This document shows positions 1 to 64,000 of a stretch of DNA of 64,000 bases, in pieces. Within the stretch, counting starts at the first letter, position 1, and each line of letters starts with the position of its first letter. The stretch lies in NCBI GenBank assembly GCA_021792795.1, contig JAJYUB010000013.1:1-64000 (forward strand). Direction: 5' to 3'. The notes beneath the pieces were generated by a model that saw only the letters and a program-made list of their open reading frames with translations, searched no databases and was not told where the DNA came from. This DNA is from Acidobacteriota bacterium. GTDB lineage: Bacteria > Acidobacteriota > Terriglobia > Terriglobales > Acidobacteriaceae. A program made the translations under genes and the position numbers.

Positions 1-80
1 CGCATGGATCCTGTGAAACGAAAGGGCGGCATCAAGGCCAGACGGCTGATCGCCGCCACAAGCGATAACTACCGTGCCGA

Positions 81-316
81 ACTTTTCGGCCTCACTTGAG
101 GCGCTCCTTCATGCGATTGCCCTGGGCGTGGATATTCGGACTGTGGCTGCGCTTGCGGGTCACGCTACAATACAAATGACCATGAGATATGCACATCTCA
201 GCCCGGACCACAATAGGGCCGCAGTCGATAAAATGATGCAATATTCGCTGAAACGATCGGACACTAAATCGGACACCAGCAAAGGTTGGTCTGAAAAATC
301 TGCTGTAAAATATTGA
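81..316 (+). pseudogene. Tyrosine recombinase (phage integrase) C-terminal remnant, frameshifted
   Basis: The frame that stops at 314-316 carries the end of a tyrosine recombinase: GVDIRTVAALAGHATIQM followed by TMRYAHLSPDH, which is the GH...YAHL segment with the catalytic His and Tyr region of this family. The preceding HxLRxxF box is readable only in another frame (PHLRRSFM, from about position 93), so a frameshift separates the two conserved boxes. Nothing upstream within the window looks like the rest of an integrase, and the other frames are closed by stops (for example the TAA at 66). It is therefore a decayed tail rather than an active enzyme. It sits 10 bases upstream of a tRNA-Leu, a usual place for integrase genes of elements that use tRNA genes as attachment sites. 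Confidence 0.7.
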
Positions 317-326
317 TTCTAAACAT

Positions 327-411
327 GCGAAAGTGGCGGAATTGGCAGACGCACCAGACTTAGGATCTGGCGGGTAAAACCGTGGGGGTTCAAGTCCCCC
401 CTTTCGCACCA
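327..411 (+). tRNA. tRNA-Leu (anticodon TAG), CCA encoded
   Basis: The acceptor arms GCGAAAG (327-333) and CTTTCGC (401-407) pair perfectly, followed by discriminator A (408) and an encoded CCA (409-411). The anticodon stem CCAGA/TCTGG encloses the loop CTTAGGA, which places anticodon TAG at 361-363. The T arm (GGGGG, TTCAAGT, CCCCC) is intact. The length of 85 nt with a long variable arm is as expected for a class II leucine tRNA. The integrase remnant just upstream suggests the gene has served as an attachment site. Confidence 0.96.
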
Positions 412-465
412 GATGTTTACGGGCAATTTCCCAATCTGGCCGATTTAGAAAGGCGGCCCTTCAAA

Positions 466-687
466 ATGAAGCCTGTGACTATCATTGGAATCGCCCTCAT
501 CCTCCTCGGGGTTGTGGGATTCGCGCTGGGAGGATTTTCATTCACCCACGAGAAGAAGGTTGTCGACATGGGGCCGGTGCAAATTAGCCATCAACAAACC
601 AAGACCATACCCATTCCGCCGGTCTTGAGCGCGATTGCACTCATCGGGGGAATCGGTTTGGTGGTCATCGGTGCGCGTAGCAAATGA
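466..687 (+). CDS. Small two-helix membrane protein, DUF3185-like
   Basis: This 73-residue protein begins at the ATG at 466. It has a first transmembrane helix (IGIALILLGVVGFALGG), a short polar loop (EKKVVDMGP...KTIPIPP) and a second helix (LSAIALIGGIGLVVIGA), ending in a charged tail. This layout matches the small DUF3185-type membrane proteins of unknown function. The frame is open further upstream into the tRNA, but residues before 466 do not look like protein, so the internal ATG was chosen. It stands alone between the tRNA and an opposite-strand gene. The role is unknown. Confidence 0.65.
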   Translation: MKPVTIIGIALILLGVVGFALGGFSFTHEKKVVDMGPVQISHQQTKTIPIPPVLSAIALIGGIGLVVIGARSK

Positions 688-808
688 GAGGTTGACGTAG
701 AGGGTCGATCGCAATCCGGAATGCACCAGCAAAAAGCCAGCATAGGTGGCATGCGGGCTCTTGCATGTTCAAACCAGGACAGTTTACGGTCAGGCTGCAG
801 GAACTCTC

Positions 809-1110
809 CTAGTTGTGGTGGTCGCCACCTCCGTGGCCGCCGCCCTGGTGCCCACCGCCGGATTGGGTATGGCCTTTAGCGCGCACTTTGTTGCCATTTT
901 TATTCCCCCGAGTTTGAGTCACGCGGCGATTCTGCCGCGCGCCGCGGTTGTACGTGCCAACGCGACTCTGCTGCGCGCCACGATTGTACGTGCCGCCACG
1001 ATTCTGTTGCGCTCCACGGTTGAAGTTGCCGCCAGCCCGGTTATAGTTTCCCCCGCGGTTGTAAGCGCCGCCACGGTTGTAGGCGCCTCGGCTGCCTGCG
1101 CGCGGCCTCG
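809..1110 (-). other. Out-of-frame Asn-Arg-Gly repeat tail of the DUF3300 gene
   Basis: In the frame next to the upstream DUF3300 gene this stretch reads as tandem NRGG-type repeats (AYNRGG, NYNRAGG, NFNRGAQ, TYNRGAQ, TYNRGAR). It then becomes a Gly/His-rich end (SGGGHQGGGHGGGDHH) and stops at 809. DUF3300 proteins commonly end in such low-complexity Gly/His-rich tails, while the frame actually continuous with the domain gives a featureless Ala/Thr/Arg stretch that stops at 919. The simplest reading is a frameshift near 1085-1110, either a real mutation or a sequence error. Confidence 0.6.
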
Positions 1111-1761
1111 CATCATTTGAATGGCAGACATCACATCGTCCGGCTGGTTGTAGTAGGCGTTGCCAAGGTCGGTCGTCCACTGAATGTTTCTATCCATCTG
1201 GGCCAGGACCGACGGGAAGGCGACCAGGGCTTTCACGCTGGGGTCCCAGTTCTGCGCGTTGGCGCCGGCAGCCAACTGCTCCGGCGGTACACTCCCCTGC
1301 GACTGCACCCAGCGATCCGCTTCCACCACCTGGGTGGGGTACGTCGAGGCTGCCAGAATCTGCGCCACCAGCGCGTCAGGATACAGTGCAATGGGCGCGA
1401 CCATTTGTCCCAGCTCATCCGGACTTAACGGTTGACCTTGCGGAGCGCCTTGGTCCGGCGGCGGTCCATATTGGTCCTGCGATCCACTTTGATCCTGCGA
1501 TCCACTTTGATCTGGCGGCGGAGGCGGCGGAGGCGTTCCATTATATTGCTCCTGTTGCGGAGGAGCGGTCTGGGCAAACAACAGCGCACCCTGCCCCATG
1601 GGAACGATCAGGGCAATGAGGACAAGCGCGCATGTCCGCCGGGTCATCAACGCAGCGCGTCCGATTCCGTGCCAACGCGACTGAGTTCGCGGCAGCGTGC
1701 CGGTGAGACCCTGGAAAATCGAGGTCGCCGGAGATCCATCTTGCTTTCTGGTGGGTTTCAT
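919..1761 (-). CDS. DUF3300 domain exported protein (C-terminus probably frameshifted)
   Basis: The 280-residue frame starts at ATG 1761, preceded by a GAGAGGG ribosome-binding site. It has a long polar N-terminus, then a signal-peptide-like hydrophobic run at about residues 44-64 ending in LLFAQ. A Pro/Gln/Ser-rich linker with DQSGSQ repeats follows. The DUF3300 domain then reads SPDELGQMVAPIALYPD, LVAQILAAS, YPTQVVEADRW and NAYYNQPDDVM. DUF3300 proteins are secreted or periplasmic proteins of unknown function. After about residue 220 the frame loses the expected repeat tail, which is intact in the neighbouring frame down to 809. The product may thus be truncated or the sequence may contain an indel. 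Confidence 0.8.
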   Translation of the reverse strand: MKPTRKQDGSPATSIFQGLTGTLPRTQSRWHGIGRAALMTRRTCALVLIALIVPMGQGALLFAQTAPPQQEQYNGTPPPPPPPDQSGSQDQSGSQDQYGPPPDQGAPQGQPLSPDELGQMVAPIALYPDALVAQILAASTYPTQVVEADRWVQSQGSVPPEQLAAGANAQNWDPSVKALVAFPSVLAQMDRNIQWTTDLGNAYYNQPDDVMSAIQMMRGRAQAAEAPTTVAALTTAGETITGLAATSTVERNRIVAARTIVARSRVALARTTAARGRIAA

Positions 1762-2019
1762 GTTCCCTCTCTAACTGAAGGCAAACTGCCTTGTTATATT
1801 CGTACAAATGCATCAACGACTAGACCGAGCAACTGGTATGCATGGTAACCCGCGTCCGACTCGATAGTTGCCAAAAAGGGATGTTGATTTCAATGCCCCT
1901 TTCGCGCCCGCGCTCGCGGGATGAAGCGCCAGGGGCCCCGGCAGGGTCTCCTGTTGCACCGGAGATTTCCTGGCAGAATGATGCAGCCCGCAGGGTCCAA
2001 CTCGCGATACCCTTGTTGC

Positions 2020-2337
2020 ATGAGCCAGCCAATCCATTCTTCTCCGAATATCAACATTGTCCAGGCGCAGGATTATCGCGACGGTTATGCGAACAGCGTG
2101 CAGGTGCGGGCCAGCGTGTGGGATTTTATGTTGGTTTTTGGCGCTGCCCGACAGGATTCTCCGAATGAGGTGGTACTGCGAAATTTTCAAGGGATATATC
2201 TGAGCCCGCAGCAAGCCAAAGCGCTGTGGAACCTTCTGGGCCAGAATCTGGCGCAATATGAGCAGGCTTTCGGCCCTATTTCTCTAGAGCCGGCGCAGGC
2301 GTTTCCAGCGGCGCCCGGCAACGGTCCGATACACTAA
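2020..2337 (+). CDS. DUF3467 domain protein
   Basis: A 105-residue soluble protein. The frame is open from 1921, but the family-like part begins after the ATG at 2020 (MSQPIHSSPNINIVQAQ). The central block YANSVQVRASVWDFMLVFG, then LRNFQGIYLSPQQAK, then LWNLLGQNLAQYEQAFGPI matches DUF3467, a small domain with the pattern of an N-terminal beta region, SP.QAK, and a helix ending YE..FG. No signal peptide or membrane segment is visible. The function of the family is not known. The next gene, a membrane glycosyltransferase, starts 55 bases downstream on the same strand. Confidence 0.75.
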   Translation: MSQPIHSSPNINIVQAQDYRDGYANSVQVRASVWDFMLVFGAARQDSPNEVVLRNFQGIYLSPQQAKALWNLLGQNLAQYEQAFGPISLEPAQAFPAAPGNGPIH

Positions 2338-2392
2338 ACCGGGTTGGCGCGCGTCAGCGATTGGAAGGTCCCTCGGCGCACCCTTTCGTCTT

Positions 2393-4129
2393 GTGAGGAG
2401 CGATGATTTGCCAGCCTCGAATCAGCCTTTGAATTCCGCGCCCGCTTTACGGCCGCATTCGCTGCTGCAACAATTCTTGCTTCAGGAGCACCGCGATGAG
2501 CCCGTACCGGCCTGGATCGTTTTTCCGGTCATATATGCCTTTGTCCTGCTGACGCATTTGCCGCTGCTGCGCTTGCCCTATTTTTGGGACGAGGCGGGCT
2601 ACTATATTCCCGCGGCGTACGACTTTTTCCGCACTGGGTCTCTGGTCCCATATTCCACACTGACCAACGCCCATCCTCCTTTGCCGACAATCTATTTGGC
2701 CACTTGGTGGAAGGTGTCGGGATTTACCCCCGTGGTGACGCGTCTGGCGACGTGCCTGGCGGCGTCATTCGCGCTGACCGCAGTCTTCGCGCTGGTGCGC
2801 CGGTTGATGAATACCCCGGTGGCTGTCGCGACCACGTTGTTGACTGCGATCTACCCAGTTTGGTTCACCCAAAGCACGCTGGCGCAGGCGGACATTTATG
2901 CGGCCGCTGGAACGATGTGGGCGCTGGTTTACGCGTTGGACGAGTTGCCGTCCGCGCGTAACGGCTGGATTGCAGCTGCCTGGTTCTCGGTGGCTGCGTT
3001 GTCGAAAGAAACTGCCATTGCGATGCCGTTGACCCTGGCGGCGTGGCATGTTTTGGAAACGCGCCGCAAGCCGTCCCAGGCCAGTGGGCATTGGCGGACG
3101 TCGATCCAGTTCGCAATCCCAGCGCTGCCGTTGTGTGCGTGGTATGCCTACCATTTTCATAAGACCGGATATATTTTCGGCAATCCGCAATTCGTGCGCT
3201 ACAACGCTGTTCTGACGCTGCACGTGGCCCGTTTTTTTCTGGCGCTGGCGCAGCGGCTGATGCAGGTCACCGTCTATATGAATCTTTTCGTGCCCATCTT
3301 ATGTATGGTGGCTGCGATGTTCTTGCCGGCGCTCCGTCAGGCGGATGGCAGCAAGCGTCCGCGCATCTCCTGGAATGTGCAGGCGCAGATCGGAATTCTT
3401 CTGCTGGTCAATCTGCTGTTTTTTTCCGTGGCTGGAGGCGCGGTATTGGCGCGCTACCTGTTGCCGCTCTATCCGCTGATTTTAGTGTTGTGTGTTTCTA
3501 CCTGGCGACGGCGTGTGGAGCAGTGGCCGTGGATTGTCGCGCTGAGTGCGGTAGCTTTTCTGGCGGGATTGTTCGTCAATCCGCCATATCGCTTTACGCC
3601 GGAAGACAACCTGACCTATCGTAGCCTGATCGTGATGCAGCAGCAGGCAATTGCGCAGGTGATTCGCCGCGCCCCGGGAGGAACAGTATTGACAGCGTGG
3701 CCCGCCACCGACGAGCTGCGAAGGCCCGAGCTGGGTTATGTGCGCAAGCCCGTACCCGTGGTGGCGATCGGCGATTTTTCTTGGCCGCAGATAGAAACCG
3801 CGGCGCAACTGCATGACTACGACGCCGCCCTGGTATTTGCGACCAAGTATCAGCTGACCAACACCCTCAACTGGTCCCATTTTGGCGATGAAGAATGGAA
3901 CAAGGAATATTTCGGCTACCATTACGATCTGCCGCCCGCGTTGATTGCGCGGTTGCTGCGCGGCGATGTAGTTTGGGAGGCGAGGACCAGGGGATTGTGG
4001 ACCGCTGTGTTGCTGTTCAACCGCCGGCAAAGCGTGGGCCTTCCCGCCAACGCCGTTCCACTCCAGACCTATGTCGCGACCAGGATGTCGCGCAGTACGC
4101 AACCCTTCCAGCCCAGGCTTTCCCACTGA
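2393..4129 (+). CDS. GT-C membrane glycosyltransferase (family 39 / PMT-like)
   Basis: This 578-residue polytopic membrane protein starts at a GTG at 2393. After a polar N-terminus of about 40 residues the first helix leads into YFWDEAGYY (D66-E67), the acidic motif in the first periplasmic loop of GT-C enzymes. NAHPPLP follows, which is typical of the PMT/ArnT-like group. About ten further hydrophobic helices precede a soluble C-terminal part of about 150 residues. Such enzymes transfer a sugar from a polyprenyl-phosphate donor to lipid or protein at the outer face of the inner membrane; the substrate cannot be told from sequence. It is followed after 5 bases by the TPR gene, so the two are probably co-transcribed. 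Confidence 0.8.
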   Translation: MRSDDLPASNQPLNSAPALRPHSLLQQFLLQEHRDEPVPAWIVFPVIYAFVLLTHLPLLRLPYFWDEAGYYIPAAYDFFRTGSLVPYSTLTNAHPPLPTIYLATWWKVSGFTPVVTRLATCLAASFALTAVFALVRRLMNTPVAVATTLLTAIYPVWFTQSTLAQADIYAAAGTMWALVYALDELPSARNGWIAAAWFSVAALSKETAIAMPLTLAAWHVLETRRKPSQASGHWRTSIQFAIPALPLCAWYAYHFHKTGYIFGNPQFVRYNAVLTLHVARFFLALAQRLMQVTVYMNLFVPILCMVAAMFLPALRQADGSKRPRISWNVQAQIGILLLVNLLFFSVAGGAVLARYLLPLYPLILVLCVSTWRRRVEQWPWIVALSAVAFLAGLFVNPPYRFTPEDNLTYRSLIVMQQQAIAQVIRRAPGGTVLTAWPATDELRRPELGYVRKPVPVVAIGDFSWPQIETAAQLHDYDAALVFATKYQLTNTLNWSHFGDEEWNKEYFGYHYDLPPALIARLLRGDVVWEARTRGLWTAVLLFNRRQSVGLPANAVPLQTYVATRMSRSTQPFQPRLSH

Positions 4130-4134
4130 ATCGA

Positions 4135-5955
4135 ATGCAGAATTCTATAATCACCAGTGTCGTGAAGAAAACAGAAAATGCGATTGTTCTTCGATTGTGG
4201 CGGAGCTTGATTCTTTGCGCGTTGGTCGCGCTGGCGGCTTTGCCTTCGGTTGCGCTATCCGAGTCTGCCAATGAAACCGATTGGGACGGACACCTGGTCT
4301 GGGTGCTCCCCTTTGAAAACAATTCCACGCAGCCCGGCCTGGACTGGATTGGCGCTTCGTTTCCGGACATCTTGAACGCGCGGTTGAGCTCGGCTGGATT
4401 TCTGACCATTCGTCGCGAAGATCGCCGCTACGCCATGCAACATCTCGGACTTCCCGCGGATTTCCGTCCGACGCAGGCCACCGCGTACCGCATTGGTCAA
4501 ACGCTGGACGCCGACTATGTCGTCTTCGGCAATTACACGGTCGCCAATGGCCGCATTCGAGCGACAGCGCGGGTCCTGGAGATGCACGGTCCCAGCATGG
4601 GCCCCATGCTGGAAGAGGAAGGGGACCTGGACCAACTGATCAACATTGAGGACGACTTGGCGTGGAAGACGGCCATGCGGATCGACCCCAAACTGAATCT
4701 GGAAGAGCCGACATTTCTCGCGGCCAGCCGCGATCTTCGACTGGATGCCTTTGAGAATTACATCCGCGGATTGGTCGAGCCGGGGATCGAGGAGCGGATC
4801 GGGCACCTGACGAAAGCCGTGCAGCTCAGCCCAGGCTATGTGCAGGCATGGTTTGCGCTGGGACTGGCGTACTTCGACGACCAGCAATATGACCAGGCGG
4901 AGGCCGCGTTCGGCAAAGTCCCCAACGGCGGACGGCTGTCCTTGGAAGCCATGTTCTACGCCGGACTCAGTGACCTCTACACCGGGAACTATGTCGGCGC
5001 GCAGACGGAATTTTCCGCCATCGCTTCGGTTTTGCCCCTGCCGGAGGTCCTGAACAACGAGGGAATCGCGTTCAACCGCCGCGGCCAGAATGGCACCGCG
5101 TTTTTCAGGCGCGTGGTCGAGATGGATCCGCAAAGCGCGGACTACTGGTTCAACCTGGCGGTCTCCGAGCGCCGTCAAAAAAACTATACAGCGGCGCTGA
5201 ATGCGGTGGCGCATGCCCTTTCGCTGCACCCGCAAGACCAGGAAGCGCAGGACCTACGCAAGAACCTGACGATGCTGAAGAGTGGTCAACTGATTGTGTC
5301 TCCGGCGAAACCAGCGGCGGCAGAGACCCATGCATCGGCAAACCGGAGCGTTGTTACCAACGCGGACGATCAGTCAGACTCGACCGGCGTTGCGAAAGAC
5401 AAGCCGGATACAACCGGTACGCAGAGCGCATCGGGTTCAACCTCCGCACCGGCAGTCTCCGATGCAACCAGCGCGGACTACGAACCGCTGGAACGTATTG
5501 CCCGCACCTACGACGAGAGCTCATTGCGGCAGGGCGCCTTTGCGTTGGAACAGATGAACGCGATGAAGCTGCGTTCGATGCCGCCGGCGGAACGCGCGCA
5601 ACGGCTGTGCCAGCAAGGCACGACCTATGTGAACGATGGCTTGCTGCTGGAGGCGGAACGGCAGTTTCAGCTTGCTTTGGCCGCGGATCCCAGCAGCGCC
5701 GCTGCCTATGCCGGTCTGGCCGAAGTGCATGAGTATGCCGGCAGCATGAAAATCGCCCAGCAGGAAGCGAACAAGTCTCTCCAAACGAGACCAAATGCCG
5801 CGGCCTATCTGGTGTTGGCGCGAATCGCCCTTAGCCAGCATGACTTGACGGGGGCGCGCAGCAACATCGACAATGCCCTGCGTCTTGAGCCGAATAACAC
5901 CGCAGCCAAGGGAATTCTGCAGGCGATTCAGACGCAGCAGGGGCAACAGCAGTGA
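4135..5955 (+). CDS. Exported TPR-repeat protein with FlgO/CsgG-like N-terminal domain
   Basis: A 606-residue protein starting at ATG 4135. A signal peptide covers about residues 18-42 (LILCALVALAALPSVALS). The segment beginning LVWVLPFENNS, with DILNARLSSAGF and ADYVVFGNY, resembles the FlgO/CsgG-type nucleotide-fold-like domain often fused to TPRs in this phylum. Several TPR units follow (for example VQAWFALGLAYFDDQQYDQA and ADYWFNLAVSERRQKNYTAA). A Ser/Thr/Ala-rich linker at about residues 385-450 separates a second TPR block at the C-terminus. It probably acts in the periplasm as a scaffold. Its TGA overlaps the next start (TGATG), which suggests translational coupling with the NfeD protease gene. 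Confidence 0.75.
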   Translation: MQNSIITSVVKKTENAIVLRLWRSLILCALVALAALPSVALSESANETDWDGHLVWVLPFENNSTQPGLDWIGASFPDILNARLSSAGFLTIRREDRRYAMQHLGLPADFRPTQATAYRIGQTLDADYVVFGNYTVANGRIRATARVLEMHGPSMGPMLEEEGDLDQLINIEDDLAWKTAMRIDPKLNLEEPTFLAASRDLRLDAFENYIRGLVEPGIEERIGHLTKAVQLSPGYVQAWFALGLAYFDDQQYDQAEAAFGKVPNGGRLSLEAMFYAGLSDLYTGNYVGAQTEFSAIASVLPLPEVLNNEGIAFNRRGQNGTAFFRRVVEMDPQSADYWFNLAVSERRQKNYTAALNAVAHALSLHPQDQEAQDLRKNLTMLKSGQLIVSPAKPAAAETHASANRSVVTNADDQSDSTGVAKDKPDTTGTQSASGSTSAPAVSDATSADYEPLERIARTYDESSLRQGAFALEQMNAMKLRSMPPAERAQRLCQQGTTYVNDGLLLEAERQFQLALAADPSSAAAYAGLAEVHEYAGSMKIAQQEANKSLQTRPNAAAYLVLARIALSQHDLTGARSNIDNALRLEPNNTAAKGILQAIQTQQGQQQ

Positions 5956-7322
5956 TGCGCGGGAGCGTGATCGACATGGGTACAGCACGGAATTCTCCAT
6001 CCATGTGGGTTCGTTTGCCGCGGCCCGCTTTCGCTTTGCTGGGACTGGTGGGGTGGCTTGGCCTCGGCGCTTTATTCCTCGCGAAGGCTGCGGAGTCGCG
6101 GCCAGTGGTGGTGGAGTTGCCGCTGCACGATACCGTGCAACCGATCAGCGCGGCCTATTTGAAGCGCGGGCTGCGTCATGCCGCGGACATTCATGCGCAG
6201 GCAGTGTTGGTCGAACTGGGCACGCCGGGCGGCCTGCTGACTTCGACACGCATCATGGTCGCCGCCATCGAAGAATCTGAAGTTCCGGTCATCGTATATG
6301 TTGCGCCCTCTGGGAGCCGTGCCGCCTCCGCTGGATTTTTCATTCTGGAGTCCGCCGATGTCGCCGCCATGGCTCCTGGCACCAACACGGGAGCGTCGCA
6401 TCCGATTCTCGAGGGCGAGAAGATGGACCCGATCCTGAAAACCAAGATCGAGAACGATGCCATGGCCTTCCTCCGCTCCTACGTTTCGCGCCGAGGGCGC
6501 AACGCGCAGGCGGCTCAGGATGCGGTGCTGAATTCGAAATCGTATACCGATCAGGAAGCTCTCAACCTGAAGCTGATCGATGCTATTTCTCCCGACATCC
6601 CCACGCTGTTGGACCACCTTAATGGCACGACTGTGACGCGTTTCAGCGGGGCGAAGCAGGTGCTGCACACGCAGGACGCGGATGTCGAAGTGATGCCGCC
6701 AAGTACGAGAGAACGGATTCTCAGCACGCTGACCGACCCCAACCTTGCGGTGCTCCTGCTGATCCTCGGCGGCCTGTTGATCTATCTGGAATTCAATGCG
6801 CCGGGCGCGATCGTTCCTGGCGCGCTGGGAACTCTTTTGGTGTTGATCTCTCTGTTTGCGCTGGACCTGCTGCCGTTGGAGTACACGGCGGTGGGATTTC
6901 TCATCGGCGCGCTGGTCCTGTTTGTGCTGGACATAAAATTTACCACTCATGGAATTCTCGGGTTGGCTGCGATCGGCTGTCTTGTCTTCGGCCTGCTGAC
7001 GCTGGTGAATGGGCCGATCCCGGAGATGCGCGTGCATCTGGGGACCGCTCTTGGCGCGGGCATCGGCTTCGGCCTGATTACCATCTTCCTTACCACGATT
7101 GCCGTGCGTGCTCGACGCAATAAAGTGCAGACTGGTGGCGAAGCGCTTCTGGGGACCATTGCGGTGGCACAAACCGCGTTGAATCCGAACGGACAGGTGC
7201 TGGTGCGGGGGGAGCTTTGGCAGGCGCATTCCCGCGATGCAGTCGCCGCCGGGGAGTCGGTCCTGATCCGTGACCGTAAGGGACTTATATTGGAAGTTGA
7301 ACGTGACGTGCGAGGTTCCTGA
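5955..7322 (+). CDS. NfeD-family membrane-bound ClpP-class serine protease
   Basis: About 455 residues. A signal or anchor helix ([17 protein letters not shown]) is followed by a ClpP/crotonase-like protease domain. The domain has a GTPGGLL turn, the nucleophile motif RAASAGFFI with Ser near residue 125, then NTGASHPI and KIENDAMAF with a Lys near residue 164, spaced as expected for the Ser-Lys dyad of NfeD1b proteases. Four or more hydrophobic segments follow ([17 protein letters not shown] onward), then a small beta-rich NfeD C-terminal domain ([23 protein letters not shown]). GTG 5952 is an alternative start. NfeD1b proteins are paired with slipins and are thought to cleave or control them; the slipin gene is the next gene, 80 bases on. 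Confidence 0.9.
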
Positions 7323-7402
7323 AAGCGGTTTCGCGCCCGATTGGCACGCGGCCCGTGCTATACAACCTAAGGCGAGTGTTCCATGCTCGGGGAGAGTTGA
7401 AC

Positions 7403-8185
7403 ATGCCATCCACTGCAGTACTGGTCGTCATCGTCATCGTGGCGTTCTACCTGTTTAGTTCCATCAAAATTTTGAAGGAGTATGAGCGCGGGGTGATCTT
7501 CCGCCTGGGCCGTCTGCTCAGTTCTCCAAAAGGCCCAGGAATCGTCCTCGTCTTCCGGCCATTTGACCAGATCGTGCGCATCTCCCTGCGGCAGGAGGCG
7601 ATGGAAGTCCCGGCGCAGGACATCATTACGCGCGATAACGTTACGCTGAAAGTGAATGCGGTGATTACACTGCGGGTGATCGATGCCGCAAAGGCGGTGG
7701 TGGAAGTATCGAACTACGTCTATCAGACCTCGCAGTTTGCGCAGACAACGCTGCGATCGGTATTGGGCGAGGTGGAACTGGATGAGTTGCTGGCCCATCG
7801 CGAGAAATTGAATTTGAAAATCCAGACCATCATCGACCAGCACACTTCGCCCTATGGATTGAAAGTTGTCAGCGTGGAAGTGAAGCAGGTGGACCTGCCG
7901 GAGTCGATGTTGCGCGCCATGGCGCGCCAGGCCGAAGCGGAGCGAGAAAAGCGCGCCAAGATCATCAACGCGGAAGGCGAGTTCAACGCGGCGCAGCGCC
8001 TGGTAGAGGCGGCAACGCTTCTGGCGCAGCAGCCGATCACCATGCAGTTGCGCTACCTGCAGACGCTCAGCGAAATTGGCGCGGAGAAAAACACCACCAT
8101 CGTGTTTCCGCTGCCGCTGGAACTGGTCTCGCTGCTGAAGCAAGTCGGTCAAGCGGTCTTACCCAAACCTGGCGGAGATGTATAG
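7403..8185 (+). CDS. Slipin (stomatin/prohibitin, SPFH domain) membrane protein
   Basis: A 260-residue protein starting at ATG 7403 ([13 protein letters not shown]). A single N-terminal membrane hairpin ([15 protein letters not shown]) is followed by the SPFH domain: [64 protein letters not shown] coiled-coil stretch rich in [16 protein letters not shown] comes next, and then the C-terminal [23 protein letters not shown] segment seen in bacterial slipins. It likely oligomerises on the inner membrane. The pairing with an upstream NfeD protease is the standard bacterial arrangement for this family. Confidence 0.93.
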
Positions 8186-8187
8186 CG

Positions 8188-8859
8188 ATGACGGCCTTGT
8201 TCGAAGAAAATATCGACGTTCACGATCCGGTGGAAGCGCACTGGGGCACCAGCACCATCCTTGCAATCTTCTTTGCTTCTTCCTTGGTCTCGGCGGTGTT
8301 TTTTGGCCTCGGGTACTCCTTCGGCGGGGCCGGGACCTCAAAGCGCTCGCTTTCCATCAACTCGGCTCCGGTGAGCAGCAACGCGGCAGGATCGCCCATC
8401 TTGCCAGCGCCGTCCAAACCAGCCGATATCTCGAATCGGCCCTCCCCCATCGCAAATGTCGTCGCCAAGGCCGATGCGCACCCTACTGGGAACACTCCGT
8501 CGGCGCCTTCGGTAGTCTCGCGTCCGGTTGCAGCGACCCACATCGCCCAGTCGATCGCTCCCATGGCCGGGAAAAAGGCAATGCCCGCACCTTCAGCTCA
8601 GCATGAAAATGCGGCGGCCAACGAAAAAAGCAGCGCTCACATCATGGTGCAGGTGGGCGCCATCGCCGATCGCAAAGATGCCGAACGCCTGGTGGCGGAG
8701 TTGCGAAAGAAGGGCTTCCACGCGGGAATCTATTCGCAGAAACACGACAAGTTTCTCCACGTGCAGATCGGCCCGTTTCAGGATGCAGCGCAAGCGCAGT
8801 CCAAGCGGCATCAGGTGATGGCGAGCGGTTTCCACGCCATCCTGAAGAGTTCGACTTAG
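8188..8859 (+). CDS. Membrane-anchored SPOR-domain protein
   Basis: A 223-residue protein that starts two bases after the slipin stop. There is a short cytoplasmic N-terminus, one transmembrane helix at about residues 23-47 (ILAIFFASSLVSAVFFGLGYSF), a long Ala/Pro/Ser-rich periplasmic linker, and a C-terminal SPOR domain from about residue 150 (HIMVQVGAIADRKDAERL, LRKKGFHAGIY, FLHVQIGPFQDAAQA). SPOR domains bind glycan strands lacking stem peptides and often localise to the division septum. Its place directly behind nfeD and slipin genes suggests one envelope-related transcription unit from about 2.4 to 8.9 kb. Confidence 0.88.
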   Translation: MTALFEENIDVHDPVEAHWGTSTILAIFFASSLVSAVFFGLGYSFGGAGTSKRSLSINSAPVSSNAAGSPILPAPSKPADISNRPSPIANVVAKADAHPTGNTPSAPSVVSRPVAATHIAQSIAPMAGKKAMPAPSAQHENAAANEKSSAHIMVQVGAIADRKDAERLVAELRKKGFHAGIYSQKHDKFLHVQIGPFQDAAQAQSKRHQVMASGFHAILKSST

Positions 8860-8887
8860 GCGCGGCTCACCTCTGTCGCAAACCGAG

Positions 8888-9598
8888 TTAGCCGCGCATC
8901 CATTCCGGCAAGCCGGCGGCGATGGATTCGCGCACGGCATCGATCAGTTCTTCCCGCGTCGAGAAATCGGCGGCGAATAGCGGCGGATGTACATGGATGT
9001 GCGCCACGCCGGGAAAAATCCGCAGACTGCCCTTTCGCATCATGGATTCGGTGCCGTAGATCGAGACCGGAACAATGGGCGCGCCGGTTTGCTGGGCCAG
9101 ATAAAAAGGGCCCTTTTTAAAGGGAAGCAGCTTCCCTGTAGGCGAGCGCGTTCCCTCTGGAAAGGCCGTAATATGCACACCGGCAGCGAGGACCTTTGCG
9201 GCGCTGTCGATACTCTCCCTCGCATCCTCGCGGTTTCCGCGGCGCTCCACCGGCACGAAATCAGCCATCCGCATCGCTATCCCGACAAACGGGATTTTCA
9301 TGAGCGCCTTTTTCAGGAAGACGGCGGAACGGCCTGGGATCAACGGCATAAACAATGGCGGGTCAAGGTTGGAAACATGGTTCGCCATAAAAATGCATGC
9401 CTGGCCTGGCGGGATGTTCTCGAATCCCTGGGCCTCGATGCGAATTCCTCCCAGCCGCAGGCCGGACGACGCAATCCACATGGAGAAGCGATAGAGAAAT
9501 GTCACGTCGCCTGTGATCCAGGTCCACGGAAAACCCAGCAGCGCGCCGATCGGAACCAAGACCGCAAAGTAAAGGAGAATTGCGATCGCGGAAATCAT
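8888..9598 (-). CDS. plsC: 1-acyl-sn-glycerol-3-phosphate acyltransferase
   Basis: A 236-residue lysophosphatidate acyltransferase. It has an N-terminal membrane segment (IAILLYFAVLVPIGALLGF), the catalytic HX4D motif as NHVSNLD (H74, D79), the FVPVERRG block, the glycerol-phosphate-binding FPEGTRS motif, and the fourth block as PIVPVSIYGTE. It transfers the second acyl chain in phosphatidic acid synthesis at the inner membrane. The start codon overlaps the stop of mpl by 4 bases (9595-9598), so it is the last gene of the minus-strand operon purM-purN-dapF-ldcA-mpl-plsC. The alternative is another acyltransferase of the same family acting on a different acceptor. Confidence 0.88.
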   Translation of the reverse strand: MISAIAILLYFAVLVPIGALLGFPWTWITGDVTFLYRFSMWIASSGLRLGGIRIEAQGFENIPPGQACIFMANHVSNLDPPLFMPLIPGRSAVFLKKALMKIPFVGIAMRMADFVPVERRGNREDARESIDSAAKVLAAGVHITAFPEGTRSPTGKLLPFKKGPFYLAQQTGAPIVPVSIYGTESMMRKGSLRIFPGVAHIHVHPPLFAADFSTREELIDAVRESIAAGLPEWMRG

Positions 9599-11079
9599 GG
9601 GGCCACGGCGCGACCCTGGCCGCTGCGAAGGGCCTCTGGGAGCTTTCGATAGATTCCGTCAAAGCCGCCATTGGAAAGGATGGCGACAACGTCTTTCGAT
9701 TGCAGATGCGCGGTGAGGTGGTCGATGATCGCGGCCACGTCGGGCAACTGCCGTGCAGAACGTCCGCGCGCATGAAGCGCCTGCACAATGTGTTCCGGAT
9801 GCAGAATCTGGTCGGCGGGAATGTTCGTTGCCTGGTACACCGCAGCCAGAATGACCTGGTCGGCCAAGGAAAGACTCTCGGTCAGCTCGTGCTCGAAAAC
9901 ATTGCGGCGCAGCGTGTTGGAGCGCGGCTCGACAACCGCCCACAGGCGCGATTCCGGATATCGCAGGCGCAGGGCGCGCAGGGTTTCGCGAATGGCCGTG
10001 GGATGGTGCGCGAAATCGTCGACGATCGTGATGCCGTCGATCTCCGCAATGACTTCCAAGCGCCGCTTGACGCTGCGAAAAGTTCGAAGCGCCGTCTGGA
10101 TGTCTTCCGCGGGAACACCTTGGCCGGCGGCGAGAGCGGCGGCCGCGGTAGCGTTCAACACATTATGTTCGCCAATCATCGGCATCTCTACTTGCAGCCA
10201 CGGCTGCCCATTTTGTTCGATGCGCCAATGGCTGGAGTTGCCATGGATGGCAAGATCGGTTATTCGCCAGGTTGAATCCTGCGCGAAGCCGTAGCGTTCC
10301 ACGGGACAGAAAGCGCGCGCGACGCATTCGGTCACGTTGCTCGATCCATCGAAGGCGACGATGCGTCCTCGTCGAGGGACAAGATTGACCAGGCGTTTGA
10401 ACGCCGTCTTCACGGACTCCAGATCGGCATAGATGTCCGCATGATCGAACTCAACATGGGTGAGGGCCAACGCATCCGGAAAATAGTGGAGGAACTTCGG
10501 TCCCTTGTCGAAGAAGGCTGTGTCATACTCGTCGCCCTCCAAAACAAATGGCCGCGTTGGCCGCAGGGCGAAACTGGAACCGAAATTCTCCGCGATGCCG
10601 CCGATTAAGAACGACGGAGCCAGCGCTGGGTTGTTGGTCGCGGCAGTCTCGTAGATCCATGCCAGCATGCTGGTCGTCGTGGTCTTGCCGTGCGTGCCAG
10701 CGATGACGAGAGATTCGCGATCCACAAGGAATTCTTCGTGAATCAATTGCGCCAGGGAGCGGAAAGGAATGCGTTGGTCCAATACATATTCCAGTTCCGG
10801 ATTGCCTCGCGAAATTGCATTCCCGACGATAACAAGATCGGGCCGCGGCTCCAGGTTCTTTTCAGAAAACGGTTGCGCGATGGGAATGTGAAGCTGCTCC
10901 AGCAAGTTGGACATGGGCGGATACGCGGCCTTGTCGGAGCCGGTGACGTGCCATCCGCGCAACTGCAACATGCCGGCCAGCGAGGCCATGGCACTGCCGC
11001 AGACCCCGATCATATGGACGTGTCGGCCCTGTGTCCCCCTACCTTCGCGGTTTTCCCGTTGGATTGCGTTCATCGTCAT
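9595..11079 (-). CDS. mpl: UDP-N-acetylmuramate:tripeptide ligase (murein peptide ligase)
   Basis: A 494-residue Mur-ligase family protein. The N-terminal dinucleotide-fold domain reads VHMIGVCGSAMASLAGML and GWHVTGSDK. The ATP-binding P-loop is GTHGKTTT at about 128-135, followed by LEGDEYDTAFFD, LTHVEFDHADIYADL and the C-terminal domain (VDDFAHHPTAIRETL, VVEPRSNTLRR). The MIGVCGSAM start and GDEYDTAFFD distinguish Mpl from MurC. Mpl joins the recycled tripeptide L-Ala-D-Glu-meso-DAP to UDP-MurNAc in the cytoplasm. The neighbours ldcA, which releases that tripeptide, and dapF, which makes meso-DAP, fit this role. It overlaps ldcA and plsC by 4 bases each. Confidence 0.93.
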   Translation of the reverse strand: MTMNAIQRENREGRGTQGRHVHMIGVCGSAMASLAGMLQLRGWHVTGSDKAAYPPMSNLLEQLHIPIAQPFSEKNLEPRPDLVIVGNAISRGNPELEYVLDQRIPFRSLAQLIHEEFLVDRESLVIAGTHGKTTTTSMLAWIYETAATNNPALAPSFLIGGIAENFGSSFALRPTRPFVLEGDEYDTAFFDKGPKFLHYFPDALALTHVEFDHADIYADLESVKTAFKRLVNLVPRRGRIVAFDGSSNVTECVARAFCPVERYGFAQDSTWRITDLAIHGNSSHWRIEQNGQPWLQVEMPMIGEHNVLNATAAAALAAGQGVPAEDIQTALRTFRSVKRRLEVIAEIDGITIVDDFAHHPTAIRETLRALRLRYPESRLWAVVEPRSNTLRRNVFEHELTESLSLADQVILAAVYQATNIPADQILHPEHIVQALHARGRSARQLPDVAAIIDHLTAHLQSKDVVAILSNGGFDGIYRKLPEALRSGQGRAVAP

Positions 11080-12050
11080 CCTTCGTTACAAGTGACCGAT
11101 GGCTGGAATCGCAGCGTCGGCGAATTCCTCAGGTCCAGTTCACTGGCAACGCCGATCGGCACCGTAATGTTCCGTTCCAGCACGTGGCCGGAACGCAGTC
11201 CAATCGCGACCGGGCCAGGAAAATAGGCCAGAACACGCATCAGTACCGCGTCCAACAATTCATTCGCATTTCCAGGTTGCACGCAATCCAGCATGGGCCC
11301 GAACACGATACCGCGTACATCCGCCAGCTTCCCTGCCAGGCGCAACTGCAACAGCATGCGGTCGATTTGATATGGCTTGACGCCGATATCCTCCAGAAAC
11401 AGGATCGTTCCTGCCGTTTGAATTTCGTACGGCGTTCCCAGCGAAGCCACCAGCATGGAGAGGCATCCACCATAGAATTTACCCTGCGCGCGACCGGGTT
11501 TCAGGGTGCGCAAGCCTGCTTCCGGCCCAGGCTGCCATGGACGATCCTGCGAGAGCGCAGCCTGCCAACTGACCGAATCGACGCCATTGGGTCGCGCGAA
11601 ATCTCCAGCAGCCATGGGCCCGTGGAACACCACCAGGCCCGTCGCATCGTGGATGTATGTTTCCAGGCTGGTAATGTCGCTGCATGCCACAAAAATTTTC
11701 GGATTCCTTCGAATCAGATCCAGATCGAGTCCGTTCAGCATTTCCGCCGATCCGTAACCGCCACGGTTACAAATGATTGCTTTGACGGAGGGATCGCTGA
11801 AGGCGGCGTGCAAATCCTCCAGGCGCAGCGCTGGAGTGCCGGCAGAATATTGACCATAATGCGCGAGGGCATGGGCTCCCAACTGCGGCCGCAGGCCAAG
11901 AGCGCGCAAGGAACCCATTCCCGTCTGCACCTTGTTCGGATCGAACCAACTGGCCGGAGAAATCAATCGGACGGCATCTTCCGCGCGCAGCGCTGCCGGA
12001 AGAACCGCAGGCTTGGACGCCTTGTCCATCGCTCTCGACGGCACGGTCAT
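11076..12050 (-). CDS. ldcA: LD-carboxypeptidase (peptidase S66)
   Basis: 324 residues from the ATG at 12050, which overlaps the dapF stop as ATGA; a longer reading to 12125 would intrude further into dapF. S66 features: RLISPASWF at the start, AIICNRGGYGSAEML, the nucleophile-containing FVACSDITSL (Ser124), GTILFLEDIGVKPYQIDRML carrying the catalytic Glu, and GHVLERNITVPIG carrying the His. The enzyme removes the terminal D-Ala from the tetrapeptide L-Ala-D-Glu-mDAP-D-Ala in the cytoplasm, giving the substrate of Mpl, whose gene is next in the operon. Confidence 0.9.
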   Translation of the reverse strand: MTVPSRAMDKASKPAVLPAALRAEDAVRLISPASWFDPNKVQTGMGSLRALGLRPQLGAHALAHYGQYSAGTPALRLEDLHAAFSDPSVKAIICNRGGYGSAEMLNGLDLDLIRRNPKIFVACSDITSLETYIHDATGLVVFHGPMAAGDFARPNGVDSVSWQAALSQDRPWQPGPEAGLRTLKPGRAQGKFYGGCLSMLVASLGTPYEIQTAGTILFLEDIGVKPYQIDRMLLQLRLAGKLADVRGIVFGPMLDCVQPGNANELLDAVLMRVLAYFPGPVAIGLRSGHVLERNITVPIGVASELDLRNSPTLRFQPSVTCNEG

Positions 12051-12850
12051 ACCAGCAGGCACTCCCCTTGGGCGATGATTTCCGCAGGTCCCGTCAGCAG
12101 CAGGCTGGAGTCCTTTTTCTCCCACTCAACCCTTTGCTCGCCGCCCTCGGCAGCCACTGTGAGCTTTCGCACGGCCCCTCGCAGTTCAATACTTGCCGCT
12201 GCGGAGGCCGATGAACCGGTGCCAGAGGAGAGGGTCGGCCCGACGCCTCGCTCAAAAATACGGAACTCAATCCTATTTGTATCCGTCACACGCACAAATT
12301 CAACGTTGGTTCCTTTTGGAAAGTCTGGATGCACGCAGATTTCAGATCCTACCTGCTGCCATGGCCGGCCTGCGCAGGAAAAATCCGGCGCGTCCACAAA
12401 GGCGACAAAATGCGGATTGCCAATCGACACATCCGCCCCAACGACGGCGCTTCCATCGCGCAGGGTAACGGTATGGGCCTTCAGAGTTGGAATCCCCATC
12501 TCCGTGGAAATGAGATATCGCGGAGAACTACGCTCCAGAATGCGGCAGTGGCGCAACCCGGCATGGGTGCGGATGGAAAACTCAGTGGCCTCGTCCTCCT
12601 GCGCCAGATAGGCGGCCACGCAGCGTGTGCCGTTGCCGGAGATTTCCCCCTCCGAGCCGTCCGCGTTGAACAGTCGAATGGAATATCCGCCATTGTCGCC
12701 CAGTGTGAGAAATTCAACTCCATCCGCGCCCACTCCCACGTTGCGCGCGCACAGGATTCGCGCGATTTCGGCACAGCGGCCTTCCTCGATCGGCTCGTCG
12801 ACGATCAGAAAATCATTCCCGCAGGCATGTGCTTTTACAAATCGGATCAC
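12047..12850 (-). CDS. dapF: Diaminopimelate epimerase homologue lacking the second catalytic cysteine
   Basis: 267 residues with the two-domain DapF fold. Visible motifs are HACGNDFLIVD, GVGADGVEFL, LFNADGSEGEISGNGTRC with the first catalytic Cys at 77, GNPHFVAF, and IFERGVGPTLSSGTGSS. The usual second active-site motif is ACGTG, with Cys; here it reads SSGTG, with Ser209 in the cysteine position. DapF interconverts LL- and meso-DAP by a two-base Cys-Cys mechanism, so the substitution may lower or alter activity. The ATGA overlaps with purN upstream and ldcA downstream show tight co-translation. The family assignment is secure; the exact reaction is less so. Confidence 0.85.
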   Translation of the reverse strand: MIRFVKAHACGNDFLIVDEPIEEGRCAEIARILCARNVGVGADGVEFLTLGDNGGYSIRLFNADGSEGEISGNGTRCVAAYLAQEDEATEFSIRTHAGLRHCRILERSSPRYLISTEMGIPTLKAHTVTLRDGSAVVGADVSIGNPHFVAFVDAPDFSCAGRPWQQVGSEICVHPDFPKGTNVEFVRVTDTNRIEFRIFERGVGPTLSSGTGSSASAAASIELRGAVRKLTVAAEGGEQRVEWEKKDSSLLLTGPAEIIAQGECLLV

Positions 12851-13485
12851 TTGGCTTCCTCGATCGGGGTTGCGTTCTGCGATGCACGGGCAATATACCG
12901 CCGATCCACAGTGTTGTAATTTCCGCTGAGTACAAGCGCGATGGCTTCGGGGTACGCCACGTGCTCCTGCTCCAGTATGCGCGCGGAAAGGGACGCTTCG
13001 TCATCGCTGTCTAGCACCGGGACAGCGCGCTGCAATACGATCACTCCGTGATCCAGTTGCTCATCCACAAAATGGACAGTACACCCGGTGACAGCGACCC
13101 CGTATTGGAGCGCTTGCGCTTGCGCATCCAGGCCCGGAAACGCAGGCAACAGCGAAGGGTGAATGTTCAAAATGGCTTGCGGATAGGCGGCCACAAATTC
13201 CGGCGACAGCAGCCGCATGTATCCGGCCAGGCAGACCAAGTCCACGTCATGTTGGCGCAAGCAGGCCACAATTTCCGCATCCTGCTCGGCACGCTTTCGC
13301 CCGCGTGCCTCGACCACATGGGTGGCGAGTCCTCGGGCTCTGGCGGCAACAATCCCAGCGGCTTCGGCGCGATTGGAAATGACAATGGAGATTTCCGCGT
13401 CTTCAATCTGGCCGCGATCGATGGCATCGGCAATCGCCAGAAAATTGGAGCCACGACCGGAAAGAAGAATGCCGAGATGCTTCAT
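12847..13485 (-). CDS. purN: Phosphoribosylglycinamide formyltransferase
   Basis: 212 residues. Formyltransferase signature: LGILLSGRGSNFLAI at the N-terminus, DLVCLAGYMRLLSPEF, then the catalytic LNIHPSLLPAFPGLDAQ with the Asn-x-His pair, and TGCTVHFVDEQLDHGVIVLQ with the catalytic Asp. It transfers a formyl group from 10-formyl-THF to GAR in purine synthesis (third step). It directly follows purM, the fifth-step gene, in the same operon with a 6-base gap. Its stop overlaps the dapF start by 4 bases, so purine and cell-wall genes share a transcript. Confidence 0.95.
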   Translation of the reverse strand: MKHLGILLSGRGSNFLAIADAIDRGQIEDAEISIVISNRAEAAGIVAARARGLATHVVEARGRKRAEQDAEIVACLRQHDVDLVCLAGYMRLLSPEFVAAYPQAILNIHPSLLPAFPGLDAQAQALQYGVAVTGCTVHFVDEQLDHGVIVLQRAVPVLDSDDEASLSARILEQEHVAYPEAIALVLSGNYNTVDRRYIARASQNATPIEEAK

Positions 13486-13491
13486 GTCGAA

Positions 13492-14550
13492 TTAGTTGTA
13501 CAACACCCGGCGGTCGCCCTTGATGATTTTTCCAATCACCGCGTGGGGCTCGTTGGCGCGGTCCAGCAGTGCCTTGGCGCGCTTGTACTTCTCCACCGGC
13601 ACAACGCAGATCAACCCGATGCCCATGTTGAAGGTCCGCAGCATTTCGTCGCGCTCCACATTGCCCAGCGACTGCAGGTGGTCGAAAATGGGCAGCGCCG
13701 TCCAGGAACCCAATTCGACCGTGGCGGAAACATGTTTGGGCAGGATGCGGGGCAAATTTTCCGTGATGCCTCCGCCGGTAATGTGCGCCATTCCCGCGAC
13801 CAGGTCGGCCGCCGTCAATTTGCGGATGATGCTGAGATAGCTGCGATGGGTCTTCATCAACGCAATGCCGGCCTTCTCGTGCAATTCATTCACGTATTGT
13901 TCCGGCGTGTACTTGGCCACCTGAAAAAACAGCTTGCGGGCCAGCGAGTATCCATTGGTGTGCAGTCCGGTGGAAGGCAGGCCGACCAGCAAGTCGCCCG
14001 GTCGAATTGCGGCGCCTGTAATGATTTTTTCGCGCTCCACCACGCCCACAATAAACCCGGCCAGGTCGTACTCCCCGTCGTGATAGAACCCCGGCATCTG
14101 CGCGGTTTCTCCGCCGATCAACGCGCAGCCATTAGCGCGGCAGGCGTCGGCCATGCCGGAAACTACTTTCTCCGCTACATCGCCGTCCAGTTTGCTGGAC
14201 GCCAGGTAATCCATGAAAAACATCGGCGTTGCCGCCTGCACGGCAATGTCGTTGACGCAGTGGTTCACCAGGTCCGCGCCGACGGTATGGTGCATGTTCA
14301 TCTGGAAGGCAATCTTCAGCTTGGTCCCGACGCCATCCGCACTGGAAACCAGTACAGGATTTTTGTAGCGCGTGGTGTCCAGCTTGAACAGGCCGCCAAA
14401 GCCGCCAATCTCGCTTAACACCTGCTTGTTGAAGGTCCGCTGGGCAAGATATTTAATGCGCTGTTTGGTGCGGTCGCCGCTGGAAATGTCGACGCCTGCA
14501 TCGGCGTACGTAATCGTGGGAGTTGGCTTGGATGACGACTTGCTGGCCAC
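13492..14550 (-). CDS. purM: Phosphoribosylformylglycinamidine cyclo-ligase (AIR synthetase)
   Basis: 352 residues. Typical PurM order: ITYADAGVDISSGDRTK, IGGFGGLFKLDT, VLVSSADGVGTKLKIAF, DLVNHCVNDIAVQAATPMFF, CALIGGETAQMPGFY, VGLPSTGLHTNGYSL and MAHITGGGITENLPRIL. It closes the imidazole ring (FGAM to AIR) using ATP in the cytoplasm. It heads the minus-strand operon, and the 185-base gap to the divergent hemL gene should hold its promoter. Confidence 0.96.
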   Translation of the reverse strand: MASKSSSKPTPTITYADAGVDISSGDRTKQRIKYLAQRTFNKQVLSEIGGFGGLFKLDTTRYKNPVLVSSADGVGTKLKIAFQMNMHHTVGADLVNHCVNDIAVQAATPMFFMDYLASSKLDGDVAEKVVSGMADACRANGCALIGGETAQMPGFYHDGEYDLAGFIVGVVEREKIITGAAIRPGDLLVGLPSTGLHTNGYSLARKLFFQVAKYTPEQYVNELHEKAGIALMKTHRSYLSIIRKLTAADLVAGMAHITGGGITENLPRILPKHVSATVELGSWTALPIFDHLQSLGNVERDEMLRTFNMGIGLICVVPVEKYKRAKALLDRANEPHAVIGKIIKGDRRVLYN

Positions 14551-14721
14551 AGGCGCGCGTTCCGGGGATGAAGGATGCCGGCAGACTATGTTCTGAAACC
14601 CTAGGGCCTATCACCCGAACGCAACGTCCGATGGGGCAGGTGGAGGAACGGAACAAAACCATACCGGGAAGCAACAGTGTAGCATCGCAGGCTGTTCTCA
14701 TCGGAATTTCGCGGCTCCTCC

Positions 14722-14727
14722 TATACT
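14722..14727 (+). promoter_or_regulatory. Candidate -10 element (TATACT) just before hemL
   Basis: TATACT at 14722-14727 is a good match to the bacterial -10 consensus. No convincing -35 lies 16-18 bases upstream. The hemL ATG begins only 8 bases after it, so transcription from this element would give a message with almost no leader. No Shine-Dalgarno sequence precedes that ATG, which fits such a message, but the match could be chance. Confidence 0.35.
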
Positions 14728-14735
14728 GAATATCG

Positions 14736-16058
14736 ATGACTTCATCTGTACGTTCCATGCAGCTTTCCCGCCAATTGCAGAGGCGAGCAGAAACTCTGTT
14801 GCCAGGAGGCGTCGATTCGCCTGTGCGCGCGTTTCGCGCAGTCGGCGGCGGGCCGCCATTTGTCGTTCGCGCGGAAGGCGCCTATCTCTGGGATGCCGAC
14901 GGCAATCGCTACCTGGACTACTTCGGTTCCTGGGGGCCGATGATTCTGGGCCACGCGGCACCGCAAGTGGTGAAAGCGGTGCAGGAAGCTGCGGCGCGCG
15001 GCGTCAGTTTCGGCGCTTCAACACCCACCGAGGCAGATCTCGCCGAGATGGTCCGCCAGGCATTTCCATCGATCGAGATGTTGCGATTTGTCAGCTCCGG
15101 AACCGAAGCGACGATGTCGGCGATCCGCCTTGCCCGCGCCTTCACCCACCGCAAGCACTTCATCAAATTTGAAGGCTGTTACCACGGTCACTCCGACGCA
15201 CTGCTGGTCAAGGCTGGCTCCGGCATCGCCACACTTGGTATCCCTGGCTCCGCGGGCGTGCCGGAAGAGACCATTCAGCACACCATCGCGCTGCCCTATA
15301 ACGATATCGCCGCCGTCGAGCAAGCCTTCTCTCGATACAAGGACCAGATCGCGTGTGTGATTGTCGAGCCGGTGGTGGGCAATGCCGGTTGCATTCCGCC
15401 GAACCCTGGTTATCTAAAGGCGCTGCGAGCGATCACCGCGCGGGAAGGCGCGCTCCTCATTTTCGACGAAGTGATGACGGGCTTTCGGCTGGCGCTGGGC
15501 GGAGCGCAGGATATCTACGGCATCCAGCCGGACATGACTTGCCTGGGAAAGATTCTCGGCGGCGGCCTGCCGTGTGGCGCCTTCGGCGGACGCGCGGACA
15601 TTATGCGGATGCTGGCGCCGTTGGGCCCGGTCTATCAGGCAGGCACGCTCAGCGGCAATCCGCTGGCCATGGCGGCAGGAATCGCCACCGTTGGAACTCT
15701 GATCGAACGGCGCGATACCATCTACCCGCAGTTGGAGCAGGTTGCTGCCGCCGTGGCGGAAGGCGTGGCCGGTCTCGCTCGCAAGGCAGGAGTTGCCGTC
15801 ACAACCAACCGCGTCGGCTCCATGTTTACCTGGTTCTTTACCGCCGACCCGGTCATCGACTACGACAGTGCCTCACGCTCCAACACCAGCCAATTTGCCG
15901 CCTTCCACCGCGCCATGACGGAGAGCGGTGTATGGCTGCCACCCTCGCAGTTTGAAGCCGCCTTCCTCGGCACCGCGCATGGAGAGGAAGAGATTCGAGC
16001 CACCCTCGCCGCCGCAAAAGAGGCCATGGACAGAGTGGCTGCGCTGGAAACGCATTAG
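14736..16058 (+). CDS. hemL: Glutamate-1-semialdehyde 2,1-aminomutase
   Basis: 440 residues of a class III PLP aminotransferase. Motifs: [18 protein letters not shown] at the start, typical of Hem[18 protein letters not shown], binding the PLP phosphate; [25 protein letters not shown] with the PLP-binding Asp; and [11 protein letters not shown] with the Schiff-base Lys272. It converts glutamate-1-semialdehyde to 5-aminolevulinate, so the organism makes heme by the C5 route. It stands alone on the plus strand, divergent from purM. An alternative start is the ATG at 14757. Neither start has a clear ribosome-binding site. Confidence 0.95.
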
Positions 16059-16094
16059 AGGCGATTCTTCTGCGGTTGCCGGGCAGAACCAGGT

Positions 16095-17012
16095 TTACAC
16101 CCACGCCTCGGGCGTGACAAACTCGCAGACTTCGCCGCGCAGCGCGAATTCATCTTTCCAGCGCTGAATCATCCGGTCGACTGCGGCGATGGTGTGACGG
16201 CGATCCTGGCCCAGCGCGGCCTGTCCGCCGTCGTGCAGCAGCGCATTGGTCGCGTATCCACGTCGGGCATTCCTGCGAAAGCTGCGCAGAATATTTCGCT
16301 CCACTGCATCCGGCGTCGTTGCCTTCCAGTCGTATCCCATCGCATTCCACAGCACCGGCGTCAGCCCCAGCTCGCGAGCGGCGCGCAACACGTCGGGTCG
16401 GCGTCCGCCATGGGGCGGGCGAAACCAGTGGATTGCGGTACCCAGCGCATCTTCCAGCGCCGCATTGCAGTCGCGCAACTCCTGCCGGACGAGTCGGGGC
16501 GGCCGAATCAGCAGCAAGGGATGCGTCATAGTGTGGTTGCCGATCAAATGACCTGCGGCGGCCACCGCGCGGGCAATCTCCGGGCGCTGCCGCACAAAAC
16601 GGCCAATCATAAAGAAGGTGGCGCGGACATCGTGTTTCGCCAGGACTTCCAGCAGATGAAAGGTGTCGGGATCGTTGGGGCCGTCGTCGAACGTCAGGGC
16701 AATATGGCTGGGGTTTTTCGCCGCCACCACGCAGCGGCCAAAGAGTTGCGAGGTCGGCCACATGCCCGCGTAGGCGTAGGCTCCCGCAGCCAGGACGCCA
16801 GCCGCCATAGCAGTCACGACAATCGCTCCTGCGCTGGGCGATGCGGGGCGGTTGGCAGCCGCATCAGCCGTTCGCTCAGGCTCGGGAAGGGTGAGGATTT
16901 TTGGCGGAACCATCGCGTTTGAGTGTATCGGAACCGGCTCGGCAGGGGTATCCACAAGGTATCGATTTGTGGCTTGCCGAGTCGCCATGCGCATGCTATC
17001 TTCGACTTTCAT
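16095..17012 (-). CDS. Membrane-anchored polysaccharide deacetylase (NodB homology domain)
   Basis: 305 residues if read from 17012. One transmembrane anchor lies at about residues 62-84 (AIVVTAMAAGVLAAGAYAYAG). The NodB domain follows: IALTFDDGPNDPDT with metal-binding Asp109-Asp110, DVRATFFMIGRF, LIGNHTMTHPLLL with His160 and His164, WFRPPHGGRRPDVL and VLWNAMGYDWK. Such enzymes remove N- or O-acetyl groups from chitin-like or peptidoglycan glycans outside the membrane. A shorter start at ATG 16913 would keep the anchor and leave room for the promoter of the divergent kinase gene at 16974-17002, and may be the real one. Neither start has an obvious ribosome-binding site. Confidence 0.82.
   Translation of the reverse strand: MKVEDSMRMATRQATNRYLVDTPAEPVPIHSNAMVPPKILTLPEPERTADAAANRPASPSAGAIVVTAMAAGVLAAGAYAYAGMWPTSQLFGRCVVAAKNPSHIALTFDDGPNDPDTFHLLEVLAKHDVRATFFMIGRFVRQRPEIARAVAAAGHLIGNHTMTHPLLLIRPPRLVRQELRDCNAALEDALGTAIHWFRPPHGGRRPDVLRAARELGLTPVLWNAMGYDWKATTPDAVERNILRSFRRNARRGYATNALLHDGGQAALGQDRRHTIAAVDRMIQRWKDEFALRGEVCEFVTPEAWV
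16974..17002 (+). promoter_or_regulatory. Sigma-70-type promoter for the deoxynucleoside kinase gene
   Basis: TTGCCG at 16974-16979 and TATCTT at 16997-17002 are separated by 17 bases, the optimal spacing. The kinase ATG follows at 17040, preceded by GAAGGGG as the ribosome-binding site. The promoter lies within the longest reading of the divergent deacetylase gene, which argues for a shorter form of that protein. Confidence 0.5.
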
Positions 17013-17039
17013 TCGCTTTTACTACGAAGGGGATTCGCC

Positions 17040-17936
17040 ATGGCCAAGCTTTTCGAAAATCCTAGATTCATTGCTATTGAAGGCCCGATCCGCGCCGGAA
17101 AATCCACATTAGCCACGCTGCTGGCCCAGGAAATCGGCGCCACGCGCATCATTGAGCCACAGCAGAATCCCTTCCTGTCGCCATTCTATCGCGGCGAAAG
17201 AAGCGCTGCCTTTCCCGCGCAAATGTGGTTCCTGATGTCGCGTTATGAGCAGCTATGTGCTGCCGCCGAGCGCGACGCCCAGAGTGGCAAATCGGCCCCT
17301 ATGGTGGCCGACTACATTTTTGAGAAAGACAAGCTGTTCGCCAATCTGAATCTGAGCGATGACGAGTTGGCGCTGTACGAGCGGCAGTTTCAATACTTCC
17401 GCGACCAGTTGCCCACCCCCGACCTGGTGATTTATCTGCAGACCTCGCCCAAGGTGCTGCGCACCCGCCTGGCCCGCAAAGGAGTGCCCGAGGAACAGGC
17501 GATTTCCGGCCGCTATCTGGAGCAGGTCACGGAAGCCTACGAACACTTCTTCTTCCACTACACCGCCAGCGATCTGCTGATCGTGAACACGGACGACATC
17601 GACTTTGTGCGCAATAACGAGGACCTGCAAACCCTGCTGCGGCGGCTGAAGGAGCCCGTCCACGGCACGCAATACTTCCTGCCGCTCGGCAAGGTTCAGA
17701 CTAACGGCTTGGAGAATTTCTGTAGCCTGCTAAAGCACGGCATTTCCGACAAGTTCGTGAGCGTAGAGCCATTCCACGTTTTTCCCTGTCTGGATGAGCA
17801 AACCTTCCGCTACAATCATCACGAAGGCTTCAAAAACGGCGACCGATGCGACGCAGCCGTACGGCAGGTCGTCGGTAAGCGGCTCACGCTCGATCAATTG
17901 ACTGGCAAGAATCAGTCGGGGGTCTTCCTTAATTGA
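17040..17936 (+). CDS. Deoxynucleoside kinase fused in frame to a transposase remnant
   Basis: 298 residues from ATG 17040 (GAAGGGG site 8 bases upstream). Residues 1 to about 216 are a deoxynucleoside kinase of the dGK/dAK/dCK type: a P-loop variant GPIRAGKST (residues 15-23), the substrate-binding region MWFLMSRYEQ, VADYIFEKD, DLVIYLQTSP, and the lid RLARKGVPEEQAI. These salvage enzymes normally end near GTQYFLPL. From about residue 217 the protein continues as an IS1595-type transposase tail (TNGLENFCSLLKHG, VSVEPFHVF, VVGKRLTLDQLTGK). The chimeric end marks the left edge of restriction island 1 and has probably replaced the kinase's own last residues. Whether the fused protein is active is unknown. 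Confidence 0.85.
   Translation: MAKLFENPRFIAIEGPIRAGKSTLATLLAQEIGATRIIEPQQNPFLSPFYRGERSAAFPAQMWFLMSRYEQLCAAAERDAQSGKSAPMVADYIFEKDKLFANLNLSDDELALYERQFQYFRDQLPTPDLVIYLQTSPKVLRTRLARKGVPEEQAISGRYLEQVTEAYEHFFFHYTASDLLIVNTDDIDFVRNNEDLQTLLRRLKEPVHGTQYFLPLGKVQTNGLENFCSLLKHGISDKFVSVEPFHVFPCLDEQTFRYNHHEGFKNGDRCDAAVRQVVGKRLTLDQLTGKNQSGVFLN
17691..17936 (+). mobile_element. IS1595-family (ISXO2-like) transposase 3' remnant
   Basis: The reading frame here gives TNGLENFCSLLKHG, SVEPFHVFPCLDEQTFRYNH and AAVRQVVGKRLTLDQLTGK. These are the C-terminal blocks of ISXO2-like transposases (family pattern NGLENFWSLLKRG, SVEPFHLFRYLDEQ, VGKRLT...LTGK). Several consensus residues have changed (CSLL for WSLL, FPC for FRY), which suggests decay. 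The catalytic DDE core and the inverted repeats are not present, so this is a scrap left by insertion or recombination. It lies exactly between the kinase and the methyltransferase gene. Confidence 0.75.
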
Positions 17937-18904
17937 AAAACGACGGCAAGAACGTGGCAAGGGCAAAACGTAAGGAGGCGGCGCCTGGATTGTCGGTAGT
18001 CTCTCTGTTCTCCGGCTGTGGTGGACTAGACCTCGGATTCGAGGGCGGGTTTGACGCATTTGGCACTGAGTACAGGCGGCTTCCATTCAATATCACATGG
18101 GCAAACGATCTCAACCCGGTAGCTTGCCGCAGCTATAAGAAGAACCTCGCAGACCACATCCATTGTGGCGACGTATGGGAAGCGCTGAACACAATGCCTA
18201 AACGGGCGGATGTGGTAATCGGTGGATTCCCATGCCAAGACCTCTCGATCAACGGCTTGCGTAAAGGTGTAGCAGGAGTAAAAAGCGGTCTGTATCGCGC
18301 GATGGTTGAGGCAGTCGTTAGGTTGAAGCCGAAGGCGTTTGTAGCCGAAAACGTGCGTGGCCTCCTATTTCATTACAACAAAGACTCTCTGGAGCAGGTA
18401 CTAAATGACTTCAAAGCTCTCGGCTATGAGGTAAATGTGGGTTTGTATCTGGCTGCGGATTACGGGGTACCACAGATGCGGCAACGTGTTTTTATAGTAG
18501 GAACGCTTCCCAAAGTAAAGTCGTTTGTGCCGCCCGTGCCTGTGCGAACGAAGGCAAACTGGATGACCTCCAAAGAGGCTGTAGGCGATCTTGAAGACAT
18601 GCCTGAGCGCGAGGACATCAATCATATTTGGAGTCGGGCCGAGCGTAGCCCTGAACAGGGCAACCGTAAGCTAAAAGCAGATCGTCCGGCAGACACAATC
18701 CGCGCAGAGTGCCACGGCAACATCCAATACCACTACAAATTGCCGAGACGCATCTCCATGAGAGAGGCTGCCCGCTTCCAGTCATTCCCTGATAGCTTCA
18801 TCTTTGACGGTAAGCTGCGTGAAACTGAGCGCCAGGTTGGGAACGCGGTTCCTCCCATTATGGGTTGGCATATCGCCGAAGCATTGAGCCGGAGTCTTCA
18901 GTGA
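17933..18904 (+). CDS. DNA (cytosine-5-)-methyltransferase, restriction island 1
   Basis: Up to 323 residues. C5-methyltransferase motifs in order: motif I VVSLFSGCGGLDLGFEG, motif IV GGFPCQDLS with catalytic Cys101, motif VI VAENVRGL, motif VIII YGVPQMRQRVFIVG, and motifs IX-X REAARFQSFPDSF and RQVGNAVPP. The variable target-recognition region is short. The longest start is a TTG at 17933, overlapping the upstream stop. A TTG at 17990, 11 bases after a perfect AAGGAGG (17972-17978), is a strong alternative and would begin right at motif I. The gene overlaps the endonuclease gene by 4 bases and is followed by vsr, so it is the modification half of a type II system. Confidence 0.9.
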   Translation: MKNDGKNVARAKRKEAAPGLSVVSLFSGCGGLDLGFEGGFDAFGTEYRRLPFNITWANDLNPVACRSYKKNLADHIHCGDVWEALNTMPKRADVVIGGFPCQDLSINGLRKGVAGVKSGLYRAMVEAVVRLKPKAFVAENVRGLLFHYNKDSLEQVLNDFKALGYEVNVGLYLAADYGVPQMRQRVFIVGTLPKVKSFVPPVPVRTKANWMTSKEAVGDLEDMPEREDINHIWSRAERSPEQGNRKLKADRPADTIRAECHGNIQYHYKLPRRISMREAARFQSFPDSFIFDGKLRETERQVGNAVPPIMGWHIAEALSRSLQ

Positions 18905-19890
18905 CACGCGAAGATTTCGAGAGAATGCTCGGCAAAGCTGTCGTGCAACTTGGCGATGAAGTAAGGCAGAGTGCGAAGTATCATTCTCCCTCAGATTTCG
19001 AGCAGCGTGTCTTTGACGTTCTGCGGAACATCGCGGCTGGAGAGAAGATTGATATTAACCCAACTTTTCATCCGCACGCATTCCCCGATATTCGCGCTAA
19101 CGGCTATGGGATAGAAGTCAAGACAACGGCCAAAGATTCGTGGATCAGTGTTGGCAACAGCGTATTTGAGGGGATGCGCGATCCATCTGTAAAACAGATA
19201 TACGTTGTCTTCGGAAAGATGGGCGGTATGCCGTCCGTGCAATGGGGACGATATGAAGATCGAATAACGCATGTCAGAATTTCTCATGCGCCACGCTTTG
19301 TTTTGGAGATGGATCGGGACTCTTCTTTGTTTGGGAAGATGAAGATTTCATACGATGAATTCTCCCAGCTTCCACCCGACGGAAAAATGAAACACGTCCG
19401 CGACTATTCACGCGGACGGCTCAAGGATGGCGAGCGTCTTTGGTGGCTGGAGGACCAGGACAGCCCTGGAAAACCGCTGGAAGTAAAACTGTATATGAGT
19501 CTCACGAAGCCAGAAAAGATAAAGCTACGCGCTGAGGGCGCGTTGCTGTTTCCTGAAATCGTCTCTGGCTCCAGAGTGAAAGACAAGTATAACGACGTGG
19601 CGTTCTTTTTCTTGAGGTATCACAATGTATTTTGCCCGCAGACTCGCGATTTGTTTTCTGCTGGGAGCGTGGCAGGGAAAGAGCGCGGCGGAAACTACCT
19701 GCAGCGGTCACTCAAGAACATCGAAGCCCAGATGGTTGAAGCTGCCGAACGACTACCATCTGACCTGATAGAGGAATACTGGGGCGTGCGAGTAGAACCG
19801 AAAGATAGAATCAAATTCTGGCTTGGCCGCGCTGACAGACTGGCAAAAAATTGGAGACCGTCGGAGCACTTATTTATAGAGACAAAGTGA
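18901..19890 (+). CDS. Type II restriction endonuclease, PD-(D/E)xK fold, restriction island 1
   Basis: 329 residues from the GTG at 18901, which overlaps the methyltransferase TGA (GTGA). The nuclease core is FPDIRANGYGIEVKTT: Pro62-Asp63, eight residues, then Glu72-Val-Lys74, the classic PD-(D/E)xK signature. It is preceded by a conserved acidic helix (SDFEQRVFDVL). The rest has no recognisable domain, as is normal for restriction enzymes. Its position between a C5 methyltransferase and Vsr indicates the cutting partner. NgoBV-like enzymes (GGNNCC) are one possible family, but I cannot confirm the specificity from sequence. Codon use looks less GC-rich than in the surrounding core genes. 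Confidence 0.8.
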   Translation: MTREDFERMLGKAVVQLGDEVRQSAKYHSPSDFEQRVFDVLRNIAAGEKIDINPTFHPHAFPDIRANGYGIEVKTTAKDSWISVGNSVFEGMRDPSVKQIYVVFGKMGGMPSVQWGRYEDRITHVRISHAPRFVLEMDRDSSLFGKMKISYDEFSQLPPDGKMKHVRDYSRGRLKDGERLWWLEDQDSPGKPLEVKLYMSLTKPEKIKLRAEGALLFPEIVSGSRVKDKYNDVAFFFLRYHNVFCPQTRDLFSAGSVAGKERGGNYLQRSLKNIEAQMVEAAERLPSDLIEEYWGVRVEPKDRIKFWLGRADRLAKNWRPSEHLFIETK

Positions 19891-19939
19891 AACCACAGGC
19901 AGCCGGAAAGGAAACAAGTAAAACAAAAACCTCAGTAGC

Positions 19940-20344
19940 ATGGATACACTCACTAAGCCGGAACGCAGTGTCCGCATGGGTCTCATTCGGTCTACGGATA
20001 CCAAGCCAGAAATTGCAGTGCGTCGGCTAGTTTTTGGAATGGGTTATCGGTATCGGCTACACGGCAAGAATCTGCCGGGCCATCCCGACCTCGTTTTCGC
20101 CTCTCGGTTGCAAGTTATTTTTGTGCATGGTTGTTTCTGGCATCTCCATCAAAACTGCTCCCACTGCCGTCCCCCGAAATCGAGGCAGGATTATTGGAAG
20201 CCGAAACTTCAACGCAACGCAGAAAGGGACAAACAGACACAACAGGAATTACGCCGCATGGGTTGGCGTTGTCTAGTGGTCTGGGAATGCGAACTTAGAA
20301 ACCAATCCAAGCTTATACGGAAGATCATGCAATTCCTCGCTTAA
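19940..20344 (+). CDS. vsr: Very short patch repair endonuclease, restriction island 1
   Basis: 134 residues, the usual Vsr length. Motifs: ERSVRMGLIRSTDTKPEIAV at the N-terminus, YRYRLHGKNLPGHPDLVF with the catalytic Asp, VIFVHGCFWHLHQNC, and the C-terminal LRRMGWRCLVVWECEL. Vsr nicks at T:G mismatches created when 5-methylcytosine deaminates, so repair can restore the C:G pair. Its place 49 bases behind a C5 methyltransferase-endonuclease pair fits protection of that system's own recognition sites. Confidence 0.95.
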   Translation: MDTLTKPERSVRMGLIRSTDTKPEIAVRRLVFGMGYRYRLHGKNLPGHPDLVFASRLQVIFVHGCFWHLHQNCSHCRPPKSRQDYWKPKLQRNAERDKQTQQELRRMGWRCLVVWECELRNQSKLIRKIMQFLA

Positions 20345-20578
20345 CAAGAATAGATGAATTGCCAAGTATGTTATTGTCCTACCCAGCCGATCCCTCTGAG
20401 TCCCAAATGCCTCGTAAGCCAGCTTTTGTTTGTGGGTAAACGACACCCGTGCTCAAATTGGGGGGGTGCATAATTTGGGGAATGGATGCGCTCCAAGGTG
20501 AAGGCAATCTCGCCGGGGGAGAGTGGCATCGGGTAGGATGGGGAATGTTGCCTGTCGCAGGGCGGGCCTCCCCAAACT

Positions 20579-21334
20579 ATGCGAGCGCTGATCCTATCTG
20601 ATATTCACGCCAACATCGATGCCCTGGACGCGGTCCTTGAAGCGGCTCCCCAACACGACGTTGTCTGGAACCTGGGCGATGTGGTCGGCTACAACGCCGC
20701 GCCGGAGGACGTCATTGAGCGGTCACGCGAGATTGGTACCATGTTTGTCCGGGGAAATCATGACCGTGCCTGCGCTGGCCTGACGGGCGCGGATAACTTC
20801 AATCCAGTGGCGTATCGCGCCGTGCAGTGGACGCGAGGCCAGCTTGGTGCTGATGCTCTCGCATGGCTGAAGGAAATGCCTGCCGGTCCGATCATGCCCG
20901 CGGGGACTCTGGTGAGCTGCGTTCATGGCTCGCTGCTCGATGAGGACGAATACCTGCTCTCCACCGAGGACGCAGAGGGGCAATTTGAGCGCACGCGCAC
21001 CCCGATTACGTTCTTCGGGCATACGCATGTGCAGGGTGGGTTTGCCGCGAATGATGCCGGCGAATGGTTTCAGATGAAGCCCGTGTACAGCGACGACAAG
21101 ATTGTCGAAAGTTACGATTTGGATCTGCGCAATTCCGCCAAATATCTGATCAATCCTGGCGCCGTTGGCCAGCCTCGCGACCACGATTGGAGAGCGGCCT
21201 TCGCGCTCTATGATGACGCGGCGGCGCGGGTAACATTCTTCCGCGTTCCCTACGATGTGCAGGCGGCGCAGATGCGCATTCACCGCGCCGGCCTGCCGGA
21301 GATGCTGGCGGCGCGTCTGTGCGTCGGCCGGTAA
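20579..21334 (+). CDS. Metallophosphoesterase (YfcE-like calcineurin fold)
   Basis: 251 residues with the full set of binuclear-metal motifs: LILSDIHANIDAL, VWNLGDVVGYNAAPEDV, FVRGNHDRAC, and ITFFGHTHVQGGF, with LVSCVHGSL between them. Length and motif order match the cytoplasmic phosphodiesterase/phosphatase group near YfcE and protein phosphatase-like esterases. The substrate is unknown. It is the first core gene to the right of restriction island 1. The 234 bases between vsr and this gene contain no gene that I can see. Confidence 0.85.
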   Translation: MRALILSDIHANIDALDAVLEAAPQHDVVWNLGDVVGYNAAPEDVIERSREIGTMFVRGNHDRACAGLTGADNFNPVAYRAVQWTRGQLGADALAWLKEMPAGPIMPAGTLVSCVHGSLLDEDEYLLSTEDAEGQFERTRTPITFFGHTHVQGGFAANDAGEWFQMKPVYSDDKIVESYDLDLRNSAKYLINPGAVGQPRDHDWRAAFALYDDAAARVTFFRVPYDVQAAQMRIHRAGLPEMLAARLCVGR

Positions 21335-21403
21335 TCCTCCCCCCCTCCGCCGCTGCGGCGACCCGCGAAAGTTTGCGCACCCACAACATTTCAGGGTAGG
21401 AGA

Positions 21404-21438
21404 CACCCCACATCTCAAGGCGAGATGTAGGTCACCCC
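21404..21438. repeat. Family B intergenic palindrome, copy 1
   Basis: The pattern CACCCCACATCTC, a short loop, then GAGATGTAGGTCACCCC makes a hairpin with arms of about 8-9 bases inside flanking CACCCC words. Near copies occur at 39875-39909 and, more diverged, at 52962-53002 and 61272-61318. This copy lies between the phosphoesterase and rplI genes, which converge here, and could act as a transcript end, though no T-run follows. Confidence 0.6.
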
Positions 21439-21456
21439 GATGGGCCGTGGTATCGG

Positions 21457-21912
21457 CTATTCGCTGTCGGCTTCTTTCGCCACTGTTACCTTGACGTGCG
21501 CGGTCACTTCCCGATGCAGGCGGACAGGCACCAGAAATTCGCCCAGCGATTTCAACGGCTCTTCCAGTTGCACCTTGCGTCGGTCAATCGTAAATCCCTT
21601 GGCTTCGAGCGCCTGCGCGATGTCCGGGCCGGTGACGGAGCCGAACAGGTGATCGTTGTCGCCGGTCTTGCGGGTGAAGTTCAGCTCGACATTCTCAAAC
21701 TGCTGTAGCAGCAGTTCGGCGTCGGCCTTTTCCTTGGCGGAGCGGCGAACTGAGGATGCCTTCATCTGGTCAATGACCGCTTTGTTACCCGGTGTGGCTT
21801 CGATGCCCAGGTTGCGCGGCAACAGAAAATTGCGGCCATATCCTTGCGCCACTTTGACGACATCCCCGCGATGACCGAGGTTCTCGACATCTTCCTTCAA
21901 AATGATTTCCAT
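21457..21912 (-). CDS. rplI: 50S ribosomal protein L9
   Basis: 151 residues. The N-terminal domain reads MEIILKEDVENLGHRGDVV and VAQGYGRNFLLPRNLGIEAT, the L9 signature. A long central helix and the C-terminal rRNA-binding domain follow (LFGSVTGPDIAQALEAKGFTI, LGEFLVPVRLHREV). It binds domain V of 23S rRNA. It is the last gene of the minus-strand group rpsF-rpsR-rplI, separated from rpsR by 220 bases that hold a family A repeat. Confidence 0.97.
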   Translation of the reverse strand: MEIILKEDVENLGHRGDVVKVAQGYGRNFLLPRNLGIEATPGNKAVIDQMKASSVRRSAKEKADAELLLQQFENVELNFTRKTGDNDHLFGSVTGPDIAQALEAKGFTIDRRKVQLEEPLKSLGEFLVPVRLHREVTAHVKVTVAKEADSE

Positions 21913-21993
21913 GTCCTAATCTCCAGAAAAATCTTCTTGCAGCCGCCGATGGAGCACTACAGCGGATCGCAGATATATTCAAAGATGAGATGA

Positions 21994-22093
21994 GTCATTC
22001 TGAGCGAAGCGAAGGATCCAGAGAATAACGGCAGCAACGTTTCTGCGAATGTTCTCTGGATTCTTCACTCCGCTCTGCTCCGTTCAAAATGAC
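21994..22093. repeat. Family A interspersed inverted repeat, copy 1
   Basis: About 100 bases bounded by GTCATTCTGAGCGAAGCGAA and, inverted, CTCTGGATTCTTCACTCCG...CAAAATGAC. The outer 25-30 bases of each end pair with one another. The same unit recurs at 33987-34086, 41561-41668 and 42720-42828, always between genes. This copy separates rpsR from rplI. The size and terminal symmetry resemble a non-autonomous, MITE- or REP-like element. Confidence 0.8.
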
Positions 22094-22132
22094 TCCGTTG
22101 CGACACCCGGCTTCACCGACTGTAAATCCGTT

Positions 22133-22456
22133 TTAGTGGCGCTGTGCAAACGGCAGCAGAGCGATGTTGCGGGCCTGCTTGATGGCGCGGGTGACGCGGC
22201 GCTGGTGAGTGGTGCAGACGCCAGTCAGGCGGCGGGGAACAATTTTCCCGCTTTCCGCCACAAAGCCCTGCAACAACCGCACGTCGCGGTAAGGAATTGC
22301 GTCGATCTTCTCCACGCAGAACTTGCAGACTTTCTTGCGGCGGAAGAATTTGCGTCCGCCGGGACCGCCGCCTGCGCCTGCCGGGCGCGGTGGCCGCGGA
22401 CCAGAGTGGGAGGGTCCATCCGATGTCGATGTCGATTGCGATCTTTCTTCTGCCAT
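22133..22456 (-). CDS. rpsR: 30S ribosomal protein S18, zinc-binding form
   Basis: 107 residues from ATG 22456. The N-terminal 35 residues are a Ser/Pro/Gly-rich extension. The S18 core follows: [52 protein letters not shown] and RNIALLPF. The pairs Cys44-x2-Cys47 and Cys81-x2-His84 give the zinc-ligand pattern of the metal-binding S18 form, which is lost in many other bacteria. S18 pairs with S6 on the small subunit, and the rpsF gene lies directly upstream. Confidence 0.96.
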
Positions 22457-22565
22457 GCTGCGACTCCTTCTCTTGTCTGCCAGAGAACGTCTCTGGCGCT
22501 TGAACGTGTGTCTTGCCGTTGAAAATGCAGTGGGCCTCGCCCACGAAAATGTTGCGTCGGCCCCG

Positions 22566-23069
22566 CTAGGCGATCGCTTCTGGAACCGCCGCGGCTTCCG
22601 CGGGCTGTTCCACGCTGCGTTGCGGGGCCACCGGCTGCGCAGCGGCGGCATGCGCGGCAGCCGCCTGGGACGCAGCAGCGGCGGCATTGGCCTGGGCAGC
22701 CTGCGCGGCCTGGGCGTTCACCGTGCTTTGCTTGATCTTGGTGGAGCGCAGCTTCTTGATCTTGTTGATGCGCTTTTCTTCCTCGTCCATGCGGACGGTG
22801 ATGAACTTGATGACAGGTTCCGTGACGCGCAAGCGGCGTTCCAACTCGGCCACCAGGCTGCCGTCCGCTTCCACGGTCAACAGGTTGTAATTGCCCTCGT
22901 TGAACTTTCGGACGGTGTAGGCCAGCTTGCGGTTTCCCAGCTTTTCGCTCGATACCAGCTTGCCATTGCCCTTGGCGATGGTGGCTTCAAAGCCGGCGAT
23001 CAGCTTGTCCGCTTCTTCGCCAATCACATCGGGGCGCAGGATAAACATGACTTCGTATTTCCGTTCCAT
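22566..23069 (-). CDS. rpsF: 30S ribosomal protein S6 with Ala/Gln-rich C-terminal extension
   Basis: 167 residues. The first 95 or so are S6: [61 protein letters not shown] and [12 protein letters not shown]. After about residue 105 it continues with a low-complexity tail ([26 protein letters not shown]). S6 usually ends near 95-110 residues or carries an acidic tail, so this Ala-rich extension is unusual in kind. S6 binds S18 and 16S rRNA. The gene order rpsF-rpsR-rplI is standard. Confidence 0.95.
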
Positions 23070-23153
23070 TCGTCTCTCGTTTCCGGCAAGGCATTGTGGC
23101 CTTGCCTGTCGCAGCCTTCAGGGCTGCTCAGTCTTACCGTTCAGTCTGTTCGT

Positions 23154-23813
23154 TCACTCTTGCTCTTCGGCAGTTGCCCGCCGATTCAACCGGTTCATCG
23201 CGACGCTGGCGCCTTCGGTTAAAAGCAACTCAATCGCCGTCGAAACATCGTCCAGAACTTTGTCCAGCACCGCCAGCTCCGTTTTTCGAAACGGCGTCAG
23301 AACATAATCCTTGCGCTGCCGCCGGGCGCTTTCCGCCGCCATGGCGTCTTCCGGAGCAATTCCAATTCGAATCCGCAGCCACTCTTCCGTGCCCAGCGCA
23401 CTCGAAATCGACTTGACCCCGTTGTGCCCGCCCGCGCTTCCACGCTCGCGTATCCGAATACTGCCTAGCGGGAGAGCGACTTCGTCATACAGCACGATCA
23501 ACTCCCGCCGCGGATCGATTTCCAACTCCTCTGCCAAGGCCGCCACCGATGACCCACTCAGGTTCATGTAGGTTTCCGGCTTGGCCAACAACACTCGCCG
23601 GCCGGCAATCCGCGCCAAAGCTGTCAGGGCCTTCGAACGCCGATTCGCGACCACCACACCGCACCGTTCCGCCAGCCGATCGATGGCCAAAAAACCGGCG
23701 TTATGCGGTGTGAACGCATACTCGATTCCCAGATTGCCCAGCCCGACGATCAGGGTCACGCCCGAATCGCCGCCGGAATCCAAGTGCGAACGTATGCCGC
23801 CAGAAGTTTCCAT
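23154..23813 (-). CDS. pth: Peptidyl-tRNA hydrolase
   Basis: 219 residues from 23813. A GTG in frame at residue 19, right before TLIVGLGN, is a possible shorter start. Conserved Pth features: LIVGLGNLGIEY, TPHNAGFLAID with catalytic His37, KPETYMNLSGSSV, VLYDEVALPLGSIRIR and GSAGGHNGVKSI. It recycles peptidyl-tRNAs released from ribosomes. The order prs-rplY-pth is conserved in many bacteria, and the gene follows rplY by 12 bases here. Confidence 0.95.
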   Translation of the reverse strand: METSGGIRSHLDSGGDSGVTLIVGLGNLGIEYAFTPHNAGFLAIDRLAERCGVVVANRRSKALTALARIAGRRVLLAKPETYMNLSGSSVAALAEELEIDPRRELIVLYDEVALPLGSIRIRERGSAGGHNGVKSISSALGTEEWLRIRIGIAPEDAMAAESARRQRKDYVLTPFRKTELAVLDKVLDDVSTAIELLLTEGASVAMNRLNRRATAEEQE

Positions 23814-23825
23814 GAGTTCCCGAAA

Positions 23826-24524
23826 CTACTTCTTGGCGTCTTTCTTGTCATCCTTCTTGACCTCTTCGCCGGCCTCAGGGGTCTCCTGTTTGCCCTTCTT
23901 GGCCACTTCAGGTTCCGCAGGCGTTTCGGCTGCCAGTGCATCCGGCGTGGCCACAACTTCCTCACGCACCGCGGTGATGTGGGCAACGGTCGTATCTTCG
24001 TCGGTGATGAACGTCAGCTTTTCATTGTGAGGCAGATCGGCCACGCGAATGACCATGCCGAATGCCAGTTCGCTGACATCGATATCGATATGGCCAGGAA
24101 TGTCCGCCGGCAAACACTCGATCTCGATCTCGCGCAACACCTGATCGAGAATGCCGCCCTGGGTGCGAACGCCAACGGGAACGCCGAGCAACTGGATCGG
24201 TACCTCGACGCGCATGGCCTTGTCCATTGCAATCCGCTTCATATCGATGTGGATCAGGTTGCCCTTGATGGGATCGTTCTGCCAATCGACCACCATCGCC
24301 TTGGCGACGGAACCGGACACGTTGAGGTCGAAAATTGTGTTGTGGCCGGATTCGGAATGGAGGATGCGGCGAATCTGCTTGGGGTCGACGGTGACGGCCA
24401 CGGAAGGCTGCTGCGCTCCGTATACCACGGCAGGAATGCTTCCGGCGACGCGTACGCGGCGCGCGACATTCTTTGTGAACTTGCCCTCGCGGGGCGTGGC
24501 TGTAACAACTTCAGGTGCGCTCAT
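23826..24524 (-). CDS. rplY: 50S ribosomal protein L25 (general stress protein CTC type)
   Basis: 232 residues, the long two-domain CTC form of L25. The N-terminal 5S rRNA-binding domain reads TATPREGKFTKNVARRVR, GSIPAVVYGAQQPSVAVTVD and NTIFDLNVSG. The beta-rich TL5-type C-terminal domain follows (VEVPIQLLGVPVGVRTQGGI, ECLPADIPGHIDIDV). The tail is Lys/Glu-rich (EVKKDDKKDAKK). It lies between prs and pth in the conserved order. Confidence 0.95.
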   Translation of the reverse strand: MSAPEVVTATPREGKFTKNVARRVRVAGSIPAVVYGAQQPSVAVTVDPKQIRRILHSESGHNTIFDLNVSGSVAKAMVVDWQNDPIKGNLIHIDMKRIAMDKAMRVEVPIQLLGVPVGVRTQGGILDQVLREIEIECLPADIPGHIDIDVSELAFGMVIRVADLPHNEKLTFITDEDTTVAHITAVREEVVATPDALAAETPAEPEVAKKGKQETPEAGEEVKKDDKKDAKK

Positions 24525-24690
24525 GTTTTTCCTGTTTCCCTTCTATTGACCTTCGGGCACGGCGGGTGAGCGCCGCTCCCTTCTCGTGGCCTCGACAAAT
24601 TTCGCCCGGCCACACTGTCGATGTTCCATCCACGCCCGCTTCCGAAACAGCGGCGGCGCGGTACAGAAAGCTTCGTTCGTCAGAGAGGCG

Positions 24691-25812
24691 TTAGTTAAAC
24701 AAGCTGCTAACGCTGGTCTCCATATGGATGCTCTCAATCGCGCGTCCAATCAGGCCCGCAATCGAAAGCACTTTAATCTTGCCCGCATGCTGCGCTTCTT
24801 CCCGCAGCGGAATCGTATTGGTGACCACCAACTGCTCCAGCCGGGAGTCCACAATCCGTTCAATGGCCCGCCCAGACAGCACGGCATGGGTGGCGCAGGC
24901 ATACACCTTCTTCGCGCCCACTTCCAGCAGCGCATCCACGGTCTTGATCAGCGTCCCGGCCGTATCGACGATATCGTCGAGGATCAGGCACGTCCGGTCC
25001 TCGACATCTCCAATGACATGCATCACTTCCGTCACATTCATGTCGGTCCGCCGCTTGTCCACAATGGCCAGCGGCGCTTCCATCTTCTGGGCGAAAAAAC
25101 GCGCCCGTTCCACGCCTCCGGCATCCGGCGAGACCACCGTCAGGTCGGGCAGATTCAGCTCCCGAAAGTAGCCGACCAGCACCGGGCTGGCGAACAGGTG
25201 GTCCACCGGGATATTGAAAAAGCCCTGAATCTGCGCGGCGTGCAAATCGACCAGCAAGGCCCGATTCGCTCCGGCAGTCGTCAACAGGTCCGCGACCAGC
25301 TTGGAAGAAATCGCCACCCGCGGGCGGTCTTTGCGGTCCTGTCGCGCATAGCCGTAATACGGAACCACCACGGTGATGCGCCGCGCCGAGGCCCGCTTCA
25401 ACGCGTCGATCATAATCAGCAACTCCAGCAGATGCTGGTCGACGGGATAACATGTCGGCTGCACCACAAAAACATCGGCGCCGCGAACGTTTTCCAAAAG
25501 CTGAAAGTACACTTCTCCGTCAGAGAACCGCTGCAGTCGTACTTCGCCCAGCGGAACGCCGACAAACTTGCAAATCTCTTCCGCCAGCGGCAGGTTCGAC
25601 GTGCCGCTGAAAATCTTGAACCGCTTGTCCTCGCTGTAGGACTTGGCGCGTTTCTTCCCTGCCGCAGTTCGTAACAGCGATCCTGATCCGGCGGGATTCA
25701 CCTCCGCCGCCAGATTCTCCGGCATCTCTGAGGAAGCCATCGCCGGCGCATCCGCATCCATCGTCAGGGTCGAATTTCCGTCCACGTTCCCATCCCCGTC
25801 TGCACTTGTCAT
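24691..25812 (-). CDS. prs: Ribose-phosphate pyrophosphokinase with N-terminal extension
   Basis: 373 residues. From about residue 66 it is a class I PRPP synthetase: FKIFSGTSNLPLAEEI, RFSDGEVYFQLLENVRG, VVVPYYGYARQDRKDRPR (flexible loop), LLVDLHAAQIQGFFNIPVDH, VVSPDAGGVERAR, and the PRPP-binding LILDDIVDTAGTL. The first ~60 residues are a polar, probably disordered extension absent from usual ~315-residue enzymes. A strong GGGAGGT site 11 bases before 25812 supports the long start. It makes PRPP from ribose-5-phosphate and ATP, feeding the purine genes purM and purN elsewhere in the window. Confidence 0.95.
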   Translation of the reverse strand: MTSADGDGNVDGNSTLTMDADAPAMASSEMPENLAAEVNPAGSGSLLRTAAGKKRAKSYSEDKRFKIFSGTSNLPLAEEICKFVGVPLGEVRLQRFSDGEVYFQLLENVRGADVFVVQPTCYPVDQHLLELLIMIDALKRASARRITVVVPYYGYARQDRKDRPRVAISSKLVADLLTTAGANRALLVDLHAAQIQGFFNIPVDHLFASPVLVGYFRELNLPDLTVVSPDAGGVERARFFAQKMEAPLAIVDKRRTDMNVTEVMHVIGDVEDRTCLILDDIVDTAGTLIKTVDALLEVGAKKVYACATHAVLSGRAIERIVDSRLEQLVVTNTIPLREEAQHAGKIKVLSIAGLIGRAIESIHMETSVSSLFN

Positions 25813-26007
25813 CGTTGTCTGGACCTCCCAAGCTGGTTAGCGTTGGCGTACCGAACTGCAAACTTTAGACCGCGGCAACCCATTGTTGTCAAGCTGCCAG
25901 GACCCCGGAAAGATTGCCACAGAAAGTGCCGATCCTGCGACGCGTCACGAGCGAATCCTTCGAAACCGACTACGTTGTTCCAACGACAAAAGCGCAAATT
26001 CACAAAC

Positions 26008-26081
26008 TGGCTGGGCGACTAGGATTCGAACCTAGACCGAGTGCTCCAAAGGCACTTGACCTACCATTAGTCGATCGCCCA
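26008..26081 (-). tRNA. tRNA-Gln (anticodon TTG), CCA encoded
   Basis: On the minus strand the acceptor arms TGGGCGA and TCGCCCA pair fully, followed by discriminator G and CCA. The anticodon stem AGTGC/GCACT encloses CTTTGGA, giving anticodon TTG (plus-strand positions 26047-26049). The T loop TTCGAAT with stem CTAGG/CCTAG is intact. It sits between ispE and prs on the same strand, a common bacterial arrangement. Confidence 0.96.
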
Positions 26082-26083
26082 AC

Positions 26084-27151
26084 TTACAGGCCGTCACGAT
26101 CACCGATCATGGTGCGCCAGTATTCCTGTCGGCCAACCGTCCTGGTTTCGTACGTCGCGATGCCTTGCGCTTCCAGCCGCTCGACCGCCGCCCGGGCGTC
26201 CTCCGCTGTCCGATACAAACCGAACAGGGCCGAGCCGGAGCCGGAAAGCGCCGCATAGATGGCAGAGCTTCCGTTTGGAGAATTTTGCTTCAGTGTTTCG
26301 AGGATGCCGCGCAGAGAGGGATACTGAGTGAAGACGACTTGTTCAAAGTCGTTCACGGTCCCGGCGCGGACAAGCTCGAGAAGAAGATTCTCGGCCCGGT
26401 CTTCCTCTAATGTTGCAGGAAAGACACCGGTGGCGTTCGCACAAACTTCCTGGGGAGCGGACAAAGCGGCACCCCACGTACGACCCAACTGTTCCAGCCT
26501 ATCGGAACTTGGACCCCGGGTCAATTCGTTTTCCGGCATTTCGCGGGCATTTTGCGCGGGAGATCCTTCCGCCTGGAGCCGGTCCCAGTCGCGAAACGCC
26601 TGTGGCGTCGAGACCCGAACGCCGGGAACGGCCACCACGCAGTGGGTTTCCGGCAGGTCCGGCAGAGGAGAGACCTGTTCCCCGCGCCCCAGGCCCAGCA
26701 CCGTCCCGCCAATCAAAAACAGCGGCACATCGGAGCCGGTCTCGGCGGCAATCGTGAGTTCTTCATGGGTGGGCAGCGCGATGCCGAGTTCCCTTTCCAG
26801 GCCAATCAAGGCCGCGGCGGCGTTGGCCGAGCCTGCTCCCAGGCCGCCTTGCACGGGCAGCCGTTTGTCGATATGGATCTTCACCTGGGCAGCGATATTC
26901 AGGCGATGCAGCGCCCGCTCGGCAATCTTCCAGCAGGTATTGCGGTCATCGCAGGGGACGAATTTTTCATTGCAGGTGAGGAAGATTTCGCTGGGCGAGC
27001 CGCTGGGCAGCGCAACGGCAGTGATGTCGACAAAGTCATGAATGGCGAGGGTCTGGTAGACCGTCGCCAGCGCGTGATAGCCATCCGGCCGCGCCGGACC
27101 GATGGCCAGGCCGAGATTGATTTTTGCGTGCGATCGTACGCGGGTGGTCAT
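26084..27151 (-). CDS. ispE: 4-diphosphocytidyl-2-C-methyl-D-erythritol kinase
   Basis: 355 residues of a GHMP kinase: RVRSHAKINLGLAIGPARPDGYHAL at the N-terminus, the ATP-binding LPVQGGLGAGSANAAAAL, SDVPLFLIGGTVLGLGRGE and the C-terminal IYAALSGSGSALFGLY. It phosphorylates CDP-methylerythritol in the MEP isoprenoid pathway. Usual length is about 280-300; here about 50 extra residues follow the TPQAFRDWDR segment (EGSPAQNAREMPENEL through FPATLEEDRAEN). The tRNA-Gln begins 3 bases after its stop. The gene is divergent from the TumE-like gene, with an 85-base gap. Confidence 0.93.
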   Translation of the reverse strand: MTTRVRSHAKINLGLAIGPARPDGYHALATVYQTLAIHDFVDITAVALPSGSPSEIFLTCNEKFVPCDDRNTCWKIAERALHRLNIAAQVKIHIDKRLPVQGGLGAGSANAAAALIGLERELGIALPTHEELTIAAETGSDVPLFLIGGTVLGLGRGEQVSPLPDLPETHCVVAVPGVRVSTPQAFRDWDRLQAEGSPAQNAREMPENELTRGPSSDRLEQLGRTWGAALSAPQEVCANATGVFPATLEEDRAENLLLELVRAGTVNDFEQVVFTQYPSLRGILETLKQNSPNGSSAIYAALSGSGSALFGLYRTAEDARAAVERLEAQGIATYETRTVGRQEYWRTMIGDRDGL

Positions 27152-27236
27152 GCAGGATTGATTGTAGATGGACTGGTGCGAGCATAAGTTGCCGCAGGTG
27201 TGATTTTATAGGGCACGCCTGTGCTAGCATCAGTGC

Positions 27237-27575
27237 ATGCGAGCCCGACGCCATGGTCCGCGACGTGTCGCCGCCGAAAAGATCATTGATCGAGAAACCA
27301 ATATCAAATGCTGTCAGGGACCGGGAAAGATTCGAGAGGAAGCATGGCAAGACGCGGACGGGAACATCGTTCGTTACAACCTGGCATTTATTTCTCATTT
27401 TATTTGCCAAAAGGACAATGGGCGCGTGCTGGGCTATGACTCCGCGCATGGTCATCATCACCGGCATTTCATGGGCAGGATAGAAGAATTTCATTTCGTC
27501 GATTACGAAGCGCTTTCCGATGAATTCTTCCAGGAGGTAGCGGCGTTATGTCAGGAATCAGGGAAGGAAAACTGA
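27237..27575 (+). CDS. Putative toxin of a TumE (DUF6516) type toxin-antitoxin pair
   Basis: 112 residues. The core VRYNLAFISHFICQKDNGR, LGYDSAHGHHHRHFMG and EEFHFVDYEALSDEFFQEV matches the DUF6516/TumE family, whose members show a Y.L.F...DNGR..GYDNAHG.HHRH pattern and sit next to an HTH antitoxin. No membrane segment or signal is present, so the protein is cytoplasmic. The next gene, a winged-helix protein, begins 2 bases after its stop, as in known TumE/TumA pairs. The mode of toxicity cannot be seen from the sequence. The assignment rests on the family pattern and pairing, not on a database match. Confidence 0.65.
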   Translation: MRARRHGPRRVAAEKIIDRETNIKCCQGPGKIREEAWQDADGNIVRYNLAFISHFICQKDNGRVLGYDSAHGHHHRHFMGRIEEFHFVDYEALSDEFFQEVAALCQESGKEN

Positions 27576-27577
27576 AT

Positions 27578-27946
27578 ATGAGACTGAAAATTCATACCGA
27601 CGGATTCGAGGGTTTTCGCAGGCGGTCGCTCGAACTTGCTCGCAAAATGGATCGGGGAGAGAAGATCCGGCCTGAAAAAAGCATTACCTTTGAAAATCCC
27701 GTAGAGATGGCGAAGGTCCTGACTCCGGAACGGATACGTCTGTATCAGATCGTCAAGCAAAGAGAAACCTCGGTGACGGATCTTGCCCAGGGATTGAAGC
27801 GCGATCGCAGTTCTGTAAGCCGAGACGTGCGCCTGCTGGAAATGAAGGGGCTGCTGACAACCCGTCAAGTTGCGAACCCTGGGCACGGCAGGGTCAAAAT
27901 GGTGACCGCTCCGGTGGAGAAGCTGACGCTGGTGGCGGAGTTGTAA
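27578..27946 (+). CDS. Winged-helix DNA-binding protein, putative antitoxin of the TumE-type pair
   Basis: 122 residues from ATG 27578, preceded by GGGAAGGA at 27561-27568; an upstream ATG at 27548 lies inside the toxin gene. The N-terminal half is charged and helical. The C-terminal half is a MarR-like winged helix: MAKVLTPERIRLYQIV, TSVTDLAQGLKRDRSSVSRDVRLLEMKGLL, then a wing GHGRVKMVTAP. It probably binds the shared promoter and neutralises the toxin encoded immediately upstream. Toxin-before-antitoxin order is as in the TumE group. It could also be an independent regulator. Confidence 0.68.
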   Translation: MRLKIHTDGFEGFRRRSLELARKMDRGEKIRPEKSITFENPVEMAKVLTPERIRLYQIVKQRETSVTDLAQGLKRDRSSVSRDVRLLEMKGLLTTRQVANPGHGRVKMVTAPVEKLTLVAEL

Positions 27947-27986
27947 AACACTTGGCCTACGAAATTTTCTCTTGGATGAATATGCC

Positions 27987-29729
27987 ATGCTGCGACGCTT
28001 TCGGACGACCTTTCTAGCCCTTTGCTTGGCTCTCAGCATGTCGGCGGCGCAGACGCCTGCCGCTGGCCTCGACTACAAGCACGAGCAGCCGGTGCGGGCG
28101 CGCCATGCCATGGTGGTGACGGTGCATCACGACGCCACCGACGCTGGAGTCGAAATCCTGAAACAAGGCGGGAATGCGGTCGATGCCGCGGTTGCCGTTG
28201 GGTTCACGCTGGCGGTGGCGCATCCGGCGGCGGGAAACATTGGCGGCGGCGGATTCATGCTGGTGCGTTTCAAGAACGGCGAGGCGCATTTTCTGGATTA
28301 TCGCGAGGAAGCACCGGGCGCGGCCACCAGAAACATGTACCTGGATGCGCGCGGCAATGTGATTCCCGACGCGTCGACCGTCGGCTATCGCAGCGTGGGC
28401 GTTCCGGGCTCGGTGGCGGGTATGGCGCGGGCGGAAAAGCTGTGGGGCAAGCTGACGCTGGCGCAGGCGATGCAGCCAGCGATTCTTCTGGCTCGCAACG
28501 GATTTGCGTTGAGCGAAGAAGAAGCGGAGGAGATGCACAATCCACTGCTGACAAAATTTCCCGCGTCGCGGCGCATCTTTCAACGCGATGGAGATTTCTA
28601 TCGCGCAGGCGAGACCTTCCGCCAGCCGGAGTTGGCGGCCACGCTGGAGCGCATCGCGAAAGACCCGGGAGATTTCTACCATGGCGCGATGGCCGCGCAG
28701 ATTGCAACGGCGATCCAGAAGGGCGGCGGCCTGATCACAGCGAAGGACCTGGCGGTCTACGAGGTGAAAAATCGCGCGCCGCTGGAGGGCGCATACCGGG
28801 GATACAAAATTCTGACTGCGCCGCCGCCCTCGGGCGGCGGAATTGGATTGCTGGAGACGCTGAACATTCTTGCGCCCTACGACCTGAAGGCGTTGGGCGA
28901 TCGTTCGCCGCCCGAGATGCACTACATTGTGGAGGCTTTTCGCCGCGCCTATATGGACCGCACAGATTATCTGGGCGATCCCGACTATACCCCGATTCCA
29001 GTGAAGCAGATGATCGGTATGCCGTATGCGGCGGCATTTCGTGCCAGCATTCTGCCGGACAAAGCTACGCCGTCGAGCACGCTACAGCGTCCGGCGGGAT
29101 TTCTGCCGCCACCGCCGAAGCTGGCGGCGCCGCATCATGAATCGAACCAGACGACGCATTACTCCATTGTGGATGCGGAAGGCAATGCGGTTGCGGTGAC
29201 GACGACGCTGAACAATTCCTTCGGCTCGGGCGTGACCGTGCCGGGGCTGGGATTTTTGCTGAATGACGAGATGGACGACTTCGCTTCCAAGCAGGGCGTG
29301 CCGAACATGTATGGCCTGATCCAGGGGCCGGCGAATGCGATTGGCCCGTACAAGCGGCCGCTTTCAGCCATGACGCCGACCATCGTGACCCGAGACGGCA
29401 AAGTGGCGATGGTGCTGGGCTCGCCGGGAGGGCCACGGATCACGACGACGGTCGCGAATATTTTCCTAAGCGTGGCCGATGGCGGGTTGAATATCCAGCA
29501 AGCGGTGGATGCGCCGCGGTTCCATCATCAATATCTGCCGGACATTGTGTATCTGGAACCGGGGTTTCCAGCGAGCACGGTGGCTGCGCTGCGCGCGAAG
29601 CAGTACACGGTCAATGTCGGAAAGCACGATTGGAGCGACGGGGAGTGCATCTCGGTCGATCCCGCGACGGGAGAACTGAGCGGGGGCCAGGACCATCGCC
29701 ACCATTACGGCAAGGCGGTGGGATATTGA
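27987..29729 (+). CDS. ggt: Gamma-glutamyltranspeptidase
   Basis: 580 residues from ATG 27987. A signal peptide (LRRFRTTFLALCLALSMSAAQ) directs it to the periplasm. The Ntn-hydrolase features are ILKQGGNAVDAAVAVGF, HPAAGNIGGGGFMLVRF, DYREEAPGAATRNMY, the autocleavage and nucleophile site SNQTTHYSIVD with the catalytic Thr, and the later GGPRITTTV and LSAMTPTIV blocks. The precursor is cut at that Thr into large and small subunits. It breaks down glutathione and gamma-glutamyl compounds. It starts 40 bases after the antitoxin-like gene. Confidence 0.93.
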   Translation: MLRRFRTTFLALCLALSMSAAQTPAAGLDYKHEQPVRARHAMVVTVHHDATDAGVEILKQGGNAVDAAVAVGFTLAVAHPAAGNIGGGGFMLVRFKNGEAHFLDYREEAPGAATRNMYLDARGNVIPDASTVGYRSVGVPGSVAGMARAEKLWGKLTLAQAMQPAILLARNGFALSEEEAEEMHNPLLTKFPASRRIFQRDGDFYRAGETFRQPELAATLERIAKDPGDFYHGAMAAQIATAIQKGGGLITAKDLAVYEVKNRAPLEGAYRGYKILTAPPPSGGGIGLLETLNILAPYDLKALGDRSPPEMHYIVEAFRRAYMDRTDYLGDPDYTPIPVKQMIGMPYAAAFRASILPDKATPSSTLQRPAGFLPPPPKLAAPHHESNQTTHYSIVDAEGNAVAVTTTLNNSFGSGVTVPGLGFLLNDEMDDFASKQGVPNMYGLIQGPANAIGPYKRPLSAMTPTIVTRDGKVAMVLGSPGGPRITTTVANIFLSVADGGLNIQQAVDAPRFHHQYLPDIVYLEPGFPASTVAALRAKQYTVNVGKHDWSDGECISVDPATGELSGGQDHRHHYGKAVGY

Positions 29730-29821
29730 TACTTCTGCCCGACTCTGCGACGAGTCACACGTCGCCATCGTCTGTCGCATGGGCCTACGAAACAGATGTA
29801 GTATGTTACGCAGATTTACAG

Positions 29822-30499
29822 ATGAAGGAAACCGAGAAGGATATCGTGCGACGCCATTCTTCAAGACTGGGCCTCGTTTTGTGGTTGATGCTCGCCGCTG
29901 CCGGTTGCTCGGTAGCTCACGCGCAGACGGACGTTGCACTCAGCGTCTATGGCGCATTCACCAACAGCACAACTCCCGGCAACTCCAACTTCTTACGCAT
30001 GAACCCAGCCGCCTCGGCTGGCGGGCTGTTTGAGTTTCGTCACATTTCCAGCCCCTTGCTTGGATGGGAAGCCACCTATTCGTTCCGTCGCGCCAACGAA
30101 GTGTACGACGAACTCATCTCTTACCCCGCTCCTGGCCCCAGTTGTGACCCCAACTGCCCACCCCCCACATATTCCGTTTCCGCCAATGCGCAGGAACTCA
30201 CTGCCGACTGGGTTCCGTCGGGACACATTGCCAGCTTCAGGCCGTTCGCCCTTCTCGGTGTGGGGCTTTTGCTGACTCAGCCCACCAGCGGCCAGAGCGG
30301 GACCACGAATGCCACCCAGCCGGCGTTTGTTTACGGTGCGGGACTCGACTGGGGACTCAGCAGGCATCTTGGCCTGCGCGCGCAATATCGCGGAAATCTT
30401 TACAAGGCTCCGGGCATTGTTCCTCCTAACAACACGAATCCCAACATCGGATTCATGCACACTTCAGAGCCGGCGATCGGCGTTTACTACAAATTTTGA
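29822..30499 (+). CDS. Outer-membrane beta-barrel protein (OmpA/OprF-like fold, unknown role)
   Basis: 225 residues from ATG 29822. A signal peptide (LGLVLWLMLAAAGCSVAHAQ) is followed by alternating beta-strand segments with aromatic ends (VALSVYGAFTNS, WEATYSFRRANEVYDEL, YSVSANAQELTADWVPS, FRPFALLGVGLLL, FVYGAGLDWGLSRHLGLRAQYRG). It ends in the YYKF terminal strand with a final Phe recognised by the BAM complex. This is typical of small 8-stranded porin-like barrels in Acidobacteriota. A Cys in the signal peptide (AAGCSVAHA) could be read as a lipobox, but the AHAQ cleavage site fits better. The function is not known. Confidence 0.72.
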   Translation: MKETEKDIVRRHSSRLGLVLWLMLAAAGCSVAHAQTDVALSVYGAFTNSTTPGNSNFLRMNPAASAGGLFEFRHISSPLLGWEATYSFRRANEVYDELISYPAPGPSCDPNCPPPTYSVSANAQELTADWVPSGHIASFRPFALLGVGLLLTQPTSGQSGTTNATQPAFVYGAGLDWGLSRHLGLRAQYRGNLYKAPGIVPPNNTNPNIGFMHTSEPAIGVYYKF

Positions 30500-30655
30500 G
30501 GGCTTTGTTGGGTACGCGCCCGTGTCCCTGGCACGTTCAAGACGGTAAGCGGCGGGATATTAGAGCGGACTTGTAACCAATCCTATAGCATTGGCGGTAC
30601 CCTCTGACCGCTAACCCCTCCGAATGGGGTAACTTAGAAACAGGTTGATTTCTTC

Positions 30656-31516
30656 ATGTTGAAAGCGATTTCCACGCACATTTTTCTGAAGCACCGCCTA
30701 CATGGCGGGCATTTGGACACCCTGACCAGGGCCGGGGCGGAGGCCATTGAAATCTTCGCCAATCGGCGTCATTTCGACTACACCAGCCGGGCGCAGGTGA
30801 AGGAAATCGGCGAATGGTTCCGCGGCAATGCTATGCCGGCCTGGGCGCTGCACGCGCCACTGCGGGCCGAAGGGGAAGGCGAAAGCGAGCGCAGCACGGG
30901 GCCGGCGATCAACGTGGTGCATGTTGAAAAGTCGCGCCGCATCGATTCCATGGACGAGGTGAAACGGGCGCTGGAAGCGGCGGAGCAGGTTCCTTTTACT
31001 CACCTGATTTTGCATCTGGGCGAGCGTGGGGACACCTGGAGCCCGCGCACGCTGGAACACGGAATGACAGCCGTGGAGCATCTGCGGGCGTTCGCGCGAC
31101 CGCTGGGCGTCCAAATCCTGCTGGAAAATCTGGAGAAGAATGAAGTGGCCGAGCCGCAGAACCTGATGGAGATTCTTTCGGTTGGACATTTTGACGACAT
31201 CGGGCTCTGCCTCGACGTGGGACACGCTCACCTGGATGACGGCATTCTGCCTGCCATCGACACCATGGGCCCGCGGATTCGTTCCGTGCATGTCCACGAC
31301 AATGCGGGCGAAAAAGACGCGCATCTGTGGCCCGGAGATGGCACCATCGCGTGGCCGGAAACGATGCGGGCACTGGAAGCGCTAGCCAAGTCGCGGGCAA
31401 CCGTGCTGGAGATTCATCCCACGCTCGAAAGCCCCGAAGGACCTCTTGTCGACCGGTTCCGGCGGACATGGGAATTTCTGGATACAGCAGGTTTGGCCAG
31501 CCAGGATACGCGGTAA
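30656..31516 (+). CDS. Sugar phosphate isomerase/epimerase-like TIM-barrel protein
   Basis: 286 residues resembling the xylose-isomerase-like TIM barrel family (AP endonuclease 2 superfamily): [93 protein letters not shown] and [12 protein letters not shown]. The Glu, Asp-x-x-His and His residues in these strands are the metal ligands of the fold. The substrate cannot be told. It precedes asnS by 46 bases on the same strand. Confidence 0.8.
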
Positions 31517-31562
31517 GCACCAGGATTTCCCTTCACGCACCGCCGATGTAGATTGGATTGTT

Positions 31563-32915
31563 ATGGATGAAATCGCTTCCAGCGCGGTAAGTACTGCTCC
31601 TGTGACCACGATTGCCAGTCTGGGCCAGCATGAAGGCGATACCATCACGCTGCGCGGGTGGCTCTACAACCTGCGCGAAAGCGGCAAGCTGCTGTTTCCC
31701 ATTTTTCGCGACGGCACCGGCACGGTGCAGGGAATTGTGCCCAAGTCGGCGGTGCCGCCGGAGGTCTTTGAGCGCATCAAGACGTTGACCCAGGAGTCGA
31801 GCGTGATTGTGCGCGGCAAGGTTCGCGCCGATAAGCGCGCGCCGGGTGGGTTTGAACTGGACGTCGAAGACCTGGAAGCGGTCGACCGGGTGCCGGAGGA
31901 TGCTCCGTTTCCGATTTCTCTGAAAGAGCACGGCGTCGATTTTCTGATGGAGCATCGGCACCTGTGGATTCGTACGCCTCGCCAGGCCGCGATCCTGCGG
32001 ACGCGCGCGGAGATTATGCGGGCGGCGCAGGAATATTTCGACACGCATGGATTTGTCCGCACCGATCCGCCGATTCTGACGCCGGCGGCCTGCGAGGGGA
32101 CGAGCACGCTGTTTCCGGTGGATTATTTTGGCGACGAAGCGTACCTGACGCAGAGCGGGCAGTTGTATATCGAAAGTACGGCGATGGCGCTGGGCAAGGT
32201 CTACTCCTTCGGGCCGACATTTCGCGCGGAGAAGTCGAAGACGCGGCGGCACCTGACGGAGTTCTGGATGATTGAGCCGGAGGTTGCGTTTGCCGGGCTC
32301 GACGACATCATGGTGCTGGCGGAGGAGTTTCTGAGCCACATTGTGCTGCGGGTGCTGGAGCATCGCTCCGCCGACCTGAAAGTGATTGGCCGCGACGTGA
32401 CCAAGTTGGAAGCGATTCGGCCGCCGTTTCCTCGGGTCAGTTATGACGAAGCCGCGAAGATGTTGGACGAAGCGTTCAAGGCCGGCAAGCTGGAGCAGGA
32501 ATTCCAGTATGGCAACGATTTTGGCTCGCCGGACGAGACCTATATTTCAGCACAGTTCGATCGACCGGTGATGATCCATCGCTACCCGGCGGACATCAAG
32601 GCGTTCTATATGGAACCCGACCCGGAGAACGCGAAGTTCGCGCTGTGCGTGGACGTGCTGGCTCCCGAAGGCTATGGGGAGATCATTGGCGGGTCGCAGC
32701 GCATCGACTCCTACGACCTGTTGAAGCAGCGGATTGAGCAGCACGGCCTTCCACTGGCGCCGTTCGAGTGGTATCTTGACCTGCGTCGCTACGGTTCTGT
32801 GCCGCATGCGGGATTTGGCATGGGCATCGAACGCGCGGTGGCCTGGATTTGCGGCCTGGACCATGTGCGTGAGACGATTCCATTCGCCAGGACGCTGAAC
32901 CGTATCTACCCGTAG
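31563..32915 (+). CDS. asnS: Asparaginyl-tRNA synthetase
   Basis: 450 residues from ATG 31563. The OB-fold anticodon-binding domain reads [18 protein letters not shown] and [15 protein letters not shown]. The class II catalytic core follows: motif 1 near [35 protein letters not shown], motif 2 [23 protein letters not shown], and motif 3 [16 protein letters not shown]. AsnRS is separated from the related AspRS by the 440-470-residue length and the lack of the GAD insert domain. Its presence suggests direct charging of tRNA-Asn. Confidence 0.93.
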
Positions 32916-32941
32916 CTGTTGTTTGTCTCAGTGGAAACTCC

Positions 32942-33955
32942 ATGTCAAAAGCCATTCCATCCACGAAGCCAGGCAGCAGGGCAGAACGCAGTTCAGCGAT
33001 CGCTCGTGGCCGCACTGCGGCTACGCGAGGAGAAGGCTCCCCGGGCCGAAAGATCCGCATTCTCGGCGTTCCGCTCGACCTTGGTCAGTCCCGTCGCGGA
33101 GTAGACATGGGGCCATCGGCGGTGCGCGTGGCCGGCTTGCAGGCGCGGTTGCAAGCGCTGGGGCACCAAGTGCAGGACGGCGGCAACATCGCCGTCGAGA
33201 TTGCCGAAACCCAGAGCATGGGTGAGCACGACGCGAAGTATCTGCACGCCATTACGGAAACATGCACCCGCGAGGCAGAGCAGGTGATTGCAACGCTGGC
33301 TGCAGGGGAAACGCCGCTGGTGCTGGGCGGAGATCACTCGATCGCGGTCGGGACAGTTTCTGGCGTGGCGGAATTCTACCGCCGGAAAAAGCAGAAAATC
33401 GGCTTGATCTGGATGGATGCGCATGCCGACATCAACACGCCGCAAACCTCGCCGAGCGGCAATGTGCATGGCATGCCGGTGGCCGCGCTGACGGGCCTGG
33501 GTCCGGACGAATTGAAGAATATCTTTGGATGGTCGCCGAAGATTGCGCCGGAAAACCTGGTGCTGATCGGCCTGCGCGATATTGACGCGACCGAAAAAGC
33601 CAACATTCGGCGGGCAGGAATCACCGAGGTCTACACCATGCGCGATATCGACGAACGCGGCCTGCGCACGGTGATGGAAGAGGCGGTACGGGTCGCGGCG
33701 CGCGACACTGCCGGCTATCACATCTCGCTCGATATGGATTGGATCGATCCGGAGGATGCGCCGGGAGTGGGCACGCCAGTGCGCGGCGGCGCCACCTATC
33801 GCGAGGCGCATTTGGCGATGGAAATCATTGCCGATGATGGGCGCATGTTGAGCTTTGAGCTGGTCGAAGTGAATCCAGTGATCGACGAGCACAACCGCAC
33901 AGCGCAGTTGGCGGTGGAGTTGGCGTCCTCCGCGTTCGGGAAAAAGATTCTGTAG
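32942..33955 (+). CDS. rocF: Arginase
   Basis: 337 residues, with a basic, low-complexity N-terminus of about 35 residues before the ureohydrolase fold. Manganese-binding motifs: LVLGGDHSIAVGTV, GLIWMDAHADINTP, and ISLDMDWIDPEDAPGVGTPV. Arginase-type context is given by SRRGVDMGPSAVRVAGL and GNVHGMPVAALTG. It hydrolyses arginine to ornithine and urea in the cytoplasm. Agmatinase is a less likely alternative, since the SGNVHGMPVA stretch is characteristic of arginases. Confidence 0.9.
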   Translation: MSKAIPSTKPGSRAERSSAIARGRTAATRGEGSPGRKIRILGVPLDLGQSRRGVDMGPSAVRVAGLQARLQALGHQVQDGGNIAVEIAETQSMGEHDAKYLHAITETCTREAEQVIATLAAGETPLVLGGDHSIAVGTVSGVAEFYRRKKQKIGLIWMDAHADINTPQTSPSGNVHGMPVAALTGLGPDELKNIFGWSPKIAPENLVLIGLRDIDATEKANIRRAGITEVYTMRDIDERGLRTVMEEAVRVAARDTAGYHISLDMDWIDPEDAPGVGTPVRGGATYREAHLAMEIIADDGRMLSFELVEVNPVIDEHNRTAQLAVELASSAFGKKIL

Positions 33956-33986
33956 GCGGTTTCATAGGCGCTGTAGCTGCAAGCTC

Positions 33987-34086
33987 GTCATTCTGAGCGC
34001 AGCGAAGAAGCCAGAGGGTGATGACAGCGCAACTCAAACTGGCGTCCTCTGGATTCTTCACTCCGCTTCGCTACATTCAGAATGAC
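33987..34086. repeat. Family A interspersed inverted repeat, copy 2
   Basis: Bounded by GTCATTCTGAGCGCAGCGAA and the inverted CTCTGGATTCTTCACTCCGC...TTCAGAATGAC. It is the same length, about 100 bases, as copy 1 at 21994, with a different centre. It lies between the arginase gene and a convergent small gene, where it could serve as a two-way transcript end. Confidence 0.82.
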
Positions 34087-34110
34087 TCCAGATCCCGGCC
34101 TGGAGTCATT

Positions 34111-34416
34111 CTATTGCGGCTCCGTGCTGCGCTCCACCTTGCGCGCGCCCTTGTCGGTTTTGTGCGTCGCTTTGTGGGTGGCCCGTTTGGTGGTGTGCTT
34201 GGTTGAGTGCCACGCCTTTTTTGTCTCGTGCTCGATGGCGTGGCCAGTGTCTTTGGCGGCGTTCTTGGTGCTGTGACCCGCGTTTTTCATGTCCTGCTTG
34301 AAGCCTGGGTCGGTGCTGGATTGGGCGATGACGACAGGCAGAAAAGTGCCGCCCACGCACAGCGCGGAACATAGCGCCAGCACGCGCAAGGATTTCTTAC
34401 TCGTAGTTTCCTGCAT
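34111..34416 (-). CDS. Small exported basic protein with His/Lys/Thr-rich helical repeats
   Basis: 101 residues from ATG 34416. A signal peptide (SLRVLALCSALCVGGTFLPVVIAQ) precedes a mature part of about 70 residues built of imperfect repeats rich in H, K, T and A (AGHSTKNAAKD, WHSTKHTTKRA, THKATHKTDKG). The pattern resembles late-embryogenesis-abundant or histone-H1-like basic helices, but no family can be assigned with confidence. It is likely periplasmic. No operon partner is evident; the neighbouring permease gene downstream is on the same strand but 120 bases away. Confidence 0.6.
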   Translation of the reverse strand: MQETTSKKSLRVLALCSALCVGGTFLPVVIAQSSTDPGFKQDMKNAGHSTKNAAKDTGHAIEHETKKAWHSTKHTTKRATHKATHKTDKGARKVERSTEPQ

Positions 34417-34534
34417 GAATCCTCCAGTAAAAGATAGGGATTCCAAAATTGGGCCGCGAGTTGCAATGGAAAGAAACTCAGGGGCCTTTCGGCAGCCCGT
34501 TTTTCCACCGAATGCCGCCTGGGAGAGGTATGTT

Positions 34535-37222
34535 TCAATCCGCGCGGAGAGCCACCATGGGATCGACCGAAGCTGCTCGCCGCGCGGGAAAATAAGCCGC
34601 CATTATGCCGCACGCGGCAAACAAGACACCCACCGCAATCAGCGTCCACTGATCATGCACACGCACCCCGTACAAATATCCACGCAAAAATCGCCCGGTG
34701 GCGTATGACAATGCAACGCCGGTTCCCAGTCCGATGCCCAACAGCAACGCCGCCTGCGCCAACACTAGCCGCATCACCTGAGAACGCTGCGCGCCCAGCG
34801 CCATGCGGATCGCCATCTCCCGATTGCGCAGGCTCACCATATACAGCAACGAGCCATACAGGCCGGCCAGCGTAATCAGCAGCGCCGTCCCGCCAAAAAT
34901 CTCAAGTAGGTGTGCCGCCAGCTTTTGATCGCCCAGCGAATCCTCCACCACCTGGTCCATCGTCTGGATTTTTGCCCCGCGCAACTCCGGAGCCATCTGT
35001 CCAAGGATCGCGCGTATCTCGGGGATCACCGCACTCGGGTTCTCCCGCGTCCGTGCCGAAAGTTCCATGTGAACGCCCAGCGTTGCCTGATAGAAGCTGG
35101 CGTCCGGTCCCAACTGTGGAATGCAGAACAGCACTTGCGGCCCACGCTTGTCGGCCAGCGAGCGCTGCGGCAGATCATCGATCACGCCAATTACAATTGC
35201 CTCGGAGTTTTTGTCATTCGATCGCATCCGCAAAAACTTCTTCGCCATCGGACTGCTTCCAGGCGACCATTCATCTGCGAAAGCCCGGTTCACTACCACC
35301 ACAGGCTGCGACGTGGCTGTATCCTGCGCATTGAAAAATCTTCCCTGTAGCATGCGAAAACCAAACACACGTTGCATCTCCGGACTTGCCGCACCTAACT
35401 GCGCATTGATCGGGGTCTTATGCGAATTCGGCGCATCCTTTGCCTGCTTGGCATCCCCATTGAGGGAAAGCTGCGCAAAGAATGCCCGATCCAGCGGGAC
35501 ATTTGTGGAAAGGCTCGCCGCCATCACGTCCGGCAGATGCTGCGTCTTTTCGAGCAGTGGCCGATCCAAATCCGCTACCACGTTGCCGCCCAGATAGCGA
35601 TAGCCAGGAATTGTCAGGTCGGCCGTAATCACATGCTCTGTGCGAATTCCAAGCGACACATGCCGCAGCGAGTAGAGCGTCCGCAACAATAACCCGCAGG
35701 CAACCAGCAGCGTCAGCGAAAGTGCAATCTCGGTCACCATCAGCGCATCGCGCAGCCGCTTCTGATGTCTGCCCGCGCTCGTCTGCTGTCCGCCCTGCTG
35801 CAACACCTGCGTCACCGGGCCACGCGAGGCCAGCCATGCCGGAACTCCGCCAAATACCACCGCCGTCAAGACAGAGAAACCGATCAACACCGCCAGAACG
35901 GCAAAGTTTAAATGAATATCGCGCAAAATGTCGATTCGCTGTATCAGCGCCGCATGAAAACCCCACAACGCCGTCAGCGCCAGCCCCAGCCCAACCGCGG
36001 CGCCGCCTAGGCTCAGCAGCATGCTGTCCAGCAGCGACTGTCCCATCAGCCGTTTCCGGCTCGCGCCCAGCGCCTGCCGCACCGCCAGTTCGCGCTGCCG
36101 CACCGTGCCGCGCACCAGCATCAGGCTGGCAACATTTGCGCAGGCAATCAGCCACAGGATGATGCATGCCGCCTGCAGGACCAGCAGCGCCGGACGGAAT
36201 TCTCTTACTAGGCTGCTGCGATACGACTCCAACCGCACACTTGTAGGTTTGGGGTATTCATAACCCGCCGGGTACTCCTTCGCAATCCCATGCTGCAGAC
36301 CATCCAGTTCCGTCTGCGCTTCGACGAGAGAAACTCCCGGTTTTAACCGTGCAATCAAGACAAAAGAAGGTAGTGGGCCGTTGCGCGTCGTCACTCTGGA
36401 GGTCAAAGCTGCCGGCGTCCATATCTGCTCTTCCGTTTGTGAAAACGGATAGGAAAACCCCTTCGGCATCACGCCAATGACCGTGTATATCGTATCGTCC
36501 AGCTTCACCGTCTTGCCCAGCGCTTGCGGGTCACGGTGAAACAGCTTCTCCCACAATGCATCGCCCAGCACGACCACTTTGTCATGGCCCGGTACCTGCT
36601 CTTTCTCGGTGTACGTCCGTCCGAACTGCGGCTGCACGCCCAGCACGGAAAACAGATTCGCGCTGCTCGAAGTATTCTGGGCATGCTCTGTCCCGCTTGG
36701 ACCTTGGATATACGGGGAACTACCGGTGTCATATGCAATCCCGCTAAACGAGCGCGCCCTCACTTGCCATTCGGCGATGTCCGGGTACAACGCGCCAAAA
36801 TAATACGGTTGCCCTTTGTCGTCGAGCTGCCGGACCGTCGCTAGCCGCCCCGCATCCGCGTAGGGCAAACTTCGCAACAGCACCGCATCCACCACGGTAA
36901 ACATCGCGGTATTCGCGCCAATCCCGAGGGCTAAGGTAAGAATTGCAGTCAGCGTGAAGCCGGGGGATTTGCGGAGTTGGCGGAGGGCGAATTTGATGTC
37001 GGCCCAGATGCTTTCGATCAGCGGCCACATCCAGACTTCGCGGCTGCGCTGTTCGATCAGCGTGGCATTGCCGAAGGCGCGGCGGGCGGCGTGGATTGCT
37101 TCCTCGCGCGGCATTCCGCTAGCCACCAGCGCTGCGATCTTTTCGTCGAGATGCTGCTGCATCTCTTCCGAGAGACCGCCAACCATCTTGCGACGCGAAA
37201 CAATCTGCCTCAGCCAATTCAT
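34535..37222 (-). CDS. ABC transporter permease, acidobacterial duplicated orphan permease type (copy 1)
   Basis: 895 residues. An N-terminal cytoplasmic prefix domain (LSEEMQQHLDEKIAALVAS, EAIHAARRAFGNATLIEQRSREVW) precedes the first helix (FTLTAILTLALGIGANTAMF). A MacB-type periplasmic domain follows, then an FtsX domain (LLVLQAACIILWLIACANVASLMLVRG), a second periplasmic domain, and a C-terminal FtsX domain (MAIRMALGAQRSQVMRLVL) ending in FPARRAASVDPMVALRAD. No ATPase is encoded nearby, which is the orphan state typical of this acidobacterial family. It follows its paralogue by 12 bases under a shared PadR regulator. The substrate is unknown. Confidence 0.88.
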   Translation of the reverse strand: MNWLRQIVSRRKMVGGLSEEMQQHLDEKIAALVASGMPREEAIHAARRAFGNATLIEQRSREVWMWPLIESIWADIKFALRQLRKSPGFTLTAILTLALGIGANTAMFTVVDAVLLRSLPYADAGRLATVRQLDDKGQPYYFGALYPDIAEWQVRARSFSGIAYDTGSSPYIQGPSGTEHAQNTSSSANLFSVLGVQPQFGRTYTEKEQVPGHDKVVVLGDALWEKLFHRDPQALGKTVKLDDTIYTVIGVMPKGFSYPFSQTEEQIWTPAALTSRVTTRNGPLPSFVLIARLKPGVSLVEAQTELDGLQHGIAKEYPAGYEYPKPTSVRLESYRSSLVREFRPALLVLQAACIILWLIACANVASLMLVRGTVRQRELAVRQALGASRKRLMGQSLLDSMLLSLGGAAVGLGLALTALWGFHAALIQRIDILRDIHLNFAVLAVLIGFSVLTAVVFGGVPAWLASRGPVTQVLQQGGQQTSAGRHQKRLRDALMVTEIALSLTLLVACGLLLRTLYSLRHVSLGIRTEHVITADLTIPGYRYLGGNVVADLDRPLLEKTQHLPDVMAASLSTNVPLDRAFFAQLSLNGDAKQAKDAPNSHKTPINAQLGAASPEMQRVFGFRMLQGRFFNAQDTATSQPVVVVNRAFADEWSPGSSPMAKKFLRMRSNDKNSEAIVIGVIDDLPQRSLADKRGPQVLFCIPQLGPDASFYQATLGVHMELSARTRENPSAVIPEIRAILGQMAPELRGAKIQTMDQVVEDSLGDQKLAAHLLEIFGGTALLITLAGLYGSLLYMVSLRNREMAIRMALGAQRSQVMRLVLAQAALLLGIGLGTGVALSYATGRFLRGYLYGVRVHDQWTLIAVGVLFAACGIMAAYFPARRAASVDPMVALRAD

Positions 37223-37234
37223 GGATACGCCTCT

Positions 37235-39841
37235 CTATTCCGCCCGCAGCGCCTGCATAGGATCGACCGAAGCCGCCCGCCGCGCCGGAATCAGCGTGGC
37301 TAGCACAGAGGGAAGGAACAACACCAAAAGCGCTGCGAGGATGGTAGGCAGGTCGTAGGGCTCTACGCCGTAAAGCAGGCTGCGCAAAAGATGCATCGTC
37401 AGAAATGTTGCCAATAGGCCGCCAGCCATGCCGAAACACGTAGAAATAACGGACTGCCGTATGAACAACCATGCGACCTGACCGCGTGAAGCACCCACGG
37501 CCATGCGAAGGCCGATCTCGCGTGTACGTTGCGCCACTGAGTATGCAACCACGCCGTAGATGCCGACGCATGCCAGCAGCAGAGCGATGCATGCAAATGC
37601 GACCACTAGCCCAGTATTCAACCGCGGCTGAATCACCGATGCATTCAGCATGTCATCCAGTGTCCGCACCTTCCCTATCGCCTGCTGCGGATCGATCTGA
37701 TGAACTTGCCCTCGGATTGCACTCACGATCTGCTCGGGTGGAATATGCGTGCGCACCACGAAGAGACGGCGGGGTGAACCTTGCTCAGGAAAGTACACCT
37801 CTGGCGAAATCGCGTTGGCAATCGATCCTGCCGTTCCGCGCACGTTCCCGATGACTCCGACGATTTCAAATTGTTCTGTTCCGTTAATCAGGTGTTTGCC
37901 AATCGGGTTCTCATTCGGAAAGTATTGGTGAGCGAATTGTCGATTGACCAGTACGGGGGGCGATTTCAATTCCTGATCGCGTGGAGTCAGTGCGCGTCCG
38001 GCGAGCAGGGGAATGTGTATGGCTCTCAAAATATCGCCCGAGATATAACGGTCTTCCGCTGCGGCGGTGTCGTGGTTGGCGGTCCGCGGCCGACCGTCGA
38101 TGTCGTAGTTGCTGCGTGCGTGCCAGTCCTCTGTCGGCAAGGCGCTGATCTGGCCCACCGATGTTACCCCAGGCAGCGATTCGATCCGCCGCTGGAGTTC
38201 GCTGTAGAAGTTGCGAGCTGCATTTGCGTCCGTTGTCCACGGCAGGGCGATCTGGAATGTCAGCACATGTTCCGGCTGGAACCCCAGCGGAGAACGAGTC
38301 AGTTTCCAAAGTGATTGCATAAGAAGTAAGGCACCGACGAGCAGAACGAGCGACAACGCTGTCTGTACGGAAAGGAATGCACTGCGGAGTCTGCGGCCTG
38401 ACCTTCCGGCAATGCGCGGCTCCCCCTCCTTTAAGGTTGTGCTTAGATCGATGCTGCGACAATGCCATGCTGGTACTACGCCAAAGACAATGCCGGTCAA
38501 GATGCACAAAGCCAGTGCGAATAGAATGACTGGCCGGTCCACGCCTGCACGGACCGTATTCAATCCGCCCGGCAAATGCGACTCGATAGCATGTGCCAGG
38601 CCCATGGCTGTGAATAAACCAACGACGCCGCCAAAGAATGTGAGTAACAGGCTTTCAATGAAAAACTGAGACAGGATTCGTTTTGACGTTGCGCCCAAGG
38701 TTCGGCGCAGGGCAATTTCCCGCTGTCGGGCAGATGCTCGCGACAGCAAAAGGTTCGCCACGTTGATGCAGGCAATGAGCAGTAGGGTGCCCGAAGCAAT
38801 AAGCAGCACCAAGAGTGCGGGTCTGAACCTTCCGGAGAGATAATCGCGCAGTGATTGGCTGCTGAAGCGCCACGAAGCGTCGGTTGCAGGGTAATCCTGC
38901 TGTAGTCGGGAACTGATGACTCGCAAATTATTCTGTGCCGCCTGCAAAGAAACATTCGGCTTCAGGCGAGCGAATACATTCATGGATCTTGTGCCGTCTC
39001 CACGATATTTTCCCCAATCGGCGGGATCGAAGTGACTTGGTTGCCAGATGTCTGTCCCATGTGGATAGTCGAAGCCGCTCGGCATAACGCCGATGATCGT
39101 TGTTGCCTTTCTATCAATCGTGACTTGCTGGCCTATCGCATCTGGATTGCCGCCGAATAAACGCTGCCAGGCTCCATAGCTCAATACAGCGATGTCCGGC
39201 GAATTCTTTCGATCGTCCCGGTCGTTGAAGGTGCGCCCCAGAAGTGGCTCCGCTCCAAATACCCGCCAAAATTGACCAGAAGCACCCACACCGTTCAGAC
39301 TCTCTGGCAGTCTAGAGCCCGCAATCAGGGTTGGATTTTCAAAATAGAAGAGAGCAAGTGCTGCAAACGACTGGTTTTGAGATTGGAGATCGAAGAAACG
39401 CGGCACTGAAACCAGCCCGCCTGTGGACTGGCCCTGTAAACGAGAGTCCTGGATACTGATGATTCGATCGGCATGAGGATACGGCAGTGTTCGCAAAAGA
39501 GTGGCCTGTACCGCGCTGAAAATGGCCGTGTTCGCGCCGATGCCTAGTGCCAACGTGAGAATCACAGTCGCCGTAAATCCCGGCGACTTGCGCAGTTGGC
39601 GCAGCGCGAACTTCACGTCGGCGTAGAGGTTTTCCACCCAAGGCCACATCCAGACTTCGCGGCTGCGCTGTTCCATCAGCGTGGCGTTGCCGAAGGCGCG
39701 GCGGGCGGCGTGGATTGCTTCCTCGCGGGACATGCCTTGGGCGGCCAGCGCTTCTATTTTTTCGTCGAGATGCTGCCGCATCTCCTCGGAAAGATCGTCG
39801 GTAATTCTGCGTCGCGAAAACATTCGTCGGAAGCGGTTCAT
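37235..39841 (-). CDS. ABC transporter permease, acidobacterial duplicated orphan permease type (copy 2)
   Basis: 868 residues from ATG 39841. It has the same architecture as the adjacent copy: prefix domain (DLSEEMRQHLDEKIEAL, EAIHAARRAFGNATLMEQ), first helix (FTATVILTLALGIGANTAIF), MacB-like periplasmic domain, FtsX domain (LLLIACINVANLLLSRASARQ), and C-terminal FtsX domain (IGLRMAVGASRGQVAWLFI) ending in IPARRAASVDPMQALRAE. The two copies share the prefix at near-identical DNA level but are clearly diverged elsewhere. It lies 75 bases downstream of the PadR gene, and a family B palindrome occupies that gap. Confidence 0.88.
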   Translation of the reverse strand: MNRFRRMFSRRRITDDLSEEMRQHLDEKIEALAAQGMSREEAIHAARRAFGNATLMEQRSREVWMWPWVENLYADVKFALRQLRKSPGFTATVILTLALGIGANTAIFSAVQATLLRTLPYPHADRIISIQDSRLQGQSTGGLVSVPRFFDLQSQNQSFAALALFYFENPTLIAGSRLPESLNGVGASGQFWRVFGAEPLLGRTFNDRDDRKNSPDIAVLSYGAWQRLFGGNPDAIGQQVTIDRKATTIIGVMPSGFDYPHGTDIWQPSHFDPADWGKYRGDGTRSMNVFARLKPNVSLQAAQNNLRVISSRLQQDYPATDASWRFSSQSLRDYLSGRFRPALLVLLIASGTLLLIACINVANLLLSRASARQREIALRRTLGATSKRILSQFFIESLLLTFFGGVVGLFTAMGLAHAIESHLPGGLNTVRAGVDRPVILFALALCILTGIVFGVVPAWHCRSIDLSTTLKEGEPRIAGRSGRRLRSAFLSVQTALSLVLLVGALLLMQSLWKLTRSPLGFQPEHVLTFQIALPWTTDANAARNFYSELQRRIESLPGVTSVGQISALPTEDWHARSNYDIDGRPRTANHDTAAAEDRYISGDILRAIHIPLLAGRALTPRDQELKSPPVLVNRQFAHQYFPNENPIGKHLINGTEQFEIVGVIGNVRGTAGSIANAISPEVYFPEQGSPRRLFVVRTHIPPEQIVSAIRGQVHQIDPQQAIGKVRTLDDMLNASVIQPRLNTGLVVAFACIALLLACVGIYGVVAYSVAQRTREIGLRMAVGASRGQVAWLFIRQSVISTCFGMAGGLLATFLTMHLLRSLLYGVEPYDLPTILAALLVLFLPSVLATLIPARRAASVDPMQALRAE

Positions 39842-39874
39842 GATGTACTCCTCAGCAGCGGTCGAGCGGAGAGC

Positions 39875-39909
39875 GTACCCACATCTCAAACAAGAGATGT
39901 GGGGCACCC
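39875..39909. repeat. Family B intergenic palindrome, copy 2
   Basis: TACCCACATCTC, a 6-base loop, GAGATGTGGGGCACCC. The arms CCCACATCTC and GAGATGTGGG are perfectly complementary over 10 bases, the cleanest member of the family. It lies between the PadR gene and the first permease gene, so it would be transcribed inside that operon. Confidence 0.65.
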
Positions 39910-39916
39910 AGATTTC

Positions 39917-40276
39917 TCAGGAAATGTTGGGCGCGAGCACAAGCGAGATGCCTTCGAGCATCTGCTCGAAGCGGCAGACTTCGCGCTCCAGATGCTTCGC
40001 TCCTTTGGCCGTGATGCTGTAGGTACGCACGCGGCGGTTGGTGGAGGAAACGGTCCATTCGGCCTCGACTAGGCCGGCTTTGAGCATGCGCTGCAGCGCC
40101 GGATAGAGCGAACCCTCCTCCACCTGGAGCAGGTCGCGCGAGCGCTGCTGAATGTGCTGGACCATGGCGTATCCGTGCATTGGTTGCCGATGAAGCGTCT
40201 GTAGAATCATGATTTCGAGCGCGCCGGGGAACAGGTCCCGTGGTTCGGTTTTCGATTTGGGAAGTTTTGGGTTCAT
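39917..40276 (-). CDS. PadR-family transcriptional regulator
   Basis: 119 residues from ATG 40276; the frame is open further upstream, but the PadR domain begins close to this start. Winged helix: LFPGALEIMILQTLHRQPMHGYAMVQ, then VEEGSLYPALQRMLKAGLVEAEW, and the wing RRVRTYSITAKGAKHLE. PadR proteins are usually repressors of neighbouring transport genes. Here the two permease genes follow directly on the same strand, as commonly seen for this permease family in Acidobacteriota. The inducer is unknown. Confidence 0.9.
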   Translation of the reverse strand: MNPKLPKSKTEPRDLFPGALEIMILQTLHRQPMHGYAMVQHIQQRSRDLLQVEEGSLYPALQRMLKAGLVEAEWTVSSTNRRVRTYSITAKGAKHLEREVCRFEQMLEGISLVLAPNIS

Positions 40277-40662
40277 AGGCTTGTTTGAAGCAAGCCTAGA
40301 GTAAACATGGTTGAGGCGATCGTCAACCAGTTTTTCATATGCCTGTGCGGAAATGCCCCGTTTCCTGTGCATTGCGAAAGTAGCTCGGTTTCATTGACTC
40401 AAGACGTTGTTTTCGTTATCCTTAAATCCTTGTGCAGTGTTGCGCGGAGTCTGCTTGCACCCTCCGGTGCATTGGCAGCGCGCAAAGCGTCTTTCGGTTT
40501 CACCGCCCCTCGACGCTGCAATGCAGTTCGCCCACTGTACTCCACGGCCTGATTTGCAGCGGGTTTTTCGGCGGCTGATCGTCCTTTGTGTGTATTTGGC
40601 GGCGTGCATTGGGCCGTGAAGACCGATTTTACTTCTGAAGTTTGTTGGGGAGAATTGGAACC
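40277..40662 (+). promoter_or_regulatory. Divergent intergenic region upstream of rplM with a sigma-70-type promoter
   Basis: This 386-base gap separates the PadR gene (minus) from rplM (plus). It contains TTGACT at 40394-40399 and TATCCT at 40417-40422, spaced by 17 bases, a good promoter for rplM-rpsI. The remaining ~235-base leader holds no convincing gene. A GGGGAGA ribosome-binding site lies just before the rplM ATG. A leader this long could contain an attenuator or ribosomal-protein binding site, but I cannot identify one by eye. Confidence 0.5.
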
Positions 40663-41118
40663 ATGTCTACTTTTATTCCGCGTCCGCAGGACATTACGCG
40701 CAAGTGGTACGTGCTGGATGCCAGCGGCAAAACCCTGGGACGGCTGGCCACCGAAGCCGCGCGCGTGTTGACCGGCAAGAACAGCCCGCAATATACGCCT
40801 TACATTGACACGGGCGACCATGTCATTGTGCTAAACGCGGAGAAGGTCCGCCTGTCCGGGTTGAAGGGCCAGCAGAAGATGTATCGCCGCTACACCGGGT
40901 TTCCTGGCGGCATGCGCGAGGAGTCGTTTGTGCGCCTGATGGCGCGGCGGCCGGACCGCGTGGTGGAGCAGGCCATTACCGGCATGTTGCCGAAGAACAA
41001 GATGGGACGCCAGATGGCCACCAAGTTGAAGGTGTACCGGGGCGACACGCATCCGCATGAGGCGCAGAAGCCGATTGCGATGACACTGGACGATTCAGCA
41101 ACCGCAAGAAAACTGTAG
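40663..41118 (+). CDS. rplM: 50S ribosomal protein L13
   Basis: 151 residues from ATG 40663. L13 signature: [80 protein letters not shown] and the HPHEAQKP block. The 151-residue length is slightly above the usual 142. It is one of the early assembly proteins of the large subunit. It pairs with rpsI 21 bases downstream, the standard bacterial order. Confidence 0.97.
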
Positions 41119-41139
41119 TAACGGGACAGCGAAAAACGT

Positions 41140-41535
41140 ATGGCAGAGTTGATTCAGTATTACGGAACCGGACGGCGCAAGACGAGCGTCGCTCGCGTGT
41201 TTCTGCGTCCTGGCAGCGGCAAGATTACCGTGAATGGCCGCGCCTTTGAGGAGTATTTTGTCACCGAGCAGCAGCGCATCGCAGCCAAGCGGGTCCTGGT
41301 CGCAACCGACCTGGCAGGCGCGTTCGATGTGCTGACCACGGTGAAGGGCGGCGGCGTCACTGCACAGGCGGATGCCGTAAAAATGGGCACCGCTCGCGCG
41401 CTGCTGGAATACAACATTGAACTGCGCGCCAGCCTGAAGGAACAGGGTTTTTTGACGCGCGATGCCCGCATGAAGGAACGCAAGAAGTACGGGCAGAAGG
41501 GCGCTCGCAAGCGCTTCCAGTTCAGCAAGCGGTAA
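41140..41535 (+). CDS. rpsI: 30S ribosomal protein S9
   Basis: 131 residues. S9 signature: [57 protein letters not shown], and the C-terminal [27 protein letters not shown], whose final Lys-Arg reaches the P-site tRNA. Co-transcribed with rplM. A family A repeat with a 40-base perfect palindrome follows 25 bases after its stop and may end the transcript. Confidence 0.97.
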
Positions 41536-41560
41536 CTCGCGGCTGGGCTGCATCAGCGGA

Positions 41561-41668
41561 GTCATTCTTCACTCCGGTCGCCGCGGCGACCGGAGTGAAG
41601 AATCCAGAGGGTATTGAAGGCATAATCGCAATCATCCTCGTCTGGATTCTCCGCTCGCTCAGAATGAC
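41561..41668. repeat. Family A interspersed inverted repeat, copy 3, with a 40-base perfect palindrome
   Basis: Begins GTCATTCTTCACTCCGG and ends GCTCAGAATGAC. Within it, 41564-41603 is a perfect palindrome: each 20-base half, ending CGGTCGCCG and starting CGGCGACCG at the centre, pairs with the other with no loop. It sits between rpsI and rpsB and could form a very stable hairpin in RNA, acting as a transcript end or stability element. Confidence 0.85.
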
Positions 41669-41764
41669 GAGCAATAGTTTGGTATGTAGTAAAAAATTTC
41701 CCTGCGGGGATAAATCCGGGCCGGTTTTGACGAGCCGGCAGGATGCAAATCACAAGGAGGTCGT

Positions 41765-42682
41765 TTGGCCACTATCACCATGAAGGAACTGCTCGAAGCG
41801 GGGGTCCACTTCGGGCATCAGACAAAGCGCTGGAACCCAAGGATGAAGGAATATATCTTTGGCGAACGGAACGGGATCTACATCATCGATCTGCAAAAGA
41901 CCTTGAAGATGTTCAAGGAAGCCAGCAAGTATGTCACCGACCTGGCGCTCGATGGCAAGACGATTTTGTTTGTGGGCACCAAGCGGCAGGCGCAGGATGC
42001 GATTGCCGAGGAAGCCACCCGTTGCGGCATGTTCTACATCAACCAGCGTTGGCTGGGCGGTCTGCTGACGAACTGGGCGACCGTGCAGAAGTCTGTGAAG
42101 CGCCTTCAGGAATTGGATGAGATGGCCACCGACGGCCGCTACGACCTGATGACCAAGAAAGAAGTCATCAAGCTGGAACGCGAGCGCAAGCACTTGCAGG
42201 CGAACCTGGCCGGCATCAAGAACATGCGCCGCCTGCCGGATGCATTGTTTGTTGTGGATTCGAACAACGAGACCATCGCGGTCAAGGAAGCCCGCAAGCT
42301 GGGAATTCCGGTGGTTGCTGTGGTGGATACAAATTGCGATCCCACGCTGGTCGACTACATTATTCCGGGCAACGACGATGCGCTGCGCGCGATTCGGCTG
42401 TTCACCTCCAAAGTTGCCGACTCGATTGTTGAAGGCGTGCAGATGAGCGGCGACAAGCAGCAGGCGGAGCTTGCCGGCGTGACAGCGAGCGCGGACGAAG
42501 CGGCTGCAGAGGGCGTTGCAGCGACTCCGGACAGCTTCAACGCGGCCAAGTACGATCCTGAACTGGCCGATGACGATGTGGATCTGGAGCAGGCGTTGGG
42601 CGGCGGAATTCGCAAAGCTCCCACGGCGGTTTCCGCGCTTGCGGATGAACCGGAAGCTGCGGCTGCCGAGAGCGGCGTCTAA
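41765..42682 (+). CDS. rpsB: 30S ribosomal protein S2 with C-terminal extension
   Basis: 305 residues from the TTG at 41765, which has AAGGAGG (41754-41760) only 4 bases before it; the ATG at 41780 would be 19 bases away and would lose the conserved ATI. S2 signature: [64 protein letters not shown] and [13 protein letters not shown]. After about residue 232 the protein carries an Ala/Glu/Asp-rich tail of about 70 residues. It is followed by tsf, as in most bacteria. Confidence 0.95.
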
Positions 42683-42719
42683 CGCCGGTCCAGCGATGCT
42701 GCAATTGAAAAATAGGCTT

Positions 42720-42828
42720 GTCATTCTGAGCGCAGCGAAGAATCCAGCGGTGAATGGCCTCGCTTGCGAGGCGAATGCACTCTGGATCCTTCACTTCGGT
42801 CGCTGCGGCGACCGAAGTGAAGAATGAC
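42720..42828. repeat. Family A interspersed inverted repeat, copy 4, with an internal hairpin
   Basis: Begins GTCATTCTGAGCGCAGCGAAG and ends GAAGTGAAGAATGAC. Inside, 42789-42822 forms a hairpin with 15-base perfect arms (CTTCACTTCGGTCGC and its complement) and a TGCG loop, resembling copy 3's palindrome with a few changed bases. It separates rpsB from tsf, so it is transcribed in the middle of a ribosomal operon. Confidence 0.85.
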
Positions 42829-42876
42829 AGCGCTCACTCCGAATAGCCAAAAATTTTAAGATGGGAAGTGAAGAGG

Positions 42877-43527
42877 ATGTCACCTGTGACAGAAACAATT
42901 TCAGCCGCGATGGTGAAGGAGCTGCGCGAGAAGACCGGCGCTCCGATGATGGACTGCCGCAATGCTCTGACAGAAGCCAAGGGCGACATGGAAGAAGCTG
43001 TGGTCGTGCTGCGCAAGCGCGGCATGGCATCGGCGGCCAAGAAGGCCAGCCGCACCGCCAGCGAAGGCGCGGTGGGAACGTATATCCACGCCGGCGGCAA
43101 AATCGGCGTGTTGCTGGAAATCAATTGTGAGAGCGATTTTGTCGCCCGCACGGCGGACTTTCAGGAATTGCTGAAAGACATTGCCATGCACATCGCAGCC
43201 ACCGATCCGCGGTATATCCGCAAGGAAGATGTGACCGCGGAAGACCTGGAACGCGAGAAGGACATCTATCGCGCACAGGCCGCGCAGACCGGCAAGCCCG
43301 CTCCGGTGATTGAAAAGATCGTCGAAGGGAAAATGTCGAAGTTCTACGAGGAAGTCTGCCTGCTGGAGCAGCCCTTCATCAAGGAGCAGACTGTGACCAT
43401 CGCGCAGCTGATTGCGCAGAAGGTCGGCAAACTGGGCGAGAACATCCAGGTGCGCCGCTTCGCCCGCTTCAAAGTTGGCGATTCAAATTGGACTGTGGCC
43501 CAAATTTTGCCAGCAACGGTTCGCTGA
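42877..43527 (+). CDS. tsf: Elongation factor Ts
   Basis: 216 residues from ATG 42877, with GGGAAG 8 bases upstream; GTG 42868 is an alternative. The N-terminal UBA-like domain reads MVKELREKTGAPMMDCRNALTEA. The core contains the EF-Tu contact segment INCESDFVARTADF, and the C-terminal helix has LLEQPFIKEQTVTIAQLIAQK. This is the compact form, shorter than the ~280-residue E. coli protein. EF-Ts recycles EF-Tu from GDP to GTP. Its last 59 bases overlap the convergent propeller gene. Confidence 0.95.
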   Translation: MSPVTETISAAMVKELREKTGAPMMDCRNALTEAKGDMEEAVVVLRKRGMASAAKKASRTASEGAVGTYIHAGGKIGVLLEINCESDFVARTADFQELLKDIAMHIAATDPRYIRKEDVTAEDLEREKDIYRAQAAQTGKPAPVIEKIVEGKMSKFYEEVCLLEQPFIKEQTVTIAQLIAQKVGKLGENIQVRRFARFKVGDSNWTVAQILPATVR

Positions 43528-44905
43528 AAGATGTTCCGGTTGGGGTCGATAGCTGCGTAAATGTGTTGTCCCCGATGTAACTGTCGCCTTGGCCATCGAC
43601 GGTCAACGATGGGCCGCCGATTGAGCCGTGGCCAGAACCTGCCTGATCGTTGAATTGCTGCGCCCAGATGTTCTGACCGGTCCCTTGGAATTTCGCGATA
43701 TAGACGTCGTCTTGCAGGGTGAACGTTGGCAGCAGCGGTTGCTGGGTGTAGCCCGTGATGAGGATGTTTCCGGATGGATCCACCGCAATGCCGCCGCTGC
43801 CGATCTGAAAGGCAGCGCTCGGCGCAAAGGGTGTAAGCCAAACTTGTTGGCCGGTGCCGCTGTTGTACTCCGCGAGAAGGCAACCAGGCGCTGGACTGAC
43901 GGCGTTCTCGACCGGGCAGCCTGCGACCACCGGATCGCCGGTTGCGCCTACGGCAACGCCGGACAGATAAATTCCGGAGCCGTAGCTGGTACTTTGCAAT
44001 TGCTGTACCCATCCCGCCGCGCCCGCGGACGAGTATTGCAACAGGAGCGGCACCGGCGGCGCATTGTAGGAAGTGCGCGTATTTCCAGCGGCGTAGATGT
44101 TTCCTTGTGAATCCACCGCAACTCCACTGAGCGCGGCAATCGCATATTGCGGCAGAGTCCGCTGCCAGAGTATGTTTCCCGAATTGTCGTCCAGTTTGGC
44201 GATCAGGCCAACTTCAGCGGTGGTCTCCAATTCTGTCCCACCCATTCCCACGCTGACCGGCTGCATTTGAACGCTCTGAGCGCCCACAGCCGCTACGCTG
44301 CCGTCAGGTGCAATTGCCAGCCCGGCAATATCTTCGCCCGTGCCGGCGGCGAATTGTTGAACCCATATTCGATTGCCGCTCGAATCCAGCTTGAAAACAA
44401 CTGCCTCGGCCGCGCCTGTTGGATTGGTATACCCAGAATACGCGCCAGACGTGGTCCCGCCCAAAAGAACATTGCCCTGGGCGTCGGCGGCGATGGCGTT
44501 CAGGCTGTCGCCATTGGCGGCCCCTGTGCCAAATTGTTTCAGCCACATCTGTTTCCCGGAAGGATCGTACTTTGCAACAAAATCTTCCGGTGCGCCGTTC
44601 GGATTGCTGAACCCAGGGAATGCACCCAGGGTGACGCCCGCGACGAGCAAGTTCCCGCTGGGGTCGGTGGCAACACCCGTGGCTATATCTCCGTTCCCGG
44701 TTCCGAATTGCGCCGTCCATTGCTCAGTTGAGGCGGCCTGAGTAAAACCCGAGGGTGGCGTTCCCGAGCCGCCCTTGTAGACGCCGCTTCCGCAACCTGA
44801 GATCAAACAGGTAAGAGCGAGGAGAATAGTGGCGGGAAGGTACCACCGATCAAGGTTTCTTTGCAGATGCGCGTTCGAAGCGCAATCGATCGTTGGGACA
44901 CTCAT
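43469..44905 (-). CDS. SBBP-repeat beta-propeller lipoprotein
   Basis: 478 residues. A signal peptide with lipobox (ILLALTCLISGC) predicts a lipid-anchored protein. After a short Gly/Ser linker it contains repeated units of the SBBP type, each with a W..QFG strand and a D..GN motif: WTAQFGTGNGDIATGVATD, SGNLLVAG, KQMWLKQFGTGAANGDSL, QGNVLLGGTTSGAYSGYTNP, NRIWVQQF, GNIYAAGNTRTS and SGNILITGYT. The whole probably forms one beta-propeller outside the cell or in the periplasm. Its 3' end overlaps that of tsf by 59 bases on the opposite strand. No enzymatic role can be inferred. Confidence 0.82.
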   Translation of the reverse strand: MSVPTIDCASNAHLQRNLDRWYLPATILLALTCLISGCGSGVYKGGSGTPPSGFTQAASTEQWTAQFGTGNGDIATGVATDPSGNLLVAGVTLGAFPGFSNPNGAPEDFVAKYDPSGKQMWLKQFGTGAANGDSLNAIAADAQGNVLLGGTTSGAYSGYTNPTGAAEAVVFKLDSSGNRIWVQQFAAGTGEDIAGLAIAPDGSVAAVGAQSVQMQPVSVGMGGTELETTAEVGLIAKLDDNSGNILWQRTLPQYAIAALSGVAVDSQGNIYAAGNTRTSYNAPPVPLLLQYSSAGAAGWVQQLQSTSYGSGIYLSGVAVGATGDPVVAGCPVENAVSPAPGCLLAEYNSGTGQQVWLTPFAPSAAFQIGSGGIAVDPSGNILITGYTQQPLLPTFTLQDDVYIAKFQGTGQNIWAQQFNDQAGSGHGSIGGPSLTVDGQGDSYIGDNTFTQLSTPTGTSFSEPLLAKFGPQSNLNRQL

Positions 44906-45032
44906 TTTCCCTCCGAGATCCGAGCAACGTCAATGATCTTGTACACCGCGTTCACGGTGACTGCCCTTCATTTTGCCATGAGTGCCTCGCAGGCCGGTGG
45001 CGCCCGACACTTGCCTGCCGCTTCTTCCTGGC

Positions 45033-46049
45033 CTACTGTGCCCAGGCGAGGCCGTCGGCACCGGTGCCGGCGTTAATGAGCTTCTGCACCTTCCAGTCGG
45101 ACAAATCGATGGCGGCGACCTGATTTTTCACGTTGCAGGAGACGTAGGCAACCCTGCCGTCGGGACGCACCAGGATTTTCTGCGGCGCGCTGGGAACCAG
45201 AATGGTGTTGACCACATTCAACGTGGCAAGATCGACAACGGCCACCAAGTTGCGGCTGGGAATGGCCACCAGCAGCGAGCGGCCATCCTTCGTAGGAGCG
45301 GTGCCGTAGCCGGTTCCCGGTAACGGTACCCAAGCCTTCACTTTATTGGTTGCGGTGTCGATGACGGCGAGCCGAGGCTGCGTCTGGTCGGAGGTGAAGG
45401 CCATGCTGTTGTCGTTCGAAACGGAAATGCGCTGGGTCTCGCCAGAGATGGGAATGACGGCGAGCGTTTTGCGCGCCTTGATATCGAGGACGGACACGGT
45501 GCCCGGCCCGACGTTGGCGGTATAGCCGCGCGTTCCATCGGGGGAGATGGCGAGCATGTGGGATTGCTCCTGCCCGGTGGGAATGGCGCCGACAATTTTG
45601 AGCGTGCGCGGATCGACGAGGGTGACATCCTGATCGAGTTCCGTGGTCACGTAGAGCAATCCATCGTGCTTGTTGTAGATCACGCAATGGGGACGGACGC
45701 CATGGCCGAATTCGACATGGCCGATGATTTTGCGCGAGGGAAGGTCGATGACCAGCATTTCGTGGCCGTTGAGCCCCGGGTGGCCGACGCCGACGTTGCT
45801 GTAGATAGGAACGTAGGCACTGCGGCCGTCGGGAGAGGCGGCGGCTTCATGACCGTGCATGACCGTTACGCCTTCGGAGATGGTCGCAATTTGTTGCTGG
45901 AGTTCCGGATCGACGAGGCTGATATCTTTATCGCCCTGGTTGACGACCACCAGCAGGGGCGAGGCTTTGGCCGGGGTTTGCGCGTGGAGGGGAAGCGAAA
46001 GCAGGCAAACAGCAGTCAGCAGAAAAGAAAACGGGATGGTTGGGCGCAT
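45033..46049 (-). CDS. YVTN-type beta-propeller protein, exported
   Basis: 338 residues from ATG 46049. A signal peptide (IPFSFLLTAVCLLSLPLHAQ) is followed by seven-or-so propeller blades of the YVTN/40-residue repeat type: VVVNQGDKDISLVDPE, HEAAASPDGRSAYVPIY, KIIGHVEFGHGVRPHCVIY, LLYVTTELDQDVTLVDPRT, GYTANVGPGTVSVLDIKA, MAFTSDQTQPRLAVIDTAT and VAYVSCNVKNQVAAIDLS. Such proteins are periplasmic or surface-exposed; the ligand is unknown. It lies head-to-tail with the SBBP gene and 36 bases from restriction island 2, so it marks the left edge of that island. Confidence 0.82.
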   Translation of the reverse strand: MRPTIPFSFLLTAVCLLSLPLHAQTPAKASPLLVVVNQGDKDISLVDPELQQQIATISEGVTVMHGHEAAASPDGRSAYVPIYSNVGVGHPGLNGHEMLVIDLPSRKIIGHVEFGHGVRPHCVIYNKHDGLLYVTTELDQDVTLVDPRTLKIVGAIPTGQEQSHMLAISPDGTRGYTANVGPGTVSVLDIKARKTLAVIPISGETQRISVSNDNSMAFTSDQTQPRLAVIDTATNKVKAWVPLPGTGYGTAPTKDGRSLLVAIPSRNLVAVVDLATLNVVNTILVPSAPQKILVRPDGRVAYVSCNVKNQVAAIDLSDWKVQKLINAGTGADGLAWAQ

Positions 46050-46085
46050 GGCAACCGCAGTATACATTTGGGGCGTCGGAACATC

Positions 46086-46913
46086 TCAACCCCGCGAACG
46101 CTCCGCGTATTGGCGCCTGGTAATGGCATCGATCTGATCGCCAGGGACAAGCCGATAGTGACGTTCTTCGACGATGAGTACGCGCCCTGCCTCAACGGTC
46201 AACTCAAAGAGTGCTATGGCATCGTCCTCCATGAATTGCGCGGATACTGGCCGGCAATTCAAATCCGGAAATTTGGCCTCGCAACATGCGATATCCTGCG
46301 TGGTCTGTACAGGCGAAAGCTTGTCCGAACCACCTTTCGCCTGTACCGGTATTACGTAATGGGCGCCGTTCCGATTGAGTCCAACATAAATCTCGTCGAT
46401 TTCGATCTGTCCCATACCCTTTACATGAGTACGAAGATGGTTTTGTAGAGAATACGTCGTCAGCCCGAGAAAGATATCGATCAACCTGTTGTAGCGAACC
46501 TTAGCCAACAGTGCCTGTTCGTCGCCAAGCGCATAGGCGCCTATAATTTCCGGTGTGGAATCGGGGATCTTTGTGGCAGCTATGTCTTCGCGCGGCCTGA
46601 TCGTCGTCCCACCGGCCTCGACGAGCCTGAAGCGATACAAGCTTCTTCCAGCGCCTTCGATAATCCATGCCTTACCATTCGGCGCCGTTTTCAGTATTTC
46701 AGCAGGCAAGTCCCGTCGAAATTTAAAGCTGTAAATTACGTCGCCCAAGTTATCCGGGCGTTCGACGCCAACCGCTTCTGCCGCTTCAACCAACTCGTCG
46801 CGGTGGAACTCGAACCCCACTGTACCTTTCGCCCAATACTTCCGAAACAAATGGACGATGATCGGTTCGTACTGAGCCGCCTTGTCTGACCTTTTCACCA
46901 TTCCATCCTTCAA
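46086..46913 (-). CDS. Putative restriction endonuclease, restriction island 2
   Basis: 275 residues. The N-terminal half has a helix-rich stretch (HRDELVEAAEAVGVERPDN, DVIYSFKFRRDLP). The central EIDEIYVGLNRNG and YVIPVQAKGGSD gives Asp173 and Gln191-Ala-Lys193, a plausible PD-(D/E)xK variant (D...QxK) as seen in several restriction enzymes. The gene overlaps the methyltransferase stop by 4 bases (ATGA), the same coupled layout as in island 1. It shows no obvious similarity to the island 1 endonuclease. The family and specificity are not recognised; the restriction role is inferred from motif and context. Confidence 0.68.
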   Translation of the reverse strand: MKDGMVKRSDKAAQYEPIIVHLFRKYWAKGTVGFEFHRDELVEAAEAVGVERPDNLGDVIYSFKFRRDLPAEILKTAPNGKAWIIEGAGRSLYRFRLVEAGGTTIRPREDIAATKIPDSTPEIIGAYALGDEQALLAKVRYNRLIDIFLGLTTYSLQNHLRTHVKGMGQIEIDEIYVGLNRNGAHYVIPVQAKGGSDKLSPVQTTQDIACCEAKFPDLNCRPVSAQFMEDDAIALFELTVEAGRVLIVEERHYRLVPGDQIDAITRRQYAERSRG

Positions 46914-48217
46914 GCCATTGCAAAGTTGAGCTGCGCGACATCCGAACGGTCCGCCGGGCGAAGTCGCTTGCCGACGATATTCTCAGAGACGCCGTAATAC
47001 CTCGCCGCAGAGCTCATTGTCATTTGCAGCAGAAAATCCGGCCCGAGTTCGATAGCGTTCTCTGGGCGCTGAGGCCCTTTCTTCATCGACAGAAGCAGTT
47101 CCGAGGCCACCGCACGACCGAGAAGAGGCGGTACGGAGTTTCCAATCTGACGGAACCCATGCCATTTTGTCGCGTGCAGACGGAACCAGTCGGGATAGGA
47201 ATGAAGCCGCGCCGCTTCGCGGACAGTGATGCAGCGCGGGGCGTAGGGATGGATTGGGCGCGGTGAGGTGAACGCTCCGCGGTCGCTACCCGTTCCGGCT
47301 CGGAGAGTGTTGCATAGTCCTTCTGGATCGAGCTTGAGAAACCTGCTCACTGTTTCCACCTTGCCCGACTCGGTGGCTTTGAATCGCCGTTGCGACAATG
47401 GGGTATGTTCGGTGCGCATACTGGAGGTGAGACGCTTCGGGTCCCATTCTCTTGGATATGAAAAGTCCCGGACATCTTCATCCAATCCACGCAGAACCCG
47501 CGCATAGCGCGACGCTTTACCGAACCGGGCCTCAGGCACTGCATCGGATTCCAGCAACTCAGGATACCGATCGGCATTCGGCAGGTCTCCAATGGCTTCC
47601 CACACGGTTGTGGGCACAGCGGCAACAGCGGTCGGGTATTGTGGCAACGGCAGGCCATTCTTCGCGCCAATCAAGAAAAGTCGGCGCCGATCCTGAGGTA
47701 CGCCGAACTCGGCTGCATTGAGGACCCGATACGGCAAGAGCACTTCATATCCGTTGTCGTGGAAAGCCTCGATCAACTCATCGAGCAATTGTCTATGCTG
47801 GCCGACCGTCAGGCCTTTCACATTTTCGAATATGAAATAACGCGCATCCAATTCGACGGTGAGGCGGACAAATTCCAGAAGCAGGCGATTGCGCGGATCG
47901 TCCAAGGCCCTCTTCCCGATCAGCGAAAATCCTTGGCAAGGTGCCCCCCCGAAGACCACGTCCACGCGGGTGCCGTTCAGTTTCGCGGCTTTTCTGATAT
48001 CGGCTCCCGAGATCTTCGAAGCGTCCGCACATATCGTGGCGCAATTGGGGAAATTGAACTCATGCACGGCGCAATGGATAGGATCTATCTCGACCGCAGC
48101 CGCTACATCGAATCCCGCTTGTTCGAATCCAAGCGATAGACCGCCGGCACCTGCAAACAGGTCGATTCCGATCGGGCGTCCAACACCCTTTCCATGCTTA
48201 GGTCGCGAGAAATTCAT
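46910..48217 (-). CDS. DNA (cytosine-5-)-methyltransferase, restriction island 2
   Basis: 435 residues. Motifs: I IGIDLFAGAGGLSLGFEQAG, IV FGGAPCQGFSLIG with catalytic Cys94, VI FIFENVKGL, VIII FGVPQDRRRLFLIG, and IX-X REAARLHSYPDWF with RQIGNSVPP. The target-recognition region at about 190-300 is unrelated to that of island 1. A C-terminal extension of about 60 residues ends with MSSAARYYGVSENIVGKRLR, which has the look of a helix-turn-helix. Its start overlaps vsr by 20 bases and its stop overlaps the endonuclease by 4, so the three genes form one transcript in the order vsr, methyltransferase, endonuclease. Confidence 0.93.
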   Translation of the reverse strand: MNFSRPKHGKGVGRPIGIDLFAGAGGLSLGFEQAGFDVAAAVEIDPIHCAVHEFNFPNCATICADASKISGADIRKAAKLNGTRVDVVFGGAPCQGFSLIGKRALDDPRNRLLLEFVRLTVELDARYFIFENVKGLTVGQHRQLLDELIEAFHDNGYEVLLPYRVLNAAEFGVPQDRRRLFLIGAKNGLPLPQYPTAVAAVPTTVWEAIGDLPNADRYPELLESDAVPEARFGKASRYARVLRGLDEDVRDFSYPREWDPKRLTSSMRTEHTPLSQRRFKATESGKVETVSRFLKLDPEGLCNTLRAGTGSDRGAFTSPRPIHPYAPRCITVREAARLHSYPDWFRLHATKWHGFRQIGNSVPPLLGRAVASELLLSMKKGPQRPENAIELGPDFLLQMTMSSAARYYGVSENIVGKRLRPADRSDVAQLNFAMA

Positions 48218-48608
48218 CTAGTCGCTCCGTCAATTTCTCGGGTTTCTTGAGTTCGCATTGCCATATCGTGAGTATTGTCCATCCCAACTTTTTCAATTTT
48301 CGCCGAGTACGGCGATCCCGCGCCACATTGGCGCTGAACTTCAGTTTCCAAAAATTCACTCGCGACTTTGGCGTTGTTGCATACTTGCACTTCGGATGCC
48401 GGTGCCAAAAGCATCCATGCACGAATATCACTTTTCGGCGAGAAAGAAAGACCAAATCCGGTCGCCCCGGCAAGCTGATGTCGTAAAGCCGATAGCGATA
48501 TCCCAAGGCATGGACGATTTTCCGCACGGCCATTTCCGGCTTGGTGTCCTTGGAATGCACCGCAGCCATGATGAAGGAACGCTTTGCGCGATCGACATGG
48601 TCGGTCAC
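48198..48608 (-). CDS. vsr: Very short patch repair endonuclease, restriction island 2
   Basis: 136 residues from the GTG at 48608, with GAGG 8 bases upstream. The frame is open to an ATG at 48716, but the family begins with TDHVDRAKRSFIMAAVHSKDTKPE, so the shorter start is chosen. Motifs: LGYRYRLYDISLPGRPDLVF with the catalytic Asp, VIFVHGCFWHRHPKC and LKKLGWTILTIWQCEL. It repairs T:G mismatches at methylated sites. It is clearly diverged from the island 1 copy but of the same family. It is the first gene of its cassette and ends 130 bases from the divergent pyrH. Confidence 0.94.
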   Translation of the reverse strand: MTDHVDRAKRSFIMAAVHSKDTKPEMAVRKIVHALGYRYRLYDISLPGRPDLVFLSRRKVIFVHGCFWHRHPKCKYATTPKSRVNFWKLKFSANVARDRRTRRKLKKLGWTILTIWQCELKKPEKLTERLDEFLAT

Positions 48609-48737
48609 CCACTTTAGCCTCAGATCGTAGCCGTTTACTTGCGCTGCTGCCAATCCTAGCATAGGATGAGCAAGCTCAATCATGCCCCCTGTCAGGCTGC
48701 TGACGCACCTATCCAACTTCTGCGATACTCAAATGGC

Positions 48738-49442
48738 ATGTACAAACGAGTTCTTCTCAAGCTTTCTGGCGAGGCGCTGGCTGCTGACCGCGGCTTCGGG
48801 GTCGATGTCACACGGGTCCACGAAATCGCGGCGGAGATTGCCGACGTGCATTCGATGGGCGTGGAACTGGCGATTGTCGTGGGCGGAGGCAATTTCTTCC
48901 GCGGCGTAGCGGAGCAGGCGCAGGAGATGGACCGCGTCTCAGCCGACCATATGGGTATGCTGGCGACGATCATCAACGCGCTGGCGGTGCAGGACGCGCT
49001 GGAAAAGCAGAATGTCTTCTGCCGGGTGATGAGCGCCATTGAAATGAACCAGGTTTCGGAGCCATACATCCGCCGCCGGGCGATTCGGCATCTAGAAAAA
49101 GGACGGGTGGTGATCTTCGCCGCCGGCACCGGCAATCCATATTTTTCCACCGACACCGCCGCCTCGTTGCGTGCGATGGAAATCAAGGCAGATGTGTTGC
49201 TGAAGGCCACCAAGGTCGAGGGCATTTACAGTGCCGATCCCGCGCTGGATAAAGATGCAGTCAAGTTTGAAGAGATCAGCTATATGGAAATCCTGCAGCG
49301 CAATCTGCGAGTGATGGACATGACGGCTGTGAGTCTTTGCAAGGACAACGATCTGCCGATGATCATCTTCAGCATGAACCAACCGGGCAACATTCGACGC
49401 GCAATCGCCGGCGAAAAAGTTGGCTCCCTGGTCACCACGTAG
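48738..49442 (+). CDS. pyrH: Uridylate kinase
   Basis: 234 residues from ATG 48738. Amino-acid-kinase fold with [74 protein letters not shown] and [15 protein letters not shown]. It phosphorylates UMP to UDP in the cytoplasm. In most bacteria pyrH follows tsf and precedes frr. Here two propeller genes and restriction island 2 lie between tsf and pyrH, and frr is about 9 kb downstream. Confidence 0.96.
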
Positions 49443-49447
49443 GCGCA

Positions 49448-50635
49448 ATGGCAGTCGCTATCCCGGTCCCCCGCCGCCCCGTAATGCCCGCATTGACGGG
49501 CCTCCGCGCCTTTACCGCGACCAACATCGTGTTCTTCCATTTCTGGAACCCGGCCTGGTTCGGTCCGCTGGCCCCCATGATGGACAACGGCTATGTTGGC
49601 GTCAATTTTTTCTTTCTGCTGTCTGGATTTATTCTCGCCTACAACTATGCCGACCGGTCCGATGCCGGGCAGTTCGATCGCAAGCAGTTCTGGCAGACGC
49701 GTTTTTCGCGGCTCTACCCCGTCTATGTGCTGGGGCTGCTGATTTCCATCCCGATTCTGGAACTGGAGTGGCGCTACCGGACGCACGCGCAGTTTTTTCA
49801 GGGGCTGGCGCTGACGACGATCATGCAGCAGGGCTGGAGCCCAAAACTATGCACGTTCTGGAACACGCCGGCGTGGACGCTCTCCTGCGAGACAGTTTTT
49901 TACTTGCTGTTCCCGATGCTGGTGGCCATCCAGTGGCCGCGGCAAACGCGCAAGCTGTTGCTGATCCTGGCAGGATGCTGGCTGGCCTCGCTGGTGGTTC
50001 CGTTGCTCTATATGTGGATTCGGCCCGATGGCCTGGGGCCGATCACCCGCATGTCCAACAGCTACTGGCTGCGCGCGGTGAAGATGACGCCGCTGCCGCA
50101 CCTGCCAACGTTTACGGCCGGCATCGTGCTCTCAAAGTTGAACGACCGGATGGAACTGCCGAATCGTGTCCGGTACTGGCTGGCGATTATTGGCCTTGGC
50201 AGCGTTTGCACGGTGTTGATGCAGGGGCCAAAAATGTCGTTCCTGCTGATGCACAACGGGCTGATCACGCCTTTGTTCGCCATTACGATTTTAGGCCTGA
50301 CTGGGCATCATCCCATCACGCGTTTTTTGCGGTTTCCGCTGTTTGTCGCGGTCGGCGAGGCCAGCTACTGCCTCTACATTCTTCACTTCAACCTGTGGCG
50401 CTGGATCCATCAAAGCGGGATACTGGTCCGTCTTCACGTCGCGCGCTTCGATCCATGGGTCTCGTACCTGATGCTGGAAATTGCCGCGCTGCTGGCTTAT
50501 CGGTTCCTGGAACGGCCGACGCGCAACTGGCTGCACCAGGTGTTGCCGGCCCTGAAGCATGCCCGTGGACAGTTTGCGCCGTCGCGCGTTGCCGGTCCGC
50601 AGGCTATTGCGGCGGAGCAGGCTTCCGAAGGTTGA
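49448..50635 (+). CDS. Membrane acyltransferase family 3 (OafA/ExoZ-like)
   Basis: 395 residues from ATG 49448, 5 bases after pyrH. About ten transmembrane helices. Family motifs: MPALTGLRAFTATNIVFFHF with the conserved Arg and His, GYVGVNFFFLLSGFILAYNY, FWQTRFSRLYPVYVLGLL, TPAWTLSCETVFYLLFP and ASYCLYILHFNLW. Such enzymes O-acylate cell-surface sugars such as O-antigen, Nod factor or peptidoglycan using a cytoplasmic acyl donor. The acceptor here is unknown. The gene converges on the OPT transporter gene and overlaps it by 32 bases. Confidence 0.88.
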   Translation: MAVAIPVPRRPVMPALTGLRAFTATNIVFFHFWNPAWFGPLAPMMDNGYVGVNFFFLLSGFILAYNYADRSDAGQFDRKQFWQTRFSRLYPVYVLGLLISIPILELEWRYRTHAQFFQGLALTTIMQQGWSPKLCTFWNTPAWTLSCETVFYLLFPMLVAIQWPRQTRKLLLILAGCWLASLVVPLLYMWIRPDGLGPITRMSNSYWLRAVKMTPLPHLPTFTAGIVLSKLNDRMELPNRVRYWLAIIGLGSVCTVLMQGPKMSFLLMHNGLITPLFAITILGLTGHHPITRFLRFPLFVAVGEASYCLYILHFNLWRWIHQSGILVRLHVARFDPWVSYLMLEIAALLAYRFLERPTRNWLHQVLPALKHARGQFAPSRVAGPQAIAAEQASEG

Positions 50636-52877
50636 GCGGGCGGCGGGCGAAATAGTAGAGCGATCCGGCCAGCAGCGCGAACATCAGCACCGAAACCCAA
50701 TCATGATAGAGAGGATTTTTCGGCGACATCTTCAGGATGTCGAAGCGGCCTGTTGCCGATTCGTACAACTTGAGCGCGACGCCGAGCAGACCGACGATGC
50801 CTCCGGCGGCAATCAATCCGCTGGCATAGAGGGAGCCGGGGCTGATCTCGCCCTCCAAGGGCCCAGATGCCCCGCCGCTTCGTTCGACCGCGCGATCGAT
50901 CATCCATCGAACCACGCCTCCGCAGAAGATGGCCAGGGTGGTGCCGATGGAAAGATACGCTCCGACGGCGAAGGAGAGCGAGCGGACCCCCAGCAGCTCG
51001 ACAGTCGCGACGAGGAAGACGCCCAACAGAATCAGGCCCCAGGGCAACTGGCGGGTCAGGATACCGTTGATGACGGTGGCCATGAGCCGGGCTTGTGGAG
51101 CAGCGGCGCGCTCGCTGCCGATGCCTTCAATCCACTGGACTTCAATGTGTCCGGTTGCTGGATTGAACAGGTATTTTCCATCCGCGAGCTTGTGCGATCC
51201 AAGGGCGTTCAGCAGGACATAATTTTTCCCATAGTCGAGCTGTTCTGTGCCGCCGGGAAGCTTCACGCGGAACTTCGCGCGGGAAAAATGTTCCTGCTGC
51301 ACCGTCACGCCGTCGGCTGGCTGCGCCAGGTTGTAGGCCATGTTCGCCGGACGAAATTCCTCCAGGCCTTTGTTCATCGCGGTCAAAGTAATGCCAATGG
51401 AAACAGTCGAGATGCAGACGCCGATCAACAGCGCCAACTGCTGCTTCCACGGGGTGGCTCCAATGATGAAGCCGGTTTTTAGGTCCTGCGATGTATCGCC
51501 CGCATTGGCGGAGGCGATGCAGACCACGCCGCCGATGGTGATGGCCAGCGCGCCGAAGGCCGGGGCTGTCCATCCCTTCACCAGAAAGATCGCTGAGGTT
51601 GCCATCAGGGTGGCAATCGTCATACCGGAGATGGGGTTGGCGGAGCTGCCGATGAGGCCGACGATCCGCGAGGAGACGGTGACGAACAGGAAGCCGAACA
51701 ACACCACCAGCAGGGATGCGGCCAAGTTCGCCAGCAGGCTGGTTTGCGCGCCGGGAACGGGCTTGAACGTCAGGAACAGAAACATCAACACCACCAGCAG
51801 AACAGAACCGCCGACAACGACGGACATGGGAAAGTCGCGGTCGGTGCGCTTTTCCGCTGCTGCCGCGGTGCGCGATTTTCCGATGGTTGCAATGCCTTCG
51901 CGGAAGGCGCCCCAGATGGTCGGGAGGGTGCGAAGCAGCGTGAGGATTCCTGCTGCGGACACCGCGCCAGCTCCCATGGGACGGACGTAGGCCGCCCATA
52001 AATCGCTGGGGTTCATCTGCGAGATCGGCTGCGTGCCGGGATAGATGGGTCCGGTGAAATGGGAGCCGAAGAAATGGATGGCGGGCATGAGCACCAGCCA
52101 GGAAAACACGCCGCCGGCGAAGATGGTCCCGGCAACTCGTGGACCGATGATGTAGCCGACACCGAGATATTCCGGCGTGGCATCGGCGCGAATGGCAGAG
52201 CCGGGGAGCCATTTGGGCTCGTAATTCGGCGTGCTGGGCCAGGCGCTGAACAGGTTGCCGTTTTGAAAAAGGGTGTATACCCCGCCCAGGCCAAGGCCCC
52301 AGAAGACACGGCTGGCGAAGGAGCCGCCGCGCTCGCCTGCGAGAAGGACATCGGCGCAGGCTGTGCCTTCGGGATAAGTAAGGTGGCCGTGTTCTTTGAC
52401 GATCAGTTCCCGCCGCAGCGGAATCATGAAGAAGACGCCGAGCCATCCGCCCAGCAGCGCGAGGAAAAAGATGCGCGAGTATTCCAGATCGAAGCCGAGA
52501 AAGATGAGCGCGGGCAGGGTGAAGATGACGCCGGCGGCAATGGACTGGCCCGCGTTGCCGGTGGTCTGCACGATGTTGTTTTCCAGGATGGAGGCGCGAC
52601 CGAGCGCGCGCAACACGCTGATCGACAGCACCGCGATGGGAATGGAGGCAGCGACCGTAAGCCCGGCGCGCAGGCCCACATACACGGTGACGGCTCCAAA
52701 GAGAATGCCGAAGATGCAACCCAGAAAAATGGCGCGGAAGGTAAATTCAGGGCGCGAATCTTCTGGCTTTACGAATGGCTGAAACTCCGTTGAGAGCGCG
52801 GCGCGGCCGGATGTGGAGTGCGACTTGGAATGCGAATCCGCGGGTGGGTTGAATGGCTGTTCGGTAGTGCTGGCCAA
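50604..52877 (-). CDS. OPT-family oligopeptide transporter
   Basis: 757 residues with about 15 hydrophobic helices. OPT family features: EFTFRAIFLGCIFGILFGAVTVYVGLRAG at the first helix, SILENNIVQTTGNAGQSIAAGVIFTLPAL, LTYPEGTACADVLLAGE, GVGYIIGPRVAGTIFAGG, and ANPISGMTIATLMATSAIF. A soluble insertion of about 80 residues (FRPANMAYNLAQPADGVTVQ to HIEVQWIEGIGSE) lies in the second half. OPT proteins import peptides or metal chelates by proton coupling; bacterial members of this size are poorly characterised. It is a single-gene unit. Confidence 0.9.
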   Translation of the reverse strand: MASTTEQPFNPPADSHSKSHSTSGRAALSTEFQPFVKPEDSRPEFTFRAIFLGCIFGILFGAVTVYVGLRAGLTVAASIPIAVLSISVLRALGRASILENNIVQTTGNAGQSIAAGVIFTLPALIFLGFDLEYSRIFFLALLGGWLGVFFMIPLRRELIVKEHGHLTYPEGTACADVLLAGERGGSFASRVFWGLGLGGVYTLFQNGNLFSAWPSTPNYEPKWLPGSAIRADATPEYLGVGYIIGPRVAGTIFAGGVFSWLVLMPAIHFFGSHFTGPIYPGTQPISQMNPSDLWAAYVRPMGAGAVSAAGILTLLRTLPTIWGAFREGIATIGKSRTAAAAEKRTDRDFPMSVVVGGSVLLVVLMFLFLTFKPVPGAQTSLLANLAASLLVVLFGFLFVTVSSRIVGLIGSSANPISGMTIATLMATSAIFLVKGWTAPAFGALAITIGGVVCIASANAGDTSQDLKTGFIIGATPWKQQLALLIGVCISTVSIGITLTAMNKGLEEFRPANMAYNLAQPADGVTVQQEHFSRAKFRVKLPGGTEQLDYGKNYVLLNALGSHKLADGKYLFNPATGHIEVQWIEGIGSERAAAPQARLMATVINGILTRQLPWGLILLGVFLVATVELLGVRSLSFAVGAYLSIGTTLAIFCGGVVRWMIDRAVERSGGASGPLEGEISPGSLYASGLIAAGGIVGLLGVALKLYESATGRFDILKMSPKNPLYHDWVSVLMFALLAGSLYYFARRPLNLRKPAPPQ

Positions 52878-53225
52878 GATTTATGCCTCCCTGAAACAAA
52901 TTCCAGCAAACCGTTGAGTGTAGAGCATTCGCTACGCTTCACGATAGGCGATCTTTTTGTCTACCCCACTCAAGCTAAAAGAGGGCTTGAATGGGGCACC
53001 CCGCGCCGCGGCCGATCCCTTGGGTAAAAAATTTCTGCCGCAGTGGGATGTTCGTTTCACGAATTCCGAATATACTGCACTCAGCCGGGTCGAACGAGGC
53101 GCATGGCCGACACGCTCTGGCACGTGAATCGTTCCTGACAGGGACGATTTATGGTTGGGAGGTGCGTCTTCCCTAGGCAGTCCCCGAGGTCACCAGACCG
53201 AGCCAGTACGCTTCCGCCATCGGAG
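52878..53225. repeat. Intergenic region with a diverged family B palindrome
   Basis: The 348-base gap lies between the divergent OPT transporter and comF-like genes. At 52962-53002 it holds TACCCCACTCAAGC, a loop, GGCTTGAATGGGGCACCCC, a diverged member of the family B repeats. The rest shows no gene I would support and no promoter with good consensus boxes on both sides. The comF frame is open back to 53151, so part of the right end may be coding. Confidence 0.45.
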
Positions 53226-54179
53226 ATGGCCGCATGGCGCGCGGTCGCGCGCGTACTTCGAAGTCCCTTGGATGTTCTTCGAAACCCCATTGACGCTGTC
53301 ACTTGTGCCGTTTTTCCCTCCCGCTGCAGGCTCTGCAATCAACCTCTGCTGCATCTTTCCGCTGCGCCCATCTGCGCCGTTTGCTGGGACGATCCGCCGG
53401 AACAAATTCCAACACAACTATGCACCGTTTGCGGTGAACAACTCAGCGTGGGCGGCTTACGCTTTGCGACAAGCGCCACGCCGCGAAGTTCCGATGCAGG
53501 AAATATCTGCCATTTGTGCGAGCGAGCGCGGCCGCCGTTTCAACTGGCGGTTGCCTATGGCGTCTACGAAGGCACGCTGCGCGGGTTGGTCCACCTGCTG
53601 AAGTATGAGCGCATTCCTACCATCGCCGGGCCTCTGGGTACGCTGTTGGCGGGCTCGATTGCGCGACGCCAGGATTTGCCGCCGAGTCTGACCGTGGTCG
53701 CTGTCCCGCTCCACGCGACGAAACAACGCGAGCGCGGGTTCAATCAAACTGTTCTGCTGGCAGAAGCGACAGTGCGAAGCCTGCGTCGGCTGCGTCCCGA
53801 TCTTGAACTGCGGGTGGCCTTCGAGGTGATGGGCCGCCAGCGCGCCACGGAAACCCAGGCGTGCCTGAAACCGCATCAACGACGACGCAATGTACGCGGC
53901 GCTTTTTTTATCAGGCAACCGGAGAAAATCGCAGGGCGCGCAGTTTTGCTGCTGGATGACATTTACACCACTGGAGCGACCGCCCGCGAATGCACGCGAA
54001 CGCTGCTGGGAGCCGGGGCGATCTCGGTGCATGTGGCGACGCTGGCCCGCTCGCAACGGGAAGGTGTCGCATTTTGGGATTCCGTGCCAGCGGCGGGAAC
54101 GACGATGGGTACAAGCTCGCCGGAGCGAATGTCGGCGAATGAGTCAGTGGCAGTTTCAAGCTTCGGGAATCGAGTTTAG
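53226..54179 (+). CDS. ComF-family phosphoribosyltransferase-like protein
   Basis: 317 residues from ATG 53226; ATG 53151 is an alternative but adds an unlikely N-terminus. A double zinc ribbon comes first ([47 protein letters not shown]). A PRTase fold follows: [57 protein letters not shown] and the PRPP-binding [17 protein letters not shown]. ComF proteins are linked to DNA uptake and replication restart, though their reaction is not defined. An HNH endonuclease gene follows after 11 bases. Confidence 0.88.
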
Positions 54180-54190
54180 GGGAGGATCGG

Positions 54191-54820
54191 ATGTCCACGG
54201 GAAGAGCTACGGTGTATGCCCGCAAACAAAAGCCTCAGGCGAAATGCCATACGGGCCATTCTGAGCCCAAGTTGCAGGAGAGGTCGTCCACCCAAACGGC
54301 GTCGCCGATGCACACGCCGGTGCTGGTGCTGAACGCCTCCTATGAACCTATCAACATTTGCGGAGCGCGACGCGCGCTGGTGCTGATCCTGAAGGGTGTC
54401 GCGCGCCCGGAAGAGGAGCACGCAACGCTGTTGCACGCGGCGCGGGTGCGCGTCCGTGTGCCATCCGTCATCCGGCTGCTGGAATATCGCCGCATTCCGC
54501 ACCAGACCCGTGCGCTGTCTCGCAAGAACATTCTGCTGCGCGACCGCAACACCTGCCAATATTGCGCGACCGTTCTGCCCGCGAGCGAATTGACGCTGGA
54601 CCACGTGGTGCCGCGTTCGCGCGGAGGACTTTCCACCTGGGAAAACCTGGTGGCGTGTTGCCATAGCTGCAATCGAACCAAGGGCAACCAGATGATCCAT
54701 GAACTTGAAAGCATGCACTTAATGCGCGAGCCGCGACCATTTTCGCTGCATACCAGCCGGCATATCATGCGCATGATCGGCAGCAGCGATTTGCGCTGGA
54801 GAAAATATCTGTACTACTGA
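54191..54820 (+). CDS. HNH endonuclease
   Basis: 209 residues. A basic N-terminus precedes a conserved region [28 protein letters not shown] and the HNH nuclease domain (HNH_5 type): [30 protein letters not shown], then [19 protein letters not shown]. Two CxxC pairs (CQYC and CHSC) bind structural zinc, and Asp-His with Asn supply the active site. Proteins of this layout are widespread single-copy bacterial genes of unknown role. It is co-oriented and nearly contiguous with the comF-like gene, suggesting a role in DNA processing. Confidence 0.88.
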
Positions 54821-54979
54821 GCGGGATGGCGATGAGAATTCCGCGGATGGCAACCGAATTTCCTGGAGGCGCCTGGGTCGTTCTGCTTCACGGCCAGGTC
54901 GGTCATTCCTCGCGTCTCGCCTTATACTGACACTTCAAATGGCAATATAGTTCGACATGGTATTTAGCCTTCTTTTTCC

Positions 54980-56659
54980 ATGACAGAGATAGAAACCCAG
55001 GCAACAGGCGCCGACCAGCGGGAGCGAGGACCGCTGTGGCTGGATATTTTTTTTGCGTTGCTGACGGCGGCGTATGCGGTGCTGTTCATTCGCCAGCCCA
55101 ATCCCTTCTTTGCGGACGACAGCTTTTTTTATCTGCAGGTGGGGCGCAACTTTGCGCTGGGCTATGGCAGCACCTTCAATCGCCTGATGCAGACCAACGG
55201 CTACCATCCCATCTGGATGTTGATGTGCGCGGCGGTCTATAAGGTGTTCCCGAATCGGACCACGGGCCTGCACATGATTGCGGCGCTGATCGTGCTGCTG
55301 AACATTGTGGTGCTGGTGGTCGCGGCGAAATTGCTGCGCCGACTGCGGGCGCCGGCTTGGGTGGCGTGGACGATTCTGATTCCATTTTTGTTTGGCCTGC
55401 AGTTGGGGACCGAGTCTTCTCTGAGCGCGGCCACGCTGGCGGGAACGCTGCTGGCGCTGTACAAGTTCTTCGAGCATCCGGATTGGCTGAGCGGATTCGC
55501 GTTCAATGTTCTAGCGGCGTTCTCCGTGCTGAGTCGCCTCGACTCGATATTTGTCATCGCGTGCCTGTGGATTGCGGCGCTGCTGTGGTGTCTGCAGCAG
55601 CAACAGCAGGCGGCCGGCAAGCGCGCGCTGCGAATCCATCTGGCGTGGATTCCTCTGTACGCAGTGCTGTGGGGCGCGTACCTGGGCAGCAACCTGTTCC
55701 GGTTCCACATCCTGATGCCGATCAGCGGACTACTGAAGTCGAGCAACAGCCATGACCATGCGCTCGGCCATAACCTGCCGCACACGGCCCTGATATCGCT
55801 GATCATTTGTGCGATTTCGCTCCTGATTCTCTGGCGCAAACAGCGCGATCGATGGCTCCTGTTCGCGGAGCTGCCGTTCTTTGTCGGCATCCTGCTGCAC
55901 GCCGCCTACATCACGCTGCGCATGACCGGAGAGACGCGCTGGACCTGGTACTACGTAGGCTGGGCGTTGCTGGCGGCGTTGACCGCCTCGCGCGCGGCGG
56001 CCTGCGTCTTTCGCGCTGCTTCGGCGACCACGCGGGGACGCACTCCTTCCGTGGCGGCGACTCTTTATTCCGTTGGAATGCTTCTTGCGGTCGTGCTCTC
56101 GGCGCTGCTCTGGTACAAGATGGGCTGGAAACATAGCCGCGAGCGGGTTGCGGAAGAGACGACGATCCCCGTTTTGCGACAGGTGTTGGACGATGATCAC
56201 ATGCATCGACTGCTGGCCTACGACCAGCCGGGCGGAATGGCGTACTTTACCGATGCCGCCGTGGTGCCGCTGGATGGCCTGATGGCCGATCGCGAATTCC
56301 AAACCGAACTGGCGCAGAAGGGCATCGGCGAGTTTATTCGCAGGGACAACATCGATGGATTTGCCGGCCCGACGGTGCCGTTCGACCAGTGGGGCAAGGA
56401 CACCTATTGCGGTCATCTCTTTTTGGAGAGCACCAAATATACCTGCGAGTCGTGGATGGCGGGACCGAACGGCGAGCCGCAGTGGATGATCACCGGCGTC
56501 GAGGTGTATTCGCGGCTGCCGCTGGGGCCGGCGGGATATATTTCTCTGCCGCCATCGCATATCGTGTGGACGGGGAAAAATTATGTGACGATATGGAGAA
56601 TCTCTCCAGCGGACAGCGCAACACAGCCCGCGGCAGCTTCTAATTCCGCGTCCGAGTAA
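54980..56659 (+). CDS. Polytopic membrane protein, GT-C glycosyltransferase-like
   Basis: 559 residues. About eleven hydrophobic helices with a first-loop acidic motif FADDSFFYLQVGRN (Asp46-Asp47) and TNGYHPIWM, the layout of GT-C-fold glycosyltransferases. A soluble C-terminal part of about 170 residues follows (LLAYDQPGGMAYFTDAAVVPLDGLM). It is not closely similar to the family 39 member at 2393. It probably uses a polyprenyl-linked sugar donor at the outer face of the membrane, but neither donor nor acceptor can be told. It is flanked by intergenic gaps of about 150 bases and has no obvious operon partner. Confidence 0.68.
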   Translation: MTEIETQATGADQRERGPLWLDIFFALLTAAYAVLFIRQPNPFFADDSFFYLQVGRNFALGYGSTFNRLMQTNGYHPIWMLMCAAVYKVFPNRTTGLHMIAALIVLLNIVVLVVAAKLLRRLRAPAWVAWTILIPFLFGLQLGTESSLSAATLAGTLLALYKFFEHPDWLSGFAFNVLAAFSVLSRLDSIFVIACLWIAALLWCLQQQQQAAGKRALRIHLAWIPLYAVLWGAYLGSNLFRFHILMPISGLLKSSNSHDHALGHNLPHTALISLIICAISLLILWRKQRDRWLLFAELPFFVGILLHAAYITLRMTGETRWTWYYVGWALLAALTASRAAACVFRAASATTRGRTPSVAATLYSVGMLLAVVLSALLWYKMGWKHSRERVAEETTIPVLRQVLDDDHMHRLLAYDQPGGMAYFTDAAVVPLDGLMADREFQTELAQKGIGEFIRRDNIDGFAGPTVPFDQWGKDTYCGHLFLESTKYTCESWMAGPNGEPQWMITGVEVYSRLPLGPAGYISLPPSHIVWTGKNYVTIWRISPADSATQPAAASNSASE

Positions 56660-56801
56660 GAAGCGGCTTGAAAAAACTCCCTCAAGACCCAGGTCAGGGC
56701 CTGTTCACACGGCTCGCCATGCCCGGGAACATTGTGTTCATGTGCTGGCTCGGTGAGGTTGCGGGTACAATAGAGGGTGGTATTCGATACAAATTCTCCG
56801 C

Positions 56802-57719
56802 ATGGCGACCACTCCTGAACTGATTCAGATCGATGTTTTTCCCAGGCGGCCGCAGCCCAGGCCGGAGTGGTTGAAGGCACGCGCGCCGATGGGCGAAACC
56901 TTTCACGATCTGAAAAAGCTGGCGCGCAGCCTGAACCTGAACACGGTGTGCGAGTCGGCGCATTGCCCCAATATTGGCGAATGCTGGAACCACAAGACGG
57001 CCACGTTCATGATGCTGGGCAACCTGTGTACGCGTCGCTGCGGTTTTTGCGCGGTGCCCAAGGGGCGTCCGGAGTCGATCGATTTTGACGAGCCGCGTCG
57101 CGTGGCGGAGGCCGTGGCTGCTTTAGGTTTGAAACACGCCGTCATCACCAGCGTCAACCGCGACGACGATATTACCGGCGGGGCGCGCGCGTTCGCGATG
57201 GTGATTGAGGAAATCCGCCAGCAGGCTCCAGGCTGCCAGGTGGAAGTTCTGGTCCCGGATTTTCAAGGCAAGGAAGATGCGATTCGCATCGTGGTCGATG
57301 CTGCTCCTGAAGTGTTGAATCACAACACGGAAAGCGTGCCGCGGTTGTATCGCGTGGTGCGTTCCGGGGCCCGCTACGAACGCACGTTGCGACTGCTGGA
57401 GTACGCCAAGGAAGTGAATCCGAAGCTGGCGACCAAGTCCGGCGTCATGGTCGGGCTGGGCGAAGAAATGTACGAGTTGCTGGATGTGTTTCGCGACCTG
57501 GCGCGCGTCGGCACCGACATCCTGACCATCGGACAATATCTGCGTCCCTCGAAAGACCATCTGCCGATGTCGCGGACGTATACCCCGCAAGAGTTCGCCT
57601 GGATGAAAGAGGAGGCGATGCGGATGGGCTTCCGCCATGTGGAATCGGGACCGCTGGTGCGATCTTCATACCACGCGCATGAACAGGCTGCATCGACAGG
57701 GCTGAAGGTTCTGGCGTAA
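56802..57719 (+). CDS. lipA: Lipoyl synthase
   Basis: 305 residues. Auxiliary cluster cysteines in TVCESAHCPNIGECW (Cys50, Cys55, Cys61) and the radical SAM cluster LCTRRCGFCAV (Cys76, Cys80, Cys83). Further motifs are VITSVNRDDDITGGARAF, LVPDFQGKEDAIRIVVDA, NHNTESVPRLYRVVR, and the C-terminal RSSYHA with the serine ligand of the auxiliary cluster. It inserts two sulfur atoms into octanoyl chains on lipoyl proteins. No lipB is seen in the window. Confidence 0.96.
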   Translation: MATTPELIQIDVFPRRPQPRPEWLKARAPMGETFHDLKKLARSLNLNTVCESAHCPNIGECWNHKTATFMMLGNLCTRRCGFCAVPKGRPESIDFDEPRRVAEAVAALGLKHAVITSVNRDDDITGGARAFAMVIEEIRQQAPGCQVEVLVPDFQGKEDAIRIVVDAAPEVLNHNTESVPRLYRVVRSGARYERTLRLLEYAKEVNPKLATKSGVMVGLGEEMYELLDVFRDLARVGTDILTIGQYLRPSKDHLPMSRTYTPQEFAWMKEEAMRMGFRHVESGPLVRSSYHAHEQAASTGLKVLA

Positions 57720-57766
57720 GGATCAAGCTCTACCGTACCCACCCTTCGCTCGCAGCGGTATCCGCA

Positions 57767-58111
57767 TCATAGAACGAATTTGCGCGTCGGTTGACGACGG
57801 TCTACGCGCAGCAGCCAGCCCAACATCACAAACAAAACAAACATCACGGAGGCGATCTGGAAGGCGTCCCACCACAAGGTTGTGAAGTTGACGTCGGTCA
57901 TGCCGCTCCAATCGAGCACCAGGAAGCCAAGGGCGACCAGCAGCGCTGTTGCGATGGGCAGGACGCGGCCGTGAATCTGCAAATGTCCGCGACACGAAGG
58001 GCAGCGGAAAAACCCTCTCCATCCTGCTTTGAAGAAGGAGCGACGAAGGCTCAACGGCATCGTGCAGACGGGACAGGTATGCATAGAAGGTTCAAGGAAT
58101 AAAGAGGCCAC
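57767..58111 (-). CDS. Small zinc-ribbon membrane protein
   Basis: 114 residues if read from 58111, 105 from ATG 58084. A zinc ribbon of two CPxC knuckles (HTCPVCTMPL and FFRCPSCRGHL) is followed by two transmembrane helices (VLPIATALLVALGFLVLDW and FQIASVMFVLFVMLGWLL) and a short basic tail. Proteins of this build are common in Acidobacteriota and have no assigned function. It converges with lipA. Confidence 0.6.
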   Translation of the reverse strand: MASLFLEPSMHTCPVCTMPLSLRRSFFKAGWRGFFRCPSCRGHLQIHGRVLPIATALLVALGFLVLDWSGMTDVNFTTLWWDAFQIASVMFVLFVMLGWLLRVDRRQPTRKFVL

Positions 58112-58319
58112 TCACGACGATTTTATTCTAAATGGTTGGCAGCACTTGCATTGCCGACAACTTTAAGGCCGCGCTTGCCAAGATTTGAGATGCAAACGGT
58201 GGAAACTTGACTGTATCGAGGCGCGGCTTGGGCAAGCTGCAAGCCGCCGTGGCCGTTTCAGGAAACAGAGTGCTATCCGCTTGGTTACAATATCGTGTTG
58301 CAGGGAGGAAAAAGACATC

Positions 58320-58907
58320 ATGGCTGGATCAGCAATGGCCGGTATTCCGGCGTTGAAGGAAACGTACCAACTGCTCAGGACTCGAATGGACAAAGCGGTC
58401 GAGGATTTTCGCGCCAACCTGTCTTCCATCCGCACCGGACGCGCTGCCGTGCACATGCTGGACCAGGTGAAGGTGATGGCCTACGGGACCGAGATGCCGT
58501 TGAACCAGGTGGGCCAGATCAGCGCGCCGGAGCCGCAACTGTTGCTGGTCCAACCGTACGATGTCAGCCTGATCGCTGAAATCGAAAAAGGGCTGCGCGT
58601 CGGCAATCAAGGCTTCAATCCGCAGAGCGACGGCAAAGTGGTGCGCGTTCCGGTGCCGCCGATGACCGAGGAGCGCCGCAAGGAAGTCGTCAAGCACCTG
58701 AACAAAGTGCTGGAAGACCATCGCACGGCGGTCCGCAACATTCGCCGCGACGGCAACGAGATGCTGAAGAAGGCGACCAAGGACAAGAAAATCTCAGAGG
58801 ACGAAGAGAAACGGTCGCTGGAAGAAATGCAGAAGCTGACCGATGAAGAGATCAAGCGCATGGAAGAACTCTGCAAGGCCAAGGAAAAAGAAGTGATGCA
58901 GGTCTGA
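58320..58907 (+). CDS. frr: Ribosome recycling factor
   Basis: 195 residues from ATG 58320, with GGGAGG upstream. RRF features: MDKAVEDFRANLSSIRTGRA, VMAYGTEMPLNQVGQISAPEPQ, LLVQPYDVSLIAEIEKGL, GKVVRVPVPPMTEERRKEVVKHL, VRNIRRDGNEMLKK and the C-terminal helix KLTDEEIKRMEEL. It splits post-termination ribosomes with EF-G. It is separated here from pyrH, its usual neighbour. Confidence 0.97.
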   Translation: MAGSAMAGIPALKETYQLLRTRMDKAVEDFRANLSSIRTGRAAVHMLDQVKVMAYGTEMPLNQVGQISAPEPQLLLVQPYDVSLIAEIEKGLRVGNQGFNPQSDGKVVRVPVPPMTEERRKEVVKHLNKVLEDHRTAVRNIRRDGNEMLKKATKDKKISEDEEKRSLEEMQKLTDEEIKRMEELCKAKEKEVMQV

Positions 58908-59096
58908 CGGAGATCTTCCGAGCGGAAAAATATGGGCGCCCCAGGTTCGCGCAGCTAACCCGGGGTTTTCCTTTCCAGTACACAAGAATCAAAAGACCCA
59001 GGGTTGGTTGCCACGGCGGACCAACCCCGGAGTGCCCGTATTCCCAGCGAACTCGACGCCGTTGTTTCTTCCCCGTCGGGAACCTAGAATGCCAGT

Positions 59097-61235
59097 ATGG
59101 GTCCCTTGAAGGTTGTGCATGCGGCTTGCCCGCTCGATTGCCCGGACGCGTGCAGCGTGCATATCTCGGTGAATGGCGAGGGACGCGCGACAAAAATTCA
59201 AGGTAATCCGGACCATCCTGTTACCCGCGGTTTTCTTTGCGCCAAGGTGACGAAATATCTTGACCTCGTATACTCTCCGGACAGGCTGCTGTACCCGATG
59301 CGCCGCCGGTCCGGAGTGGCCAAAGGCCCGGTCCCACTGGGGACGCACGCGCAGGTTTTCGAGCGCATCCCCTGGGACGAAGCGCTGGACGGGATTGCGG
59401 CGCGCCTCCACGACATCTCCAAAACATATGGCCCGGAATCCATTCTGCCCTACTCCTACGCAGGAAATATGGCCGTGTTGGGATACGGTTCCATGGACCG
59501 GCGTTTTTTTTCTCGGCTGGGAGCGTCGCGGCTCGATCGCACCATTTGTTCGGCGGCCGGCGGCGAAGCGCTGATGGCGGTCTACGGGGCCAAGCTGGGC
59601 GCCGACCCGGAACATTTTCGCCACGCCCGCACCATCCTGGCGTGGGGAGCGAACATTCTCGGCACCAATGTTCACCTGTGGCCGTTCGTTCAAGAAGCCC
59701 GGCAAAAGGGCGCTCGCCTGATTGCGATCGACCCCTACAAGACCCGCACGGCACAGGCCGCCGACTGGCACCTGCAGATTCGTCCTGGGACCGACTCGGC
59801 GCTGGCGCTGGGCATGATGCACGTGTTGATTGCAGAGAATCTCTATGATTCCGATTATGTCGCCCGCTTCACGCATGGATTTGAGCCGCTGCGTGCCCGG
59901 ACGGAGGAATATCCTCCGGCTCGCGTGGCGGAGTTGACGGGCCTCTCGATCGACGACATTGTGCGTCTGGCACGGGAATATGCCACCGCAACTCCGTCGG
60001 TGATTCGCATGAACTACGGCGTGCAGCGCGGGCAAAATGGCGGGGCCGCGGCGCGCGCCATTGCCATGCTGCCCTGCCTGACAGGCGCGTGGAAATATCT
60101 GGGCGGGGGCCTGCAGCTTTCCACCAGCGGCGCGTTCCAGCTCAACAAGCAGGCCCTGGAGCGGCCCGACCTGGCACTGAGCAGCCCCATTGGCCGCCCT
60201 GGCCGCATCGTGAACATGAGCCGCCTGGGCCACGCGCTGACCGAACTCGACAGGCCGTCGGTGCAGGCAATGGTGGTCTACAACTCCAATCCGGCGGCGA
60301 TTGCGCCCAATCAGAACGCGGTATTGCGCGGCCTGCGTCGGGCCGATTTGTTCACCGTGGTGCATGAGCAATTTTTCACCGACACCACGGACTATGCCGA
60401 TATTGTCCTGCCGGCGACAACTTTTCTGGAGCATAAGGATTTCGAGGGCGCCTACGGACATTACCATTTGCAGCTTTCTCAGCCGGCGATTGCGCCGCTG
60501 GGGGAAGCACGATCGAACGTCACCCTGTTTCGGCAGTTGGCGCAACGGATGGGCTTTACAGAGCCATGTTTTCTGGATACGGAAGACGACATGATCGACC
60601 AGGCGCTGAGCGAGCCGACGTCGCCGTGGCTCCAGGGAATCACGCGCGCGCAGTTGGAATCCCAGCATTCCATCCGGGTGAAGTTTCCCCAGGAGAAAGA
60701 CGGCGGCGCATTCCAGCCATTTGTTTCCGAGGAGTGGTTTCATACGCCCTCCGGCAAGGCCGAGTTTTATTCGGAGACGTTGGCGGCGCAGGGGCTTGAC
60801 CCGCTGCCCGGGTATGTGGCGGCCGATGAGTCGCGGCACTCGCCGCTGGCAAAGAAATTTCCGCTGGAGCTGCTGGCGCGCAAGGGCGACAACTATATGA
60901 ACTCGACCTTTGCCGGCTTGCCTGGCCATCGGGCGATGGAGGCGTCTCATTCCGGCGTGCTCGAAATGCACCCGGCGGACGCGCTGGCCCGAGGGATCGC
61001 CGACGGGGATCCTGTCGAGGTCTTCAATGAACGCGGAAAAATTCCGCTGCGCGCCAAGGTGAATGCAAGCGTCCCTGCCGGAGTGGCCGCTTCCCGTTTA
61101 GGATGGAACAAGCTTACCGATGACGGGCAAGGCGTCAACACGCTGACCAGCGAGACGTTGACGGACCTGGGCGGAGGGCCGACGTTTTACTCCACGCTGG
61201 TGGAAGTGCGCCGCGCGCAGCGGGAAAGAGAATGA
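59097..61235 (+). CDS. Stand-alone molybdopterin oxidoreductase, cytoplasmic
   Basis: 712 residues. The N-terminal 4Fe-4S site is ACPLDCPDACSVH...GFLCAK (Cys11, Cys15, Cys19, Cys48). DMSO-reductase-family blocks follow: RRSGVAKGPVPLG, ARTILAWGANILGTNVH, LIAIDPYKTRTAQAADWHLQIRPGTDSALALGMM, LPATTFLEHKDFEGAYGHYHLQLSQP, and a C-terminal molybdopterin-binding domain (HSGVLEMHPADALARGIADGDPVEVFNERG). ICSAAGG near residue 151 could supply the metal ligand. No Tat signal and no adjacent iron-sulfur or membrane subunit are present, so it is likely a soluble single-subunit enzyme. The substrate is unknown. Confidence 0.85.
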   Translation: MGPLKVVHAACPLDCPDACSVHISVNGEGRATKIQGNPDHPVTRGFLCAKVTKYLDLVYSPDRLLYPMRRRSGVAKGPVPLGTHAQVFERIPWDEALDGIAARLHDISKTYGPESILPYSYAGNMAVLGYGSMDRRFFSRLGASRLDRTICSAAGGEALMAVYGAKLGADPEHFRHARTILAWGANILGTNVHLWPFVQEARQKGARLIAIDPYKTRTAQAADWHLQIRPGTDSALALGMMHVLIAENLYDSDYVARFTHGFEPLRARTEEYPPARVAELTGLSIDDIVRLAREYATATPSVIRMNYGVQRGQNGGAAARAIAMLPCLTGAWKYLGGGLQLSTSGAFQLNKQALERPDLALSSPIGRPGRIVNMSRLGHALTELDRPSVQAMVVYNSNPAAIAPNQNAVLRGLRRADLFTVVHEQFFTDTTDYADIVLPATTFLEHKDFEGAYGHYHLQLSQPAIAPLGEARSNVTLFRQLAQRMGFTEPCFLDTEDDMIDQALSEPTSPWLQGITRAQLESQHSIRVKFPQEKDGGAFQPFVSEEWFHTPSGKAEFYSETLAAQGLDPLPGYVAADESRHSPLAKKFPLELLARKGDNYMNSTFAGLPGHRAMEASHSGVLEMHPADALARGIADGDPVEVFNERGKIPLRAKVNASVPAGVAASRLGWNKLTDDGQGVNTLTSETLTDLGGGPTFYSTLVEVRRAQRERE

Positions 61236-61541
61236 AGCGAACGATGGACCATGACGTACGCGAGGCATCTGGGCGCCCCGCATCTCCCCGTGTTTTTTGC
61301 GGAGAGATGTGGGATTGGGAATGCGGCATAACGGGTGTTCGATATACACACCCGCAGAAGAATTTGTCATTCAGGCCAGTTGGAAAGCTAGCTGGTCTGA
61401 AGACGTTTTAGGGACCCGGAGCGCAGTTCGACGGCGCTCCACAACGAAAAATGGGCCAGGGCGAAGGCGGTCGCTAGGATCGAGCGGTCATCTCCCGTAT
61501 AATCGTGTTTTCCTCTGGAATCGATTTTTGGCAGTGAGGGT
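61236..61541. repeat. Intergenic region with a diverged family B palindrome
   Basis: The 306 bases between the oxidoreductase and bamA contain at 61272-61318 GCGCCCCGCATCTCC, a T-rich loop, GGAGAGATGTGGG, a diverged family B member. Its loop contains a TTTTTT run, but this lies inside the hairpin, so a classic terminator is not supported. No gene is supported in the remainder, which should hold the bamA promoter. Confidence 0.45.
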
Positions 61542-64000
61542 GTGCATATTTTTCCCGCAAGTGTAGGGGGCTACCATGTCCCAAACCAACCGACCGCGAG
61601 TGCGCGCCGCCCGTGGATTCGACGGACCCGCCGGACTTTCCAGGTCTTCGCGGCGGTGCTGTTGTTTCTCGGCATAGGCTTCACCGCCTGGGCCCAGTCC
61701 GACTCCCAGTCCCCGTTACAGTCCGTGGCGCCTGCCAGCGAAGCCAGCACACCGCAGGGCAGCATCATCAGCGAAATCCGGGTGATCGGCAACCGCAGAA
61801 TTCCCAAGGAAACGATTCTGGCACGCATCTTCTCGCACGTCGGCGATCCTTACGATTCCGCCACAGTCGAGCGCGACTTCAATTCGCTTTGGAACACGGG
61901 ATATTTTGAGAATGTCCAGATCAACCGCGAGACGACGCCCAAAGGCGTCATTCTGACGATCATCGTTCGCGAGCGTCCGACCATTCGCGAGATCAATTAC
62001 AAGGGCCTCAGCTCGGTTTCGCAGTCCGATGTGCTGGACCGCTTCAAGAAGGCCAAAGTGCCGCTGTCGGTCGATAGCCAGTACGACCCCACCAAAATCA
62101 AGCTGGCGGAAACCGTGCTGAAAGAATTGCTGGCCGAGCACGGGCATCAGTTTGCCACGATCCATACCGTCATCAAGACAATCCCGCCGGCATCGGTCTC
62201 GGTGAATTTCAATATCAAAGAAGGCCCCACGGTGAAAGTGGGCCACATCAAGTTTGAAGGGAACAAGAAGGTTTCCAGCCGCACCCTGCGGGCTTCCATG
62301 AAGAACCTGCGCCCGATCGGCATTCCGCACTCCCTCATTCTGGAGGATTTGTTCGCCCGCACCTACGATGAAAGCAAGCTGGAGGAAGATTCCGAGCGCG
62401 TGCGGCAAGCCTACAGAGACCGCGGATACTTCCGGGCCAGCGTGGAACAGCCGCTGACCCACATTCGCAACCAGGGCGGACTGTACATCCCGCTCATTCA
62501 TTCGCGTAAAGGCAAGTCGATCGACATTACCATGCCTGTCGAAGAAGGAGCGCAGTATCGCCTTGGCGGCATCACCTTCACCGGGAACAAGCGTGTGACC
62601 AACGTGCAGGCGCTACGCTCTCTATTCAAACTGAAAGATGGACAAGTTTTCAACGCATCGCTGGTGGGCAAGGGCCTGGAGAACATGCGGAAGGCCTACG
62701 GACAACTGGGCTATATCAATTTCACCGCCGTCCCGACCCCACGCATCGACGAACCCAAGAAGCTGGTCTACCTGAACATCGACATCGACGAAGGCAAGCC
62801 CTACTACGTCTCGCGGATCGAGTTCCGCGGCAATACCACCACCCGCGACAGCGTCATCCGCCGCGAGTTGCTGCTGGAAGAAGGCCAGGTCTACAACAGC
62901 CATCTGTGGGAGATGAGTCTGTTGCGGCTGAACCAACTCAGCTATTTCAATCCGCTGAAGGTGGACCAGGATTCTGAGACCCAGCAGGATGCCGACAACG
63001 GCACCGTGAATCTGCTGCTGAACGTGAAGGAAAAAGGCAAGAACTCCATCGGGTTGAACGGCGGCTTCAGCGGCCTTTCCGGCGCGTTCCTCGGCTTGAA
63101 CTATCAGACCAACAACTTCCTCGGCCTGGGCGAATCGCTCACCCTGCAAGCCGCCATGGGCGACCTGCAGCGCAACATCACGTTTGGCATGACGATTCCT
63201 TACGTGAAAAACCATCCGCTCTCCCTGGGTTTCCAGGTGACCACGCAGAAGACACAGTACAACGCCTACAAGAACTCGCTTTCGTTGACTGGAAGAAGTC
63301 AGAATTTCGATACCGCCCAACAATCGTTCGTGCAAAATTACAACCAGACCAAGAACGGCTTGAGTCTTTCGGCCAGCTACCCGATTCCGCGCACTTTCAA
63401 GCGGATTGGCGCTACGTACAGCTTGAACCGCTCGAACATCCAGGCGTTCAGCCCTGCGTCCACGAACCTCTTCCAGTACCTGAACTTCCGCCATGGAACG
63501 ACCGGCACAAGCGCGTTGAACGGGATCGTCACCAGCCAGCTTTCGTTGAGCTACAGTTACAGCACAGTCGGAAATCCCTACCGGCCGCAAAACGGGAAGA
63601 GCCTCAACTTCGTCCTTCAGGGCTCGGGGCTGGGCGGCAACGTCAGTTCCATCACTCCGTTGGTGGAATACAAGTTCTTTAAGCCGATTACAAAGTTTCA
63701 CTTCAATCCGGAAGGGCGCAATATTTTTGCGTACCGCATCCAGGTGGCCTACATTCAGGGCATTGCCGGGCTGGTCGCCTCGCCCTTCGATCGCTTCTAT
63801 TCCGGCGGTGAAAACGATGTGCGCGGCTTCGATGTTCGCTCTTCCTCGCCGTATTCCTTCATTCCCACCAAGGTCATGTACAACCTGACCAATCCGGACG
63901 GGAGCCTGGTCCCCAGAGATCCCACGAACCCGACCCTGGGCGCGGTGCAAGTTCCGCTGCCCGTGTATTCCGTTGCCTCCGTCGGTGGCGATACCCAGAT
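61542..64000 (+). CDS. bamA: Outer membrane assembly factor BamA (3' end beyond the window)
   Basis: About 819 residues are visible and the frame is still open at 64000. A signal peptide core (VFAAVLLFLGIGFTAWAQ) is followed by five POTRA domains, starting at about IISEIRVIGNRRIPKETIL, TIREINYKGLSSVSQSDVL, VKVGHIKFEGNKKVSSRTL, YRLGGITFTGNKRVTNVQAL and YYVSRIEFRGNTTTRDSVI. The beta-barrel begins near GKNSIGLNGGFSGLSGAFLG and includes the conserved YSGGENDVRGF of loop 6. The only plausible in-frame start is GTG 61542, after a stop at 61500; the ATG at 61576 is out of frame and soon stops. BamA inserts barrel proteins into the outer membrane. Confidence 0.93.
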   Translation, partial: MHIFPASVGGYHVPNQPTASARRPWIRRTRRTFQVFAAVLLFLGIGFTAWAQSDSQSPLQSVAPASEASTPQGSIISEIRVIGNRRIPKETILARIFSHVGDPYDSATVERDFNSLWNTGYFENVQINRETTPKGVILTIIVRERPTIREINYKGLSSVSQSDVLDRFKKAKVPLSVDSQYDPTKIKLAETVLKELLAEHGHQFATIHTVIKTIPPASVSVNFNIKEGPTVKVGHIKFEGNKKVSSRTLRASMKNLRPIGIPHSLILEDLFARTYDESKLEEDSERVRQAYRDRGYFRASVEQPLTHIRNQGGLYIPLIHSRKGKSIDITMPVEEGAQYRLGGITFTGNKRVTNVQALRSLFKLKDGQVFNASLVGKGLENMRKAYGQLGYINFTAVPTPRIDEPKKLVYLNIDIDEGKPYYVSRIEFRGNTTTRDSVIRRELLLEEGQVYNSHLWEMSLLRLNQLSYFNPLKVDQDSETQQDADNGTVNLLLNVKEKGKNSIGLNGGFSGLSGAFLGLNYQTNNFLGLGESLTLQAAMGDLQRNITFGMTIPYVKNHPLSLGFQVTTQKTQYNAYKNSLSLTGRSQNFDTAQQSFVQNYNQTKNGLSLSASYPIPRTFKRIGATYSLNRSNIQAFSPASTNLFQYLNFRHGTTGTSALNGIVTSQLSLSYSYSTVGNPYRPQNGKSLNFVLQGSGLGGNVSSITPLVEYKFFKPITKFHFNPEGRNIFAYRIQVAYIQGIAGLVASPFDRFYSGGENDVRGFDVRSSSPYSFIPTKVMYNLTNPDGSLVPRDPTNPTLGAVQVPLPVYSVASVGGDTQ

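What the first reader, a model, noticed from the sequence alone, without database searches (positions are those of the whole stretch)
46086..48608. A second, unrelated methyltransferase-endonuclease-Vsr cassette 26 kb from the first
Island 2 encodes a different endonuclease, a methyltransferase with an unrelated recognition region and a diverged Vsr, in the order vsr-M-R rather than M-R-vsr. Two independent Vsr-bearing cassettes within about 31 kb are unusual. It suggests either a local integration hotspot or that each Vsr is tuned to its own methylated site. The endonuclease has a D...QAK variant core and may be a new family.
Basis: partly seen in the sequence, partly recalled or inferred. 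Interest (0 to 1): 0.6.

Follow-up and report, generated by a model that had tools for sequence, protein, structure and literature searches.

The report
Mobile restriction-modification cassette with mismatch-repair gene
A three-gene DNA defence unit (a likely DNA cutter, the methylase that would protect against it, and the repair enzyme for the methylase's mutational side effect) sits in front of an essential gene in an acidobacterium; close relatives carry it elsewhere, have the site empty, or hold a different unit of the same type there.

Summary
Window 46086-48608 (minus strand) encodes vsr, a C5-cytosine methyltransferase and a 275-aa endonuclease, unrelated to the M-R-vsr set at 17.9-20.3 kb. 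The endonuclease is not a new family: a PADLOC type II REase model matches it at 2.5e-118, and relatives beside the same methyltransferase occur in several phyla. Its E171-I-D173...Q191-A-K193 core and AlphaFold model point to a PD-(D/E)XK nuclease. Two cassettes 26 kb apart are not exceptional: the genome has five vsr genes (chance of such a pair 0.13), and among 61 family genomes with two or more vsr, close pairs are as frequent as chance gives. A finer hotspot exists, the tsf-pyrH junction. Five of nine genus genomes with a pyrH found carry a vsr within 3 kb of it (expected 0.05; the five are not independent). The sister genome has the site empty and a homologous cassette elsewhere. One genome shows a 111-bp pyrH duplication. 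Another has an unrelated Eco29kI-type cassette there. The cassette is far less diverged between two species than its flanks, implying horizontal movement. Strict Vsr-methyltransferase co-adaptation is not supported (AU p 7e-5). Recognition sequence unknown.

The parts
46086..46913 (-). R: type II restriction endonuclease, 275 aa, putative PD-(D/E)XK with E171-I-D173...Q191-A-K193
   Evidence: PADLOC PDLC03404 2.5e-118; alignments; AF2 pLDDT 86.9; fold comparison
46910..48217 (-). M: C5-cytosine DNA methyltransferase, 435 aa, with a C-terminal HTH-like tail
   Evidence: PF00145 2e-64; PDLC03326 1.5e-167; tail ('HTH-like' rests on a sub-threshold Pfam hit and on inspection)
48198..48608 (-). Vsr: putative T:G mismatch nicking endonuclease
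   Evidence: TIGR00632 142.1 bits, cut-off 97.85; PF03852 1.7e-29
48609..48711 (.). spacer between vsr and pyrH, absent from empty sites G138 and G062, nearly identical in G156
48653..48667 (.). 15-bp palindrome ATCCTAGCATAGGAT upstream of vsr; its core is shared by the four pyrH-site copies (G000, G156, G114, G172); possible operator or promoter element (inference)
46086..48711 (.). island 2 as defined by comparison with the empty yncE-pyrH site (left edge uncertain by about 15 bp)
48738..49442 (+). pyrH (UMP kinase), right flank of the hotspot
   Evidence: name recalled from the translated sequence and operon context
45033..46067 (-). YncE-like beta-propeller protein, left flank in this genome
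   Evidence: PF21783 4e-11
42880..43527 (+). tsf (EF-Ts), far left border of the hotspot interval
   Evidence: name recalled from sequence
17933..18904 (+). island 1 M (C5 methyltransferase)
   Evidence: PF00145 4.6e-64
18865..19890 (+). island 1 R (PDLC03508 4.3e-100)
19940..20344 (+). island 1 Vsr
   Evidence: TIGR00632 144.3 bits
17690..20513 (.). extent of island 1 against the site without it in G199 (about 350 bp there)

Best explanation
Island 2 is a small mobile type II restriction-modification unit with its own very-short-patch repair gene. M is inferred to put 5-methylcytosine on a specific sequence. R is inferred to be a PD-(D/E)XK nuclease that cuts the same sequence when unmethylated. 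Vsr is inferred to nick T:G mismatches left when the 5-methylcytosines deaminate, so that carrying the methyltransferase costs fewer mutations. No integrase gene lies in the unit. It moves horizontally among species of the genus, and units of this type have come to lie at the tsf-pyrH junction more than once, in one case with a long target duplication. Shown here by sequence: domains, family matches, empty and occupied sites, excess similarity over flanks, the duplication, and an unrelated cassette at the same junction. Inferred: all enzymatic activities, the recognition site and the transfer route.
For: Family matches. The same M-R core occurs in other phyla and on plasmids: an M homologue was found in 37 of 40 loci carrying R (misses L031, L035, L040; L031 and L040 are short contigs cut near R) and a Vsr in 23 of 40. 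G138 (sister of G000 in the flank tree) and G062 have yncE-pyrH without the island. G138 keeps an 81.5%-identical stretch matching window 46096-48608, the three genes only, on another contig. G000-G156 4-fold-site differences are 0.09-0.10 in V/M/R but 0.32-0.48 in pyrH, acyltransferase and OPT. G172 has a 111-bp, 94% direct repeat of the pyrH start flanking M-vsr. G212, which differs from G114 by only 0.05-0.15 at 4-fold sites in the flanks, has a different vsr-M-R there (R = PF09517 Eco29kI 4.2e-67). Vsr within 3 kb of pyrH: five genomes, expected 0.05.
Against: No flanking direct repeat of 18 bp or more was found in the window itself. In 80 other family genomes queried (pyrH found in 78), none of 143 listed vsr lies within 3 kb of pyrH, so the hotspot is known only in this genus; and four genus genomes with pyrH (G138, G062, G186, G224) have no vsr there. 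The four M2-type copies at pyrH share junction sequence, so they may go back to one insertion spread by recombination; at least two independent insertions are shown, not five. The G156 copy runs into a contig end, on a contig that appears to be L006's record (same length, identical last 3000 bases; title gives coverage 3.3), so a mis-join cannot be excluded. G114's M and R are frameshifted. VIA Z for R tops out at 7.8, below the tool's own comfort level of 8. No activity was tested.
Confidence: 0.86

Rival explanations
1. Ancestral cassette: one vsr-M-R insertion at pyrH in the genus ancestor, inherited vertically and lost in G138, G062 and others, with no repeated targeting.
For: The four M2-type copies share the pyrH-side spacer.
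Against: G000 and G156 are not sisters in the flank tree, yet their cassettes are 3-5 times less diverged than their flanks. G212 has an unrelated cassette at the junction while its near relative G114 has the M2 type. G138's copy lies elsewhere.
Confidence: 0.1
2. The 31-kb stretch as a whole is an integration hotspot that attracted both cassettes.
For: Two cassettes within 31 kb. In three other family genomes a vsr lies 10.6, 15.2 and 23.2 kb from pyrH.
Against: The pair spacing is within chance (own genome 0.13; 2 close pairs observed against 0.9-2.2 expected). Island 1 has its own site and history, being shared with G138 only. Most of the sequence between the sites is collinear in G138.
Confidence: 0.12
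3. Each Vsr is tuned to the methylation site of its own cassette and co-evolves with the methyltransferase.
For: 47 of 52 vsr examined have a C5-methyltransferase frame within 2.5 kb, often overlapping (many of these loci were fetched because they carry M-R). The label 'M2 family' is clustered on the Vsr tree (5 changes against 16.8 shuffled), so pairings last for some time.
Against: M2-family Vsr proteins do not form one clade (AU p 7.3e-5, 22 against 29 rows). The downstream Vsr lineage groups with Vsr proteins of other cassettes. 17 of 40 R loci show no Vsr by tblastn, some being cut by contig ends. A multispecific Vsr is known (PMC6116569).
Confidence: 0.2

Closest known systems
XorII restriction-modification system with vsr homologue (Xanthomonas oryzae)
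   Same: Methyltransferase and endonuclease (PMC4853030, passages) and a vsr homologue (title of Choi and Leach 1994, seen in that reference list); that M is a C5 enzyme and the gene adjacency are recalled.
   Different: No XorII sequence was compared here. An annotator called a Klebsiella relative of M (53.8% identical) 'Modification methylase AplI' rather than XorII, so shared specificity is doubtful.
PADLOC type II REase model PDLC03404 and MTase model PDLC03326
   Same: Nearly full-length matches to R (2.5e-118) and M (1.5e-167).
   Different: The models carry no enzyme name or recognition site in the tool output.
Small enterobacterial and Paracoccus plasmids with M-R or vsr-M-R
   Same: About 57% identical R beside a related M. 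Paracoccus p12374 has the same vsr-M-R order.
   Different: Plasmid-borne; the three enterobacterial regions examined (L041, L042, L045) show no vsr; the Paracoccus Vsr lies in another group of the tree.
[quoted passage not shown]
   Same: Two active Vsr enzymes in one genome, one acting in all T:G contexts (PMC6116569, passages including the abstract).
   Different: Two Vsr there; here five in this genome and up to seven in the genus.
Insertion of R-M systems with long target duplication (Nobusato et al. 2000, not read; cited in PMC3031569, passages)
   Same: G172 has a 111-bp target duplication flanking M-vsr.
   Different: No duplication of 18 bp or more in the window copy.

Membership tests
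Vsr mismatch endonuclease | match above the curated cut-off of TIGR00632 | tested here: met
   142.1 bits against 97.85
Vsr mismatch endonuclease | T:G-specific nicking in a methylation context | not testable with these tools
   needs biochemistry
Type II restriction-modification system | DNA methyltransferase beside an endonuclease gene | tested here: met
   M found near R in 37 of 40 loci
Type II restriction-modification system | methylation blocks cleavage at the same sequence | not testable with these tools
   recognition sequence unknown; counts of palindromes did not single one out
PD-(D/E)XK nuclease | acidic residue and (D/E/Q)xK on adjacent core strands | tested here: met
   E171, D173, Q191 and K193 invariant in the 26 sequences of A2 (a frameshifted row, L038, had been left out); model strands 168-179 and 185-193. 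That Q is an accepted variant is recalled.
PD-(D/E)XK nuclease | core fold match to solved members | tested here: inconclusive
   VIA rows over residues 119-256 are mostly nucleases I recall as PD-(D/E)XK (NucS, Hjc, Cas4, AddAB, MspJI), but the best Z is 7.8; best Foldseek E is 2.1e-3
XorII system | sequence relationship to M.XorII and R.XorII and CGATCG specificity | not tested
   no XorII sequence was obtained
Insertion with long target duplication | long direct repeat of target flanking the R-M unit | tested here: inconclusive
   met in G172 (111 bp, 94%); not found in the window copy
Eco29kI-type system (at the same junction in G212) | PF09517 match of R | tested here: met
   E 4.2e-67 for L087:3110-3901; belongs to G212, not to island 2

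The most novel reading that the evidence does not exclude
Vsr (a relative of some homing endonucleases, recalled; PADLOC's homing-endonuclease model also hits the Vsr C-terminus weakly, 1.6e-4), or R, itself drives movement of integrase-free R-M cassettes into a preferred essential-operon site in front of pyrH. Vsr would then be a mobility factor as well as a repair enzyme, explaining why unrelated vsr-M-R units share this landing site and why this genus holds up to seven vsr genes.
Probability: 0.05. Interest if true: 0.75.

Novelty: new member of a known kind. Interest (0 to 1): 0.42.

Why it matters
It gives a natural series for how integrase-free restriction-modification units enter and leave an essential operon: empty, occupied, relocated, target-duplicated and differently occupied sites in one genus. 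It also makes testable whether Vsr is a dedicated partner of one methyltransferase or an exchangeable repair module.

Tried and rejected
Pair clustering as the main finding: rejected, because spacing is within chance.

New nuclease family: rejected. Pfam's one hit to R at E up to 0.1, GFO_IDH_MocA_C2 at 0.0039, is below its cut-off and was set aside. The PDB sequence searches gave nothing usable (phmmer none up to E 10; profile best 0.18).

XorII membership: gene organisation (recalled) was the lead; no sequence test was possible. The paper searches and passages give context only. PMC2853133 is not held.

Recognition site from palindrome depletion: no motif tracks presence of R across eight genomes, each represented only by 36 to 114 kb of fetched loci.

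Operator idea for the 15-bp palindrome: its core is in the four pyrH-site copies and was not found upstream of vsr in G138's other-site copy, so it may just be part of the shared junction.

Vsr tree: L044 was dropped because its open frame was extracted wrongly; results with it (p 3.7e-6, 23 against 29 rows) and without it (7.3e-5, 22 against 29) agree.

Conserved breakpoint in front of pyrH: only about 27 bp before ATG is alike in the genomes compared, so a common edge may reflect selection on the pyrH leader rather than a specific integration site.

Searches for print on R-M units at tsf-pyrH: pyrH, tsf, restriction-modification, insertion; 15 of 30 papers listed; vsr, restriction-modification, hotspot, genomic island; 15 of 173 listed; long target duplication, restriction-modification; 17 of 17 listed. 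No listed title or abstract start mentions this junction; of these papers I read passages of two found and none's or 90's. This is not proof that it is unpublished.

Full report
What is there. On the minus strand, 48608 to 46086, lie vsr, a C5-cytosine methyltransferase (M, 435 aa) and a 275-aa endonuclease (R), with overlapping reading frames. Vsr passes TIGR00632 (142.1 bits, cut-off 97.85), M matches PF00145 (2e-64), and R has no Pfam match over its cut-off and no NCBIfam match. R does match a PADLOC type II REase model over residues 12-269 at 2.5e-118, and M matches PDLC03326 at 1.5e-167. Island 1 (M-R-vsr, 17933-20344) has an R of a different model (PDLC03508, 4.3e-100). Between islands, identity is 49.6% for Vsr and 28.6% for M, and R shows no significant similarity.

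R as a nuclease. In 26 aligned sequences (window and 25 relatives) E171, D173, Q191, A192 and K193 are invariant. The AlphaFold model (mean pLDDT 86.9) places D173 on strand 168-179 and Q191-x-K193 on strand 185-193, with helices before and after, as in the PD-(D/E)XK core (recalled). Foldseek's best E is 2.1e-3. VIA's list over residues 119-256 is mostly NucS/EndoMS, Hjc, Cas4-like, AddAB, BsaXI, DrdV, MspJI, splicing and viral cap-snatching endonucleases, best Z 7.8. Each match is weak; together they point to the same fold.

Is the pair unusual? The genome (4.04 Mb, 133 contigs) has five vsr genes, one with an internal stop. In the family sample 159 of 398 genomes have at least one vsr; in the genus 9 of 10 do, with counts 5,2,2,5,7,2,2,3,4,0. 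Random placement gives 0.9 to 2.2 such pairs, depending on how contig breaks are treated; simulated P of two or more is 0.29; for this genome alone the probability is 0.13. The spacing of the two islands needs no explanation.

The site. Flank comparison shows that G138 and G062 join yncE to pyrH with about 80 and 50 bp where the window has 2.6 kb. G138 is the sister of G000 in a tree of pyrH, acyltransferase, tsf and OPT (0.969 FastTree support). G138 keeps a homologous cassette, with homology limited to window 46096-48608, between other genes on another contig. G156 has the cassette beside pyrH; identity is 91-99% per 100 bp up to pyrH and 65-97% beyond. Four-fold-site differences are 0.09-0.10 in R, M and V against 0.32, 0.39 and 0.48 in pyrH, acyltransferase and OPT. 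That contig ends inside R and its coverage is low, so a mis-join is possible, though the copy is 95-97% rather than 100% identical. G114 holds tsf-R-M-vsr-pyrH, with M and R frameshifted. G172 holds M-vsr; R was found neither there nor elsewhere in that genome, and 111 bp spanning the pyrH leader and start are repeated (94%) at the far end of M. G212 is close to G114 in the flanks (0.05-0.15) but carries an unrelated cassette there, oriented with pyrH: vsr, a C5 methyltransferase and an Eco29kI-type endonuclease (PF09517 4.2e-67).

Counting. pyrH was found in 9 of 10 genus genomes (G199 missing). In five (G000, G156, G114, G172, G212) a vsr lies within 3 kb of it; expected for the 29 vsr of the nine genomes is 0.05. 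The other four (G138, G062, G186, G224) have none there. In 80 other family genomes queried, pyrH was found in 78, and none of 143 listed vsr lies within 3 kb; the nearest are 10.6, 15.2 and 23.2 kb (G035, G129, G322). The hotspot is thus supported but known only in this genus. The four M2-type copies share junction sequence, so independent insertions number at least two.

Vsr as a module. Among 40 loci with R relatives (35 genome loci and 5 plasmid regions), 23 show a Vsr: 15 upstream of M, 7 downstream of R, 1 on the opposite strand; 17 show none, some of them cut by contig ends. On the Vsr tree the downstream group is a clade (99/96) that groups with Vsr of other cassettes. Holding all 22 M2-associated Vsr together is rejected (p-AU 7.3e-5, against 29 others). 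So one M-R family has been joined by Vsr of more than one lineage. Against a free exchange, the M2 label is still far more clustered than shuffled labels (5 against 16.8 changes). This fits the published multispecific gonococcal Vsr (PMC6116569, passages) better than strict tuning, but it does not measure specificity.

Island 1. Its R occurs in 2 of 398 family genomes, G000 and G138, at the same place. In G199 the site lacks it, with about 350 bp between the counterparts of window positions 17689 and 20514. Its left edge coincides with an in-frame IS1595-like transposase remnant (sub-threshold Pfam hit) fused to the deoxynucleoside kinase gene.

Mechanism. Enzyme activities follow from family membership (established knowledge) and were not tested. 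Movement of R-M systems with long target duplications has precedent (PMC3031569, passages, citing Nobusato et al. 2000, not read). The recognition sequence remains unknown: palindrome depletion does not track the cassette, and the one enzyme name seen on a close M relative, 'AplI', is an annotator's label.

Verdict. This is an ordinary kind of system in an informative setting: a mobile R-M-Vsr cassette at a tsf-pyrH hotspot seen in this genus.

Noticed in passing
window 17037-17933: The deoxynucleoside kinase gene ends in about 80 codons resembling an IS1595/ISXO2 transposase (PF12762, 0.00076, below its cut-off) that begin where synteny with the G199 site lacking island 1 stops.
   Followed up: partly
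L102 7132-13672 (G000:C85): A third vsr cassette of this genome (C5-MTase, 201-aa ORF, vsr) sits between murC-like and ftsQ/ftsA-like genes (names recalled from sequence); its relatives in G156 (L083) and G062 (L089) show no match to those neighbours in the stretches fetched.
   Followed up: partly
L104 8520-12795 (G000:C47): Divergent vsr/MTase pair with a 269-aa ORF next to a groL-like gene (name recalled); related sets occur in other genus members.
   Followed up: partly
L103 (G000:C9:29724-30074): A vsr copy with an internal TGA near a contig end.
   Followed up: no
L150 2453-3772 (Mycobacterium phage Cueylyss): Phage methylase 59% identical to M over 94% of its length; no R relative was found in the phage collection at E 1e-5. 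Possibly an anti-restriction methylase.
   Followed up: partly
M C-terminus, window 46913-47050: In 32 loci looked at, 31 have an M whose C-terminal tail resembles this one (HTH-like, varying around 'S-x-A-A-x-Y/F-G/K-V'; L035 had no M), possibly autoregulatory.
   Followed up: partly
window and other G000 loci: CAGCTG is strongly depleted (5 seen, 37 expected), also in several relatives; AGGCCT is depleted chiefly in G000 (7 of 33).
   Followed up: partly
L100/L101 (G108:C58:309415 and 324998): Another family genome with two vsr 15.6 kb apart, in different parts of the Vsr tree.
   Followed up: partly
L141 4159-5593 (G035:C9): A vsr of the same group as island 2's (100/98; 63% identical) with a C5-MTase fragment lies just upstream of the ribosomal-protein genes that precede rpsB-tsf, 10.6 kb from pyrH (gene names recalled).
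   Followed up: partly
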